From: Catenulispora pinistramenti
GTDB taxonomy: Bacteria > Actinomycetota > Actinomycetes > Streptomycetales > Catenulisporaceae
DNA: 64,000 nt
Assembly: GCF_018274385.1 (NCBI RefSeq)
Contig: NZ_JAAFYZ010000033.1
Coordinates: 1 to 64,000, forward strand
Direction of reading: 5' to 3'
Shown: one piece after another, positions 1 to 64,000 of the stretch
Layout of the letters: each line of letters starts with the position of its first letter
Numbering within the stretch: position 1 is the first letter of the stretch
Position numbers and translations under genes: made by a program
Notes under the pieces: model-generated
The model's input: the letters and a program-made list of their open reading frames with translations, nothing else
What the model was told of the DNA's origin: nothing
The model's database searches: none

Positions 1-64
1 GGCCGGGCGTGGAAGCTCCGTGAGGGGTGTAGCGGACCGGTACTAATAGGCCGAGGGCTTGACC
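1..64 (+). rRNA. rrl: 23S ribosomal RNA, 3' end only
   Basis: The first bases match the conserved 3' terminus of actinobacterial 23S rRNA, including the segment with ACCGGTACTAATAGGCCG that closes the molecule. Everything upstream lies outside the window. The 3' boundary is estimated from the end of the conserved pairing segment near GGGCTTGACC and could be off by a few bases. It is followed by a 5S gene, the normal order of an rrn operon. Confidence 0.93.
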
Positions 65-176
65 ACAAAGCTGATTCTTTTAAGCAAGATTCTTGCTGCT
101 CGCATCCACTGTTTAGATCTGAGACCCCTACTGGCTTCAGGGACCGTCACGCGGTTTCTGGCTGGTTGTCTCGTAG

Positions 177-297
177 TGTTACGGCCGCCATAGCGGTGGG
201 GAAACGCCCGGTCCCATTCCGAACCCGGAAGCTAAGCCCGCCAGCGCCGATGGTACTGCCAGGGGGACCTGGTGGGAGAGTAGGACGCGGCCGGACT
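177..297 (+). rRNA. rrf: 5S ribosomal RNA
   Basis: A 120-base segment has the conserved 5S landmarks: GGGAAACGCCCGGT, CATTCCGAACCCGGAAGCTAAG, the GCGCCGATGGTACTGC block and GGGAGAGTAGGACGC. The two ends pair (CGGCCGC near 183 with GCGGCCG near 290) to form helix I. It lies about 110 bases after the 23S end. The ends are estimated to within a few bases. Confidence 0.95.
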
Positions 298-305
298 AAA
301 TTTGC

Positions 306-343
306 CAGTAGGCCCCCGACAGGTTTCTGTCGGGGGCCTACTG
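306..343 (+). terminator. Terminator of the rRNA operon
   Basis: A 17-bp perfect stem (CAGTAGGCCCCCGACAG paired with its complement at 327-343) encloses a 4-base loop and starts about ten bases after the 5S gene. The run of T after the stem is short, as is common in actinobacteria. Position and strength fit a transcription terminator for the rrn operon. Confidence 0.88.
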
Positions 344-663
344 CGTTTCCCGGAACTATGTCGGCCACATTCATTCAGCGCCATGCGCCCTGGTTTCGGC
401 CGCGGGCGGGTTCGAGCATCAGGCGCCTGGGCTCGAGGCCCCACTCAGTAGCGATGCTGGGCCCGGCCCTTCACTGCGATCGCCGGCGACCCCTGCAGGA
501 CCCCGCTCGGCCGTCATGCCCGGCGCGCTAGCGCTCAGTTCCGCCGCTGGAGGTCTCTCACGGGTCGCCAGCGGGGCCGCGACTCCCGGTTAGCTCTGGC
601 GGCCTCACTGCCTCGCTTCGCAGCCTTCTGTGGTGCCCCAGCTGGCGCCACGCACCAACAAAA
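344..663. other. Intergenic, no gene seen
   Basis: The stretch between the rRNA terminator and the terminator of tRNA-Ala has open frames only as compositional shadows. None has a plausible ribosome-binding site or a recognisable protein. I see no RNA gene here. Confidence 0.6.
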
Positions 664-692
664 AAGTCCCGGTCGACAATCGACCGGGACTT
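664..692 (-). terminator. Terminator downstream of tRNA-Ala
   Basis: A 13-bp perfect inverted repeat (AAGTCCCGGTCGA with TCGACCGGGACTT) has a 3-base loop. Read on the minus strand it is followed by a run of six T, so it is a textbook intrinsic terminator for the tRNA-Ala transcript immediately upstream. Confidence 0.88.
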
Positions 693-699
693 CTTTCTG

Positions 700-773
700 T
701 GGACCTGAGGAGATTTGAACTCCTGACCCCCTCGATGCGAACGAGGTGCGCTACCAGACTGCGCCACAGGCCC
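700..773 (-). tRNA. tRNA-Ala (anticodon CGC)
   Basis: The minus strand folds into a full cloverleaf of 74 bases. The acceptor stem GGGCCTG pairs with CAGGTCC, the anticodon stem CCTCG/CGAGG encloses the loop TTCGCAT, and the T-loop is TTCAAAT. The anticodon CGC reads GCG (Ala). The discriminator base is A. CCA is not encoded. Confidence 0.96.
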
Positions 774-832
774 TCCAACGAGTCAGAAATCTATCACATG
801 GCCCGACCCGTTCCGAAACTCGTTTTCCGGCG

Positions 833-1651
833 TTAGCCGTTGGCGGCCCTGCGGTACTCGTGCGGGGACTGGGCGGGGCGCCACACCGTGGACTCCGGAT
901 CGCGGACCAGAGGATCGGCGGAGCCTGGGGCCGGTGCTGAGGTGCGCTGGTCGGCCTGGCGCTGCTGGCGGTCGCGGCGGCGGTCGGCGGCCAGGGCGGC
1001 TTGGCGGCGGCGGTAGCGTTCGCGGGCGCGCTGCTTCTCGTCGCGGCGGATGTAGACGACGTAGCCCGAGAACAGGGCCGCGGGGGCGAGCATCGCCCCG
1101 ATGTAGGCCAGGCCAAGGACAGTGCTCACGATGGCGCCCAGGGTCGCCAGGGCGAACAGGGCGGCGACCACGCGGCGGCGGCGCATCAGCAGCACTCCGC
1201 GGCGGCGGGCTGCCGTCGTGGCGCGCGTGGGCTTGGTGATCGACTGCTGGTGGGGCGGCAGTTGTGCGGTGACGGCCTTGCGGGACTGGGCGGCGGCCGG
1301 GGTCGGCTTCGCCGGCGGCTTGGGCATCGGGGCCGCGGCCGGCTTCGGCTTGAGGTTCTCCACCGGTGTCGGGAGGACGGCCGTCTTGCGCAGTGGCTGC
1401 TTCTTCTCCGCGGGACGCCTGTCCCCGGGGCGCGGGGAGAGGGCGCCGTCGGTGCCGGTGGCCGCCAAGGCCTCGTCGGCGAGCACCTTCTTCTCGAAGC
1501 GTTCGCTGCGCCCGAGGGTGCGGATGGCGGCCGCGTAGCGCGCCTTCTCGCGCGCCTCGTTCAGTTGCTCTTCCCTGCGCAGCCACACTGGGACGAGGTA
1601 CACGGCCCAGGCGCCGACGATTCCCGCGTAGATGAGGCCGCTGCTGCTCAC
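833..1651 (-). CDS. sepX: Divisome membrane protein SepX/GlpR
   Basis: A 272-aa membrane protein resembling the actinobacterial SepX/GlpR family, which works with cell-division and polar-growth machinery. What is visible: an N-terminal transmembrane segment at about residues 6-23 opening with the family-like MSSSGLIYAGIVGAWAVYLV, a charged helix (about 25-60), a Pro/Ala-rich linker (about 75-145) and two closely spaced transmembrane helices (about 161-201) followed by an Arg-rich tail. The start is GTG at 1651. In streptomycetes sepX lies beside rimJ-like, mogA and glp/moeA genes. The next two genes here follow that order, which supports the call. The family assignment is from memory of conserved sequence and synteny, not from a search. 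Confidence 0.82.
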   Translation of the reverse strand: MSSSGLIYAGIVGAWAVYLVPVWLRREEQLNEAREKARYAAAIRTLGRSERFEKKVLADEALAATGTDGALSPRPGDRRPAEKKQPLRKTAVLPTPVENLKPKPAAAPMPKPPAKPTPAAAQSRKAVTAQLPPHQQSITKPTRATTAARRRGVLLMRRRRVVAALFALATLGAIVSTVLGLAYIGAMLAPAALFSGYVVYIRRDEKQRARERYRRRQAALAADRRRDRQQRQADQRTSAPAPGSADPLVRDPESTVWRPAQSPHEYRRAANG

Positions 1652-1801
1652 AACACAGCACAGTAGAGGGGCCGACGATCATCAAGGCGCATTCTGTCGG
1701 CGTGTCGTTGAGGTTGTGACGAGACTGTTGTGACAGATGGGGCCAGTTGATCAGTCTAGGGTGTCCGCTGTTCCCCCATCAAGCACGGTCCACACCATTT
1801 G

Positions 1802-2536
1802 TCACCCGGCTGGAGTAGTGCCGCTGCTCGAAAGAGTGACGCGCCAGCGGGCCAGCAGTCCGTCCGGCACCTCCTGGGAGGTCAGCGCGAACGCCTCGTG
1901 GTCCCGCCAGTCGCCGTCGATGTGCAGATACGCCCGGCGCAGCCCCTCGGGGCGGAAGCCGAGCTTGTGGACCACACGCAGACTGGCCGCGTTCTCCGGC
2001 CGGATGCACACCTCGATGCGGTGCAGTCCGGCGGCGCGGAAGCAGTGGTCGACGGCCAGGGCGACGGCGGTCGGGGTGATGCCGCGGCCGGCGACGGTCT
2101 CGTCGACCCAGTAGCCGATGTTCGCCGAGCGCAACGAGCCCCAGGTGATGCTGGTGACCGTGAGCTGGCCGACGAGCCGGTGGGCGACCGGCTTGGCCGG
2201 CCGGCGACCCCGGCGGCCGCCGTGCTCGTGTTCGGTGTCCGGCAGGCCGTCGAGCACGTCGGCGGGGTCGGAGGGCTCGGCGTAGTCGATGGCGAACGGC
2301 AGCATCCGGCCGGCCAGCGCCTCGGTGCGCAGCCGCCGCACCATCTGCCGGAAGGTGATCCGCCCGCTGGTGTCACCGGGCGGCACGGTGGCCTCCCAAC
2401 GCGACAGCCAGGACCGGTTGCGCTCCTTCAGCTCCCGCCAGGCCGGGGCGTCGGACAACGCCAGCGGGCGCAGCCGTACTGCTCCGTCGCCCAGGACCGC
2501 CGGCCACGCGGCGCCCCACCCGGCGGGCCGGTTCAG
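1802..2536 (-). CDS. GNAT N-acetyltransferase, RimJ/RimL type, probable CTG start
   Basis: The protein resembles the RimJ/RimL branch of GNAT acetyltransferases, which transfer acetyl from acetyl-CoA to an N-terminal amine. Conserved stretches include WRELKERNRSWLSRWEAT near the N-terminus and a central region GSLRSANIGYWVDETVAGRG with the acetyl-CoA-binding context. The first ATG/GTG/TTG codon in frame is TTG at 2458, but translation upstream of it continues as AVLGDGAVRLRPLALSDAP, which matches the usual family N-terminus. The frame upstream has no conventional start before a stop. CTG at 2536-2534 overlaps the mogA stop (CTGA), giving a 244-aa protein and translational coupling, so I chose it. 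If wrong, the protein is 218 aa from 2458. Confidence 0.8.
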   Translation of the reverse strand: MNRPAGWGAAWPAVLGDGAVRLRPLALSDAPAWRELKERNRSWLSRWEATVPPGDTSGRITFRQMVRRLRTEALAGRMLPFAIDYAEPSDPADVLDGLPDTEHEHGGRRGRRPAKPVAHRLVGQLTVTSITWGSLRSANIGYWVDETVAGRGITPTAVALAVDHCFRAAGLHRIEVCIRPENAASLRVVHKLGFRPEGLRRAYLHIDGDWRDHEAFALTSQEVPDGLLARWRVTLSSSGTTPAG

Positions 2537-3003
2537 TGGTCGCCCCCGTGCAACTGGTCGAGCGCGTGCGCGAGCACCCGCCCCAGGACCGCCATGCCGT
2601 CCTTCACCCCGCCCGGGGAGCCCGGCAGGTTGACGATGAGGGTGTTCCCGGCGACGCCGGCCGTGGCCCGGGACAGCGCCGCGGTCGGCACCTTCGCCAG
2701 CCCCTCGGCGCGGATCGCCTCCGAGATCCCGGGCACCTCGTAGTCGAGCACCCGCCGCGTCATGTCCGGGGTCTGATCCGTCGGCGAGATCCCGGTGCCC
2801 CCGGTGGTGACGATCACGTCGTAGCCCAGCGAGAGCATCCGCCGCAGCACGACCTCCACCGGCGCCCCGTCGGGCACCACCTCAGGCCCCGCGGCCGCGA
2901 AGCCGTGCTCGGCCAGCCGCTCCACGATGATCGGGCCCGTGGTGTCGGCGTACACCCCCTGAGCCGCGCGGTTGGACACCGTGACGACCATCGCACGCCG
3001 CAT
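2533..3003 (-). CDS. mogA: Molybdenum cofactor biosynthesis protein MogA/MoaB
   Basis: A 156-aa protein of the MogA/MoaB family, which adenylylates molybdopterin before molybdenum insertion. Visible motifs: TTGGTG at residues 66-71, SPTDQTP at 73-79 and the GSPGG loop near 128-132. The longer frame begins at TTG 3039, but ATG 3003 is preceded by a strong AGGGGGAG ribosome-binding site with good spacing and directly opens the first beta strand (MRRAMVVTVS), so it is preferred. The stop overlaps the presumed start of the GNAT gene, so the two are probably coupled in one operon. Confidence 0.92.
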   Translation of the reverse strand: MRRAMVVTVSNRAAQGVYADTTGPIIVERLAEHGFAAAGPEVVPDGAPVEVVLRRMLSLGYDVIVTTGGTGISPTDQTPDMTRRVLDYEVPGISEAIRAEGLAKVPTAALSRATAGVAGNTLIVNLPGSPGGVKDGMAVLGRVLAHALDQLHGGDH

Positions 3004-3078
3004 CGCGCTCCCCCTGTCAGGCTGAGTGTCGCCCGCCAACGCTACTCACTTTCCTCTCCGGGTGAGACTGGAAACGAA

Positions 3079-3108
3079 AGAACCCCGCCGGTCACCCGAC
3101 GGGGTTCT
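3079..3108 (-). terminator. Terminator downstream of tRNA-Phe
   Basis: A 13-bp stem with one G-T pair and a 4-base loop lies just after tRNA-Phe on the minus strand. The stem is followed by TTTCGTTT, giving a typical intrinsic terminator. Confidence 0.82.
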
Positions 3109-3125
3109 GCACGCGTTCTTCGAGG

Positions 3126-3199
3126 TGGCCAGGGCCGGGGTCGAACCGGCGACCTTCCGCTTTTCAGGCGGACGCTCGTACCAACTGAGCTACCTGGCC
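3126..3199 (-). tRNA. tRNA-Phe (anticodon GAA)
   Basis: The minus strand forms a 74-base cloverleaf with acceptor stem GGCCAGG/CCTGGCC, D-arm GCTC..GAGC, anticodon stem TCCGC/GCGGA around loop CTGAAAA and T-loop TTCGACC. The anticodon GAA reads UUC/UUU (Phe). The discriminator is A and CCA is not encoded. Confidence 0.96.
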
Positions 3200-3318
3200 C
3201 CACCGCGAAAGCGTCCGGTCGCCCGGACACCTGGAACAGCATACCGGATGGCGGGGTATACCTCCCACCGGGTTTGCGAAGCCCGCTTCCGCGGTACCGG
3301 GCAGTGCCGGAGGGCCGC

Positions 3319-3720
3319 TCAGCGGTATCCGTACCGGTGGTCCGCCTGGCGGGTGGTGACGATCTCCTTGCCCAGCGGGGCCAGCGAGACCGGGATCAGC
3401 TTGAAGTTGGCGACGCCCAGCGGGATGCCGATGACCGTCAGGCACAGCAGGACGCCGGTGATCGCGTGCCCGATGGCCAGCCAGATCCCGGCGACCACGA
3501 ACCAGACGACGTTCCCGAGGAACGACATGGCCCCGGCCCCGGGCTTGTCGACGATGGTCCGCCCGAACGGCCACAGCGCGTAGTTGGCGATCCGGAACGA
3601 GGCCAGGCCCCAGGGGATGGTGATGATCAGGACGCAGCAGATGATCCCGGCCAGCACGTAGCCGATGGCCATCCAGAAGCCGCACAGCACCAGCCAGATG
3701 ATGTTCAGAATGAAGCGCAT
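3319..3720 (-). CDS. YccF-family inner membrane protein
   Basis: A 133-aa integral membrane protein with two copies of the YccF/DUF307 repeat. Each copy has a hydrophobic hairpin followed by an IPxG(L/V)A motif: first TIPWGLASFRIANYALWPFG (about residues 34-53), then GIPLGVANFKLIPVSLAPLG. The function of the family is not established. ATG 3720 starts directly at MRFILNIIWLVLCGFWM, the usual family N-terminus. An ATG 12 bases upstream (3732) is an alternative. Much longer open frame extends upstream but runs into the tRNA-Asp gene and is not coding. Confidence 0.88.
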   Translation of the reverse strand: MRFILNIIWLVLCGFWMAIGYVLAGIICCVLIITIPWGLASFRIANYALWPFGRTIVDKPGAGAMSFLGNVVWFVVAGIWLAIGHAITGVLLCLTVIGIPLGVANFKLIPVSLAPLGKEIVTTRQADHRYGYR

Positions 3721-3874
3721 GTCTCCCCGCATATCCTCGCGCCGGCTGTTCGAACGGAGAACGCCTGAGCCGATCATCGCGTTCCATCGCGCCCACGGCC
3801 AGCCCTGAGCGGCTGCTCGGGCGGCAACCGGGCCGAGCAGACCGAGCAGACCAGGAGTCCGGGGCGGAAAAGCA

Positions 3875-3900
3875 GAAGAGCCGCCTCGCGGCGGCTCTTC
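3875..3900 (-). terminator. Terminator downstream of tRNA-Asp
   Basis: An 11-bp perfect stem (GAAGAGCCGCC with GGCGGCTCTTC) encloses a 4-base loop. On the minus strand it is followed by TGCTTTT, directly after the tRNA-Asp gene. Confidence 0.82.
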
Positions 3901-3905
3901 GTATG

Positions 3906-3980
3906 CGGTCCCGACGGGATTTGAACCCGCGACCTTCACCTTGACAGGGTGACGAGCACTCCTAGCTGCTCCACGGGACC
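3906..3980 (-). tRNA. tRNA-Asp (anticodon GTC)
   Basis: A 75-base cloverleaf on the minus strand: acceptor stem GGTCCCG/CGGGACC, anticodon stem TCACC/GGTGA around loop CTGTCAA and T-arm CGGGTTCAAATCCCG. The anticodon GTC reads GAC/GAU. The discriminator G is typical of tRNA-Asp. Confidence 0.96.
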
Positions 3981-4096
3981 TTGTATGTACTTGTACTGCC
4001 TTACGTTCCCAGCTCGGCCGGTTCCCCGACCGCTCGGTAGAGCATATCGGATTACCGCCGCAGTTCCTAACCACTTTCGGCCCAACTGGTACCGCG

Positions 4097-4169
4097 TACC
4101 CCCAACGGGATTCGAACCCGTGTTACCGCCTTGAAAGGGCGGCGTCCTAGGCCTCTAGACGATGGGGGC
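4097..4169 (-). tRNA. tRNA-Glu (anticodon TTC)
   Basis: A 73-base cloverleaf on the minus strand: acceptor GCCCCCA with TGGGGGT (one G-T pair), anticodon stem CCGCC/GGCGG around loop CTTTCAA and T-loop TTCGAAT. The anticodon TTC reads GAA/GAG. It forms a cluster with tRNA-Asp and tRNA-Phe on the same strand. Confidence 0.96.
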
Positions 4170-4365
4170 TGGTCTGCCCTCAACGTCCATCCGTCCGTCG
4201 GGGACGAGTTGAAGCATAGAGCACGATCAGCCCCGGGGCCAAAATGATTAGCGGCCCCACCCGCCCATTCGGTCGGCATGCGAGTCGCGGGCGAAGCAGT
4301 AACCGGTTCTGTTAACGACGACCGACCCGCTACCCTGGTACGCGACACACGCCAGGGGCGTGTGT

Positions 4366-4438
4366 GGGGCGCTAGCTCAATTGGCAGAGTAGCGGGCTTT
4401 TAACCCGTGGGTTGTGGGTTCGAGTCCCACGCGCCCTA
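4366..4438 (+). tRNA. tRNA-Lys (anticodon TTT), island attachment site
   Basis: A 73-base cloverleaf: acceptor GGGGCGC with GCGCCCT, anticodon stem GCGGG/CCCGT region around loop CTTTTAA, T-arm GTGGGTTCGAGTCCCAC. The anticodon TTT reads AAA/AAG. Bases 4416-4439, covering the T-arm and acceptor 3' side, occur again at 34757-34780 without the rest of a tRNA. This identifies the gene as the integration target of the island to its right. Confidence 0.96.
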
Positions 4439-4439
4439 C
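4416..4439. repeat. attL-like direct repeat in the tRNA-Lys 3' end
   Basis: This 24-base segment begins GGGTTCGAGTCCCACGCG, covers the T-loop through the discriminator base of tRNA-Lys, and is identical to 34757-34780. Tyrosine recombinases often use the 3' half of a tRNA gene as attB and leave such repeats at both island ends. The integrase remnant starts about 175 bases inside this copy. Confidence 0.85.
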
Positions 4440-4456
4440 GAACGAGTGTTCTGTAT

Positions 4457-4478
4457 CCCCACTTTGGGGCGCCTTTTT
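4457..4478 (+). terminator. Possible terminator after tRNA-Lys
   Basis: A short 5-bp stem (CCCCA/TGGGG) with a 3-base loop is followed by GCGCC and five T. It lies 20 bases after tRNA-Lys. The stem is short, so this is a modest call. Confidence 0.45.
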
Positions 4479-4613
4479 GCTGGTCAGGGCGTCGTCTGGC
4501 AGGTCGGCGCCATTTCTAGCGTTGCCCTTGTTTGAGTACTCTGTCGCGCGCGGACGCGACTTTGATCATGGTTGATCGAAGATCGCGGCAAATACGCGGA
4601 TAGGGTTTGGGCT

Positions 4614-5292
4614 CTACGCGTCCTCGTCGTCGTTCCAGTCGAGAGCACGCTCGATGCGCTTGCGGGCGACGTCCTCCTGGCCGTCGACGCATTTGGCGTA
4701 GGTGGACAGCAGCATCTCGACGCTGTGCCCGGCCCATTCGGCGACCTGCGGTGCCGGGACACCGGCGTTGAGCCGGGTGGACACGCATGTGTGCCGCAGG
4801 TCATAGGGGCGTTTGCCGAGCGGGGAGTCGTACTGGACCTTGGTCGGCACGTCGAGGCGGGCGCCGGCCCAGATTTTGGCGTAGGTGGCCGGTCGGATTT
4901 TCTCGCCATCTTCGCGGGTGAACAGCCGTCCGTCTTCGGGGGTTCCATACTCGGCCAGGTGGGCCCGTAGGATCTTTACAAGGCCCGGGCAGGCTGCGAG
5001 GGCCTCACTTGGGCGGAGCCCCGCGTAGTAGAGGATTGCGAAGAACGCGGACAGATGTGCTCCAGTGCGGCCGCGGCCTTGGTTTTTTACTGCGGCGATG
5101 AGCTCGCGGGCCTGGACCGGGCTGACGACGACGCGGCGGTCGGTCGTGGTGGCTTTTGCGCGGCGCGGACTTGGCGATCCAGTCCAAGGGGTTGACCCCC
5201 AGGCGACCGAGTTCGATGGCGTACTTGATGGCGGCGGACAGGCCCTTCATCTTATTTAGGAGGCACAGCCGCAGCCGTCGCTGCGTCGGCAA
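4614..5292 (-). pseudogene. Decayed tyrosine recombinase (integrase)
   Basis: On the minus strand the sequence encodes a broken phage-type integrase. The C-terminal part is intact: RPYDLRHTCVSTRLNAG with catalytic Arg and His, then HSVEMLLSTYAKC with the catalytic Tyr, ending at 4614. An upstream part in the same frame reads HLSAFFAILYYAGLRPSEAL, carrying the first catalytic Arg, but passes directly into PGLVKILRAHLAEYG. The 40-60 residues normally between these blocks are missing. Near 5155 the frame shifts relative to the N-terminal piece NKMKGLSAAIKYAIELGRLG, and the usual N-terminus before it is absent. I infer an inactive gene that once catalysed insertion at tRNA-Lys. Confidence 0.85.
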
Positions 5293-5895
5293 CCGGGTTC
5301 TGAGACATTCGGCAGATCAGATCGCCGACTTGAGCTCAGACCGTCCACGGTGGTTCAGAACGCCGGTGGCGCGCCGCCGTGGCCAGGCGATGGCGGTCGG
5401 TTGAGGCGCGGCCACCAGGACACTGATCTCCACGCAGCTGATGACCGGCTTGGACGAACGCGACGGCTTCGCGAGCGTGACACCGATCGACGGTATCGAA
5501 GTGCTCTGGTCCTGCATGAAAGGCCACTACCGAGTCGACATCGACGCGCACGGGTAACAGGAGCTTGACAAATCAGGCCCGCTAGAGTTGAAGCTGATGT
5601 AATCAGGGAAGTTCCACTGTTGATCAGAGCTTTGACTCACGCAGCTGGCGAAGTCGATAATCGACGCACGATGGGCCGTGATCTGCGGTCTGAGCTCGCC
5701 GCATCCGACGAGGGGGAAGAGTCGGTGGAGCCAGGTTCAATTGCGTGTGCGCGCAGCTCCGTGATTTCGTCGGATACCGATCCGACGCGGCCTATGCGGC
5801 ATGTGCATACGGTGCCGAAGTCACAAGCGTACGCAAGCATGGTGGATGACACTGTGGGGTTTCGGCGCAGTGAGTGAACTACCTGGTGGCGCCAT
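5293..5895. other. Intergenic region with small unassigned frames
   Basis: About 600 bases separate the integrase remnant from the EccC gene. One frame (5441-5557, plus strand) encodes 38 residues ending in a Trp/Cys-containing tail and could be the end of a lost gene, but it has no recognisable family. A TTGACA hexamer near 5569 may belong to a promoter for the downstream gene, but I see no convincing -10 partner. Nothing else is supported. Confidence 0.4.
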
Positions 5896-8800
5896 ATGCG
5901 CATGACCTTGACGATCGTCGATCCGCTCCAGGCAGCGAAGGCGGATATCGTACTGTCTGCCGACGACCAGACTCCTATAGCGAAGATCGCTGCGCTGCTG
6001 GCGAGACTGGTCGGTAGTCCCGGACCGAATGCGCCGGCCTTGTTCGTCGGCGGGGAGTTGGTCGGTCCGCACCACACCCTCGCTTCTTCACCGCTCCTGG
6101 AAGGGGCGGTGGTCTCGTTGCACGATCCGTCCGGGGGCCTGCCGTCCGAGCCGAGCGGGGCGTTCGAGGTACGAATTGTCGGCGGGCCGGCGGCTGGTCC
6201 GGTTCACCGCCTAGCTCCTGGCAGCGTCGACGTGGGCCGGGCACCCGGGATGCAGATTCGCCTGGACGACCCTGCGGTGCCGGACTCCGCGCTTCGGATC
6301 AGCCTCGACGTAAGCGGCGTGGTACGCGTCGCCCCGTTCGAGGGGACCGCCGCCACGTTGGACCAGATGCCGCTGGAGACACAGGCCGTGTGGCCTGTGG
6401 AGTCGCAGATCGCTATCGGGTCGACGCTGCTCGAACTGGGGCCGTACATGCCGCCGGACGCGGCGTTGATCGTGGCGGAGGACGGCACCGCACTTGAGTT
6501 CAACCGGCCGCCGCGGATCCTGCCGCCGGAGCGGCAGACCCGGTTCCGGCTGCCGGCGCCGGTCAGCGAGGAGCACAAGCGCCCGTTCCCGATCGTGATG
6601 CTGGTCGCGCCGCTGCTGATGTCGGTGGCGATGGCGGTCATGATGAAGCGGCCCGAGTACCTGATGATGGCCGCGATGTCGCCGGTGATGATGCTCGGCA
6701 ACTTCTGGCAGGACAAGAAGTCCGGCAAGAAGACATTCGCCCAGCAAGCCGCCGAGTATGAGGAGAAGAAGGCCCGGATCGAGCAGGAAGCCCGAACCGC
6801 TCTGACCGCCGAGCGGCGGGCCCGGCTGCATGCCTGCCCCGACGCGGCGATGATTCTGGACATCGCCACCGGCCCGCGGATGCGGCTGTGGGAGCGGCGC
6901 CGCGAGGACGAGGACCACCTACTGCTGCGGGTCGGCACCCTGGATCAGCCCAGCGAAGTCGTTCTCGATGACCCCGAGCAGGACGAGCACCGGCGCCAGG
7001 TGGCGTGGACCCTGCCCGACGCGCCCGTGACAATCTCGCTGCGTGAGCGCGGTGTGATCGGGCTTGCCGGGACTGGGGACACCCCTCGGGCGATCGCGCG
7101 GTGGCAGCTCGCCCAGACCGCGACCTTGACCAGCCCTACGGACGTCCAGATATATCTGCTGACCGATCGTGAAGCCCAGCCGGTTTGGGATTGGCTGCGC
7201 TGGCTGCCGCACGTTAGTGCCGGAGAAGGTACACAAGCCAGCGCTTTGATCGGTCTCGACGCCACGACCGTTGCGCAGCGCATCGCGGAGCTCAACGCCG
7301 TAGTCACCGCCCGGACGAAGGCGGTAGCCACGGACCAGCATCGGGAGGCACGGTTCGAGGAACCTGACATCATCGTGGTCCTCGACGGCGCGCGGCGGCT
7401 GCGTGCCATGCCGGGCATGGTCCAGATTCTGGCGCAAGGGCCTGCGGTCGGCGTTTACGCTATCTGTCTTGATGCCGAGCAACGGTTCTTGCCTGGCGAG
7501 TGCCAGGCAGTTGCCGTCGCGGGCCCGGATGGTCTGCGGGTCCAGCAGGTCGGCGAGGAAGTTCTGCGAGGAGTCCGGCCGGATGCAGTCTCGCCGGTGT
7601 GGTGTCAGCGTTTGGCGCGTGGTCTGTCAGCTGTTCGGGTGGTAGCCGAATCCAAGGACGAGACCGGGATTCCGACATCGAGCCGCCTGCTCGATGTGTT
7701 GGGTCTGGAGCCGCCGACCAGCCAAGCGATTGCTGCGCGCTGGAGCATGGGCGGCGAGACGACGATGGCGATGTTGGGTGAGTCGTTCGACGGCCCGTTC
7801 GGGATCGACATTCGTCGCGATGGTCCGCACGGTCTGATCGCCGGTACCACTGGTGCCGGTAAGTCTGAGTTGTTGCAGTCGATCGTGGCGGCGTTGGCGG
7901 TGGCGAACAAGCCGACGGCGATGACGTTCGTGTTGGTGGACTACAAGGGCGGTTCGGCGTTCAAGGACTGTGTGCAGTTGCCGCACACCGTGGGTATGGT
8001 CACCGACCTGGACAACCACCTGGTGGAGCGGGCGCTGGAGTCGTTGGGCGCGGAGCTGAAGCGCCGGGAGCACATCCTGGCCGAGGCTGATGCTAAGGAT
8101 ATTGAGGCTTACGGCGACATCCGGAAGAAGGCTGCGTCGACCGAGGGGCGTCAGCAGCTGGACCCGATGCCGCGGCTGCTGATCGTGATCGACGAGTTCG
8201 CGTCGATGGTGCGGGAGTTGCCGGACTTCGTCACGGGTCTGGTGAACATCGCTCAGCGTGGTCGGTCTCTGGGTATTCACTTGCTGCTGGCCACGCAGCG
8301 GCCCTCGGGTGTGGTGTCGCCGGAGATCCGGGCCAACACCAACCTTCGGATCGCGCTGCGGGTGACCGACGGGAACGAGTCGACGGACGTCATCGATGAC
8401 CCGTCGGCCGGGTTCATTTCGAAGTCGACGCCCGGTCGTGCCTATGTGCGGCTGGGTGCCAACTCGCTGGTGCCGTTCCAGGCCGGCCGCGTCGGCGGTC
8501 GCCGCCCCGGCGCGGCCGTCACAAACGTGCCTGCTCCTTGGGGAACCCATCTGTCGTGGTCTGCACTTGCTGTCCAGCCTCCGCGCGAGCCGGAGCCTCC
8601 CAAGGCCGAGGACGACGCGGAGATCACGGACTTGAAGGTGCTGGTCGACGCGATCCGCGAGGCGAACACGGCGATGCAGATCCCGCCGCAGCACTCGCCG
8701 TGGCTGCCGGCGTTGCAGGACGTGGTGTTGCTCTCCGACGTGCCGCCGGTGCGTCGGCACGGTGGTCACGACCTGGCGCCGGTGCCGTGGGGCATCGACG

Positions 8801-10290
8801 ATCTGCCGTCGTTGCAGGCCCGGCGGGCGGCGGTGCTGGACTTCGGTTCGCTGGGGCACATGCTCATCGCCGGTGCGCCGCAGTCGGGGCGCTCCCAGAT
8901 GCTGCGCACGATGGCCGGTGCGATCGCGTTGACGCAATCGACCGCTGATGTGCACATCTACGGGATCGACTGTGGTTCCGGTGCGCTGCTGCCGTTGACG
9001 GCGCTGCCGCATTGCGGTGCGGTGGTGCAGCGTCAGCAGTCCGAGCGGGCGACGCGGTTGATCTCCCGGTTGAACCAGGAGATCGCCAACCGCCAGGAGC
9101 GATTTGCAGCGCAGGGCTTCTCCGGCATCGTGGAGCAGCGTTTGTCAGTGTCGCCAGAGGAGCGGATGCCGCACATCATCGTGTTGCTGGATCGCTGGGA
9201 TGGCTTCTTGGGCTCGCTGGGCGAGATCGACGGCGGCACGCTGACCGATGAGATCCAGCGGATCATGCGCGAGGGCCAGGGGGTCGGCGTGCACATGGTC
9301 ATCACCGGTGACCGCCAGGTACTCAGCGGACGTATCTCGTCACTGACCGAGGACAAATTGTCCTTCCGGCTGCCGGACAAGCAGGACTTCAGCCTGATCA
9401 ATTTGCGGCCACGCAAGCTCCCCGACGAGATCGCGCCCGGTCGTGCGTTCCGGGCCGAATCGGGTCTGGAGACGCAGGTCGCCTTGCTCACGCAGGATCC
9501 GTCCGGTCAGGCGCAGGCCGCTGAACTGGCTGCGATCGCCGAGCAGGCCAAGGCCCGCGACGCGCAGATCCCGCACTCGCGCCGCCCGTTCCGGGTGGAC
9601 GTGCTGCCCAACCGGATCTCCCTGGCCGAGGCCTGGGAGCTGCGGGACGAGAGCTCGACTGCCCGCCCAGGCTTCGCCCTGGTCGGCGTCGGTGGGGACG
9701 AACTGGTGGCCGCCGGCCCTGATCTCTTCGACGGTGTCCCGTCTTTCACCATCGCCGGACCGCCCAAGTCCGGCCGCAGCACCACGCTGGTCTCCATGGC
9801 GCACTCGCTCATCGCCCAGGGCGCGTCAACCGTGCTCGTCGCGCCGCGGAAATCCCCGCTGAGGGACATGCGTGGCCAGCCAGGCGTCCTGGCGGTGCTC
9901 GAGGAATCCGACCTGAGCGCCGAGGATCTGGAAAAGGTGATGGAGGAAGCGCCCGGACCCGTCGTGGTGCTCGTCGATGACGGTGAAGTGCTGAAGGACG
10001 CTTCCGCGGGACGTGTGTTCAGCGACATCATCGCCAATGCTTCGGAGGCCAGCTGTGCGCTGGTCGTCGCCGGCGACGCCGAGGAGCTCGGTGTCGGATT
10101 CAGCGGTTGGCACACCGAACTGCGCAAGGCACGGCGAGGCGCACTGCTATCGCCACAAGGACCCACCGACGGAAACCTGATAGGAGCTCGAGTACCGCGA
10201 GGTGCCATCGGCGCTCAGATCCAGCCAGGCCGGGCTCTGCTTCAGTTGGGCGACGGGGCTTTGCGCACGGTCCAGGTACCGATGTCCTGA
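5896..10290 (+). CDS. EccC/EssC-type FtsK/SpoIIIE ATPase of type VII secretion
   Basis: A 1464-aa membrane-anchored motor ATPase. The N-terminus has a ubiquitin-like/FHA-like region (about residues 1-195). A double transmembrane hairpin follows at about 234-275 (PIVMLVAPLLMSVAMAVMM), then a coiled segment and three FtsK/SpoIIIE domains. Domain 1 has an intact Walker A, GTTGAGKS at about 650, and Walker B, LLIVIDEFAS. Domains 2 and 3 have GAPQSGRS (about 993) and GPPKSGRS (about 1288) with Arg for the catalytic Lys, and Walker B-like LLD/LVDD. In type VII systems this protein binds WXG substrates and powers export. ATG 5896 is the start used; ATG 5902 is possible. No EccB, EccD, EccE or mycosin gene is seen in the window. 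Confidence 0.88.
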   Translation: MRMTLTIVDPLQAAKADIVLSADDQTPIAKIAALLARLVGSPGPNAPALFVGGELVGPHHTLASSPLLEGAVVSLHDPSGGLPSEPSGAFEVRIVGGPAAGPVHRLAPGSVDVGRAPGMQIRLDDPAVPDSALRISLDVSGVVRVAPFEGTAATLDQMPLETQAVWPVESQIAIGSTLLELGPYMPPDAALIVAEDGTALEFNRPPRILPPERQTRFRLPAPVSEEHKRPFPIVMLVAPLLMSVAMAVMMKRPEYLMMAAMSPVMMLGNFWQDKKSGKKTFAQQAAEYEEKKARIEQEARTALTAERRARLHACPDAAMILDIATGPRMRLWERRREDEDHLLLRVGTLDQPSEVVLDDPEQDEHRRQVAWTLPDAPVTISLRERGVIGLAGTGDTPRAIARWQLAQTATLTSPTDVQIYLLTDREAQPVWDWLRWLPHVSAGEGTQASALIGLDATTVAQRIAELNAVVTARTKAVATDQHREARFEEPDIIVVLDGARRLRAMPGMVQILAQGPAVGVYAICLDAEQRFLPGECQAVAVAGPDGLRVQQVGEEVLRGVRPDAVSPVWCQRLARGLSAVRVVAESKDETGIPTSSRLLDVLGLEPPTSQAIAARWSMGGETTMAMLGESFDGPFGIDIRRDGPHGLIAGTTGAGKSELLQSIVAALAVANKPTAMTFVLVDYKGGSAFKDCVQLPHTVGMVTDLDNHLVERALESLGAELKRREHILAEADAKDIEAYGDIRKKAASTEGRQQLDPMPRLLIVIDEFASMVRELPDFVTGLVNIAQRGRSLGIHLLLATQRPSGVVSPEIRANTNLRIALRVTDGNESTDVIDDPSAGFISKSTPGRAYVRLGANSLVPFQAGRVGGRRPGAAVTNVPAPWGTHLSWSALAVQPPREPEPPKAEDDAEITDLKVLVDAIREANTAMQIPPQHSPWLPALQDVVLLSDVPPVRRHGGHDLAPVPWGIDDLPSLQARRAAVLDFGSLGHMLIAGAPQSGRSQMLRTMAGAIALTQSTADVHIYGIDCGSGALLPLTALPHCGAVVQRQQSERATRLISRLNQEIANRQERFAAQGFSGIVEQRLSVSPEERMPHIIVLLDRWDGFLGSLGEIDGGTLTDEIQRIMREGQGVGVHMVITGDRQVLSGRISSLTEDKLSFRLPDKQDFSLINLRPRKLPDEIAPGRAFRAESGLETQVALLTQDPSGQAQAAELAAIAEQAKARDAQIPHSRRPFRVDVLPNRISLAEAWELRDESSTARPGFALVGVGGDELVAAGPDLFDGVPSFTIAGPPKSGRSTTLVSMAHSLIAQGASTVLVAPRKSPLRDMRGQPGVLAVLEESDLSAEDLEKVMEEAPGPVVVLVDDGEVLKDASAGRVFSDIIANASEASCALVVAGDAEELGVGFSGWHTELRKARRGALLSPQGPTDGNLIGARVPRGAIGAQIQPGRALLQLGDGALRTVQVPMS

Positions 10291-10457
10291 CGATGGCCTA
10301 ATCCGCCGGTGCAGCCCCAAGTTGGGGACGAACAGCGCATGAATGAGAGTTCTGATTCACTGCATGCCTCAGGAGGCCGACCTACCGTGCTGGTCGGGGC
10401 GTGCAGCGTTCTACGAAGTCACCGCATGATGTCGGCGCAGGCTGCGAACATGTGACA

Positions 10458-11600
10458 ATGCGAACGCTCATGCAGGGCGAAGCCCCAGTCGCCTACGGCC
10501 AGATCTATGTGCTGAGCGCAGGCGGTGAAGACCCACAAGCGTGGGAGTCGATGGGTGGCCAGCGGAACGGGCTGTGCGGTGCCGCCCTGCCAGGCACGAT
10601 ATTCCTGATCACGGGCCTGCACACAGGCAGGGTCGCTTTCACGGTCGAACTCCACGACGCCGAGCCGGCGCCGGGCGGGGAGTGGGAGGAGATCGTCGAG
10701 GCGTCGTTCCGGCCGCTCGGTGCCACTTACCTCAGCAGTTGGGGCGGTGAACCCTCATGGTTACTGGATCTACCCGACACCGGCTACCGCGTCCGCTACA
10801 ACGCGACCGGCATGGACGCCGCGCGTGAGGCGGACGCCGAGCTGGACGACGAACCCTGCGTTGACCGGTATCTCCTCCAGTTCTGGCCGGCCCCGCCGTC
10901 CCCAGACCGGGTCGTCAGACAGACCAGCCATGCGGCGGCCTACTGGCACGAGAACGCAACGAGTCAGCCGCCACCGCTCACTCCCGAAGAGAAAGCCGAG
11001 GCGCAACGTCTTGCCGCAGCCAAGGCCGGCGAGGCCGAGGAGCGCTCCTGGCTGGCGGCGGAGACGGACTTCTGGGGCGGCCGTCTGCCGAGTGAGAGCG
11101 TGCGATCGCTGCAAGGTTCGGCCCGAGCCGCCGCCCTGCTCGACTGCGCTCTCGCCGAACGCCTGGTCGAGGTCGGCGGCGAGGACCAAACCCGAGTCGC
11201 GCGCTGGATCGCGCGCCGGGCCATCGCCGAAGCCGGGCTCGGCGGCATCGCATGGATCGCCGACGCACTGAGGGCCGCTGACGCCGGCGAAACTCTTCCG
11301 CCGCTGTTCAGTGACGAACGTGCAGCCTGGGACCAGCTCTGGTCCGACCCCGAGGTCCCGGACACAGAGGTGACGACCGTCGACGGCCGGATCGACAACT
11401 TCCGGCAGCAGGCCGCCGCGCTGCCCACGATCTTCGCGCTCGACCTCGAAGATCCGCTGCGCGCGGTGTTGGAAGCGTTCTGGGCGGCGGCAGCCACATT
11501 CGGACAGGGACGGACCGGAGAACTTGCCGACGAGATCCGCCACACGTTCCCCGAGGTCTTTGATCCTTCGCGGCCGATCGGGCGGGTCGGGGAGGCCTAA
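10458..11600 (+). CDS. Conserved actinobacterial protein of unknown function
   Basis: A soluble 380-aa protein with no signal peptide or membrane segment. The N-terminal half has a compact beta-rich domain with NGLCGAALPGTIFLITGLHTGRVAF and YRVRYNATGMD, then DRYLLQFWPAP. The C-terminal half is helical and Ala-rich. I recall similar uncharacterised streptomycete proteins with the same N-terminal domain but no known function. ATG 10458 was chosen over the longer frame (10401) because it directly precedes the conserved part; ATG 10470 is an alternative. It follows the EccC gene by about 170 bases on the same strand, so it may be a cofactor or immunity-type partner, but that is a guess from position only. 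Confidence 0.72.
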   Translation: MRTLMQGEAPVAYGQIYVLSAGGEDPQAWESMGGQRNGLCGAALPGTIFLITGLHTGRVAFTVELHDAEPAPGGEWEEIVEASFRPLGATYLSSWGGEPSWLLDLPDTGYRVRYNATGMDAAREADAELDDEPCVDRYLLQFWPAPPSPDRVVRQTSHAAAYWHENATSQPPPLTPEEKAEAQRLAAAKAGEAEERSWLAAETDFWGGRLPSESVRSLQGSARAAALLDCALAERLVEVGGEDQTRVARWIARRAIAEAGLGGIAWIADALRAADAGETLPPLFSDERAAWDQLWSDPEVPDTEVTTVDGRIDNFRQQAAALPTIFALDLEDPLRAVLEAFWAAAATFGQGRTGELADEIRHTFPEVFDPSRPIGRVGEA

Positions 11601-11887
11601 GGGTGCTGCCAGCGCAGTACCAAACCCAGTTCGGTGAGCTGGTGAACGACGGCTCGGCGTTGGCGTTCGCTGCTGATCAGGCCAGGCGCGCAGCGTTGCG
11701 GCGTGGGTGGAGGCGGCCGCGGGGCTGATCGCTACATCCTGTGCGAGGGTGCTGGTCGGGTGGGGGCGGCGTAGCGCGCGCAACACCGCGGCACGTGTTC
11801 GCCCGAGCAGGGATGTGAGAGGTCCGCCGCAATGAGGCGCGTGTCGACATTGCGGTAGTCGGCGCGGACGAACGCGGCGGTCATGGC
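11597..11887 (-). pseudogene. Remnant of an ArsR-type HTH regulator
   Basis: Three minus-strand frames together read as one protein of an ArsR-like family: MTAAFVRADYRNVDTRLIAADL, then LTSLLGRTRAAVLRALRRP and TLAQDVAISPAAASTHAATLRA, then GLISSERQRRAVVHQLTELG. The middle pieces are the recognition-helix region of a winged helix. Frameshifts near 11820 and 11680 break the gene, and the N-terminal sensor half is missing or unrecognisable. It overlaps the 3' end of the preceding gene by a few bases on the opposite strand. Confidence 0.68.
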
Positions 11888-12193
11888 AGGCTGCCCAGGT
11901 CAGTCGTGCCGGTGACGCGGTCGGCGCCAGCGTCGGCGTCGCATGGTGTGGGACGGCGTCGTCGGGTCCGTACTTGAGCTGGCGGAGTTGTCGACGTCGG
12001 CGAAGTACGCAGGCGGCCCCGTGGCGATGACCACCACGACACCGAGCAGAGCCACTTTGGTTCGCTTCGTTACTTGGGGTCGCTTCCCGACGCAATACGG
12101 TCGATGCGGTCGAAAGGCTGGAGTCTTTGTTCCGGGAAGGTGTGGCTCCCGGCGTCAGAGGCCGCCGGGAGCTACCTGAAGGTGATCGAAGGA
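11888..12193. other. Intergenic, no gene seen
   Basis: Between the regulator remnant and the lipoprotein gene there are only short frames without family resemblance. This may be more decayed sequence from the same lost gene. Confidence 0.4.
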
Positions 12194-12703
12194 TCACGAT
12201 TTGGATGGTGGTGCGCCGTTTGGCCAGACGCACGGCGCGCTGATAGCCATACTCAATCCCTGACCGCCGGTAACGCTCTCCTCGAGGCCTATCCGAAACC
12301 CGTCCTTAGGGTTCTGGTAGGTGAGGATCGTCGAGGTGTCTTCGACGCTCTTGTAGCCGTTCTGGTTCGCGTAGGCACGGAGAGCGGCGAACATGGAAGG
12401 GTTATCCGTTGGGGGAACGTCTCGTAGGAAATTATCAAGACTGGCGTCGTACCTACCCTTCGGCCCGCCGTCGTTCGGGTCCTCGCACTCCGAACTGATG
12501 AGCCCCCCGTTGGCGACGAGTCGAGGCTTGACCGGAAAGATCGCGGCAATCTGATCCACGTAGCTCTGCACGCGCTGCTTCGCCTGGTCGAGGGTGATGG
12601 TCTGAGTCGCAGCGGGACCAGGGGTGCTAGACGATGAGCAACCCGTCATAAGCAGTAGCACAGCGGCGGAGATGGGAACCGCCAAGCGCTTCCGGTCAGC
12701 CAT
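12194..12703 (-). CDS. Small lipoprotein, possible partner of the WXG hydrolase
   Basis: A 169-aa protein with a signal peptide ending in a lipobox-like LLLMTGC, so it is probably lipid-anchored on the outer face of the membrane. The mature part is hydrophilic and unrecognised, with a conserved-looking RVQSYVDQIAAIFPVKPRL segment. ATG 12703 is chosen because it follows GGAGG and opens the signal peptide. The longer frame upstream lies inside the previous gene. The start overlaps the end of the hydrolase gene by 8 bases, so the two are translated together. A protective (immunity) role against the upstream protein is possible but unproven. Confidence 0.75.
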   Translation of the reverse strand: MADRKRLAVPISAAVLLLMTGCSSSSTPGPAATQTITLDQAKQRVQSYVDQIAAIFPVKPRLVANGGLISSECEDPNDGGPKGRYDASLDNFLRDVPPTDNPSMFAALRAYANQNGYKSVEDTSTILTYQNPKDGFRIGLEESVTGGQGLSMAISAPCVWPNGAPPSKS

Positions 12704-14597
12704 GCGGATTGCCTCCGACCGCGATCTGGCCGATCGCTTTGAGCGATGGTGAGTTTGTGTCCCAGTATTGCGAGTGCGAACCGCCATCAAGGACCGGTTT
12801 TCCGGAGACAGTCGGCAAGATATTCCCGCCGAATTCGGCGGCGGCTGGGTTCTGGCCGAACCAACCACCGTGGCTGCCCTCGTCGTTCAGCCACGAAATA
12901 TAGGCTCCGGCGATGGGAATCCCGAGCAGAACTGCGTCGCCGTAGGTATTGAGCTGCGGTACCGGGTCGTTGGCCGCGGCACCGGCCCAGACGTGGGCCG
13001 GGTCGATATGGAGATCGGAGGCGTGGTCGACGCCGACACCGGGACTGCCGACGAAGATGACGCGGTCTACAGGTAGGCCGTGGTCACGCATAGTGAACCC
13101 GACTGCTGTGGTGCCGTAGCTGTGTCCGATGATCGTGTTCAATGACGGAGAGCCCAGATGCGTCGTGCGTAGACCGACTTCGAAACTGAGTAGCTTGCCT
13201 TCGGCGTCTTTCGCGTAGCCCTCGAGCGGGGAATCGGTGACGATGTTCTGCGGCGCGTCGTATCCCACCCAGGTGATCGATGCCGTGGCCTGGGTCCCGT
13301 TGCTGGCGTCGTTCGCGGAGTCGACCATTTTGTCTGACCGCGCGATGTCGTTGCCGATGGTGCCCAGCCGCGCGGTGGTACCTGGCACATAGGTGATGAC
13401 GTTGTTCGCGGTATCCGGGTTATTGATCGCGACGATCGCGTGGCCCAGACCTTGTTCGTCCGACCCGAGCAAGAACGCCGGCGGCATGTCGGGATGGTTG
13501 TACAGCCGGTCGCTGATCGCCTGGAGGCCGTTGTACTGGTCTTGCAGCGCCTTGACTTTGTCGTTCCACGTGTCCCACTGCGCGCCCTGCGTGTCCTTCG
13601 ATGGCTCGGTGGCCCTGAGCGCGTCCAGCCGTGTCTTGGCGTCCTGGAGTTGGAAGGCCAGCAAGATTCGGTTGGCCTTGTCCCGATCCACGCAGGGGAT
13701 GCCGTCCAAGGATCCGATGACGTCTGGATGCTCATTCAGCAACTTGTCACGTTCAGCCTGCGATAGCGACGTCCACCACGCGGCGATCTCGCTCGGGTCG
13801 GCTCCCGGTAGCGGGAGCTCAGCGACATCGAGGTCCACTGCGGCTTGCGGAGCGAGGACGAGGTCGGTGACGCTGCCGCCGAAGGCCGCGAACCGTTCGT
13901 TGAAGTCGCCAGAGCTTTTGCCGCTGGCGCCCAGTTGTGCGGTGATGTCGTGTGCGCTGTCGGTTGCGCTCCTGATGGTGTCCATCCAGATGCGTTTTGC
14001 GTCGCGAAGATCGCTGAGCAGGCTTACCAAGTCTCCGCGTCGGTTTCCGATCGCCAGCCAGCTCTGCGCGATCTTGTCGTAGCTCGCCTTGTAGGCGTCA
14101 TGGTCCAAGGTGCTGCTGCCGGCGTAGTCGTCAAGACGCGTCTCAAGCTCGGGCCTGTAGGGAATCGCCACCAGGGTCTGGACTGCGTCTTGGGACAACC
14201 CGCTGTTCACCTCCATCTCCTCGGCATCGTAGAGCGAGGCTGTGGCGAGCAGATCGATCTGACTCTGGATATCGGCAATCTTGCCGCTGAAGGTCGCGAA
14301 TGCGTCCCCGACCTCCCGATATGCCTTCGCGGCACCGTCGAGCATGCCGGGGAAGGGCCCGGCCGCTTCGCGGAAGGCCTCTCCGGATCTACCCATCCAC
14401 GTGGTGATCGCCGGGTCATTGATCAGGCTCACCGCTCCGCGCCATGACTGATCGACGTCATTGGCGAAGGAGTGGTAGCGATACGCCATAGTTTGCAGAC
14501 CCGAGCTGTCCTGGGGGACAGGATCGGAGCCCAGCCCAAGCGGCCACCACTCGGTCGGACGGCCGGAACTCCCGCCGCCTGGAGCTACTCTGCTCAT
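12696..14597 (-). CDS. WXG-domain alpha/beta-hydrolase (DUF1023 type)
   Basis: A 633-aa protein. The N-terminal 200 residues are helical and contain WMGRSGEAF, a WXG motif in the setting seen in type VII secretion substrates. The C-terminal half has an alpha/beta-hydrolase fold of the DUF1023 type: strand-nucleophile elbow IIGHSYGTTAVGF (Ser near residue 493), and a later GSPGVG loop and a candidate His in the tail. No signal peptide is present, which fits export by the type VII route. ATG 14597 with GAGGG upstream is preferred over the longer frame, which overlaps the preceding gene. The middle gene of a three-gene operon (WXG small protein, hydrolase, lipoprotein). Its substrate is unknown. 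Confidence 0.82.
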   Translation of the reverse strand: MSRVAPGGGSSGRPTEWWPLGLGSDPVPQDSSGLQTMAYRYHSFANDVDQSWRGAVSLINDPAITTWMGRSGEAFREAAGPFPGMLDGAAKAYREVGDAFATFSGKIADIQSQIDLLATASLYDAEEMEVNSGLSQDAVQTLVAIPYRPELETRLDDYAGSSTLDHDAYKASYDKIAQSWLAIGNRRGDLVSLLSDLRDAKRIWMDTIRSATDSAHDITAQLGASGKSSGDFNERFAAFGGSVTDLVLAPQAAVDLDVAELPLPGADPSEIAAWWTSLSQAERDKLLNEHPDVIGSLDGIPCVDRDKANRILLAFQLQDAKTRLDALRATEPSKDTQGAQWDTWNDKVKALQDQYNGLQAISDRLYNHPDMPPAFLLGSDEQGLGHAIVAINNPDTANNVITYVPGTTARLGTIGNDIARSDKMVDSANDASNGTQATASITWVGYDAPQNIVTDSPLEGYAKDAEGKLLSFEVGLRTTHLGSPSLNTIIGHSYGTTAVGFTMRDHGLPVDRVIFVGSPGVGVDHASDLHIDPAHVWAGAAANDPVPQLNTYGDAVLLGIPIAGAYISWLNDEGSHGGWFGQNPAAAEFGGNILPTVSGKPVLDGGSHSQYWDTNSPSLKAIGQIAVGGNPHG

Positions 14598-14607
14598 GTG
14601 GCGGCCC

Positions 14608-14940
14608 TCAGAGTCCGTACACGTGGTGGCCGACGATATGTCTTCCATCGGGATCTGTGGCTTGACCTGCCAAAGCTCCATCAGTTTGCCGGAAGCGCGT
14701 AACTGAATCGCGGCACATGGACGACAGCACGGAGATGAAGGAGTCTATTGAGGTTGCGGCTTTCGTCCAGGCCTCACTGAACTCGGTCGTCAGATCCGTC
14801 AGCTGGCTCTCGCCACCGAGACCAATAGGTGGATCGAGCGTCAGCGCGGACCCGTCCCACTGCCCTCGGATGCGGTCGACTTGGTCGGCGAACGTCGAGA
14901 GTCCATCAAGATCGAGTTGCAGGTCACCTGGCGATGTCAT
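14608..14940 (-). CDS. WXG100-like small protein
   Basis: A 110-aa helical protein with no signal peptide. A central WDG (in IRGQWDGSAL) lies between two predicted helices, the layout of WXG100/ESX proteins, and length fits the family. ATG 14940 follows a strong AGGGGGGAT ribosome-binding site and is preferred over the longer frame from 15018. It is the first gene of an operon with the WXG hydrolase, which starts 10 bases after its stop. ESX-like proteins are often heterodimer partners of larger WXG-domain effectors, so a targeting partner role is likely. Confidence 0.78.
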   Translation of the reverse strand: MTSPGDLQLDLDGLSTFADQVDRIRGQWDGSALTLDPPIGLGGESQLTDLTTEFSEAWTKAATSIDSFISVLSSMCRDSVTRFRQTDGALAGQATDPDGRHIVGHHVYGL

Positions 14941-15146
14941 GGATCCCCCCTGAGCTATGACACCTTGCGTCCGAGACGACGCCGTTTGACGATATGAAGC
15001 GCCGACGGTCGGTGTCAACGCGTGATGCTACGGATCACGCTATGTAGTCGACGCCATTTCGTTCCTCGCTATGATGACGGCAGCCGTCAGATCGATCTCC
15101 GTCTTGGGGTCCGCAACAGCCAGAAACTCTGGCGTCGGGGGTTCAC

Positions 15147-15809
15147 GTGGCCACATCAAAGTCTCAAACCTCTGTCGATCCAGCGGATCCCCTGCCGCCG
15201 ACTGAGAATCCTCCTGTGGCTGATGTCTGCTCCGCCACGGTCGCGGCGCGGTGGCAGGACCTAGTCGCAGACACGCTCGCGCGGCGCTGGACGGTTCTGG
15301 CCCCTCTAACGGTCGCGCTCTCTGCCCCGCTGCTGCTGCGGCATCGCGAGGTCGTAGCGTGGCCCGCCTTGATCTTCCTTGCGGCCGTGTGCGTGCTGCT
15401 AGGTGCGGTGGACCTGCGCCATCGCCGCTTGCCCGTCGGCGTAGTGCTCGGGTCCTACCCGGTGCTGGCCGGGTTGTTGCTGGTTCCGGCGCTGGCACAT
15501 CATGAGTTGTCGGCGTGGGGCCGGGCTACAGCGGCCGCGGTCGTGGTCGGCGTAGCCATGCACCTGATCCCGAACCGCATCATCGGCCACGGCGACGCCA
15601 AACTGCTTGGGTTGTTGGTCATGATGCCGGCCTGGTTCGGCTGGTCACTCGTGCTGCCGGCGCTGCTGGTGTTCTTCGTGCCGGTGGCCGTGGAGTCTGT
15701 GGCGCTGCTGGCTACGGGCCGCGCCAAGCGCGGCGACCAGATCGCGTTCGGGCCACCGCTGATGGTGGGTGCGTACCTCTACCTTTTGCTCACGGCCAAA
15801 GGCTGGTGA
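15147..15809 (+). CDS. Prepilin peptidase, A24 family (TadV/CpaA type)
   Basis: A 220-aa membrane protease with about six transmembrane helices. Both catalytic Asp motifs of the A24 family are visible: GAVDLRHRRLP near residue 90 and GHGDAKLLG near residue 150 (the GxGD signature). It is expected to cut the leader of the Flp pilin and TadE-like pseudopilins encoded downstream. GTG 15147 follows a GGGGG ribosome-binding site. Transcribed away from the WXG operon, with a 200-base divergent promoter region between them. Confidence 0.9.
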   Translation: MATSKSQTSVDPADPLPPTENPPVADVCSATVAARWQDLVADTLARRWTVLAPLTVALSAPLLLRHREVVAWPALIFLAAVCVLLGAVDLRHRRLPVGVVLGSYPVLAGLLLVPALAHHELSAWGRATAAAVVVGVAMHLIPNRIIGHGDAKLLGLLVMMPAWFGWSLVLPALLVFFVPVAVESVALLATGRAKRGDQIAFGPPLMVGAYLYLLLTAKGW

Positions 15810-15956
15810 GTTCGGTGACTGCGGACGACTCCCAGTTGTGCGAGGCCTGAGGTGCTCAGGCGCGCCCAGGCGTCGATCGATTCCTTTCGGATACGGTGTC
15901 TGCGCACGTCAGATTGCTGATCTTGCTCGAGTTCGTTCACTCACGGGGAGAAGGGC

Positions 15957-16541
15957 ATGACAAGCCACCGTCTGATCGCCGCGCTTCTCGGAGCTGCTGT
16001 GAGTTGTGCAGGGCTGGCCGGCTGCGGCGGCTCGAGCTCGAAGCCGAACGCCAGCTTGAATCAGACGTTGCCCTCTATCACGGCCTCGACGTCATCTACG
16101 CCAGCTCCGTCTACGACGACCACATCCGTAGACCCGATCTCAGCGGCAGTGCTCAACGCCTAGAAGGCCTATAGCCAAGCAAAGATCCAGATGTACGACG
16201 AGGCGACGTTCGACGGCAACCTGATGAAGTACGCCTCCGGCCAGGAAGTCCAAAAGCGTCAACACAACGATCTCGGCTCTGCGCCAGACCGGTGTCAACT
16301 ACACCGGCACCCCGAACCCCAGCCCCACTGTCGTTTCGGTGACTGGCACCACTGCCCAGGTGCACGACTGCTTTGGCTCGACAACGTGGATACCGGTCTA
16401 CTTCGGCGGGTCCTGCAAGGGCAAGAGCGCGCTCGCACAGGGAAGCACAGTCGCCGCACATCCACTGACCGCTACGCTGACCAAGCAACAGGACGGTCGT
16501 TGGTACGTCACCAGGCCACCAACGAGACGGCCTCATGCTGA
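15957..16541 (+). pseudogene. Decayed copy of the tandem lipoprotein gene
   Basis: The start encodes a lipoprotein signal (LLGAAVSCAGLAGC) and Ser/Thr-rich linker, like its neighbour at 16913. The frame then hits TAG at 16161-16163. The matching sequence continues after it (KAYSQAKIQMYDEATFDGN) and later shifts by one base to the frame carrying VHDCFGSTTWIPVYFGG, which is the counterpart of ITDCFGGPSYIPVFWKT in the intact copy. A premature stop plus at least one frameshift make this a pseudogene. Confidence 0.82.
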
Positions 16542-16912
16542 CCAAGATCGCAAGGTTCACGTCAGTGTCGGCATAGCCGCCGGTTGACGGCTGCTTCGGG
16601 CTCTTGCCCGCAGCTGCCACAGCCTCAAGATCCGCTTCGGTGGAAGCTGGCCGAGTGCAAGGTGCTCGAGTGCCATTACCTGCCTGGTACATCTCAGCTA
16701 CCTGCCACCACCGACTTGGCTCCTGCTGGCGGCCAAGCGCAGGTGAGCTTGGAGACGGGCTGTCGCCCCTTGTCGATGGCTGCCGGAACTTCGAGGCCTG
16801 AAATGCTCAGGCGCGCACAGGTGCGGATCGATTACTGTCGGGTATGGTGTCTGCGCATGTCAGATTGCTGATTTCTGAGCTGGGCCGAGTTCGTTCGTTT
16901 TGGGGGAAGAAC
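16542..16912. other. Intergenic between the two lipoprotein copies
   Basis: This stretch has the tail of the first duplicated unit and, from 16792, the upstream region of the second copy. The duplicated part probably carries the promoter of the intact gene. No further gene is supported. Confidence 0.45.
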
Positions 16913-17512
16913 GTGACAAACCATCGCCATATCGTTGCGGTCCTCGGTGCGGCCGTGAGCTGCGCAGTGCTGGCAGGGTGCGGCGGATCGAGCTCGAAGT
17001 CGAACCCTGGCTTGAACCAGGCCCCCCCAAGCACGTCACCCTCCGCATCGTCAGTAACCACCTCGGCCGACATGACAGCGCAGGAGACGAGCGCCGTACT
17101 TGATGCGTACAGGGGCATGGTCAGCGTCACGGACCACGAGTTCGCCACGAACCTTCCGGATCCCGACCTGATGACGTATGTGAGCGGCAACGCCTACGTC
17201 TTCTTCAGCAACGCGCTGACGTACCAGATCACCAATAACATCGTCTATCCGGGGACGCCGCAGTCAACACCGTCAGTCACCAATATCACCCCTAGTGGCG
17301 CCACCCCCAGCGCAACAATCACCGACTGCTTCGGCGGTCCGAGCTATATCCCCGTGTTCTGGAAGACCAAGGACGGTCATAAGCAAGGAGACTCGGCCGT
17401 CGTTCCAGGGACTTCGGTCAAGGCACATCCGGTAACGGTGGTCCTGGGGGAGTCGGGCGGGCACTGGCTTGTGGTCAACTACATCCCCGCTGATCAGAGC
17501 ACGACATGCTGA
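16913..17512 (+). CDS. Lipoprotein of the Tad locus, unknown function
   Basis: A 199-aa lipoprotein: signal peptide with lipobox VLAGC at about residues 17-21, a Ser/Thr-rich linker, then a mature domain with ITDCFGGPSYIPVFWK and a C-terminal Trp/Val strand (GGHWLVVNYI), ending in Cys. The fold resembles small secreted actinobacterial domains of unknown role. GTG 16913 after GGGGGA is chosen because it starts the signal peptide. Its stop overlaps the start of the next gene (ATGCTGA). A dead duplicate precedes it. Confidence 0.82.
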   Translation: MTNHRHIVAVLGAAVSCAVLAGCGGSSSKSNPGLNQAPPSTSPSASSVTTSADMTAQETSAVLDAYRGMVSVTDHEFATNLPDPDLMTYVSGNAYVFFSNALTYQITNNIVYPGTPQSTPSVTNITPSGATPSATITDCFGGPSYIPVFWKTKDGHKQGDSAVVPGTSVKAHPVTVVLGESGGHWLVVNYIPADQSTTC

Positions 17513-18534
17513 GCAGGTCGAGGGTGGCGGTGTCTGCTGTCGCGTCGGTGCTGGTAGCTGGAGTGCTTGTCCTGATCGCGAGCTTGGGGTTGATGGGATC
17601 AGCGGCTGCCTCACCGACCTCAACGCCGAGCGCGTCAGGCACCGGCACCGTGAGCTGCCCGCCGCAGGACATCGATCCTCGAACCCGCGCGTGCCACATT
17701 AAGGTCACGTCGCCCCCTGGCGGCCAACCGTCATCGACATCGTCTTCTTCGAAGGGCGGATCTGGCGGAGGTGCCTCACAGTGCATCCTCAACGACCCGA
17801 TTCTCGGACAGAAGATCGTCGACTGCCACCTCGACGGATTCGGCTGGTACGAGAACAACTGTTATTACCGTTTGTCAAACCCCCAGCCGCCGCCGAGCGA
17901 TACCGTCTGGGCTGGGGAGCCGCCTGGCGGAGCGGCATATGACGCGAGGTGTTTCGGGGAGACCCGGTTCGGCCCGTCCTGGCCGGGGACGTTGCTGCTG
18001 CCTATGAAGATTTGGCTGCAGAACCCGCCGCCGACGGGTAACGGACCTACACCGACCGATCTGGCCAAGCAGGCGCAAGCCGAGATGACGCTGAACGGTC
18101 CGACGATCAGTACTGCACCGACGACAGGTGGATCCGGGCTCGTCGGAATGCCTGTGTGGCTTTGGACAGCGCAGACGCCGCAGACGTGGGGGCCGCAGTC
18201 CAAGACGGCGACAGTTCCGGGATTGAGCGTAACCGCAACTGCGACCGCGAAATCGATCACCTGGGATATGGGAGACGGACATCAGTTCTCCTGTGCGAAC
18301 CCCGGGACTGCATACGCGCCGTCGTACGGTAGCGCCGCATCGCCGAACTGCGGCTACACCTACACCCAACCGTCAGGCGGCAATCCGGGCGGCGACTACA
18401 AGATCACTGCAACGACAATCTGGCAGGTCTCGTGGGTGGCTTCCACTGGCCAGACCGGCACGCTGCCGCCGGTGACTACGCCGCCGTCGACTACCACCGT
18501 CAAGATCGGTGAGTTGCAGGTCGTCAATCACTAG
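17506..18534 (+). CDS. Secreted protein of the Tad locus, unknown function
   Basis: A 342-aa protein with an N-terminal signal peptide or anchor (about residues 8-36), then a low-complexity Ser/Thr/Gly region and a Cys-rich middle (CILNDPILGQKIVDCHLDGF). The C-terminal half is beta-rich with PKD-like wording (ITWDMGDGHQFSCANPGTAY and CGYTYTQPSGG). Similar proteins occur in streptomycete Tad loci, but the function is unknown. Its start overlaps the stop of the lipoprotein gene, indicating coupled translation. It could be a wall-exposed pilus accessory. Confidence 0.78.
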   Translation: MLSRSRVAVSAVASVLVAGVLVLIASLGLMGSAAASPTSTPSASGTGTVSCPPQDIDPRTRACHIKVTSPPGGQPSSTSSSSKGGSGGGASQCILNDPILGQKIVDCHLDGFGWYENNCYYRLSNPQPPPSDTVWAGEPPGGAAYDARCFGETRFGPSWPGTLLLPMKIWLQNPPPTGNGPTPTDLAKQAQAEMTLNGPTISTAPTTGGSGLVGMPVWLWTAQTPQTWGPQSKTATVPGLSVTATATAKSITWDMGDGHQFSCANPGTAYAPSYGSAASPNCGYTYTQPSGGNPGGDYKITATTIWQVSWVASTGQTGTLPPVTTPPSTTTVKIGELQVVNH

Positions 18535-18574
18535 CCGCTACGAGATACCAAGCTAGGGAAAGGGTGCAGCCGTC

Positions 18575-19234
18575 GTGGCCGACACCACGTTTTATCCGAA
18601 TGCCGCCACTGGCCCCGTCATTCCGGCCGCGGCGCCGCGGGCGGTTCCACCGCGGCGCCGGCGCCCGGGGATCATCGCGTTGTCCGTGGCCCTGATCCTG
18701 GCCGGCGCGCTGGGTGGCGTGCAGCTTTACAACAGTGTCGGGCACACCTATGAGGTATTGGCGGTGGCTAAGGCGGTGCCGGTCGGGGGGATGATCTCGG
18801 CTGACGACCTGACTACCGTGCGTATCTCGCTGGATCCCGGGATCAAGCCGGTTTCGGATGCGGGCCTGGTTGTGGGCAAGCGGGCAGCGGTCGGGCTGGT
18901 GCCCGGCACGCTGATCACCAGGGGTGAGGTCACCGACGCCCAGCTTATCGGGGCGGGTCAGGTGCAGGTCGGTATTGCGACCACCGTCAATCAGCGTCCT
19001 GCCACGCCGTTGAACCCCGGGCAGAAGGTGACGCTCATCGGTATCCCCGACTCCTCGGGCGGTGGCCCGACGCTCTCGGCACCGGTTTCCGGCACGGTGG
19101 TGCTGGTCGGCCCGGCGGACTCGCAGCAGACGGTGGTGGTCGACGTCGCGATTTCAGCGGATCTTGCTCCGCAGGTTGAGCCGGTCGCGGGTCAGGGCAA
19201 GGTGGGGATCGTGCTGGATGGGTCGGGGAGCTAG
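18575..19234 (+). CDS. SAF-domain protein, CpaB/RcpC-like
   Basis: A 219-aa protein with one transmembrane helix at about residues 32-51 and an extracellular SAF domain (VLAVAKAVPVGGMISADDLTTVRI), the domain found in CpaB/RcpC pilus assembly proteins. In Gram-negative Tad systems RcpC supports the secretin. No secretin is expected in an actinobacterium, so here it probably helps pilus exit through the wall. GTG 18575. Its stop TAG shares a base with the GTG start of the next gene. Confidence 0.82.
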   Translation: MADTTFYPNAATGPVIPAAAPRAVPPRRRRPGIIALSVALILAGALGGVQLYNSVGHTYEVLAVAKAVPVGGMISADDLTTVRISLDPGIKPVSDAGLVVGKRAAVGLVPGTLITRGEVTDAQLIGAGQVQVGIATTVNQRPATPLNPGQKVTLIGIPDSSGGGPTLSAPVSGTVVLVGPADSQQTVVVDVAISADLAPQVEPVAGQGKVGIVLDGSGS

Positions 19235-20055
19235 TGGCTGTCATAGCTTTGACCGGCTCCACCGGCGCTCCAGGTGTGACCACCACGGCGCTGGGCCTGT
19301 TGCTCACTTGGCCGCTGGCCTCGGTTGACCGCAGAGTCATCCTTTTGGAGGCCAGCCCGGACGGTGGTCGGATTGCCGCCGGCTTTCTGGAGGGCCAGCT
19401 TGGCGGGCGCTGGTCCCTGCACAACCTGGCAGCTTCGATTTGGCAGGACACCATCAGGGAGACGTTCGCCCAGCAGTTGATCGACATTGGCCTCAAGGAA
19501 CGAGGTCAACGGCTTGCCCTTCCCGGGCTGCGTGGTCCGGCGCAGGCTTTGGCTATGGAGCCCGTGTGGGATCCGTTGGCGACCTTGTGCAGCTCGCTGG
19601 ACTTGTCCGGCACTGACGTGGTGATTGATCTGGGTCGTCGGGGCGCCTTCGGTTCTTCGGCCGCGCTGGCGCTCAGCGCGGATGTCGTGGCATTTGTGGT
19701 GCGGCGGCGGCTGGCGTCGTTGGACGACGCAGCCGCTCGCATCGAGGCGCTGCGGCCGATGCTGGTCGAGGCGGGCAACGCCGACGCACTGCGCCTGTTG
19801 ATCGTCGGCGACGGCCCCTACGACAAGAATGACATCGCGCGGCAGATGGGTGTGCCGCTGCTGGCCGATGAGCTGCCTTATTCGCCCAAGCACGCGGTGC
19901 CGCTTTCAGACGGCCCCGCAAAGGGCGTAGACATAAACAGTCCTCTGATGCGGGCTTACCGGTCGGCCGCACATCGCGCTGTGGAGGTCATTGCTGAACG
20001 CCGGGCCCGGCTCCTGTACCCCGGTCCGAGCGCAGGCACGGGGAGCTATCGTTGA
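19234..20055 (+). CDS. TadZ/CpaE-like ParA-family protein
   Basis: A 273-aa MinD/ParA-type protein. The N-terminus GSTGAPGVTTTALGLLLTW is a deviant Walker A without the usual two Lys residues, and VVIDLGRRG near residue 130 is the Walker B strand. In Tad systems TadZ places the pilus machine at the cell pole or at defined membrane sites. The loss of both Walker A lysines suggests weak or no ATP hydrolysis. GTG start overlaps the previous stop. Its own stop overlaps the TTG start of the ATPase. Confidence 0.82.
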   Translation: MAVIALTGSTGAPGVTTTALGLLLTWPLASVDRRVILLEASPDGGRIAAGFLEGQLGGRWSLHNLAASIWQDTIRETFAQQLIDIGLKERGQRLALPGLRGPAQALAMEPVWDPLATLCSSLDLSGTDVVIDLGRRGAFGSSAALALSADVVAFVVRRRLASLDDAAARIEALRPMLVEAGNADALRLLIVGDGPYDKNDIARQMGVPLLADELPYSPKHAVPLSDGPAKGVDINSPLMRAYRSAAHRAVEVIAERRARLLYPGPSAGTGSYR

Positions 20056-21536
20056 CCTCGAACAACGTGATCAGGTTCTCCGGGCCCAGCGCGCCACGCC
20101 CGCCGGTATGGCCGCCAGAGGGGTCCCAGCCGGTCATGGTGCCTGAACCCACCCCGTCTCCGGCATCACCGCCGCCGCGGCCACCAGTCGATTACGCAGT
20201 CGTGGCGAAGCTGAAGGCGAGGATCGCAACGCAGCTGCAGGAGATCATCAAGGCCAACCCGAAGATCAGCGAAGCCGACCAGAGACAGTACGGCCGAAAG
20301 CTGATCAACGACGCGGTCGGCCGGTGGTCGACGGAAGGTGCGGCCCGTGGGGTGGCGCAAAATGAAGCCGTCTATTCGGCCTACGTCGAGGCCCTTTACG
20401 ACGCTCAGTTCCGGCACGGCCGCCTCCAGCCGTATCTGAATGACCCGAACGTTGAGAACATCCTGATCAACGGATACAAGGATGTCTGGGTCGACTTCGC
20501 CGATCGTCCACGCCAGCAGGTGCCTCCGATCGCGGATAGCGACGAGGAGCTGATGAGGTTCTTCCAGAACCTCGGTCAGCGGTACGGCGGGAACAACGCC
20601 GAGCGCGAGTTGTCCAACGCCAACCCGATGCTGGCGCTGCGTTTGGGCGACGGCTCCCGTATGCAGGCGGTGGTACCGCCGATCACTCCCGCGCCGTACG
20701 CCACCATCCGCCGTCACCTGGTCAAGGACCTCGGGCTGAACGACATGATCAGGCTCGGCACGCTCGACCCGATCCTGGCGACGTTCCTGGCGTCGCTGGT
20801 GAAGGCACGTAAGAACATCCTGATCTGTGGTGACCAGGGCGCCGGTAAGACGTCGCTGTTGCGGGCGATGGCCCGCGAGATCAACGACGGCGAACGGGTC
20901 GCCACCATCGAGACCGAGTACGAGCTCTACCTGCACGAGTTCCTTCCGCAGGTGGTGCCGATGGAGACTCGGCAGGCGAACGCCGAGCGGGTGGGGGAGA
21001 AGTCCGACGGTTCCATCTCCGTCGGAGACCTGATTCCGGCGGCGCTTCGCATGACGCTGTCCAGGATGATCGTCGGTGAGGTCCGCAGCGACGAGATCGT
21101 CTACATGCTGCGCGTCATGACCTCCGGCTCGGGTGGCTCGATGAGCACCATGCACGTGCGGAGACCAGAAATGATCTGGGACCGCATCGCCGAGCTGTGT
21201 GCCGAGTCTGGTGTGCCGGCAGACCTGGCCTATCGGCTGGCTACCAACGCCATCGACTTCGTCGTCTTCGTGACGTTGCTGGACGAGACTCTGATCGGAG
21301 GCCGCCGGCACCGGTTCGTCTCACACGTCGTCGAAGTCGCCGGCCGCGGTGAGGGCTCAGCTCCCGCCACCAACACCATCTTCGGCCCGCGCAACGGCGA
21401 CCCTCGTGGAGTGCCGCTGATGCGGCCGGCGTGTGCGGATGATCTTAGGCGCGTGAACTTCAATCTGAGTCATCTGGACGGCGGCCATGGCGCGTGGATG
21501 CAGCCGTTGAAGCTGGTAGTGGGGTCGCAACGATGA
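20052..21536 (+). CDS. tadA: Tad pilus secretion ATPase TadA/CpaF
   Basis: A 494-aa type II/IV secretion ATPase. A Pro-rich N-terminus (1-55) is followed by an N-terminal domain and the RecA-like core: Walker A GDQGAGKT at about 260, an acidic patch (TIETEYELYL), Walker B-type LSRMIVGEVRSDE and the His box near GSGGSMSTMHVR. It powers pilin assembly with TadB and TadC. The start is TTG at 20052, overlapping the previous stop; no better start is near. Confidence 0.93.
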   Translation: MTSNNVIRFSGPSAPRPPVWPPEGSQPVMVPEPTPSPASPPPRPPVDYAVVAKLKARIATQLQEIIKANPKISEADQRQYGRKLINDAVGRWSTEGAARGVAQNEAVYSAYVEALYDAQFRHGRLQPYLNDPNVENILINGYKDVWVDFADRPRQQVPPIADSDEELMRFFQNLGQRYGGNNAERELSNANPMLALRLGDGSRMQAVVPPITPAPYATIRRHLVKDLGLNDMIRLGTLDPILATFLASLVKARKNILICGDQGAGKTSLLRAMAREINDGERVATIETEYELYLHEFLPQVVPMETRQANAERVGEKSDGSISVGDLIPAALRMTLSRMIVGEVRSDEIVYMLRVMTSGSGGSMSTMHVRRPEMIWDRIAELCAESGVPADLAYRLATNAIDFVVFVTLLDETLIGGRRHRFVSHVVEVAGRGEGSAPATNTIFGPRNGDPRGVPLMRPACADDLRRVNFNLSHLDGGHGAWMQPLKLVVGSQR

Positions 21537-22450
21537 CGGCCGGAGAACTGCTGGCTCTGATGGCCGGCGGCGCGCTGGTGACCGGGATAGTGCTGCTTGT
21601 CGCCGGGGTCTATGGCACCGATGCGCCAAAGGCTGAGAACCCTTTCGCCGGGATGATCGCGCACTGGCCACGCCTGGGGGAGACGGTCGAGCAGACCGCA
21701 CGCCGCCGCCAAATGCAGCTGCTTGCGTGTGCTGTGGGAGCGCCGGTGTTGTGGTTGGTCACTGGCTGGTTCGCTTCAGCAGTGTTGCTTGTTGCTGCGG
21801 TATTCGGGATTCCGTGGCTGCTGGCCCCCACCCGTAGCCATAAGGGAGCGATTGACCGGCTTGAGGCGCTGGCCGAGTGGACCCGGCACTTGTCCACCCA
21901 GCTGCAGAACCTGGGCATCGAGCAGGCCATCAAGGCCAGCATGCGGACCTGCCCAGTGGCTCTGCAGCGGGAGGTCGGGACGTTGGTGGCTCGGTTGAAT
22001 GCCGGCTGGGACTCGGACGACGCGGTCCGGGCGTTCGCCGGCGATATCGGTGACGCCACCGGCGACACGGTTGCTGCGGCGCTGCTGCTGTCGCTGCGCG
22101 ATCGGGGCCGAGGGTTGTCCAGGGACCTGTCTGACTTGGCGGACTCTCTGCTGCAGAACGTCAGTATGCGGCGGGAGATCGAAGCGGAGCGGGCCAAGGC
22201 GCGTACCACGGTGAAGTGGATGTTGTACTTCATCGTCGGTGCGGCCGTGGTGGGGCTGTTGGATCGCTCGTACATGAAGCCGTACACCACGCTCACCGGG
22301 CAGTTGGTACTGCTGGGGCTGTTGGCGATGCTTATCGGGATCTTCGTGTGGCTACGGGCTCTGGTCTCTGACAAGCCGGCACCTCGGTTTCTGGTCATCG
22401 ACTCGCGTAGCCCCGTGAAGCCTGCACGGCCGAAGGAGGGTCCGAAGTGA
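21533..22450 (+). CDS. tadB: Tad pilus membrane platform protein TadB
   Basis: A 305-aa GspF-type inner membrane protein. Hydrophobic helices lie near residues 5-25, 70-100, 240-262 and 268-290. The cytoplasmic part has the type II secretion F domain (LEALAEWTRHLSTQLQNLGI). ATG 21533 overlaps the TGA of tadA, so it is preferred to the longer frame from 21494. It pairs with TadC to form the assembly platform. Confidence 0.9.
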   Translation: MTAGELLALMAGGALVTGIVLLVAGVYGTDAPKAENPFAGMIAHWPRLGETVEQTARRRQMQLLACAVGAPVLWLVTGWFASAVLLVAAVFGIPWLLAPTRSHKGAIDRLEALAEWTRHLSTQLQNLGIEQAIKASMRTCPVALQREVGTLVARLNAGWDSDDAVRAFAGDIGDATGDTVAAALLLSLRDRGRGLSRDLSDLADSLLQNVSMRREIEAERAKARTTVKWMLYFIVGAAVVGLLDRSYMKPYTTLTGQLVLLGLLAMLIGIFVWLRALVSDKPAPRFLVIDSRSPVKPARPKEGPK

Positions 22451-23364
22451 GCATCATGATGCCCCCCGCTTCCTGGCTTGTGGCCGGTGCAGCGGTCGGC
22501 GGCGGGATCGCGCTGCTGGTGCGGGAGCTGCTGCCGGCCCCGCCGCAGTTGGGCGCGGCACTGGAGCGGCTGCGTACGACGGAGCAGCCGGCTGCCGAGA
22601 TCCGCGGTCGTGCCTGGACGAACCGACGGGTTATGGAGGAATCGCTGGGATCATGGCTGGTCCGGCACGTCGCGACTCTTCCCGGGGTCGGCCTCCCGCG
22701 CAAAGATCTGAGACTCATCGGTGAAAGCGTCGAGCGCTTCTTGATCACAAAGGTCGGTCTGGTCCTGCTGGGCCTGGCGGTGCCGCCCTATCTGGCCGTC
22801 GTCGCAACAGTGTTGGGATCGACTCTGCCAGTCGTCATCCCTGCCGTAGGCGGTATCGCAATCGCCGTCATCATGTGGTTCCTGCCGGACATGGACGTCA
22901 AAAGCAAGGCAGCTCGGGCCCGGCTGGAGTTCGCCTATGCCGCTGAGGCGTACCTGGACTTGGTGGCGCTCAAGAGGATCGGTGATTCCGGTACTGCTGA
23001 GTCGCTTGAGCAGGCTGCTCGCGTCGGCTCCGGATGGGCGTTCGTCCTGCTGCAGGACGCGCTGTTGGAAGCACGGCTGAACCACGAGCCGCCATGGGAC
23101 GGGCTGCGACGCCTGGCGGAGGAACTGGACCTACCCGATGCCGAGAGTATCGCCGACATCGGCCGGCTTTCCGGTGAGGACGGCGCCCGGATCTATGAGA
23201 CATTGCGGGCCCGCGCTTTGGCTGTGCGTACCCGGCTACTGAACTCGCAGGCGGAGCGGGCCAAGGCCGCCACCAGCCAATTGGATGCGCCAGCGGCGTT
23301 GCTACTCGTCATCATGTTGATCTTGGTCGGGTATCCGTTGTTCGCCCGGATCCTGTCCTCCTGA
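22447..23364 (+). CDS. tadC: Tad pilus membrane platform protein TadC
   Basis: A 305-aa protein with the same general design as TadB: membrane helices near residues 10-25, 100-135 and 280-300, and a cytoplasmic F domain (LEFAYAAEAYLDLVALKRIGD). GTG 22447 overlaps the tadB stop (GTGA). The tadA-tadB-tadC order is standard for Tad loci. Confidence 0.9.
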   Translation: MSIMMPPASWLVAGAAVGGGIALLVRELLPAPPQLGAALERLRTTEQPAAEIRGRAWTNRRVMEESLGSWLVRHVATLPGVGLPRKDLRLIGESVERFLITKVGLVLLGLAVPPYLAVVATVLGSTLPVVIPAVGGIAIAVIMWFLPDMDVKSKAARARLEFAYAAEAYLDLVALKRIGDSGTAESLEQAARVGSGWAFVLLQDALLEARLNHEPPWDGLRRLAEELDLPDAESIADIGRLSGEDGARIYETLRARALAVRTRLLNSQAERAKAATSQLDAPAALLLVIMLILVGYPLFARILSS

Positions 23365-23415
23365 CACGGGCCTCACTACGCGACCCGAACTTGCCCGATT
23401 CGAAAGGAAATCCTG

Positions 23416-23649
23416 ATGCAGTACCGATTCAAGGGCGTGCCGGTGCCATCGACGCTGGTGCCCTTCGCCATATACCTGGAGGTTTTGGAACTCCGGATCC
23501 GCAAGACCGTCGGCGAGGACCGTGGCGAGGGCGCTGTCAGCGCCGCGATCGTCATCGTGGCGATCGTCGCTATCGCCGGCGCGATCGTGTTCGCGCTCAA
23601 CGGCCTGAAAGACAAGACCGTGTCGAAGGTCAACAGCACCAACCCGTGA
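23416..23649 (+). CDS. Flp-type pilin
   Basis: A 77-aa prepilin: a short charged leader of about 38 residues (..TVGEDRGEG), a hydrophobic helix AVSAAIVIVAIVAIAGAIVFAL and a short hydrophilic tail. The cut is expected after the Gly of RGEG by the A24 peptidase at 15147. It is the major structural subunit of the pilus. ATG 23416 follows GAAAGGAAA. Its stop overlaps the GTG start of the first TadE-like gene. Confidence 0.85.
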   Translation: MQYRFKGVPVPSTLVPFAIYLEVLELRIRKTVGEDRGEGAVSAAIVIVAIVAIAGAIVFALNGLKDKTVSKVNSTNP

Positions 23650-24101
23650 CGACCCTACGTCGGCCCGCCGTGTCCACCCGGTGGAGCACCAGACTCTCGC
23701 GGTGGCGCGCTGTGGCGTGCCAGGACGAGGGCAACGGGCCGATCTCGACGGCGATCGTCTTCCCAGTAATGCTTGGCTTGGTGTTCGTCGGCGTGCAGCT
23801 GGCGATGGACTACTGGGTTCACGCCGTGGCGATCTCCGCTGCCCGCGAAGGCGCCCACGCGGGAGCCGCCTATGGCAAGACTCCCGACGACGGCGTTGCC
23901 GCCGCGTGGGGCAAGCTGCACCAGCTCGCTGGAAACGGCGCCACGCATCTGGCTGTCGATCCGCAGGGCAGTACCGACACGCAGGTACAGATCAACATCA
24001 GCGGCAATGCGGCCAGTCTGTGGCCGTTCGGGCCGGGACCGAAGTTCCACGTCACGATCACCGTCCCGGTGGAGCGATACGTCGCCGGGGGCGCCCCGTG
24101 A
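23646..24101 (+). CDS. TadE-like pseudopilin
   Basis: A 151-aa protein with a leader ending at DEGNGP, then a hydrophobic helix (ISTAIVFPVMLGLVFVGVQLAM) and an extracytoplasmic domain with AREGAHAGAAYG, the usual layout of TadE-like minor pilins. GTG 23646 overlaps the Flp stop and is preferred to the longer frame, which overlaps the pilin gene in another frame. Its stop overlaps the next gene's start. Confidence 0.85.
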   Translation: MTTLRRPAVSTRWSTRLSRWRAVACQDEGNGPISTAIVFPVMLGLVFVGVQLAMDYWVHAVAISAAREGAHAGAAYGKTPDDGVAAAWGKLHQLAGNGATHLAVDPQGSTDTQVQINISGNAASLWPFGPGPKFHVTITVPVERYVAGGAP

Positions 24102-24535
24102 AATGGCTCCGTGGCGACCGCGGCAACGCGGCGATCGAAGCTGGAATCATCGCCCCAGCTCTGATCGCTTTTCTGTCCCTGGTGTTCTTGGTCGGCCGAA
24201 TCGTCTTGGCCCGCGCTGCTGTCGATGAGGCCGCCCGCGATGCCGCCCGGCAGGCTTCGATCTCCCGGACCGCCGCCGCTGCGCGCTCACAGGCGCTGAA
24301 CACTGGTACAACCACGTTGATCAACAACGATCTGCACTGCAGCGAATTCAGTGTGGATACCGGCGGACCCGATCTGGACGCTCAGTTCGCCAAGCCCATC
24401 GGGACCCTGGCACAGGTTCACGTGACGGTGACCTGTGTCGTCTCATACGCGGACCTCGGGTATCCGTGGCTTCCCGGTAGCAAGAAGATCACATCCGAGT
24501 TCTGGTCCGTGATCGACTGGTGGAGGCCCAGGTGA
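24098..24535 (+). CDS. TadE/TadF-like pseudopilin
   Basis: A 145-aa protein starting RGDRGNAAIEAGIIAPALIAFL, a short leader and hydrophobic helix typical of TadE/TadF pseudopilins (GNAAIE is the classical start). The rest is an exported domain with ARDAARQASISR and two Cys residues that could form a disulfide. GTG 24098 overlaps the previous stop. Expected minor pilus component. Confidence 0.85.
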   Translation: MKWLRGDRGNAAIEAGIIAPALIAFLSLVFLVGRIVLARAAVDEAARDAARQASISRTAAAARSQALNTGTTTLINNDLHCSEFSVDTGGPDLDAQFAKPIGTLAQVHVTVTCVVSYADLGYPWLPGSKKITSEFWSVIDWWRPR

Positions 24536-24966
24536 AACGGCTCCTACGCACCGCAGCCGTCGGCGATCGCGGCAGCGTCTCCATCTTCGTGGCCATCTGC
24601 CTTATCGGCTTGATGGGCCTGATCGCCCTGGTATTCGATGGCGTCGGCAAGATCAACGCTCAAGAGCGGCTGGATGACATCGCTTCTGAAGCGGCCCGGG
24701 CCGGTGCCCAAGGTGTCGACCCCACACTCGCGATCCCCGGCACCACGATCAAGGTCGATCCCGGTCGCGCGATCACCTTGGCCGGCGACTACCTGAACCA
24801 GTACAAGCTGAAGGGTCAGGTCACCGTCAACCCGGCCGGAACCGAGATCGACGTCCAGATCGACAGCAGCTACACGCCGCTGTTCGCCGGCTCCATCGCG
24901 AACCTCGACCTCGGCATCACCGGCCACGGACACGCCGACCTCGTCTACCGGGTGGACAAGCAATGA
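24532..24966 (+). CDS. TadG-like pilus assembly protein
   Basis: A 144-aa membrane-anchored protein. GDRGSVSIFVAICLIGLMGL forms the leader and helix (residues 11-34), followed by ERLDDIASEAARAGAQ, a typical helix of putative TadE/TadG-like proteins. GTG 24532 overlaps the previous stop and its own stop overlaps the next start, so four minor pilin and pilus genes form one coupled run. Confidence 0.82.
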   Translation: MKRLLRTAAVGDRGSVSIFVAICLIGLMGLIALVFDGVGKINAQERLDDIASEAARAGAQGVDPTLAIPGTTIKVDPGRAITLAGDYLNQYKLKGQVTVNPAGTEIDVQIDSSYTPLFAGSIANLDLGITGHGHADLVYRVDKQ

Positions 24967-27900
24967 GACCAGCACGTCAGACCTCCCCGCTGCGCCGGCT
25001 GCGTGAGATCGCCGTCGGCTTGCTCAGCCTGCTTGTGCTGCTCGCGGCTACTTTGGGGCTGCCGGTGCTGCTGTACGTGGTCACCAAGGGACTCCTGCCG
25101 CACCACACCCCGACCACCAGCGGCGTCCGGGATCTGTTCACCAAGAAGGACAACGGCTCGACGTTGCTCGCGGCTGTCGCGATCGTGGCCTGGCTGGGCT
25201 GGGCGGCGTTCGCGGTCAGCGTGCTCATCGAGATCCCCGCCCGCTTGTCCGGTCGTGCCGCGATCCGCGTACCGGGACTTGGCTGGTCGCAGAAGACTGC
25301 CGCCGGGCTGCTGTCCGGGATAGCGCTGCTGCTGACAGCTGCCCCCGGCCTGGCCACGGTGCACACCGCGGTTCCACACCTTCCAACTGTTGTGGCGACG
25401 ACGGCCTATTCCCAGCCAGCTCAGATGACGACAATGTCGCAGCAGATCAACGTCGACAGCCACGGCGAAGCCCATACGACCACCTACGTCGTTCAGCCTG
25501 GCGACAGCCTGTGGAAGATCGCAGAGGACCATCTGGGCAGTGGCGATCAGTATCCAGCGATTGCCGCGTTGAACGACGGGCACGTGATGCGTGACGGCAC
25601 GGTCTTTCACGCTGAGGTATTCCTGCAGCCGGGCTGGACGCTGCAGGTCCCCGTTCGCGCTGTGGCAGAACCGGTGCCAGCGCACACGGGAATGCATGAC
25701 ACCGCGGAGAGCCAGCACGTTGTGCAACAGGGCGAGTCCTTGTCGGAGATCGCCGGACACGACTACGGCGATTCGGCGCAGTGGCCAAGGATCTTCGCCG
25801 CGAACGAGGGGGCGGAGCAGAACGGTGGACACTTCACCGACCCGAATCTCATCTTCCCAGGTGAGAGACTGACGATTCCGTATCTCCCGGCGCCATCTGC
25901 GGCCCCAGGGCCGTCCATCGTTGCGAATCCAGATCCTGCCAATCTGGTCCACCACGCGCCTATGACTCCCTCCGCCCCGAGCCAAACACAGCATGACGAT
26001 GCTGCCAAGGCCGTAGAGAGCATTGCAGACGCGCTGGGCGATACGGAACGACCAGCTACTTCGATGGCTCCGTCTCAGTATTTTGTGACATCACCGCAGG
26101 GGTCTGCGGATTCCTTCCCGCCTTCTGGCAGCTCGGCGTCGGCCGTCACCGCGTCTGAGCACGAACAGAACATCTTGCTCGTAGTCTTCGGTATATCGGG
26201 CATCTCCGCGTCGACGTTGCTCGCGCTGCTCGCACAGCGCAGGAAGATCCAACAGAACCGCCGAGTGGTCGGTCACCGGATCGCCATGCCCGGCTCTCAG
26301 GCCGCAGGCCTGGAACGACAGCTACGCGCCGGCGCCGATCCGGCCAACCGGGATTTCCTCGACCGCGCGCTGCGTACCTTGGCCAAGCACTCGGCCGACA
26401 CCGGCCGCCTCATACCGGAGGTCGCGGCCGCCATCGTGCGTGAGGGCGGCGTCGAGCTTCGACTCAGCCACCCGTGCCCGCCGATCGCACCTTTCGCAGC
26501 ACTCAACGATGCCGCGTGGTGGTGCGCCAAGGACCAGGCGAAGCTGCTTGCCCGCAAAGCGGCTGCCGAGCAGCCGATCCCGTATCCGGCGTTGGTCATG
26601 ATGGGGCAGACCGGTGGTGGCGAACCTGTGCTGCTCGACCTGGAGCACTACGGGGTCGTCGAGATCGGCGGCGATCAGCGGCAAGCCGCCGGGGTCGTCC
26701 GCTCCTTGGGCGTGGAGCTCCCTTGGTCGGACTATGTTTCTGTGGCGCCTGCGGGTATATCGCTGGATCCGGCGCTCGCCCGCAATCAGGTTCGTCGCGA
26801 CCCGCCCGAGCAGGTGCTGCCCGCTCTTGAACAGTGGGCACAGGCGGTGGGTGACGCGCTTCCGGAAGGTGCGGGGAGCGGGACAGAGGCACTTCGGATG
26901 GCCAGGATCGGGCAGACCAACCCCGGCGTGACTGAACCCCGGGTACTGCTGGGCGCCGGGGAATGGGTTACCCCACAGCGGGCCGAGCAGCTGAGCTCGC
27001 TTGCGCAAAGGCAACCGCGGGCCAGTACGGCCGCGGTCATCGCCGTCGGCGACAGCGTCGTACCAGTGGGCCACCGCATAACCGTCGACGGGGCCGGCGA
27101 GGCTCTATTCCATGACCTGAACCTCTCCGTGACTATGCAGCGCGTCGACGAGGAGCAGCATGGCCGACTGATGAGCGTCGTGTCGCCTACTCAGCTCCCA
27201 AGCATCATCGAGCCCGGGTGGCAGGTCGGCCTTGATGCGTTCAACCGAGCGGTTGCGAAACAGCCGAGCTCCGGTGAACCAGTCGCGCAAGACACGGAGC
27301 ATCAGGAGGTGTGGGTCAGAACTCTGGGAACGATCGATGTATGGGGCACCGCATCGGTCACTGATCCGAAACTGGTCGAAACAGCCGCGTACCTCGCACT
27401 CCATCCAGGAACCGGCATCACAGGACTCAGCACCGAACTCGGCATCGCCACCCAGGCCGCCGGAACCCGGCTGGCCCAGATCCGCGACGCCTTCGGCCTC
27501 GATCACGAGGGAAGCGAACTGCTACTGGCCGCCCCCGATGGCCGATTCGGCTTCACCGAGCGGGTTGGTTGCGACTGGACTGCCTTCGAGGAACATCGCC
27601 GGAACGGCCGCTTCATGCAGGCTCTGGCCTTCGTCCGCGGCGAACCGTTCGCTGACGCCTGGCCCGGCCGCTATGCCTGGGCCGAGCCGTATCGGCAGGT
27701 GATGATATCGACCATCATCGATGTCGCTCACACCCTCGCGCAGACCTGCCGTGAAGATCGCGACTTCGAGTCCGCCAGGTATGCCGTCAGCCGAGGCCTG
27801 CTCGCCGTCCCCTACGCCGAGCTGCTGTACCGCGACCTGATGCTGGTGGTCGGTGATGAGGCGCGTCCCGACCGCGATGAGGAACTGGCGACCTTGTTCG

Positions 27901-28022
27901 CCACCTTTAGCAACATCTGCGATGAGCATGGGATAGAACCCATGCCGGATACAGTTGCGGTGATGCAGCAGCTCAACGGCCTCGGCCGCAAGACTACGCC
28001 CGGCCTTCGGTCGGTGTCATGA
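24963..28022 (+). CDS. LysM-BTAD fusion membrane protein of the Tad locus
   Basis: A 1019-aa protein at the end of the Tad operon. Three N-terminal membrane helices (about 15-40, 65-90, 108-130) are followed by two LysM domains, about 174-230 (TYVVQPGDSLWKIAEDHLG) and 252-309 (HVVQQGESLSEIAGHDYG). A Ser/Pro-rich linker and a further helix at about 400-425 follow, then a large cytoplasmic part. The C-terminal 220 residues (from WVRTLGTIDVWG) resemble the bacterial transcriptional activator domain (BTAD) of SARP-type regulators. LysM binds peptidoglycan. BTAD without a DNA-binding domain may act as a TPR-like scaffold. ATG overlaps the previous stop. It may anchor or sense pilus assembly at the wall. 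Confidence 0.83.
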   Translation: MRPARQTSPLRRLREIAVGLLSLLVLLAATLGLPVLLYVVTKGLLPHHTPTTSGVRDLFTKKDNGSTLLAAVAIVAWLGWAAFAVSVLIEIPARLSGRAAIRVPGLGWSQKTAAGLLSGIALLLTAAPGLATVHTAVPHLPTVVATTAYSQPAQMTTMSQQINVDSHGEAHTTTYVVQPGDSLWKIAEDHLGSGDQYPAIAALNDGHVMRDGTVFHAEVFLQPGWTLQVPVRAVAEPVPAHTGMHDTAESQHVVQQGESLSEIAGHDYGDSAQWPRIFAANEGAEQNGGHFTDPNLIFPGERLTIPYLPAPSAAPGPSIVANPDPANLVHHAPMTPSAPSQTQHDDAAKAVESIADALGDTERPATSMAPSQYFVTSPQGSADSFPPSGSSASAVTASEHEQNILLVVFGISGISASTLLALLAQRRKIQQNRRVVGHRIAMPGSQAAGLERQLRAGADPANRDFLDRALRTLAKHSADTGRLIPEVAAAIVREGGVELRLSHPCPPIAPFAALNDAAWWCAKDQAKLLARKAAAEQPIPYPALVMMGQTGGGEPVLLDLEHYGVVEIGGDQRQAAGVVRSLGVELPWSDYVSVAPAGISLDPALARNQVRRDPPEQVLPALEQWAQAVGDALPEGAGSGTEALRMARIGQTNPGVTEPRVLLGAGEWVTPQRAEQLSSLAQRQPRASTAAVIAVGDSVVPVGHRITVDGAGEALFHDLNLSVTMQRVDEEQHGRLMSVVSPTQLPSIIEPGWQVGLDAFNRAVAKQPSSGEPVAQDTEHQEVWVRTLGTIDVWGTASVTDPKLVETAAYLALHPGTGITGLSTELGIATQAAGTRLAQIRDAFGLDHEGSELLLAAPDGRFGFTERVGCDWTAFEEHRRNGRFMQALAFVRGEPFADAWPGRYAWAEPYRQVMISTIIDVAHTLAQTCREDRDFESARYAVSRGLLAVPYAELLYRDLMLVVGDEARPDRDEELATLFATFSNICDEHGIEPMPDTVAVMQQLNGLGRKTTPGLRSVS

Positions 28023-28129
28023 CTATCGTCGACGACACCTTCGGTGTCGCGCGAGACGGCGACTGTCTGTACGGGAAGACGATTTCAGCGGTTTGCCCCT
28101 GACGGCAGGCAAGTCGCTCCTCAAGGTCG

Positions 28130-28498
28130 CTACGCCAGGTGTGCCGGCCACGCTTCCAGCCGCTGAACGATGCCACCCAGTCGTTCCTCGAACTCGTCAA
28201 CGGTCAGCTCGGTAGTACGCCTGCGATGCCAGAGGTCGTCGAGCTCATCGTCGAGATCACCCAGTTCCATCAGCTTGTCGGCTGCGGCCAACTTGGCTGC
28301 GACCCAGTCGTCGGCCAGTGGGGCGGGGGAGCCCGGGTCGCGGTTTTTGTTGTTTATCACTGCGATCGTGCATCGCATCTCGGCGCTGATGCCACGTCCG
28401 ACCAGCTCGATCGTCTGGAAGGTCGTGTCGTTGTCGTGCAGTATTTCGTCCAGGAGGGCGAGGATCCTCGAGCTGTGGATTGTTGGCTTGTCGGTCAC
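28130..28498 (-). CDS. Candidate immunity protein for the RHS toxin
   Basis: A 122-aa acidic, soluble protein with no recognised domain, rich in Asp and Glu in the C-terminal half (MELGDLDDELDDLWHR). GTG 28498 overlaps the stop of the RHS toxin gene (GTGA), the usual place of the cognate immunity gene in polymorphic toxin loci. Function is inferred only from this position, size and charge. It has no signal peptide, so it would protect in the cytoplasm. Confidence 0.72.
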   Translation of the reverse strand: MTDKPTIHSSRILALLDEILHDNDTTFQTIELVGRGISAEMRCTIAVINNKNRDPGSPAPLADDWVAAKLAAADKLMELGDLDDELDDLWHRRRTTELTVDEFEERLGGIVQRLEAWPAHLA

Positions 28499-31400
28499 GA
28501 GCCTCCTCCAAGTAGTCCTCTGGCCCAGCGCTGCGCGGCGAAATCGGTGGGAACGTCCAACCCGCCGGCTGACAAGGTCTTCGTGCAGAATGTCAGACAG
28601 TTGTTGTCCCGCAAACTATAGTCCTTGGTTACCCCGAGATTATCCTTCATGTACTTGATGGCTGCTTCAGAGTTGGGGAGTTCGAAAGGGATCGAGAAAT
28701 CCGGAGGCTCTCGCAGGTTTAGCCCGCCTTCGTTGCCCAGGAGGCGAATTTCAGTTGGCCCCCCTGGATGTGGCCATAGATCCTGATGCCTGGTTCCGGC
28801 GCCTTCGGCCACCTCAATGCTGAAGTGTCCGTATTCGCCGATCCTTGGATAGTAGTGCAGTGTTGCAAGGCCTGGTGTGGGAGCTTCCGCAGTCTCGCAG
28901 AGTCCGAGCGGGTCGAAGAACGTTAGCGGGTTGAGAACATAGGAGTGGTCGTTCGGTGACGGACCCAGGCCGAGCGGGTCCGGTGTGAGGTAGTTGGCGG
29001 TATCAGGGTCGTAATAGCGGTTCAGGTTGTAATGCAGACCGGTTTCGTCGTCGTAGTACTGCCCCGGAAAGCGCAGGGGACAGTCCACGTCGGCGTCAGC
29101 TCTGGTGGAGATGGTGCGACCCCATAGGGTCGTCGTGGTGCGCCAGGCGATCTGGCCATCGGGCGTGACGAGTTCGGTGGGTGTGCCGATCAGGTCGGTG
29201 ACGATCGCATGGAAGGTCTCGTCGATACGACTCTGGTCTGCGTCGGCTGCCCAACTGCGTTGCCGCTGCGCTGCAGGTTGGAAGGTGCCCGGGTCGTAGT
29301 CCCATGTCAGGGCGACAAACACCCCGTCATCACCGCGTGTGAGCCGTTCGGCCACGCGCATGCCGTCCCACGTGAAGCGGATCTGCTCGGCGACAGTGCC
29401 GTCGTCTCCCAGCCGGTACTTGCCGGTGCGGCGGCCGATCGGGTCGTAGCTGTAGCGCCAGGTGCCGTAGTCGGGAGTGGTCGCTTCTACTAGTTGGTCC
29501 TGGGAGTCCCATGTGTAAGCCCAGGTCTTGCGTCGGCCGTCCAACGTTCGGCGGACGGTGCGCACCAGACGCCCGGTCTCGTCGTACTCGTGGTGCGAGC
29601 GGCCGAACTGGTGAATCAGTGTGCGCTTGGCGTTGGCCGGTCCGCCCGCGGCACTTGGGTCGCCACTTGCTACAGGCGTCGCCAGGTTTCCATATGCGTC
29701 ATACGCGTAGGACTCGTGCCAGTCTTGCGCGCTGATCGCAGTTACGCGACCGGAAGTATCGGACGCGATGAGACGAGTTCCCCTGACGCTGTCTTGGAGC
29801 TCGACAGGGACTCCGTCGGGACGCCAAGTCCAGGAGCGGCTCAGAATCAGGTCGGGCTCTGTGAGACCGGAAGCGCCCAATCCGTTCTCTGCATACGGAT
29901 TACCGCGCTGTAGGCGTTCGCCAGTGGGCCGGCCGGCGGCGTCGTATTGCCGGACCAGCCAGCTGTCGGTGCCGAAGCCGCGATGGGTCTGTCTTCCTGC
30001 CGCATCGACGACGAAATCCAGGCGGCCGGTACCAGCGTTCAGCCCGATTGCACGACCAGCCGCGTCGTAGGTCCATTCCGACTCGGCTCCCGAGGAGGCG
30101 ACTCTGCGGATTCGGCGCCCGACCGCGTCGTACACGTAGCGTGTCGTGTGCTCGCCCACAGTCTCGGCGAGAACTCGTCCCAGCGGATCGTGCTCGTATG
30201 CTAGAACGCTGCCGCCCGGACCACTCGCATCGGCCATGCGCCCAGCAGAGTCGTAGGAATAGCAATACTCACCTTCGGGGGTCTGCCGTGCCACTACGCG
30301 ACCGACGGCATCGCGGACGAGAGTGATCACCTGCCCGGCCCCCGTGGTTCGTTCGACTATGCGCCCAGCCGCGTCATATGAATAGCCAAGGCGGCGCCCG
30401 ACGAAATCGGTCTCCTCCGTCAAACGGCCGGATGCGTCATAGGCGTAGCTCCAGGTGCCACTGTCCGGGTTCGCGACGGCCAGCAGGTTGAGCTCGCTGT
30501 CGTACCGGAATGTGTGTCGAACACCGTCTGGGCCGGTCCTTGCGGTCAGCGTGCCCATCGGTCCCGGCTCGAAGGCGGTGATCGCGCCGATCGGGTCCAC
30601 GGACTCAAGCAGTCGTCCGTTGGCGTCGTGTCGCCATCGCACGGTGGCTCCGCTCGGATCCGTACGGGAAAGCGGCAGACCTTCGGCGCTCCATTCGAAT
30701 CTCGTGACCGCCCCCAGTGGGTCGGTTACTTGGACCACACGGCCGACCTGGTCCCGGACGGCGCGTGTCGTGTGGCCGAGCGGATCGGTCTCCGCTATGA
30801 CCAGGCCGGCCGCATCGGTGGTGAACCGAGTTGTCGCACCGAGGGCATCCGTGCGGGTCAGCAATGAACCTGTCGGCGTGTATTCGAACCTGGTCACAGC
30901 GCCGGTGGGGCCGATGAGGCATATCAGGTTGCCGCGTTCGTCGTGTTCTTGCTGCCAGGTCGTGCCGTCCGGGCCGGTGGTCTCGACCAGTTGGTGCGGT
31001 GCGCTGTACCCGAGTGACGTGACCGCGCCGTCGGCTGCGATGACGCGTCGCACGTTACCGGCATCGCCGTACTCGAACGTGGTCTGGTTTCCGAGGGCAT
31101 CGGTATGGGACAGGATCCGGCCGTCGCGATCCGTTTCGGTGAGCTTGGTATTGCCGAGTGGGTCGATCTCGGTACGGACGTGACCGTGCTCGTCGTACTG
31201 GTACGTGGTCTCGTGTCCGAGGGAGTCGGTGGCCACGGTGGTTCGGTTGCTCGGGTCGTAGGAGAACGTCCCTGACAAGAATTGGCCCTCGCCTCGAACC
31301 ACCCGGCCAAGGTGGTCGTAGTGGTAGGCGTAGCGGTAGCCGGAGCGGTCCTCCCACGCGACGATTCGGCTCTGCTCGTCCCACTCGTACCGCAGCGGCA

Positions 31401-33126
31401 GGCCGGAGGAGTCCACCACGCCCACCAGACGGCCGTGCTCGTCATAGTCGAACCGTCGCAGCGTTACGTCAGACCCGGAATCCGATACGGCGGGATCGAC
31501 CAGCAATCGCAGGGCCGTGATCCGTGGCCCGGCTGCGGTAAGGCTGCTATCCACAGCGATCCTGTAGCCGGGATGCTCGACCATCTGCGGAGTGCCGGAG
31601 GCGTCGCGCACGATGCGGATCTGGTTGCCGTTGCGGTCCGATATCGCCGTCAGGTCCCGGATCTGTCCGGCCGCATCCTGGTAGTGCACCGTCGAGAAGT
31701 GATAGGTCTTGCCCGACCAGGAGTCGCTGATCCGAATCTCATCGGTCTGCCGGTTCCACACCAGCGGCCAACGACGGCCCCGTTGAGGCAGCACTTCGAA
31801 TTCGTCGGCGGGCACCGGGTAGTCCAGACGTTGTGCATCGTCCCCGGCGAAGTGGATACCGGCTTCGTTGATCGACAGCCGTTGGTCCAGCGTCGAGGAC
31901 CAGCCGGGGCCGAACAGACGGCCTGTGGCGTATCCAGAGGTGTAGGCACGGCGTAGCACTAACGGCAGTACCCCGGGCAACTCCACGTCAGTCGCATCGG
32001 TAAGCATCCACCCGGACACCACGTCTACGGGGTCGAGCTCGGTTTGCGCGTCCTGATTGCCATCCGCGGTGCGCGCTTGCTCTCCGACTGCGTTGCCTTC
32101 GCCTTCCGTCGTGACAGCAGTTTCCGTCCCGGCAGTGTTCTCAATGCCCTCTGCCTCGCTGCCGACAACGTTGCGTTCCTCGCCTTCGGCCTCGCCACCG
32201 AGCTTGCCCAGAACTTTGCCGCCCACCGCGCCCAAGGCTTTACCGCCGAGAGAGGTGGCACCTAGCATTCCGGCGCCCATCAGCGCGTCGCCGAAGTGGC
32301 CTTGCATGGCATCGCCACTGATCTGCAGGCCGGTGCTGGCCAGCGCGACCAGGTTGTCGGCCTCGGCCAGGCCGGCGGTGACGACGTCGACACCGGGGAT
32401 CCAGGAGGTGGCCAGGGCCAGGACGTCCAGGACCGGGGCGATCTCGTTGGCGACCTCGGCGATCTTCCCGCCCCACTCGGACAGATCCGCGCCGAGGTGT
32501 TGCCACCAGTGCTTGTTGTGGATGCCGTCCGATTGGGCGTGATGCATCGCTTTGGCGCAGTCCTTCGCTGCGGTGATGCGGTCGTTGTAGGCCTGGTGCG
32601 CCTGCGCGGTCAGCGCGGCCATACGGTTCTTGGCGTCGCTGAGGTTCTTCTGCGCGATGTCGTGGTCGGTTTGGGCGTCGGCGACAGCGTGCGGGTTGGG
32701 GTTGACGGCGTGGGTCTGCTGCGCACCTTTCAAATCGTCCGCGGCCGTGTCGGCGTTGGTCGTGGCGCGCTGTAGATCGATCTGCGCGTCCTGTGCCTGA
32801 CGCAACGCCGCATCGGCCTTGGCCTGCGCCGCCTGCAACTTCGGCGCGTACGCCGACAGCGCGTCGGAGGCTTCGCTGTAGGACGTGTACAGCTTCTGCA
32901 ACCGACCTGGCAACGAACCGAAGTTCGCCTTGAAAGCATCGGCGGTCTGACCTACCCACTGCAGTGTCGCAGTGTCCCTACCAAAGGAATTCAAGCCTTG
33001 GTATGCCGACTCCACATCGTGCGCGAAGTCACCGAACTCCTTGGCAAGCGCCTGAACCGACTCCACGACACCAGGTGTCGGGTCCCCGTCCAAACCCAAA
33101 ATGTCCCAACCAGACGGACGCGTCAA
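28495..33126 (-). CDS. RHS/YD-repeat polymorphic toxin with WXG N-terminus
   Basis: A 1543-aa toxin. Residues 1-110 are helical with LQWVGQTADAF, a WXG-type motif as in type VII substrates. A coiled coil (about 85-190) and a Gly/Ala-rich hydrophobic region (about 215-310) follow. An RHS entry domain (DUF6531 type) starts near 363 with DPVDVVSGWMLTDATDVELP. About 850 residues of YD repeats (G-xx-TxYxYD pattern) then form the cocoon. The core closes at FPGQYYDDETGLHYNLNRYYDPD and DPLGL near 1405. The last 135 residues are a distinct toxin: GHFSIEV then NNCLTFC, a His-before-Cys order like circularly permuted papain-fold peptidases. Start is TTG 33126 after GGGAGGG. Gene overlaps the immunity candidate. 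Confidence 0.9.
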   Translation of the reverse strand: MTRPSGWDILGLDGDPTPGVVESVQALAKEFGDFAHDVESAYQGLNSFGRDTATLQWVGQTADAFKANFGSLPGRLQKLYTSYSEASDALSAYAPKLQAAQAKADAALRQAQDAQIDLQRATTNADTAADDLKGAQQTHAVNPNPHAVADAQTDHDIAQKNLSDAKNRMAALTAQAHQAYNDRITAAKDCAKAMHHAQSDGIHNKHWWQHLGADLSEWGGKIAEVANEIAPVLDVLALATSWIPGVDVVTAGLAEADNLVALASTGLQISGDAMQGHFGDALMGAGMLGATSLGGKALGAVGGKVLGKLGGEAEGEERNVVGSEAEGIENTAGTETAVTTEGEGNAVGEQARTADGNQDAQTELDPVDVVSGWMLTDATDVELPGVLPLVLRRAYTSGYATGRLFGPGWSSTLDQRLSINEAGIHFAGDDAQRLDYPVPADEFEVLPQRGRRWPLVWNRQTDEIRISDSWSGKTYHFSTVHYQDAAGQIRDLTAISDRNGNQIRIVRDASGTPQMVEHPGYRIAVDSSLTAAGPRITALRLLVDPAVSDSGSDVTLRRFDYDEHGRLVGVVDSSGLPLRYEWDEQSRIVAWEDRSGYRYAYHYDHLGRVVRGEGQFLSGTFSYDPSNRTTVATDSLGHETTYQYDEHGHVRTEIDPLGNTKLTETDRDGRILSHTDALGNQTTFEYGDAGNVRRVIAADGAVTSLGYSAPHQLVETTGPDGTTWQQEHDERGNLICLIGPTGAVTRFEYTPTGSLLTRTDALGATTRFTTDAAGLVIAETDPLGHTTRAVRDQVGRVVQVTDPLGAVTRFEWSAEGLPLSRTDPSGATVRWRHDANGRLLESVDPIGAITAFEPGPMGTLTARTGPDGVRHTFRYDSELNLLAVANPDSGTWSYAYDASGRLTEETDFVGRRLGYSYDAAGRIVERTTGAGQVITLVRDAVGRVVARQTPEGEYCYSYDSAGRMADASGPGGSVLAYEHDPLGRVLAETVGEHTTRYVYDAVGRRIRRVASSGAESEWTYDAAGRAIGLNAGTGRLDFVVDAAGRQTHRGFGTDSWLVRQYDAAGRPTGERLQRGNPYAENGLGASGLTEPDLILSRSWTWRPDGVPVELQDSVRGTRLIASDTSGRVTAISAQDWHESYAYDAYGNLATPVASGDPSAAGGPANAKRTLIHQFGRSHHEYDETGRLVRTVRRTLDGRRKTWAYTWDSQDQLVEATTPDYGTWRYSYDPIGRRTGKYRLGDDGTVAEQIRFTWDGMRVAERLTRGDDGVFVALTWDYDPGTFQPAAQRQRSWAADADQSRIDETFHAIVTDLIGTPTELVTPDGQIAWRTTTTLWGRTISTRADADVDCPLRFPGQYYDDETGLHYNLNRYYDPDTANYLTPDPLGLGPSPNDHSYVLNPLTFFDPLGLCETAEAPTPGLATLHYYPRIGEYGHFSIEVAEGAGTRHQDLWPHPGGPTEIRLLGNEGGLNLREPPDFSIPFELPNSEAAIKYMKDNLGVTKDYSLRDNNCLTFCTKTLSAGGLDVPTDFAAQRWARGLLGGGS

Positions 33127-33941
33127 CGGCCAGCCCTCCCCCGAGTCTGAACTTCTGCTTGCTCACGCAAGCAGTCGGTGGGACCAGGATGCTGCCCAGA
33201 TCGCCGACGCCTTGCGACAGGCAGCGAGTTTACAAAGTCGACCGCGTGCGCGGTAACCCCCGAGGTTGAGGCAACTACTCACTGTCGTGTAGCGCCCCAC
33301 GGCGTCTCGTGTTTGGTCATGAGTAGGTCCGGACCGCCCGGGTCACGAGGGCCTGTCTCGCCTCGGAGCCTACCGAATAGGGCAAGGTGCGGGGCCATCT
33401 ATCACCGGCTAATACTCCCCGGCCAACCAGTGTGTCGCGGATCCGATAGACGCCCAGTACGACGCCCCGCATCGCGCGGTAGCGCGCGGCACGATCACCA
33501 CGGCATAGCAGCGAGCTATCGGGAGGGCGGGCGGCGGGTCAGCTGGTCGGCCAAGACGCGTTGGCCAGCACGTTGTGATGAAAGCCTGGGTCGTCCGACT
33601 CCAGGCCCAGGGAGTACTGAAGCCGGTCGGGCGGCGCACCGCCTCGGCGGACGCCCGGTCGGTCGCCGGAGTCCTCTTCGGGTTGCTCGCACGCGCGATA
33701 CGGGCCTTGAGATCCGGGACCTGACGACTCGAACTCGGACGAACGGACCCTCGGCAACCGTCGGCGAGGCGTATGTGCAACTGCCCCACCGAAGCACTCG
33801 ATCATGTCGGATGTCCGAGGAATCCCAAGGGAGTCAAGGTCAGATACTCCGAAACACTAGGCCAGAGACGGCGCCCCCGTTCTCTCGCCATCCATGACCC
33901 ACACATCAGTCCTCGATTTGCGCGGCTTTTCCCGCCAGCGG
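33127..33941. other. Intergenic, no recognisable gene
   Basis: Over 800 bases upstream of the RHS toxin and downstream of the small protein at 33942 have several overlapping open frames on both strands, none with a family resemblance or a good ribosome-binding site. It probably contains the RHS promoter and decayed island sequence. Confidence 0.45.
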
Positions 33942-34319
33942 TCAGCCCTGATCGACGCCGAGGAGCGTGCCCGCTTGACCGAACGGCGTGGCGAGGTTCT
34001 GGATGAGTTCGACGAACATCTTCTTGTTTCTGGAGGCACCGATGACACCCGCGGCCCAGCCCGAGGAAGCACTGGTCAGCCGCACCACTGTCGTTCCGGG
34101 TTGTGGACCGGCGAAGATCGTGAGGCCGACCTTCACGGACTGCCGCTTCCCGGCGAACGCCCCGAGCAGAATCGTCAGCGGGAGGCTGCCACGCTTCGCA
34201 TGGCCTGTCGTGTAGTCGTTCCACACAGTCGTGAATCCGGCGGTGCGAAGGACCTGGTCGGCCATGGAGCGAACGTTCTCGGCCTCTCCCTGGATGAGGA
34301 AGTCTGCATAGCTGCTCAA
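33942..34319 (-). CDS. Conserved small protein of unknown function
   Basis: A 125-aa protein, basic and Gly/Ser-rich, with FTTVWNDYTTGHAKRGSLPL, a hydrophobic strand ILLGAFAG and a later TSASSGWAAGVIGASRNKKM. The alternating beta-strand layout and GW/AAGxIGASR wording resemble small actinobacterial proteins of unknown role that I cannot name. TTG 34319 follows GAGGAG with good spacing and is preferred; GTG 34379 would add 20 residues. It lies near the right end of the island on the minus strand. Confidence 0.65.
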   Translation of the reverse strand: MSSYADFLIQGEAENVRSMADQVLRTAGFTTVWNDYTTGHAKRGSLPLTILLGAFAGKRQSVKVGLTIFAGPQPGTTVVRLTSASSGWAAGVIGASRNKKMFVELIQNLATPFGQAGTLLGVDQG

Positions 34320-34756
34320 GACCGTTGGCTCCTCGTGGTTGATTGAGGCGACTTGGGTAGTGCGCGACGAGTGAGGCACGGCCTGTCGTGCTGTGCGGCG
34401 TGCGGCAGCTTAGGTCGAGCCGGCTTTGGACGGCAATACCTCCTGGGCTCGGCAGCTGCTTCGCGAAGAGCTCGGCAGCACCGCCGTCAAACGTTCACTC
34501 GGTCAGCGGCAAGCCGTGCGATCCGCAGCGCGAGAGTTCTCGGCCACATCAGTTTTGCGAAAGCGGTGAAAGCCGAGATCAGTCAGGAGCGCCCAATTTC
34601 GTCGGCTCGCGGGTACGACGGGTCGAAGGAGCATCGCGGAGCAATCCAACGCGGTGCGGACCGTCTCGGTGATCACGGCTAATACGCGCCCAAATCGGCG
34701 ACGGCGCGCCCGACGCGACTGCTCCGCAGCATGACAGGACCGGTGTATTCGAATCC
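34320..34756. other. Intergenic at the right island end, no gene seen
   Basis: No frame here has family resemblance. The stretch ends at the attR-like repeat and may be non-coding end sequence of the island. Confidence 0.4.
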
Positions 34757-34780
34757 GGGTTCGAGTCCCACGCGCCCTAC
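34757..34780. repeat. attR-like direct repeat
   Basis: These 24 bases are identical to the 3' end of tRNA-Lys (4416-4439) but the rest of the tRNA is absent: the preceding bases (GTGTATTCGAATCC) do not pair as an anticodon arm. This is expected for the far end of an element inserted in the tRNA 3' end. Confidence 0.85.
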
Positions 34781-35274
34781 CCCACGATCCTCCTGCCGCG
34801 GCGGTTCCGCGCAGGTCAGCGATACGACGTCGGCCGCCGGAGGCTGACTGGCGCAGCAGGGTGGCGCGCCTGTCCGTGAACGCGGTCGCGGGTGCCGGCT
34901 CATGATGGCACGGGGGTCCTCGTCGCGTCCCGTCGTGGGTTGGTCAGTGGGGTCGCGGGGTTTGTCGGAGGCTCCGGGCGGGATTTCTGGACTGTTCGTC
35001 CGTGGCTTGACTACTGGATGAATATTCCGGGTCGCCGACTGCTATGGCAGGAGCCTGGGCTGGGGTTCGGGGGTGGTCGGCGGAGGGCTCAAGCGCGGAT
35101 CGTTTGACCAGGGTTGCAGTGCTCTGTTTTGATCGGTCAAGGGTTCGATCGATGTCGACTGATCCCCAAAACACAGTGTTGACTGCCAGAAACGGGGTCT
35201 GGCCAGGAGACCTGGGGTCGGTGGGCGGACCCTGCGTGTCATGGCACACCCTGCTTCGGCGTTTGTCCGAGTGA
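34781..35274. other. Chromosomal intergenic region right of the island
   Basis: Nearly 500 bases lie between the attR copy and the LuxR-type gene. Open frames are shadows without support. The regulatory region of the first cluster gene must be here, but I see no clear promoter hexamers. Confidence 0.45.
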
Positions 35275-35976
35275 ATGAGGTTTGCTGTGTTCAAGCCCGA
35301 TACTGTGAACCGCCCTCGGTCCTGCACCGTCGCGGTGGCGGAGCCCAACGACGTGGTCCGGCTGGGGTTGGCGGCGATGCTCTGGGCGTTGGAGTCGGTG
35401 ACCGAGGTGGTGGCGTTGGCTTCGGCCGGCGACGGGGCCGAGGAGTTGCGCTCCACGAATGCTGATGTGGTGCTGGCTTCTTGTTCTCTGGAGTCGGAGG
35501 TCCTGGACGACATCCAGCGGTGGGCCGATGAGCGCGGCGCCAAGGTCCTGCTGGTCATCAGCAGCGCGGACGATCCGCGGTTGCCGGAGTTCGCGCGGCG
35601 GGCCGCCGACGGGCTCGTGCTGTTGGAGGGCCTGACCGTCGAACACCTCGGTGGTGCGCTGGCCACGTTGGGGCGCGGTGGGCAGGTGGCGGTTCCGGCC
35701 CGGCTGGCGCGGCAGCTGATCTTCGGTACCCAGTCGCAACGGCGCGCCGACTTCTGGCATCGCAATCTGTTGACCCAACGGGAGACGGACATCCTCCAGC
35801 TGCTCTCGCAGGGCTACAGCAACAAGCAGATAGCCCCGCGGATCGGCATCTCCGAGCACGGGGTGAAGCGGCACGTGGGCAACATCCTGGCCAAACTCAA
35901 CTGCTCCAACCGGACCGAGGCCGTGTCCTACGCCCTCCGGCAGAACCTGCTCACCGCCGCGCCCGCGGCGGGCTGA
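35275..35976 (+). CDS. LuxR-type regulator with degenerate receiver
   Basis: A 233-aa NarL/LuxR-family protein. The N-terminal receiver-like domain (about 17-140) has VAVAEPNDVVRLGL where DD is usual, and ADVVLAS with Ser69 at the phospho-acceptor Asp position. The C-terminal GerE-type helix-turn-helix (about 167-225) is intact: LTQRETDILQLLSQGYSNKQIAPRIGISEHG. It probably works without phosphorylation as an orphan, pathway-specific regulator, and no sensor kinase gene is near. ATG 35275 was used. It is followed at once by an exporter gene and borders the NRPS cluster, so it is a candidate cluster regulator. Confidence 0.86.
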   Translation: MRFAVFKPDTVNRPRSCTVAVAEPNDVVRLGLAAMLWALESVTEVVALASAGDGAEELRSTNADVVLASCSLESEVLDDIQRWADERGAKVLLVISSADDPRLPEFARRAADGLVLLEGLTVEHLGGALATLGRGGQVAVPARLARQLIFGTQSQRRADFWHRNLLTQRETDILQLLSQGYSNKQIAPRIGISEHGVKRHVGNILAKLNCSNRTEAVSYALRQNLLTAAPAAG

Positions 35977-35979
35977 CCG

Positions 35980-37248
35980 GTGGTGGGAACGGCCGTCGGG
36001 GATCCGGCGGCGCCGACCGGGGTCGGTCCCGACCGCCGGCGCGACTTCCGCACGTACTGGCTCGGCCAGAGCGTGAGCGTGGTGGGGGACCAGGTGGCGG
36101 CGTTCGTGCTGCCGACCATCGCGATCACCGGGTTCGGTGCCTCGGCCTTGCAGGTCGGCATCCTGAACACCGTCAACACCGGCGCCTACACGCTGCTGGG
36201 CCTGTTCGTCGGGGTGTTCATGGACCGGACCCGGCGCCGACCGGTGATGATCGTCTCCGATCTGGTCCGGGCCGCGGCCTTCGGTGCCGTCCCGCTGCTG
36301 TCCGCGGCCGGGCACCTGGGCATGGGCGTGCTCTACGTGGTCGCCGCGATAGCCGGGGTCTTCGCGGTGTTCTTCAACGTCGCGAGCCAGTCGCACCTGC
36401 CGGCGCTGGTCGGCTCGGACTTCCTGGGCACCGCGAACGCGCGCATGGAGATCTCCAACACGCTGAGCCTGGTCGTCGGGCCGACGCTCGGCGGCCTGCT
36501 GATCCAGTGGTGGGGCGGGCCGACGGCGATGTCCGTGAACGCGGTGTCGTTCCTGTTCTCCGTGGCCGGCGTCGTGCTGCTGCGGACGCCGGAGCCGCCG
36601 ATGGAGGCCAGGGCGGCGAGCCCGGTCTGGCACGATCTGCGCGAGGGCGTATCAGTACTCTGGCAGCATCCGGTGCTGCGCCGCACGACGATCGCCTCGG
36701 CCGCTCGCAACTTCGGCAACACCGCCGTCAACACCGTGCTGCTGCTGTTCGCCTACCGGGCGTTGAAGCTCTCCAGCGGCGTCGCGGGGCTGCTGTTCGC
36801 CTCGGGGACGGTCGCGGCGGTGCTCGGCGCCTGGACGGTGTCCCGGCTGCGGCGCCGGCTGGGCACCGGGGCGACGCTGCTGGCGGCCAACGGCGCCGGC
36901 GCGGTGTGGGTGCTGGCCCCGTTGGCGTTGGCGGTCCCGGCGCTGCCGCTGTTGATCCTGCTGCGGGTGGTGTCCTCGTTCTCGCTGCCGTTGTGGAACT
37001 CGATCGTGGTGACCCTGCGGCAGGGCGCGGTCCCGGCGAACCTGCTGGGCCGGGTCAACGCCACGGCCGGGACGTTGAACTTCTCGGCCGTGCCGGTGGG
37101 CGCGCTGGCCGCGGGGTTCGGAGCCCAGGCCGGGTCGGCCGCGTTCGGGACCCGGACCGGGCTGGCGCTGACCATGATGGCCGCGGGGATCTGCTCGGCC
37201 GCCGGGACCGTGGGTCTGCTGAGCCGGGAGGTCAGGACCCTGCCTTGA
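35980..37248 (+). CDS. MFS exporter
   Basis: A 422-aa major facilitator protein with about twelve hydrophobic helices and the loop motif GVFMDRTRRRPVMIVSDL after helix 2 (a DRxGRR-like signature of the drug-export class). GTG 35980 starts three bases after the regulator stop, so they are one operon; the adjacent second GTG is possible. It probably exports the peptide product or gives self-resistance. Its 3' end overlaps the convergent epimerase gene by 17 bases. Confidence 0.87.
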   Translation: MVGTAVGDPAAPTGVGPDRRRDFRTYWLGQSVSVVGDQVAAFVLPTIAITGFGASALQVGILNTVNTGAYTLLGLFVGVFMDRTRRRPVMIVSDLVRAAAFGAVPLLSAAGHLGMGVLYVVAAIAGVFAVFFNVASQSHLPALVGSDFLGTANARMEISNTLSLVVGPTLGGLLIQWWGGPTAMSVNAVSFLFSVAGVVLLRTPEPPMEARAASPVWHDLREGVSVLWQHPVLRRTTIASAARNFGNTAVNTVLLLFAYRALKLSSGVAGLLFASGTVAAVLGAWTVSRLRRRLGTGATLLAANGAGAVWVLAPLALAVPALPLLILLRVVSSFSLPLWNSIVVTLRQGAVPANLLGRVNATAGTLNFSAVPVGALAAGFGAQAGSAAFGTRTGLALTMMAAGICSAAGTVGLLSREVRTLP

Positions 37249-38122
37249 GGACCGCCTGCAGCGCGGCGCCGAGTTCGGCGTGCCGGAACTCGAATCCGGC
37301 CGCGGTCAGTACCTCGGGGACGGCGCGCTGTCCGGTGTAGAAACCGTCGGCGTACTCCCCGAGCGCGGCCCGCAATACCGGGCGCGGCAGGGTCCAGAGC
37401 GCGGGGCGGCCGAGGGCGCGGCCGAGCGCCGCGGCGAATTCGCGTTGCGGACGCGGATCGGGTGCGGTCACGTTGACCGGGCCGGCGACCCCGTCGGCCG
37501 TCATCAGGAACCGTACGGCCGCGGCCGCGTCCGCCATGGTGATCCACGGCAGGTACTGGTCGCCCCGCCCGAGTCGGCCGCCGAGGAAGGCGCGGAAGGC
37601 CGGGGCCTGTGCTTTGACCACACCGCTGTTCCGGCCCAGCACGGTGCCGAAGCGCAGGAGCAGCAGCCGCGTGTCCGGACCCGCCGCCTCGGCGGCAGCC
37701 TCCCAGTCCCGGCACAGCTCGGCGTGGAAGCCGGTGCCGACCGGATCGCCTTCGCCGACTTGGCGATCCTGCGTGTCGCCGTAGTAGGCGGTCTCCGAAC
37801 CGTTCAGCAGCAACGGCACCCCGCAGTCGCGGACCGCGGCGGCCAGTGTGTCCGCGGCGATGACGCGGCTGTCCCGGATCTTCTGCTTCTGCGCGGCGTT
37901 CCAGCGCTTTCCCGCCAGACCGGTGCTGTAGAGGTTCACCACCGCGTCGAGCCCGCTCAGGGCGCCGGCCGGGATCCGGCCGTAGGACGGGTCCCAGCCG
38001 ATCTCGTCCAGCCCCCGCGACTCGCCGCGGACCAGGCGGAACACCGTGTGTCCGCTGTCGCCCAACTCACGGACGATCGCGGAGCCCAGCGCACCCGAGG
38101 CGCCGGCGACGGCTATTTTCAT
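37232..38122 (-). CDS. TIGR01777-family NAD-dependent epimerase-like protein
   Basis: A 296-aa Rossmann-fold protein of the TIGR01777 (YfcH/SulA) branch: GASGALGSAIVREL at residues 7-20 for the nucleotide, NLYSTGLAGKRW and LLNGSETAYYGD, and LPWITMADAAAAVRFLM. The C-terminal part has GRPALWTLPRPVLRAALGE, usual for the family. Its role in secondary metabolism is not known; these proteins are often near housekeeping genes. It lies downstream of the ABC permease gene by 84 bases on the same strand and may be only a neighbour. Confidence 0.83.
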   Translation of the reverse strand: MKIAVAGASGALGSAIVRELGDSGHTVFRLVRGESRGLDEIGWDPSYGRIPAGALSGLDAVVNLYSTGLAGKRWNAAQKQKIRDSRVIAADTLAAAVRDCGVPLLLNGSETAYYGDTQDRQVGEGDPVGTGFHAELCRDWEAAAEAAGPDTRLLLLRFGTVLGRNSGVVKAQAPAFRAFLGGRLGRGDQYLPWITMADAAAAVRFLMTADGVAGPVNVTAPDPRPQREFAAALGRALGRPALWTLPRPVLRAALGEYADGFYTGQRAVPEVLTAAGFEFRHAELGAALQAVLKAGS

Positions 38123-38206
38123 GGGATTCTCCTTCGGCGTTCGTGCGGGAGTCAGGCGGAGGCGAGGTCGGCGGCGGTCTTCGCGGCGACGTCGACAAGT
38201 TCCCGG

Positions 38207-38857
38207 TCAGTCCAGGCGAACAGCGATGTACTGCGTCGCGGCACCCGCCGCGGCGAGGAACAGGAGTCCGGCGGCCGCGTAGCCGACGAAGCCGACGCCG
38301 GCGCTCGGATGGCCGCCGGTCATGGCGTGCAGCATCGGGTACACCGGAGGCAGCGGCTTGGCCAGGATCACTCCCAGCACCAGCGCCAGCCCGACCAGCA
38401 CCGAGGCCCCCGGCCGGCCGATCACCAGCCGCGAGCACAGCAGTCCCAGGCCGATGCCGACCGCCGCGCAGGTGAGCTCCGCGGCGGCACCGAGCAGCAC
38501 CGAGCGCACCAGCACCGTGTGCGAGCCCGAGATGACCGGGTAGCCCAGCCCGATCACGACCATCCCGACGCAGAACGTCGCCGAGACGGCGACGGCGGCG
38601 GCGAGCGGACCGCGCGCGTTGCCGGCGTTCACCACGACGATCGTCCGGCCGACCGGTTCCTCGATGTTGACCACGGCCGCGGTCAGCCAGGTCGCACAGG
38701 CCAGTACCGATACGGCGGCCGCGGCGTAGACACCGAGCAACGGACCGCTGTCGCTGCTGGTGAGGACGGCGAGCAGGGCCAGGAAGAAGACCATCGGGGC
38801 CACGTAGCGCTGGGAGTGCAAGGCGGTCGAGAGGGTGTAGCGGTACAGCGCTTTCAT
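38207..38857 (-). CDS. ABC transporter permease, ABC-2-like
   Basis: A 216-aa protein with about six transmembrane helices and almost no loops, starting MKALYRYTLSTALHSQRYV, an amphipathic first stretch typical of ABC-2 type permeases. ATG 38857 overlaps the stop of the ATPase gene (ATGA), so the pair is a transporter. The longer frame upstream overlaps the ATPase and is not used. It likely moves the peptide or a precursor, or protects the cell. Confidence 0.82.
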   Translation of the reverse strand: MKALYRYTLSTALHSQRYVAPMVFFLALLAVLTSSDSGPLLGVYAAAAVSVLACATWLTAAVVNIEEPVGRTIVVVNAGNARGPLAAAVAVSATFCVGMVVIGLGYPVISGSHTVLVRSVLLGAAAELTCAAVGIGLGLLCSRLVIGRPGASVLVGLALVLGVILAKPLPPVYPMLHAMTGGHPSAGVGFVGYAAAGLLFLAAAGAATQYIAVRLD

Positions 38858-39831
38858 CGCTGGCCGCCGATCTGGTTCGCCGGGTTCGCCGGGCCGCTGC
38901 CGACACCGCTGACGCCGCCGACGCCGCCGACGCCACGGACACCGCCCGAGCCGCCGACGCCGTTCGCCCCGGCCGTGACACCGCCGAGCAGATTCGGCGG
39001 CTCGGCGGCATCGTTGTGCCGCACTCCGTCGACAGTCCACCCGCCCTGCAACGCGACCAGCAGCAAGGCATCGCACCGGTCCCGGTCCACGCGTACCCGG
39101 ACCACATCGCCGGTGGCCTCCAGCGAGCGCGTCCCGGCCAGCCCGCGCAAATCAACGGCCTGCGGTCGCGTCGCCCGCAGCAGGACTTCCGACGCCGTGT
39201 CGTGCACCCGCGTCGGGAGGGCCTGCCGGGACAGCCGTCCGGCCTCGATCCGGTAGACCTCGGTCGCGAGCCCGCCGGTGATCGCCTCGCGGTGGTCGGT
39301 GAACACCACGGCGCCGCCGGAGCGTGCCGTGTCCACGATGATCTGGGCCAGTACCCCGTGCGCGGAGGCGTCCAGCCCCGACCACGGTTCGTCCAGGATG
39401 AGCAGGCGTGGCGGCATCAGCAGGGCCTGCGCCAGGGCGACCTTCTGGGCGTTGCCCTTGGACAGCTCGCGGATCGGGGTCTTGGGACCGCCGACCAGGT
39501 CCAGCCGGGTCAGCAGTTCGGTCGCCCGCTCGGCCGAGCGGGCCGTACTGAGACCCTTGATACGGCCCATGTGCGCCAGGTACGCCTCGGCGGACAGCCG
39601 GGTGCTCGTGGGGAACCGGTCCGGGACGTAGCCGATGACGCCCGGGTCGCCGGTGCGGGTGCCGGAGCTGGGTCGGCTCACCCCGGCCAGAACCCGCAGA
39701 AGCGTCGACTTGCCTGAGCCGTTGCCGCCGGTGACGGCCTGCACCGTCCCCGGCGCGGTGGTGAAGTCGACGTCGACCAGGACCGGACGGCCCGGCCGAT
39801 AGCGTTTGCTCACAGACTGGAGAGTCAGCAC
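38854..39831 (-). CDS. ABC transporter ATPase with Gly-Val-rich tail
   Basis: A 325-aa ABC ATPase. Walker A GGNGSGKST at residues 35-43, signature LSKGN at 123-127, Walker B LLILDEPWSGLD from 143, and H-loop near FTDHREA. The last 45 residues are a repeated Gly-Val stretch (GGVGGVSGVG) that is not part of the usual fold and may come from repeat expansion. GTG 39831 overlaps the hpgT stop by 7 bases. The gene forms one run with hmaS, hmo, hpgT and the permease. Confidence 0.9.
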   Translation of the reverse strand: MLTLQSVSKRYRPGRPVLVDVDFTTAPGTVQAVTGGNGSGKSTLLRVLAGVSRPSSGTRTGDPGVIGYVPDRFPTSTRLSAEAYLAHMGRIKGLSTARSAERATELLTRLDLVGGPKTPIRELSKGNAQKVALAQALLMPPRLLILDEPWSGLDASAHGVLAQIIVDTARSGGAVVFTDHREAITGGLATEVYRIEAGRLSRQALPTRVHDTASEVLLRATRPQAVDLRGLAGTRSLEATGDVVRVRVDRDRCDALLLVALQGGWTVDGVRHNDAAEPPNLLGGVTAGANGVGGSGGVRGVGGVGGVSGVGSGPANPANQIGGQR

Positions 39832-41207
39832 CGGGGAGGTTCCTTCTGTATCGAGGTATAAGAGTCGAGCCCCGTTATTGTCTGTTCCAGATGCCTGCTA
39901 TCGGTATCAATACGCTTGGATTCAGCCTTTTCGGTGGTCGTCGCGAACAAGGCGGCCAGTCGGTCGAGTCCGTCCTCGATGCGTTCCGGGGTGAGCACGC
40001 TGCAGGACAGCCGGATCGCCCGCGCCGCGCCGGGCCCGGAGGCGAAGTGCCGCATCGGTGTCCACAGCACGCCGAACTCCCGTGCGGAGCGTTCCAACAG
40101 CGCGTCGTCGGCGTCGAAGGGCACGGACAACACCAGGAAGAAGCCGCCGTGCGGCCGGTTCCAGGAGATGCCGGAGCCGGCCGGGAACCGCTTGGCCAGG
40201 GCTTCCAGCAGGGCGGCCATGTTGCGCCGGTAGACCGCGATCTCCCGCTCGTTGGCCTGGACCAGGCTGCACCCGTGGGTCAGCAGTTTGCCCGCGACCA
40301 CCGCCTGGGCGATCGGCGAGGTGTTCACGGTGAGCATGCTCTTGATCTTCGCCAGCTCGTCGGCCAGGAGTCCGCCGCCGACCGTCTCCTGGTCCGCGAC
40401 CAGGTACCCGACCCGTGCGCCCGGCATCCCGGTCTTGGCGAAGGAGCCGAGGTAGACGACCCGCCGTCCGGTGTCGATCGACTTCAGCGTCGGCGGCCGC
40501 TCGTCCCCGGCGGAGAACAGCCCGTAGGGGTTGTCTTCCAGGATCAGGAAGTCCTCGGTCTCGGCCAGCTTCAGCAGCGCGTGCCGGTCGGCGGTCGACA
40601 GGCTGATACCCGAGGGGTTCGAATGGTCGGCCACGATGTAGCAGGCGCGCGGGCGTCGGCCCTCGGCCTTGAGCCGGCGGATCGCCTCGGCCAGGGCGGG
40701 CAGGTCCACGCCGGCCGGGCCGCCGGGCACGGCCACGGTCGGCAGGTCGGCCAGCCGCGCCGCGCCGACGATGCCGACGTAGGCCGGTGCCACCGTGAGC
40801 AGGACGTCCCGTTCGTCGGCGCGCAGGGCGCGCAGGACGAGGAACATCGCTTCCTGGCATCCCACGGTGACGACGATCGACTCCGGCGCGGCGTGGATCC
40901 CCTCGTCGATCGCCAGATGTTCGGCGACCAGGTCGTCGATGACGCCCTTGGTGCGGCCGTACTGGAACAGGATCCGGCAGACCTGTTCGTCGGTGAGGCC
41001 CTTCTCCTGCCGGAGGTAGCTCTCGAACCGCTCCAGGTATTCGTGGATGAGCCGGGTGTCGAAGAACTCTTCGTAAGGCCGTCCGGGCGCGAAGGAGACG
41101 GCGTCGGGATAGCGGTTCGCTATCTCGTTGAGGAAGTTCATCGAGTCCAGCGCCGGATCGGACAGTGAGGCATGCAGATCCGTCACCTTGATGGCCGCGG
41201 TGGTCAT
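39825..41207 (-). CDS. hpgT: 4-hydroxyphenylglycine aminotransferase HpgT
   Basis: A 460-aa PLP-dependent class I/II aminotransferase. It makes L-4-hydroxyphenylglycine from 4-hydroxyphenylglyoxylate. Visible: ADHSNPSGISLS and LEDNPYGLF (cofactor-binding stretches), the PLP Lys258 in GSFAKTGMPGARVGYL, and IRLSCSVL near the end (the carboxylate-binding Arg). The family identity rests on the operon with hmaS and hmo as well as sequence. ATG 41207 has GGAGGGG upstream and overlaps the hmo stop (ATGA). A C-terminal extension of about 30 residues is not usual. Confidence 0.9.
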   Translation of the reverse strand: MTTAAIKVTDLHASLSDPALDSMNFLNEIANRYPDAVSFAPGRPYEEFFDTRLIHEYLERFESYLRQEKGLTDEQVCRILFQYGRTKGVIDDLVAEHLAIDEGIHAAPESIVVTVGCQEAMFLVLRALRADERDVLLTVAPAYVGIVGAARLADLPTVAVPGGPAGVDLPALAEAIRRLKAEGRRPRACYIVADHSNPSGISLSTADRHALLKLAETEDFLILEDNPYGLFSAGDERPPTLKSIDTGRRVVYLGSFAKTGMPGARVGYLVADQETVGGGLLADELAKIKSMLTVNTSPIAQAVVAGKLLTHGCSLVQANEREIAVYRRNMAALLEALAKRFPAGSGISWNRPHGGFFLVLSVPFDADDALLERSAREFGVLWTPMRHFASGPGAARAIRLSCSVLTPERIEDGLDRLAALFATTTEKAESKRIDTDSRHLEQTITGLDSYTSIQKEPPRC

Positions 41208-42304
41208 ACCGATCCCCTCCAGATGGTCAGCGTCCGTGCCGCCGCCGGATCCGGACAGCCGGCCAGGCCGAGCGCCTCGGCGAATTCCTGGTGGAACAGG
41301 CCGAGGACGCGGTCCGCCCCGGCCTCGCCGTCGGCGGCCAGGCCCCACAGCGCCGGCCGGCCGATCAGCACCGCGTCGGCGCCGAGAGTCAGGGCCCGCA
41401 TGATGTCCAGGCCGCTGCGTATCCCGCTGTCGAACAGTACGGTGCCGCGGTCGCCGACCGCCTCCCGGACCGCCGTGACCGCGTCGGCCGAGGCGATCGC
41501 GCCGTCCAGCTGACGCCCGCCGTGGTTGGAGACCACGACCGCGTCGGCTCCGAGGCTGATCGCCTTCGCTGCGTCCCGCGGATCCAGGATCCCCTTGACA
41601 ATCAATGGAATCGACGCGGCCCGCCGCAGCTCGGTCAGGTCCGGCCAGGTGAAGGCCGCGAAGGTGGCGGCGGTGTGCGCGGCCACCGCGGAGTCGCCGA
41701 CGACCGCCTGCCGCGCGCCGGCGGCTGCGCTCGAATCCGTGAAGTTGGCGGCACTGACGTGGGCCGGGACCGTGAACTCGTTGCGCACGTCCCGCAGCCG
41801 CCGCGCCATCCACGGCACGTCGACCGTCACCATCAGCGCCGCGCATCCGGCGGCCTCGGCCCGGCGGACCAGGTCCCGCGACTGCTCCCGGTCGCGCAAC
41901 GGATACAGCTGGAACCACGTGGTGCCGCCGACCTCGGCGACCTGCTCCAGCGGGGTGCTGCTCATGGTCGAGACCGTGAACGGGATCCCGGCGCGCTTCG
42001 CGGCCCGGGCCAGGGCGAGCTCGCCGTCGGGGTGGACCAGTCGCTGGTAGGCGATGGGCGCGATCGCCGCGGGCATCGCGGCCCGGACCCCGAACAGATC
42101 GGTCCCGGTGTGCCGCCCGCTGAGGTCACCCATAGCCCGCGGCACGAGGGCGACGCGGTCCAGGGCGGCGCGGTTCGCGGCCAGGGTGGTCTCGGCGCCG
42201 CTGCCGCCGGCGACGAAGTCCCACACCTCACCGGGCAACCGCGCACGGGCGATCTGCTCGAATTCGACCACCGACTGGGCGCCGGGCCCAGGTGTCGTCA
42301 GCAT
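41204..42304 (-). CDS. hmo: 4-hydroxymandelate oxidase Hmo
   Basis: A 366-aa FMN-dependent alpha-hydroxy acid oxidase. It oxidises 4-hydroxymandelate to 4-hydroxyphenylglyoxylate. Visible: AIAPIAYQRLVHPDGE, FQLYPLRDRE, VTVDVPWMARRLRD (FMN region), IVKGILDPRDA with the flavin Lys, and SNHGGRQLDG with the catalytic His261. DSGIRSGLDIMRAL and LGADAVLIGRPALWG complete the flavin site. The start overlaps the hmaS stop (TGATG) and its stop overlaps hpgT. Confidence 0.92.
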   Translation of the reverse strand: MLTTPGPGAQSVVEFEQIARARLPGEVWDFVAGGSGAETTLAANRAALDRVALVPRAMGDLSGRHTGTDLFGVRAAMPAAIAPIAYQRLVHPDGELALARAAKRAGIPFTVSTMSSTPLEQVAEVGGTTWFQLYPLRDREQSRDLVRRAEAAGCAALMVTVDVPWMARRLRDVRNEFTVPAHVSAANFTDSSAAAGARQAVVGDSAVAAHTAATFAAFTWPDLTELRRAASIPLIVKGILDPRDAAKAISLGADAVVVSNHGGRQLDGAIASADAVTAVREAVGDRGTVLFDSGIRSGLDIMRALTLGADAVLIGRPALWGLAADGEAGADRVLGLFHQEFAEALGLAGCPDPAAARTLTIWRGSV

Positions 42305-43392
42305 CAGGACCCTGACTGCTCCAGCTCGACCGCCTCGTACAGGGCCTTGATGTTGTTCGACCCGAACAGCCGGGCCCCGGCCCGTTCGATGACCTCGAAG
42401 AAGAGCGTGCGCCGCGGGTGGGTGGAGCGGGTGAACAGCTGGAACAGCTCGCCGCCGTGGTCCTCGTCGACCAGGATGCCCGCCGCGCGCAGTTCCGCGA
42501 TCGGGTGGCCGGCCGGCACGAACCGGTTCGGCAGCAGGTCGTAGTAGGTCCCGGGGGTCTTCAGGAACTCCACCCCGCGGTGCCGCATCGACTCGACCGC
42601 GTGGACGACGTCGTCGGTGGCGAACGCGATGTGCTGCACGCCCGCGCCGCCGTGGTCCTTGATGAACTGGTCGATCTGCCCGGGCGCGCAGTTCACGTCG
42701 GGCTCCAGGATCGTGAAGGTCACGCCGCCGGACCGGCTCTGCACCACCTTGGAGTCCATGGCCTGCGAACCGACGATGATCCGCTCCTCGAACGTCTGCC
42801 GGAAGCCCAGGGCGGTGGTGTAGAAATCGATCGTCTGGTCCAGGGACCGGTTCGGGACGCAGACGGCGAAGTGGTCCATCGTGTGCAGTCCCGGCGCGTC
42901 GTCCGGTTCGGGGGCGGCCACGCCCGGCGCTCCGGGAAGAGGGCTGAAGCCCGGCGGCAGGACCGCGTCCGTTGTGGGTTCGCCCTGCAGGAACGTGTGG
43001 GTGACGTCGCCGAACGCCCGGATCGAGGCCGTGCGCACCCCGTCGGGACCGTCATGGGGCTCGGCCATCGCCGGGGCGCCGGCCGCCACCGCCGAGGCGA
43101 AGACCGCGTCCACGTCGGTGGTCCGCATGGCTATGTCGGCGACGCCGGGGCCGTGGGAGAGCACGTACGCGGTGCAGGGGTGGTCGTCGGTCAGGGCCTC
43201 GGTGAGCACCACCACCGCGCGCCCGCCGATCAGCGCCACGCTGCGGAAGCCCTGTTCGCGGGAGCCCGCGACGCCGGCCGGCCGTAGGCCGTACCGGTCG
43301 GTGAAGACGTCGCGCCAGGTGTCCAGATCCTCGACGTGGAGTTCGACATGGGCCAGGTCGAGGTCGGTGCCGACCGGTGCTTGGGTATGCAT
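42304..43392 (-). CDS. hmaS: 4-hydroxymandelate synthase HmaS
   Basis: A 362-aa non-haem iron dioxygenase of the HPPD/HmaS family. It converts 4-hydroxyphenylpyruvate to 4-hydroxymandelate, the first step to Hpg. The iron ligands are visible: His174 (MDHFAVCV), His254 (VQHIAFAT) and Glu333 (LFFEVIER). Sequence alone resembles HPPD; the overlap with hmo and hpgT decides for HmaS. ATG 43392 with GGGGAGCC upstream is preferred over the longer frame. First gene of the minus-strand operon, divergent from panD. Confidence 0.9.
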
Positions 43393-43459
43393 GGCTCCCC
43401 GTTTCGCGTCGCAGAACGATCGCCTTTCACTATCGCAACGGTCGCCGCACCGGCGATGC

Positions 43460-43505
43460 CCGTTCGGGGTGCCCGTTCGGCTACCCGAACGGGCACCCCG
43501 AACGG
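43460..43505. promoter_or_regulatory. Long perfect inverted repeat between hmaS and panD
   Basis: Two 21-bp arms (CCGTTCGGGGTGCCCGTTCGG at 43460-43480 and its exact complement at 43485-43505) flank a 4-base loop. Each arm itself has CCGTTCGG twice. It sits between two divergent operons, so it is not a terminator by position; an operator for a dimeric regulator, such as the LuxR-type protein at 35275, is the likely role. Confidence 0.65.
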
Positions 43506-43575
43506 CGCTCCGTCCCGGCCGCCGCCGCACCTAGCATCCGAAGTGATCGAGGACGACCACGGGGAGGTCCACCAC

Positions 43576-44010
43576 ATGTCCGCGACCACCATCGCCTTTC
43601 GCGACATGCTCAAGTCGAAGATCCACCGGGCCACGGTGACCCAGTCCGACCTGCACTACGTGGGTTCCATCACCGTCGACGCCACCCTGATGGCCGCCGC
43701 CGACCTGCTCCCCGGCGAGAAGGTCGACGTCGTCGACATCGACAACGGCAACCGGTTCTCGACCTACGTGATCGAAGGTCCCGCCGACAGCGGCGTGATC
43801 GGGGTCAACGGCGCCGCGGCCCGCCTGGTGGCCCCCGGCGACCTGGTGATCGTCATCTCCTACTCGGCGGTGGCCGAGGAGCACGCCCGCTCCTTCCAGC
43901 CGCGCATCGTCTTCGTCGACGCCGAGAACCGCATCGCGGCCGCGGGTTCGGACCCCGCGGCGGCGCCGGCCGGCTCCGGCCTGCTCCGGGGCGACGCCGC
44001 ACAGGTCTGA
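43576..44010 (+). CDS. panD: Aspartate 1-decarboxylase PanD
   Basis: A 144-aa pyruvoyl-dependent decarboxylase that turns L-Asp into beta-alanine. [20 protein letters not shown] at 11-30 is the family signature; cleavage between Gly30 and Ser31 makes the pyruvoyl group. [12 protein letters not shown] and [19 protein letters not shown] complete the core. ATG 43576 has GGGGAGGT upstream and is preferred over the longer frame. It starts the plus-strand operon with P450, glycosyltransferase and NRPS, which ties it to peptide supply rather than only to pantothenate. Confidence 0.93.
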
Positions 44011-44081
44011 TCCACCTCCGCACGTTTTCCGCGCCCTCGGCGCGTCCTGGTTTCCCGGTTCCGCTCTTGGAGACACCTGCC

Positions 44082-45311
44082 ATGGATTTCGAAGCGCTCA
44101 CCACGCTGCCCGCCGCCGAGCGGATCACCGAGCTGTTCGCCTACTTCGCCGACCGGCGCGCCCGCGAGGCGGCCGGGCCGAGCAGCCAGCCCAACGTCTG
44201 GGAGGTCTTCCGCTACGAGGAGTCGATGGCGGTCCTGTCCGACTACGAGACCTTCACCAGCGACAAGACCGCGCTGATCCCCGAGGACCAGAAGCGGCTG
44301 GCGCAAGCCGCCCGCGGCAACTTCATCGGCATCGACCCGCCGCTGCACACCCAGATGCGGGCCCTGGTCAACAAGGCGTTCACGCCCAGCACGATCGCCA
44401 AGCTGGAACCGCGCATCCACGACCTGTCCGAGAACCTGCTCGACGAGGTCTTCGGCGCGGCCGAGCCCGGTGGCGAAGCCGCCTTCGACCTGGCCCAGGA
44501 CTACGCCAGCCAGCTGAGCGCCTCGGTCATCGCCGAGCTGTTCGGCATCCCGCAGGCCGACCACAAGGTGTTCTGGACCTGGTCGGACGGTCTGATCGGG
44601 TCCCGGCCGTTCGGCGAGCTGGGCACGGTCGACGAGGAGGCGATGCGCAAGATCGGCAAGCTGCTGGAGGAGGCCAGCCTCTATCTGCTGGCACACGTCG
44701 CCGAGCGCCGCGCCGATCCGCGCGAGGACCTGACCAGCACGCTGGCCAGTGTCGAGATCGACGGCAGGAAGCTCCAGGACGACGAGATCTTCGGCATCAT
44801 CGCCATGTTCCTGATCGCCGGCCACATGTCCACCTCGCTGCTGATCGGCAACACCGTGATGGGCCTGGCCGAGCACCCCGACGCGCTGGCCGAGGTGCGC
44901 GCCGACCCCGGTCTGCTGCCGTCGGCGATCGAGGAGGTGCTGCGCTGGCGCCCGGCCCTGATCCGCGACCAGCGGGTGGCCCGGGTCGACACGGTTCTGG
45001 GCGGCACCCCGATCCCCAAGGGCGGCAACGTCTGTGTCTGGCTGGCCTCGGCCAACCGCGACGAGCGGGTGTTCGCCGACGGCGCGCGCTTCGACATCCA
45101 CCGCGACCCCAACCCGCACCGCGCGTTCGGCAAGGGCATCCACTTCTGCCTCGGCGCGCCGCTGGCCCGGCTGGAGTCCCGGATCGCGGTCGAGGGCCTG
45201 CTGCGCCGCACCTCCGACATCGTGCCGCGGGACGGCGTCGCGCTGCATTCCTCGGTCGGCCTCATCGGCCCGGTCCGGCTGCCGGTATCGGCGACCCTGG
45301 CAGAACGCTGA
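44082..45311 (+). CDS. Cytochrome P450 with unusual I-helix
   Basis: A 409-aa bacterial P450. The haem loop FGKGIHFCLG has Cys356 as ligand. EEVLRWRPAL with the ExxR pair is intact. In the I-helix, LIAGHMSTSLLIGN has Met249 and Ser250 where AGHET is usual, so the acid of the acid-alcohol pair is missing. ATG 44082 has GGAGA upstream and is preferred over the longer frame. It probably hydroxylates or cross-links an amino acid on the peptide. Its stop overlaps the glycosyltransferase start (TGATG). Confidence 0.92.
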   Translation: MDFEALTTLPAAERITELFAYFADRRAREAAGPSSQPNVWEVFRYEESMAVLSDYETFTSDKTALIPEDQKRLAQAARGNFIGIDPPLHTQMRALVNKAFTPSTIAKLEPRIHDLSENLLDEVFGAAEPGGEAAFDLAQDYASQLSASVIAELFGIPQADHKVFWTWSDGLIGSRPFGELGTVDEEAMRKIGKLLEEASLYLLAHVAERRADPREDLTSTLASVEIDGRKLQDDEIFGIIAMFLIAGHMSTSLLIGNTVMGLAEHPDALAEVRADPGLLPSAIEEVLRWRPALIRDQRVARVDTVLGGTPIPKGGNVCVWLASANRDERVFADGARFDIHRDPNPHRAFGKGIHFCLGAPLARLESRIAVEGLLRRTSDIVPRDGVALHSSVGLIGPVRLPVSATLAER

Positions 45312-46477
45312 TGCGGGTCCTGGCCACCGCCGCGCCGGGCTCGGGGCTCTTCCTGCCGACGGTCCCGCTGGCCTGGGCCCTGCGCGCGGCCGGGCACGAG
45401 GTGCTGATGGTGAACACCGGCGCCACCTCGAACGCCGTGGCGGCCAGCGGTTTCTCGACCGTCGACGCGGCTCCGGGCGTCGACGTCCATGCCGAGTTCC
45501 TGGCCGCCAGCCAAGCGGTCCTGGCCGCCACCGACGGAACCCGGCCCAAGCGTTCGGGCATGGGGATGTTCGGCGAGGCGATGGCCGACGGACTCCTTCG
45601 CGCCGCGGAACACTTCCGTCCCGACCTCGTGGTGTCCACCCTCGAACAGGGCGCGGGGGAGTTGGTGGCGGCCAGGTACGCGATCCCGTATGTGGAGCAG
45701 AGCGTGCGGCTGGCCTGGGCCGGACCGGACGAGCAGGCGGCGAAGTACCGCGCCGCCGTCGCCGAGTATCTGCTGCCGACCCGGGAGCGGCTGGGTATCT
45801 CAGTGCCCTACACCGAGCCCGCCGCCTGCCTCGACATCCGGCCGGCGAGCCTGGGCGGCCACGACTCCAAGACCGAGTGGCCGCTGCGGTACGTCCCTTA
45901 CAACGAGGGCCGGGTGCTGCCCGACTGGATACTCGACCGCCCGGACCGGCCGCGGGTGTGCGTGACGATGGGCAGCGTGCTGGGCAGCCTCCCGGCGGGT
46001 TCGGAGCTGAAGCAGCTCTATGTGGCCGTGGTCCGGGAGATCCTGCTGGAGCTCGCGGGTCTGGGCGTCGAGACCGTCGTGGCCATGGGCGAATCCGACC
46101 TCGAAGGCGTCGGCGAGCTGCCCGAGTCGGTGCGGATCGCGGGCTGGACGCCGCTGAGCGCGCTGTTGCCCACCTGCTCGGCGATCGTCCACCACGGCGG
46201 CGCCGGCACCTCGCTGACCGCGCTGGCCCTCGGCGTGCCCCAGGTGGTGCTGCCGCAGGGCGCCGACCAGCCGGCCAACGCCGCCGTGCTGGCCGAGCGG
46301 GGGCTGGCGGTCCTGATCCGGCCGGAGACGATCAGCGCGGCGGCGGTGCGCGACGGCCTGGCGCGGGTGCTCGACGAGCCCGGGTTCGGCTCAGCCGCCG
46401 AGGCGGTGCGCGCCGAGATGCACGCGATGCCCAGCCCCGCCGACGTCGCCGGAAGCCTGGCCGCCCTGGCCGGCTGA
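45311..46477 (+). CDS. Family 1 glycosyltransferase
   Basis: A 388-aa GT1/GT-B enzyme of the natural-product class. The N-terminal acceptor half starts MRVLATAAPGSGLFLPTVPL. The C-terminal donor half has GWTPLSALLPTCSAIVHHGG and AGTSLTALALGVPQVVLPQG, the UDP/TDP-sugar-binding motif (HHGGAGTS near 294). It probably glycosylates a hydroxyl of Hpg, Tyr or a P450-made alcohol. No deoxysugar genes are in the window, so the sugar source is unknown. ATG overlaps the P450 stop. Confidence 0.9.
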   Translation: MRVLATAAPGSGLFLPTVPLAWALRAAGHEVLMVNTGATSNAVAASGFSTVDAAPGVDVHAEFLAASQAVLAATDGTRPKRSGMGMFGEAMADGLLRAAEHFRPDLVVSTLEQGAGELVAARYAIPYVEQSVRLAWAGPDEQAAKYRAAVAEYLLPTRERLGISVPYTEPAACLDIRPASLGGHDSKTEWPLRYVPYNEGRVLPDWILDRPDRPRVCVTMGSVLGSLPAGSELKQLYVAVVREILLELAGLGVETVVAMGESDLEGVGELPESVRIAGWTPLSALLPTCSAIVHHGGAGTSLTALALGVPQVVLPQGADQPANAAVLAERGLAVLIRPETISAAAVRDGLARVLDEPGFGSAAEAVRAEMHAMPSPADVAGSLAALAG

Positions 46478-46534
46478 GGACCCCGCGCCGGCCCCGTTGT
46501 GGAAGTCCTGACCCACGAAGGTGAGAGATCCGCG

Positions 46535-49500
46535 ATGACCATCACGACGACCCCGGTCCCCCTCGCTGCGGCCCAGGCCGGGATGTGGTTCGCCCAGCAG
46601 CTGGACCGGGCGAACCCCATCTTCGCCGGCGGCCAGTACCTCGACATCGAGGGGGCCGTGGATCCGGAGCTGCTCCGCCAGGCCGTGGTGCGTGCCCTGC
46701 TCGAATCCGAGGCACTGCACGTCCGCTTCCTCGCCACCGAATCCGGCCCGGCGCAGATCCCCGTGCCCGGCGAGGTCCCGGTTCCGCTGGAGGACCTCAG
46801 CGGCGAACCGGACCCGAAGGCCGCCGCCCTGGCCCGGATGTGGCAGGAGATGGCCCGGCCGATCGACCTAGAGCAGGGCCCGCTGTTCACCTGCATCCTG
46901 TTCCGGGTAGCGCCCGACCGCTATTTCTGGTTCAACCGCGCGCACCACATCGTCTGCGACGGCTACACCTCCTCGCTGGTCGCGGGCCGCGTGGCGCAGA
47001 TCTACTCGGCCCTGGCCACCGGGGGATCGCCGGAGGACGGACGGTTGGGGCCGGCCGCGAGCCTGCTGGACGCGGACGCGGAGTACCGGGCCGGCGAGCA
47101 GTTCCACGCCGACCGCGAGTACTGGACCGACCGGCTTGCCGGGGTCGGGGAAGTACACGGGCTCTCTGACGGCACGGCGCTGCCGGCCCGCACCTTCCTG
47201 CGCGAGACCGTGGAGGTCGGCGCCGACGTCCGCGACGGATTCCAGGCGCTGGCCCGCGGGGTCCGCACCAGCCACTCGGTCGTGGTCTGCGCGGCCATGG
47301 CGGTGTACCTGAGCCGGATGCGCGGGGTCCGGGAAGTCGTCATCGGCCTGCCGGTGGCCGCCCGGTTCGGGGCGGTGCAGAAGAACACCGCGGGCATGGC
47401 GGCGAACGTGGTGCCGCTGCGGCTGGACGTCGATCCGGCTCTGAGCCTGGCCGAGTTCGTCCGCCGGACCGCCGACGAGATCAAGAAGGCGCTGGCGCAT
47501 CAGCGCTACCGGTTCGAGGACCTGCGTCGCGATCTGAAGCTGACCGGCGGCCAGCGGCTCTACGGGCCGTCGGTGGACGTGCTGCGGTTCCAGGAGGACC
47601 TGGGCTTCCACGGCGCCAGGGCCACCGTCGACATCCTGTCCAACGGCCCGGTCGAGGACTTCAACCTCGCCGTCTACAGCGGCGCGAGCATCCCCGGGCT
47701 GCGGGTGTGCCTGGACGCGAACCCGAGGCTGTACCCCACCGATGTGCTCGCGGGGCACCGGGACCGGCTCGCCGTCCTGTTCACGGCGATCGGCGCGGCC
47801 GACCCCGCTGTGCCGATCGGCGACCTGGAATTCCTCCTCCCGGCCGAGCGCGCGGACCTGCTCGGCGACTGGTACGGGCCGACGACGCCGGTGGATCCCA
47901 CCGACATCGCCGATCAGCTGGCCGGGCAGGTCCGGCAGCACCCCGACCGGGTCGCAGTGGTCTGCGACGGCGAACAGCTCACCTACGCCGAGCTCGACGC
48001 CCGGGCGAACCGCCTGGCCCGCCGCCTGGTCGCCGAGGGCGCCGGACCCGAGCGGTTCCTCGCCGTCGCGCTGCCCCGCACCCCGGACCTGCTCGTCGCC
48101 CTGCTCGCGGTCCTCAAGACCGGCGCGGCGTATGTGCCGCTGGACGTGACCTACCCCGCCGACCGCATCGCGTACATGCTCGAACTCTCCAACCCGGTGC
48201 TGGCGCTCGCCACGGCCGGGACGGAATCCGTCCTGGCCTCGGCGCCCGCGGTTCCGCGCCTGTTGCTGGACGACCCCGAGGTGCGGCGCGACCTGGAGAA
48301 CCGCTCGCCGGACCGGCTCGCCGAGGGCGAGCGGCCGGTGCCGCCGCGGCCGGGGAACCCGGCGTACGCGATCTTCACCTCCGGCTCGACCGGCAGGCCC
48401 AAGGGCGTGGTCATCACCCGGCAGGCCCTGGCCGGCTTCACCGCCTGGGCTGTCGAGGCCCTGGGCCGCAATACCCTGGCTCACACGCTGGCCGCGACCT
48501 CGCTCAGCTTCGACCCGTCGGTGCTGGAGATCTTCGCGCCGCTGCGCTGCGGCGGCACGGTCGAGCTGCTGTCCGGCCCGCTCGCCCTGGGCGGCCGCGA
48601 GCTGTCCGGCGGGTACGCCGGCTCGGTGCCCTCGGTGATGGCGACGCTGCTGAGCGGGCCCGGCGTGCAAATGACGGCCGGGACGATCGGCTTCACCGGC
48701 GAGGCGTTGAGCGGTTCGGTCGCGAACCGGGTGCGCGAGGCCGTGCCGGGCTGCCGGATCGCGAACCTGTACGGGCCGACCGAGGTCACCGTCTACGCCA
48801 CGGCCTGGATCTCAGAGCCCGGAGACAGCTCCGCCCCGCCGGTCGGCCGGGCGCTGCCGAACACCCGCGTGTACGTCCTGGACGACCGGCTGCGGCCGGT
48901 GCCGGTCGGCGCGGTCGGCGAGATCTACGTCGAGGGCGCCGGCCTGGCCCGCGGCTACCTGGCCCGGCCCGACCTCACCGCCGACCGCTTCGTCGCCAGC
49001 CCCTTCGGCGTCGCCGGCGCGCGGATGTACCGGACCGGTGACCTGGGCCGCTGGCGGACCGGCGGCGTCCTGGAACACCTGGGCCGCGCCGACGACCAGG
49101 TGAAGGTGCGCGGGTTCCGGGTCGAGCCGGCGGAGGTCCAGGCCGTCCTCGGGCGGCTGCCCGGCGTCCGGCACGCGGTCGTGGCCACCCGCGGCGCCAC
49201 CGCCGACACCAAGCGACTGGTCGCCTACGTCGTCCCGGCCGAAGGCAGCACCCTGACCTGGCCGGAGCTGGCCGTCCGGCTCGGCGCGGACCTCCCGCCC
49301 TACATGGTCCCCTCGGCCGGCGTCATCCTCGGCACCCTGCCGCTGAACCCGAACGGCAAGCTGGACCGCGCCGCGCTGCCGGAGCCGGAAGCCGCCGCCG
49401 AGACCGGCGGTCGCCCGGCGCGCACCCCGGCCGAGGCCACGCTGTGCGAGATCGCCGCCGAGCTGCTGGGCGTGCCGCGGATCGGCATCGACGACGACTA

Positions 49501-49708
49501 CTTCGCCCTCGGCGCCAACTCCCTCACCGCGGTCAAGCTGATCGCCCGGGTGCGCTCGGCGCTGAACGTCGAGCTCGACCTGCGCGCGCTGTTCGACGCG
49601 CAGACCATCTCCCGGCTCTTCGACGACCACCTCACCGCCGCGCTGGCCGCGGCGAGCGCGGACCCGGCGCGCCCCGCCCTGGTGCCCCGCCCCCGCCGGA
49701 TCCCTTAA
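46535..49708 (+). CDS. NRPS, module 1 (C-A-PCP)
   Basis: A 1057-aa single-module NRPS. The condensation domain (about 5-440) has the active HHIVCDG motif and resembles EntF-type C domains (LAAAQAGMWFAQQL). The adenylation domain (about 460-960) has [22 protein letters not shown] and YRTGDL. Specificity residues read by eye are D-P-L-G-G-T-L-V-Y, a code I cannot assign. The carrier domain has DDYFALGANSL with the phosphopantetheine Ser. ATG 46535 follows AAGGTGAG; GTG 46499 is longer but less likely. A first C domain without an upstream module in the gene suggests an acyl starter or a donor made elsewhere. Confidence 0.9.
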   Translation: MTITTTPVPLAAAQAGMWFAQQLDRANPIFAGGQYLDIEGAVDPELLRQAVVRALLESEALHVRFLATESGPAQIPVPGEVPVPLEDLSGEPDPKAAALARMWQEMARPIDLEQGPLFTCILFRVAPDRYFWFNRAHHIVCDGYTSSLVAGRVAQIYSALATGGSPEDGRLGPAASLLDADAEYRAGEQFHADREYWTDRLAGVGEVHGLSDGTALPARTFLRETVEVGADVRDGFQALARGVRTSHSVVVCAAMAVYLSRMRGVREVVIGLPVAARFGAVQKNTAGMAANVVPLRLDVDPALSLAEFVRRTADEIKKALAHQRYRFEDLRRDLKLTGGQRLYGPSVDVLRFQEDLGFHGARATVDILSNGPVEDFNLAVYSGASIPGLRVCLDANPRLYPTDVLAGHRDRLAVLFTAIGAADPAVPIGDLEFLLPAERADLLGDWYGPTTPVDPTDIADQLAGQVRQHPDRVAVVCDGEQLTYAELDARANRLARRLVAEGAGPERFLAVALPRTPDLLVALLAVLKTGAAYVPLDVTYPADRIAYMLELSNPVLALATAGTESVLASAPAVPRLLLDDPEVRRDLENRSPDRLAEGERPVPPRPGNPAYAIFTSGSTGRPKGVVITRQALAGFTAWAVEALGRNTLAHTLAATSLSFDPSVLEIFAPLRCGGTVELLSGPLALGGRELSGGYAGSVPSVMATLLSGPGVQMTAGTIGFTGEALSGSVANRVREAVPGCRIANLYGPTEVTVYATAWISEPGDSSAPPVGRALPNTRVYVLDDRLRPVPVGAVGEIYVEGAGLARGYLARPDLTADRFVASPFGVAGARMYRTGDLGRWRTGGVLEHLGRADDQVKVRGFRVEPAEVQAVLGRLPGVRHAVVATRGATADTKRLVAYVVPAEGSTLTWPELAVRLGADLPPYMVPSAGVILGTLPLNPNGKLDRAALPEPEAAAETGGRPARTPAEATLCEIAAELLGVPRIGIDDDYFALGANSLTAVKLIARVRSALNVELDLRALFDAQTISRLFDDHLTAALAAASADPARPALVPRPRRIP

Positions 49709-49717
49709 GGAGCAAGC

Positions 49718-64000
<14,283 letters not shown>

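Follow-up and report, generated by a model that had tools for sequence, protein, structure and literature searches.

We propose that a palindrome lying between two divergent operons of Catenulispora pinistramenti is a bidirectional operator of four boxes, to which the regulator encoded at 35275-35976 would bind and thereby activate the hmaS and panD operons jointly. On sequence evidence we consider this probable. The palindrome occupies positions 43460 to 43505 of the window, the 64,000-nt stretch of DNA analysed here. We observed the four-box sequence itself, its recurrence in clusters bearing the same regulator subfamily, its rarity elsewhere in the genus, and a shared 13-bp register that, at three loci, keeps a set distance to likely -10 elements; from this pattern we infer protein binding, activation rather than repression, and where the -10 elements lie.

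A four-box inverted repeat between hmaS and panD

The first-pass annotation of this DNA had described a perfect 21-bp palindrome with a 4-base loop, each arm holding two copies of CCGTTCGG, in the divergent hmaS/panD region, and all of this was borne out. The two arms (43460-43480 and 43485-43505, 21 nt each) are 100% complementary, at 21 of 21 positions, around the loop CTAC at the dyad centre (43481-43484, no strand), and the whole lies mid-way in a 183-bp gap between the ATG of hmaS (43392, minus strand) and that of panD (43576, plus strand). CCGTTCGG starts at 43460 and 43473 on the plus strand and at 43485 and 43498 on the minus strand. The boxes of the left arm (plus strand) are 43460-43467 and 43473-43480, and those of the right arm (minus strand) are 43485-43492 and 43498-43505, reading CCGAACGG on the plus strand; the four boxes (CCGTTCGG/CCGAACGG) follow one another at spacings of 13, 12 (the inner pair) and 13 bp. 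A fuller repeat unit is the 11-nt TGCCCGTTCGG, found at 43457-43467 and 43470-43480 with a 2-nt spacer and a period of 13, and the single boxes are each nearly palindromic. When the longest perfect arms (loops of 3-10) were determined in 12 Markov-1 random 64-kb sequences, they reached 9-14 nt, compared with 21 nt in the window. Within the arm, the direct repeat of 8 nt was likewise unusual when compared with 2000 shuffles of the same arm (p 0.0035), and the fold of the 183-nt gap is highly stable (z -6.2).

The genes on either side form two runs. The hmaS-type gene (42304-43392, minus strand) belongs to the 4-hydroxyphenylpyruvate dioxygenase family (TIGR01263, E 7.2e-97), is by context a putative hydroxymandelate synthase gene, and comes first in a minus-strand run (38854-43392) that continues with genes for FMN oxidase, aminotransferase and ABC ATPase. 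On the plus strand, panD, encoding aspartate 1-decarboxylase (43576-44010), heads a panD-P450-glycosyltransferase-NRPS run that extends from 43576 to beyond 64000. Within it (44082-46477), the P450 adjoins a glycosyltransferase of the activator-dependent type, both scoring under the NCBIfam cut-offs, and this P450 may be a glycosyltransferase helper instead of an oxidase.

A LuxR-type (GerE-HTH) gene and an MFS gene occupy 35275-37248. The former (35275-35976, plus strand) encodes a 233-aa GerE-HTH protein whose receiver-like N-terminus does not contain the phospho-acceptor Asp, and it is our candidate for the proposed activator. The protein matches VraR and NarL over their full length, GerE HTH included. 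Aligned with VraR, the protein has Ser in place of the phospho-acceptor Asp, EP in place of the acidic pair DD and Glu in place of the conserved Lys; the aligned VraR positions are those we take to be the functional phosphorylation residues. These replacements make control by phosphorylation unlikely. Among Pfam models, GerE alone scored above its cut-off, and Response_reg gave no match at E values up to 0.05. We conclude that the protein, as far as its sequence tells, is an atypical (pseudo-receiver) NarL/VraR-like response regulator and not a LuxR protein of the autoinducer type, which refines the earlier label of 'LuxR-type'. No box pair was found upstream of the regulator gene itself, which lies 8 kb from the candidate operator.

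Candidate -10 elements were picked by eye on both sides of the palindrome: TAGCAT for the panD operon (43532-43537, plus strand; box ends 26, 39, 51 and 64 nt upstream) and GATAGT for the hmaS operon (43429-43434, minus strand; box ends 25, 38, 50 and 63 nt upstream). Their distances to the centre of the dyad are 51 and 52 bp. A sigma-70 scan detected no promoter for either operon, and neither the scan nor inspection by eye gave a recognisable -35 element at either promoter, which matches the expectation for activator-dependent promoters. According to the direction of its GGTGC spacer, each arm points to the farther operon, at 51-64 nt, a distance as in the dioxygenase box pair described below. 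The atypical response regulator would occupy the four 8-bp boxes, which, as judged from these gaps, would cover approximately -39 to -84 at either promoter; the bound protein would abut the -35 regions on both sides and activate both divergent promoters. A single site between the two promoters would couple Hpg supply to the panD, tailoring and NRPS genes.

Recurrence of the boxes beside related regulator genes

The first-pass annotation had raised the possibility that the palindrome is the operator of the cluster regulator and had suggested searching the cluster's upstream regions and related clusters for CCGTTCGG pairs. The other upstream regions of the window yielded no second site, the two arms being the only sequences to exceed 17 of 21; the left arm scores 21/21 against a 21-mer consensus partly derived from that arm. 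Related clusters gave a positive answer: four sister genomes have such pairs, as does another locus of this genome, in each case with relatives of the LuxR-type gene. Arrays of bare CCGNNCGG, with strand and spacer ignored, were dropped as a search motif, being too frequent in GC-rich DNA.

The second array in this genome (contig C323) consists of boxes GCGATCGG, CCGATCGG and CCGATCGG, 13 bp apart, ahead of an AMP-binding ligase gene. It was first met by a looser DNA pattern alone, and the adjoining LuxR-type gene was recognised afterwards; the product of that gene is 47% identical to the 35275-35976 protein, with a near-identical HTH and the same recognition-helix stretch, SEHGVKRHV. Three further genomes of the genus carry regulator relatives that are 36-38% identical, with a box pair between the regulator gene and its neighbour, a tryptophan 2,3-dioxygenase gene (one of the three neighbours was identified). 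Across 14 genomes of the family, eight subfamily regulator genes were found, and the clusters of seven of them contain a box pair; at the eighth (G012, locus L118, same family) no site was found. Because closely matching sites adjoin related regulator genes elsewhere, the palindrome is probably the operator of the cluster's own regulator, and the linked box pairs support the earlier suggestion to that effect.

We gauged the rarity of the boxes with the 21-mer CNGNTCGGGGTRCCCGNTCGG, a pattern assembled from the window and C323 sites and, for its first position, from the dioxygenase sites. Its zero-mismatch occurrences in 10 genus genomes number six, and every one fell in a cluster with the regulator subfamily; they represent three loci plus sister-species copies, and since the pattern was derived from known sites, the 6/6 gauges rarity elsewhere and is not an independent discovery. 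At one mismatch, 3 of 12 occurrences in the same genomes were linked to the subfamily, and the reversed pattern gave 2 matches in total. Six of the nine unlinked one-mismatch matches were inspected: one lies within a long open frame (G002:C555), four within likely genes (L158, L148, L149 and L153), and L147 was without clear placing; the remaining three (G002:C500, G000:C101 and G007:C35) fell outside that inspection. Three other genomes of the genus have HmaS-type loci (L137-L139); the best scores there were 15-17, and no site stood out over background.

The boxes also keep their distance to the candidate -10 elements. At C323, box ends lie 26, 39 and 52 nt ahead of TAGGAT (picked by eye), and at the three dioxygenase promoters the pair ends 52 nt ahead of TAGGAT or TACGAT, with weaker box-like stretches closer to the -10. 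Together with the panD/hmaS gaps, these loci fit one register of ~26/39/52/65, with all -10 elements chosen by eye. In 1.2 Mb of this genome, none of 25 TAG[CG]AT hexamers was preceded at 26 nt by the end of a CCGNNCGG. The panD and C323 promoters are also similar outside the boxes (TAGCATCCGAAGTGATCGAGGA and TAGGATCTGAAAGTGATCAAGGA, respectively), a likeness that may reflect shared ancestry of the promoters.

As a held-out set, we used 25 loci of relatives from one genus of the order (presumed Streptomyces), ~3.6 kb each, drawn from a longer list of relatives. The letters of the consensus, CCGWTCGGGGTRCCCGWTCGG, come from the window and C323, and it was already in use before most of these loci were obtained; four of the 25 (L121, L122, L124 and L125) had already been scored with it earlier. 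Controls were 100 equal-size pieces from 20 control stretches of the same genus and the same GC content (71.8%). With cut-offs set after the scores were known, 8/25 held-out loci scored at least 17 of 21 and 4/25 at least 18, compared with 6/100 and 0/100 of the controls (Fisher p 0.001 each). None of 300 permuted consensus strings attained the same counts in 27 loci (the 25 plus L118 and L123). After one member of each of two orthologous-looking pairs (L173 and L174) was dropped and L190 was inadvertently omitted, the counts were 6/22 and 4/22 (p 0.008 and 0.0008) in a set that still holds near-identical relatives, e.g. L177/L179 and L182/L183. A strong site accompanied the helix HG[VI]KRHV in 3/4 cases versus 5/22 otherwise, a weak association (p 0.07, L190 excluded).

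A site scoring at least 17 within ~1.5 kb was absent at 19 of 27 held-out relatives, the G012 relative among them, and several held-out matches lay outside obvious promoter positions. A consensus-free measure of 13-bp periodicity at 34 regulator loci gave ratios of 0 to 1.19, depending on the setting, and hence no enrichment; these loci reach only ~1.5 kb, so that the window's own candidate operator falls outside. A 13-bp period common to loci of regulator homologues was thus not found. The relatives with no site, the unclear promoter positions and the negative periodicity result make the extension beyond Catenulispora suggestive only. Two other repeats were seen at loci of regulator relatives: a run of ~13-bp GCGTTCGGCCAC-like repeats in L128 (1695-1780), ~8 kb from the regulator relative, and a tandem 17-bp repeat, AGGGGCCGGGAGTTCCA, in ~five copies near the regulator relative of L124 (1165-1260).

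A wider reading, which we put forward tentatively and would not bet on, is that Catenulispora and presumed Streptomyces share a phosphorylation-independent subfamily of LuxR-type activators which reads a code of boxes with a 13-bp period in fixed register to the -10, and that the mirrored array of the window is a single switch for precursor supply and NRPS. If this reading were true, cluster targets would be predictable from the regulator's recognition helix. The palindrome provides a testable candidate operator for the regulator subfamily and a handle on an Hpg-type NRPS cluster via one gene.

Other explanations for the palindrome

The palindrome could instead act as RNA, a GC-rich hairpin serving as a terminator or attenuator that halts transcripts running back from each promoter, or as a leader element. 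The stable fold of the gap would suit such a role, and the genome's other intergenic perfect hairpins lie at gene 3' ends, few of them with a T run in the 10 bases past the stem. We surveyed perfect hairpins (arms of at least 15, loops of 3-10) in the window and 60 stretches of 20 kb (1.264 Mb, ~11% of the 11.46-Mb genome), taking gene context from a crude ORF caller. The survey returned 31 hairpins (11 convergent, 13 tandem, 5 in-ORF and 2 at edges or unclassed), with a gene 3' end no more than 102 bp from every convergent and 82 bp from every tandem one. The window hairpin was classed as in a gene only owing to the hmaS frame, which stays open ahead of the likely hmaS start; of the other four in-gene hairpins, two lie near the 5' end of the called ORF, with neighbours that are tandem and not divergent. 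Across the 31 contexts, the window hairpin is therefore the sole one found between divergent genes. Exact direct repeats within the arms of the other 30 reach at most 5 nt, which speaks against a role in RNA. In agreement with the first-pass view that a terminator is unlikely between divergent genes, no gene 3' end is close by, and a scan of 43380-43600, which is blind to T-less terminators, found no terminator-like site (hairpin plus T run). Neither mRNA would include the hairpin, since it lies upstream of both likely starts, as we infer them. The C323 and dioxygenase box arrays do not form a long hairpin of the window type, and the version in the closest named relative found, Catenulispora pinisilvae NH11 (HmaS 96% identical, ~96% DNA identity along the cluster), breaks two stem pairs yet retains the CCGNNCGG box form: its first box reads CCGAACGG for CCGTTCGG and its loop GTAG for CTAC, the remaining 42 of 46 bases being identical. 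This copy is no better conserved than its flanks (92% versus 95-97%), a point that counts against the operator reading. Overall, a function in RNA seems to us quite improbable.

Should the site serve a different regulator, be it a repressor or a global factor, the linkage to LuxR-type genes would come from common descent of related cluster promoters. The likeness of the panD and C323 promoters beyond the boxes would fit this explanation, as would nearly palindromic boxes, which suit many dimeric regulators. The dioxygenase and presumed Streptomyces loci, however, contain different genes and still have a site near the same regulator subfamily, and a global factor should have sites apart from the subfamily, whereas zero-mismatch ones of this kind number 0 in 10 genomes. 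We consider this explanation unlikely. Small mobile repeats often contain hairpins, and a dispersed repeat, a mobile-element remnant or chance could be invoked on that ground; we give these next to no credence. A search for the four-box pattern that allowed up to three mismatches gave a single copy in this genome; of 10 genus genomes, only this one and one other have the pattern, and of 394 sampled class genomes only this one has it. A multi-copy repeat element is thereby refuted, and the arm length far exceeds that in random sequence. The palindrome was likewise not found to be widespread at convergent gene ends, the finding that the first-pass annotation had named as speaking for a repeat or terminator.

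Several other repeats were noted in the course of these searches. Between 43460-43484 and its sister-species counterpart (L136), both TT to AA in the box and CTAC to GTAG in the loop read as inversions of spacers between inverted repeats, as template switching would produce. The 21-mer CGGATGGGGGTACCCGTTTGG occurs four times in one genome of another genus of the family (G013:C1, at 176972, 555562, 944815 and 4368297) as a dispersed repeat. In the window, a perfect 17-bp hairpin (306-343) directly behind the 5S rRNA gene (180-296) and a near-perfect one (660-696; 17 nt, 94%) beside a tRNA-Ala gene (699-773, minus strand) are likely ordinary terminators. In locus L100, three inverted repeats that contain GTTTCACGGGAAAC or the partner arm lie within ~4 kb (15947-15996, 18850-18886 and 19912-19950); they resemble parS sites.

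Comparison with known systems

In a literature search that left subscription papers mostly outside, we found no description of the targets of this regulator subfamily and recognised no paper on the regulation of the window's cluster. The type of operator is known already, and the four-box site that we propose as the target of the 35275-35976 regulator would be a further member. The protein resembles the NarL/FixJ-type regulators VraR (PDB 5hev) and NarL (1a04) in its full-length match and GerE HTH, and is unlike VraR at the three replaced positions described above. By description, it also resembles PapR6, RedZ, JadR1, Cgc1 and VmsT, which the accessible parts of two reports (PMC12632262, PMC11784345) present as atypical response regulators of antibiotic clusters; the features in common are a location within the cluster, a link to specialised metabolism and the absence of phosphorylation residues.

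The closest parallel for the DNA site is MilO, an atypical orphan REC-LuxR pathway activator of the mildiomycin cluster that acts at the milA promoter. According to the accessible part of its report (PMC11784345), the MilO site is a 44 bp footprint with three 11-bp direct repeats, TGTCN3CGGT, separated by 2-nt spacers, which gives a 13-bp period, the same as that of the window boxes. Both sites are direct repeats of this period near a pathway promoter, TGCCCGTTCGG at 43457 and 43470 having the same 2-nt spacer, and the likeness extends to the CGG within each MilO repeat. MilO has 356 aa and the 35275-35976 protein 233 aa, and the two are likened by description and operator period, not by protein sequence. 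The MilO repeats are unidirectional and are reported to precede the milA start site by 142 bp, whereas the four boxes of the window form a mirror-image array between two promoters, directly adjoining the likely -35 regions.
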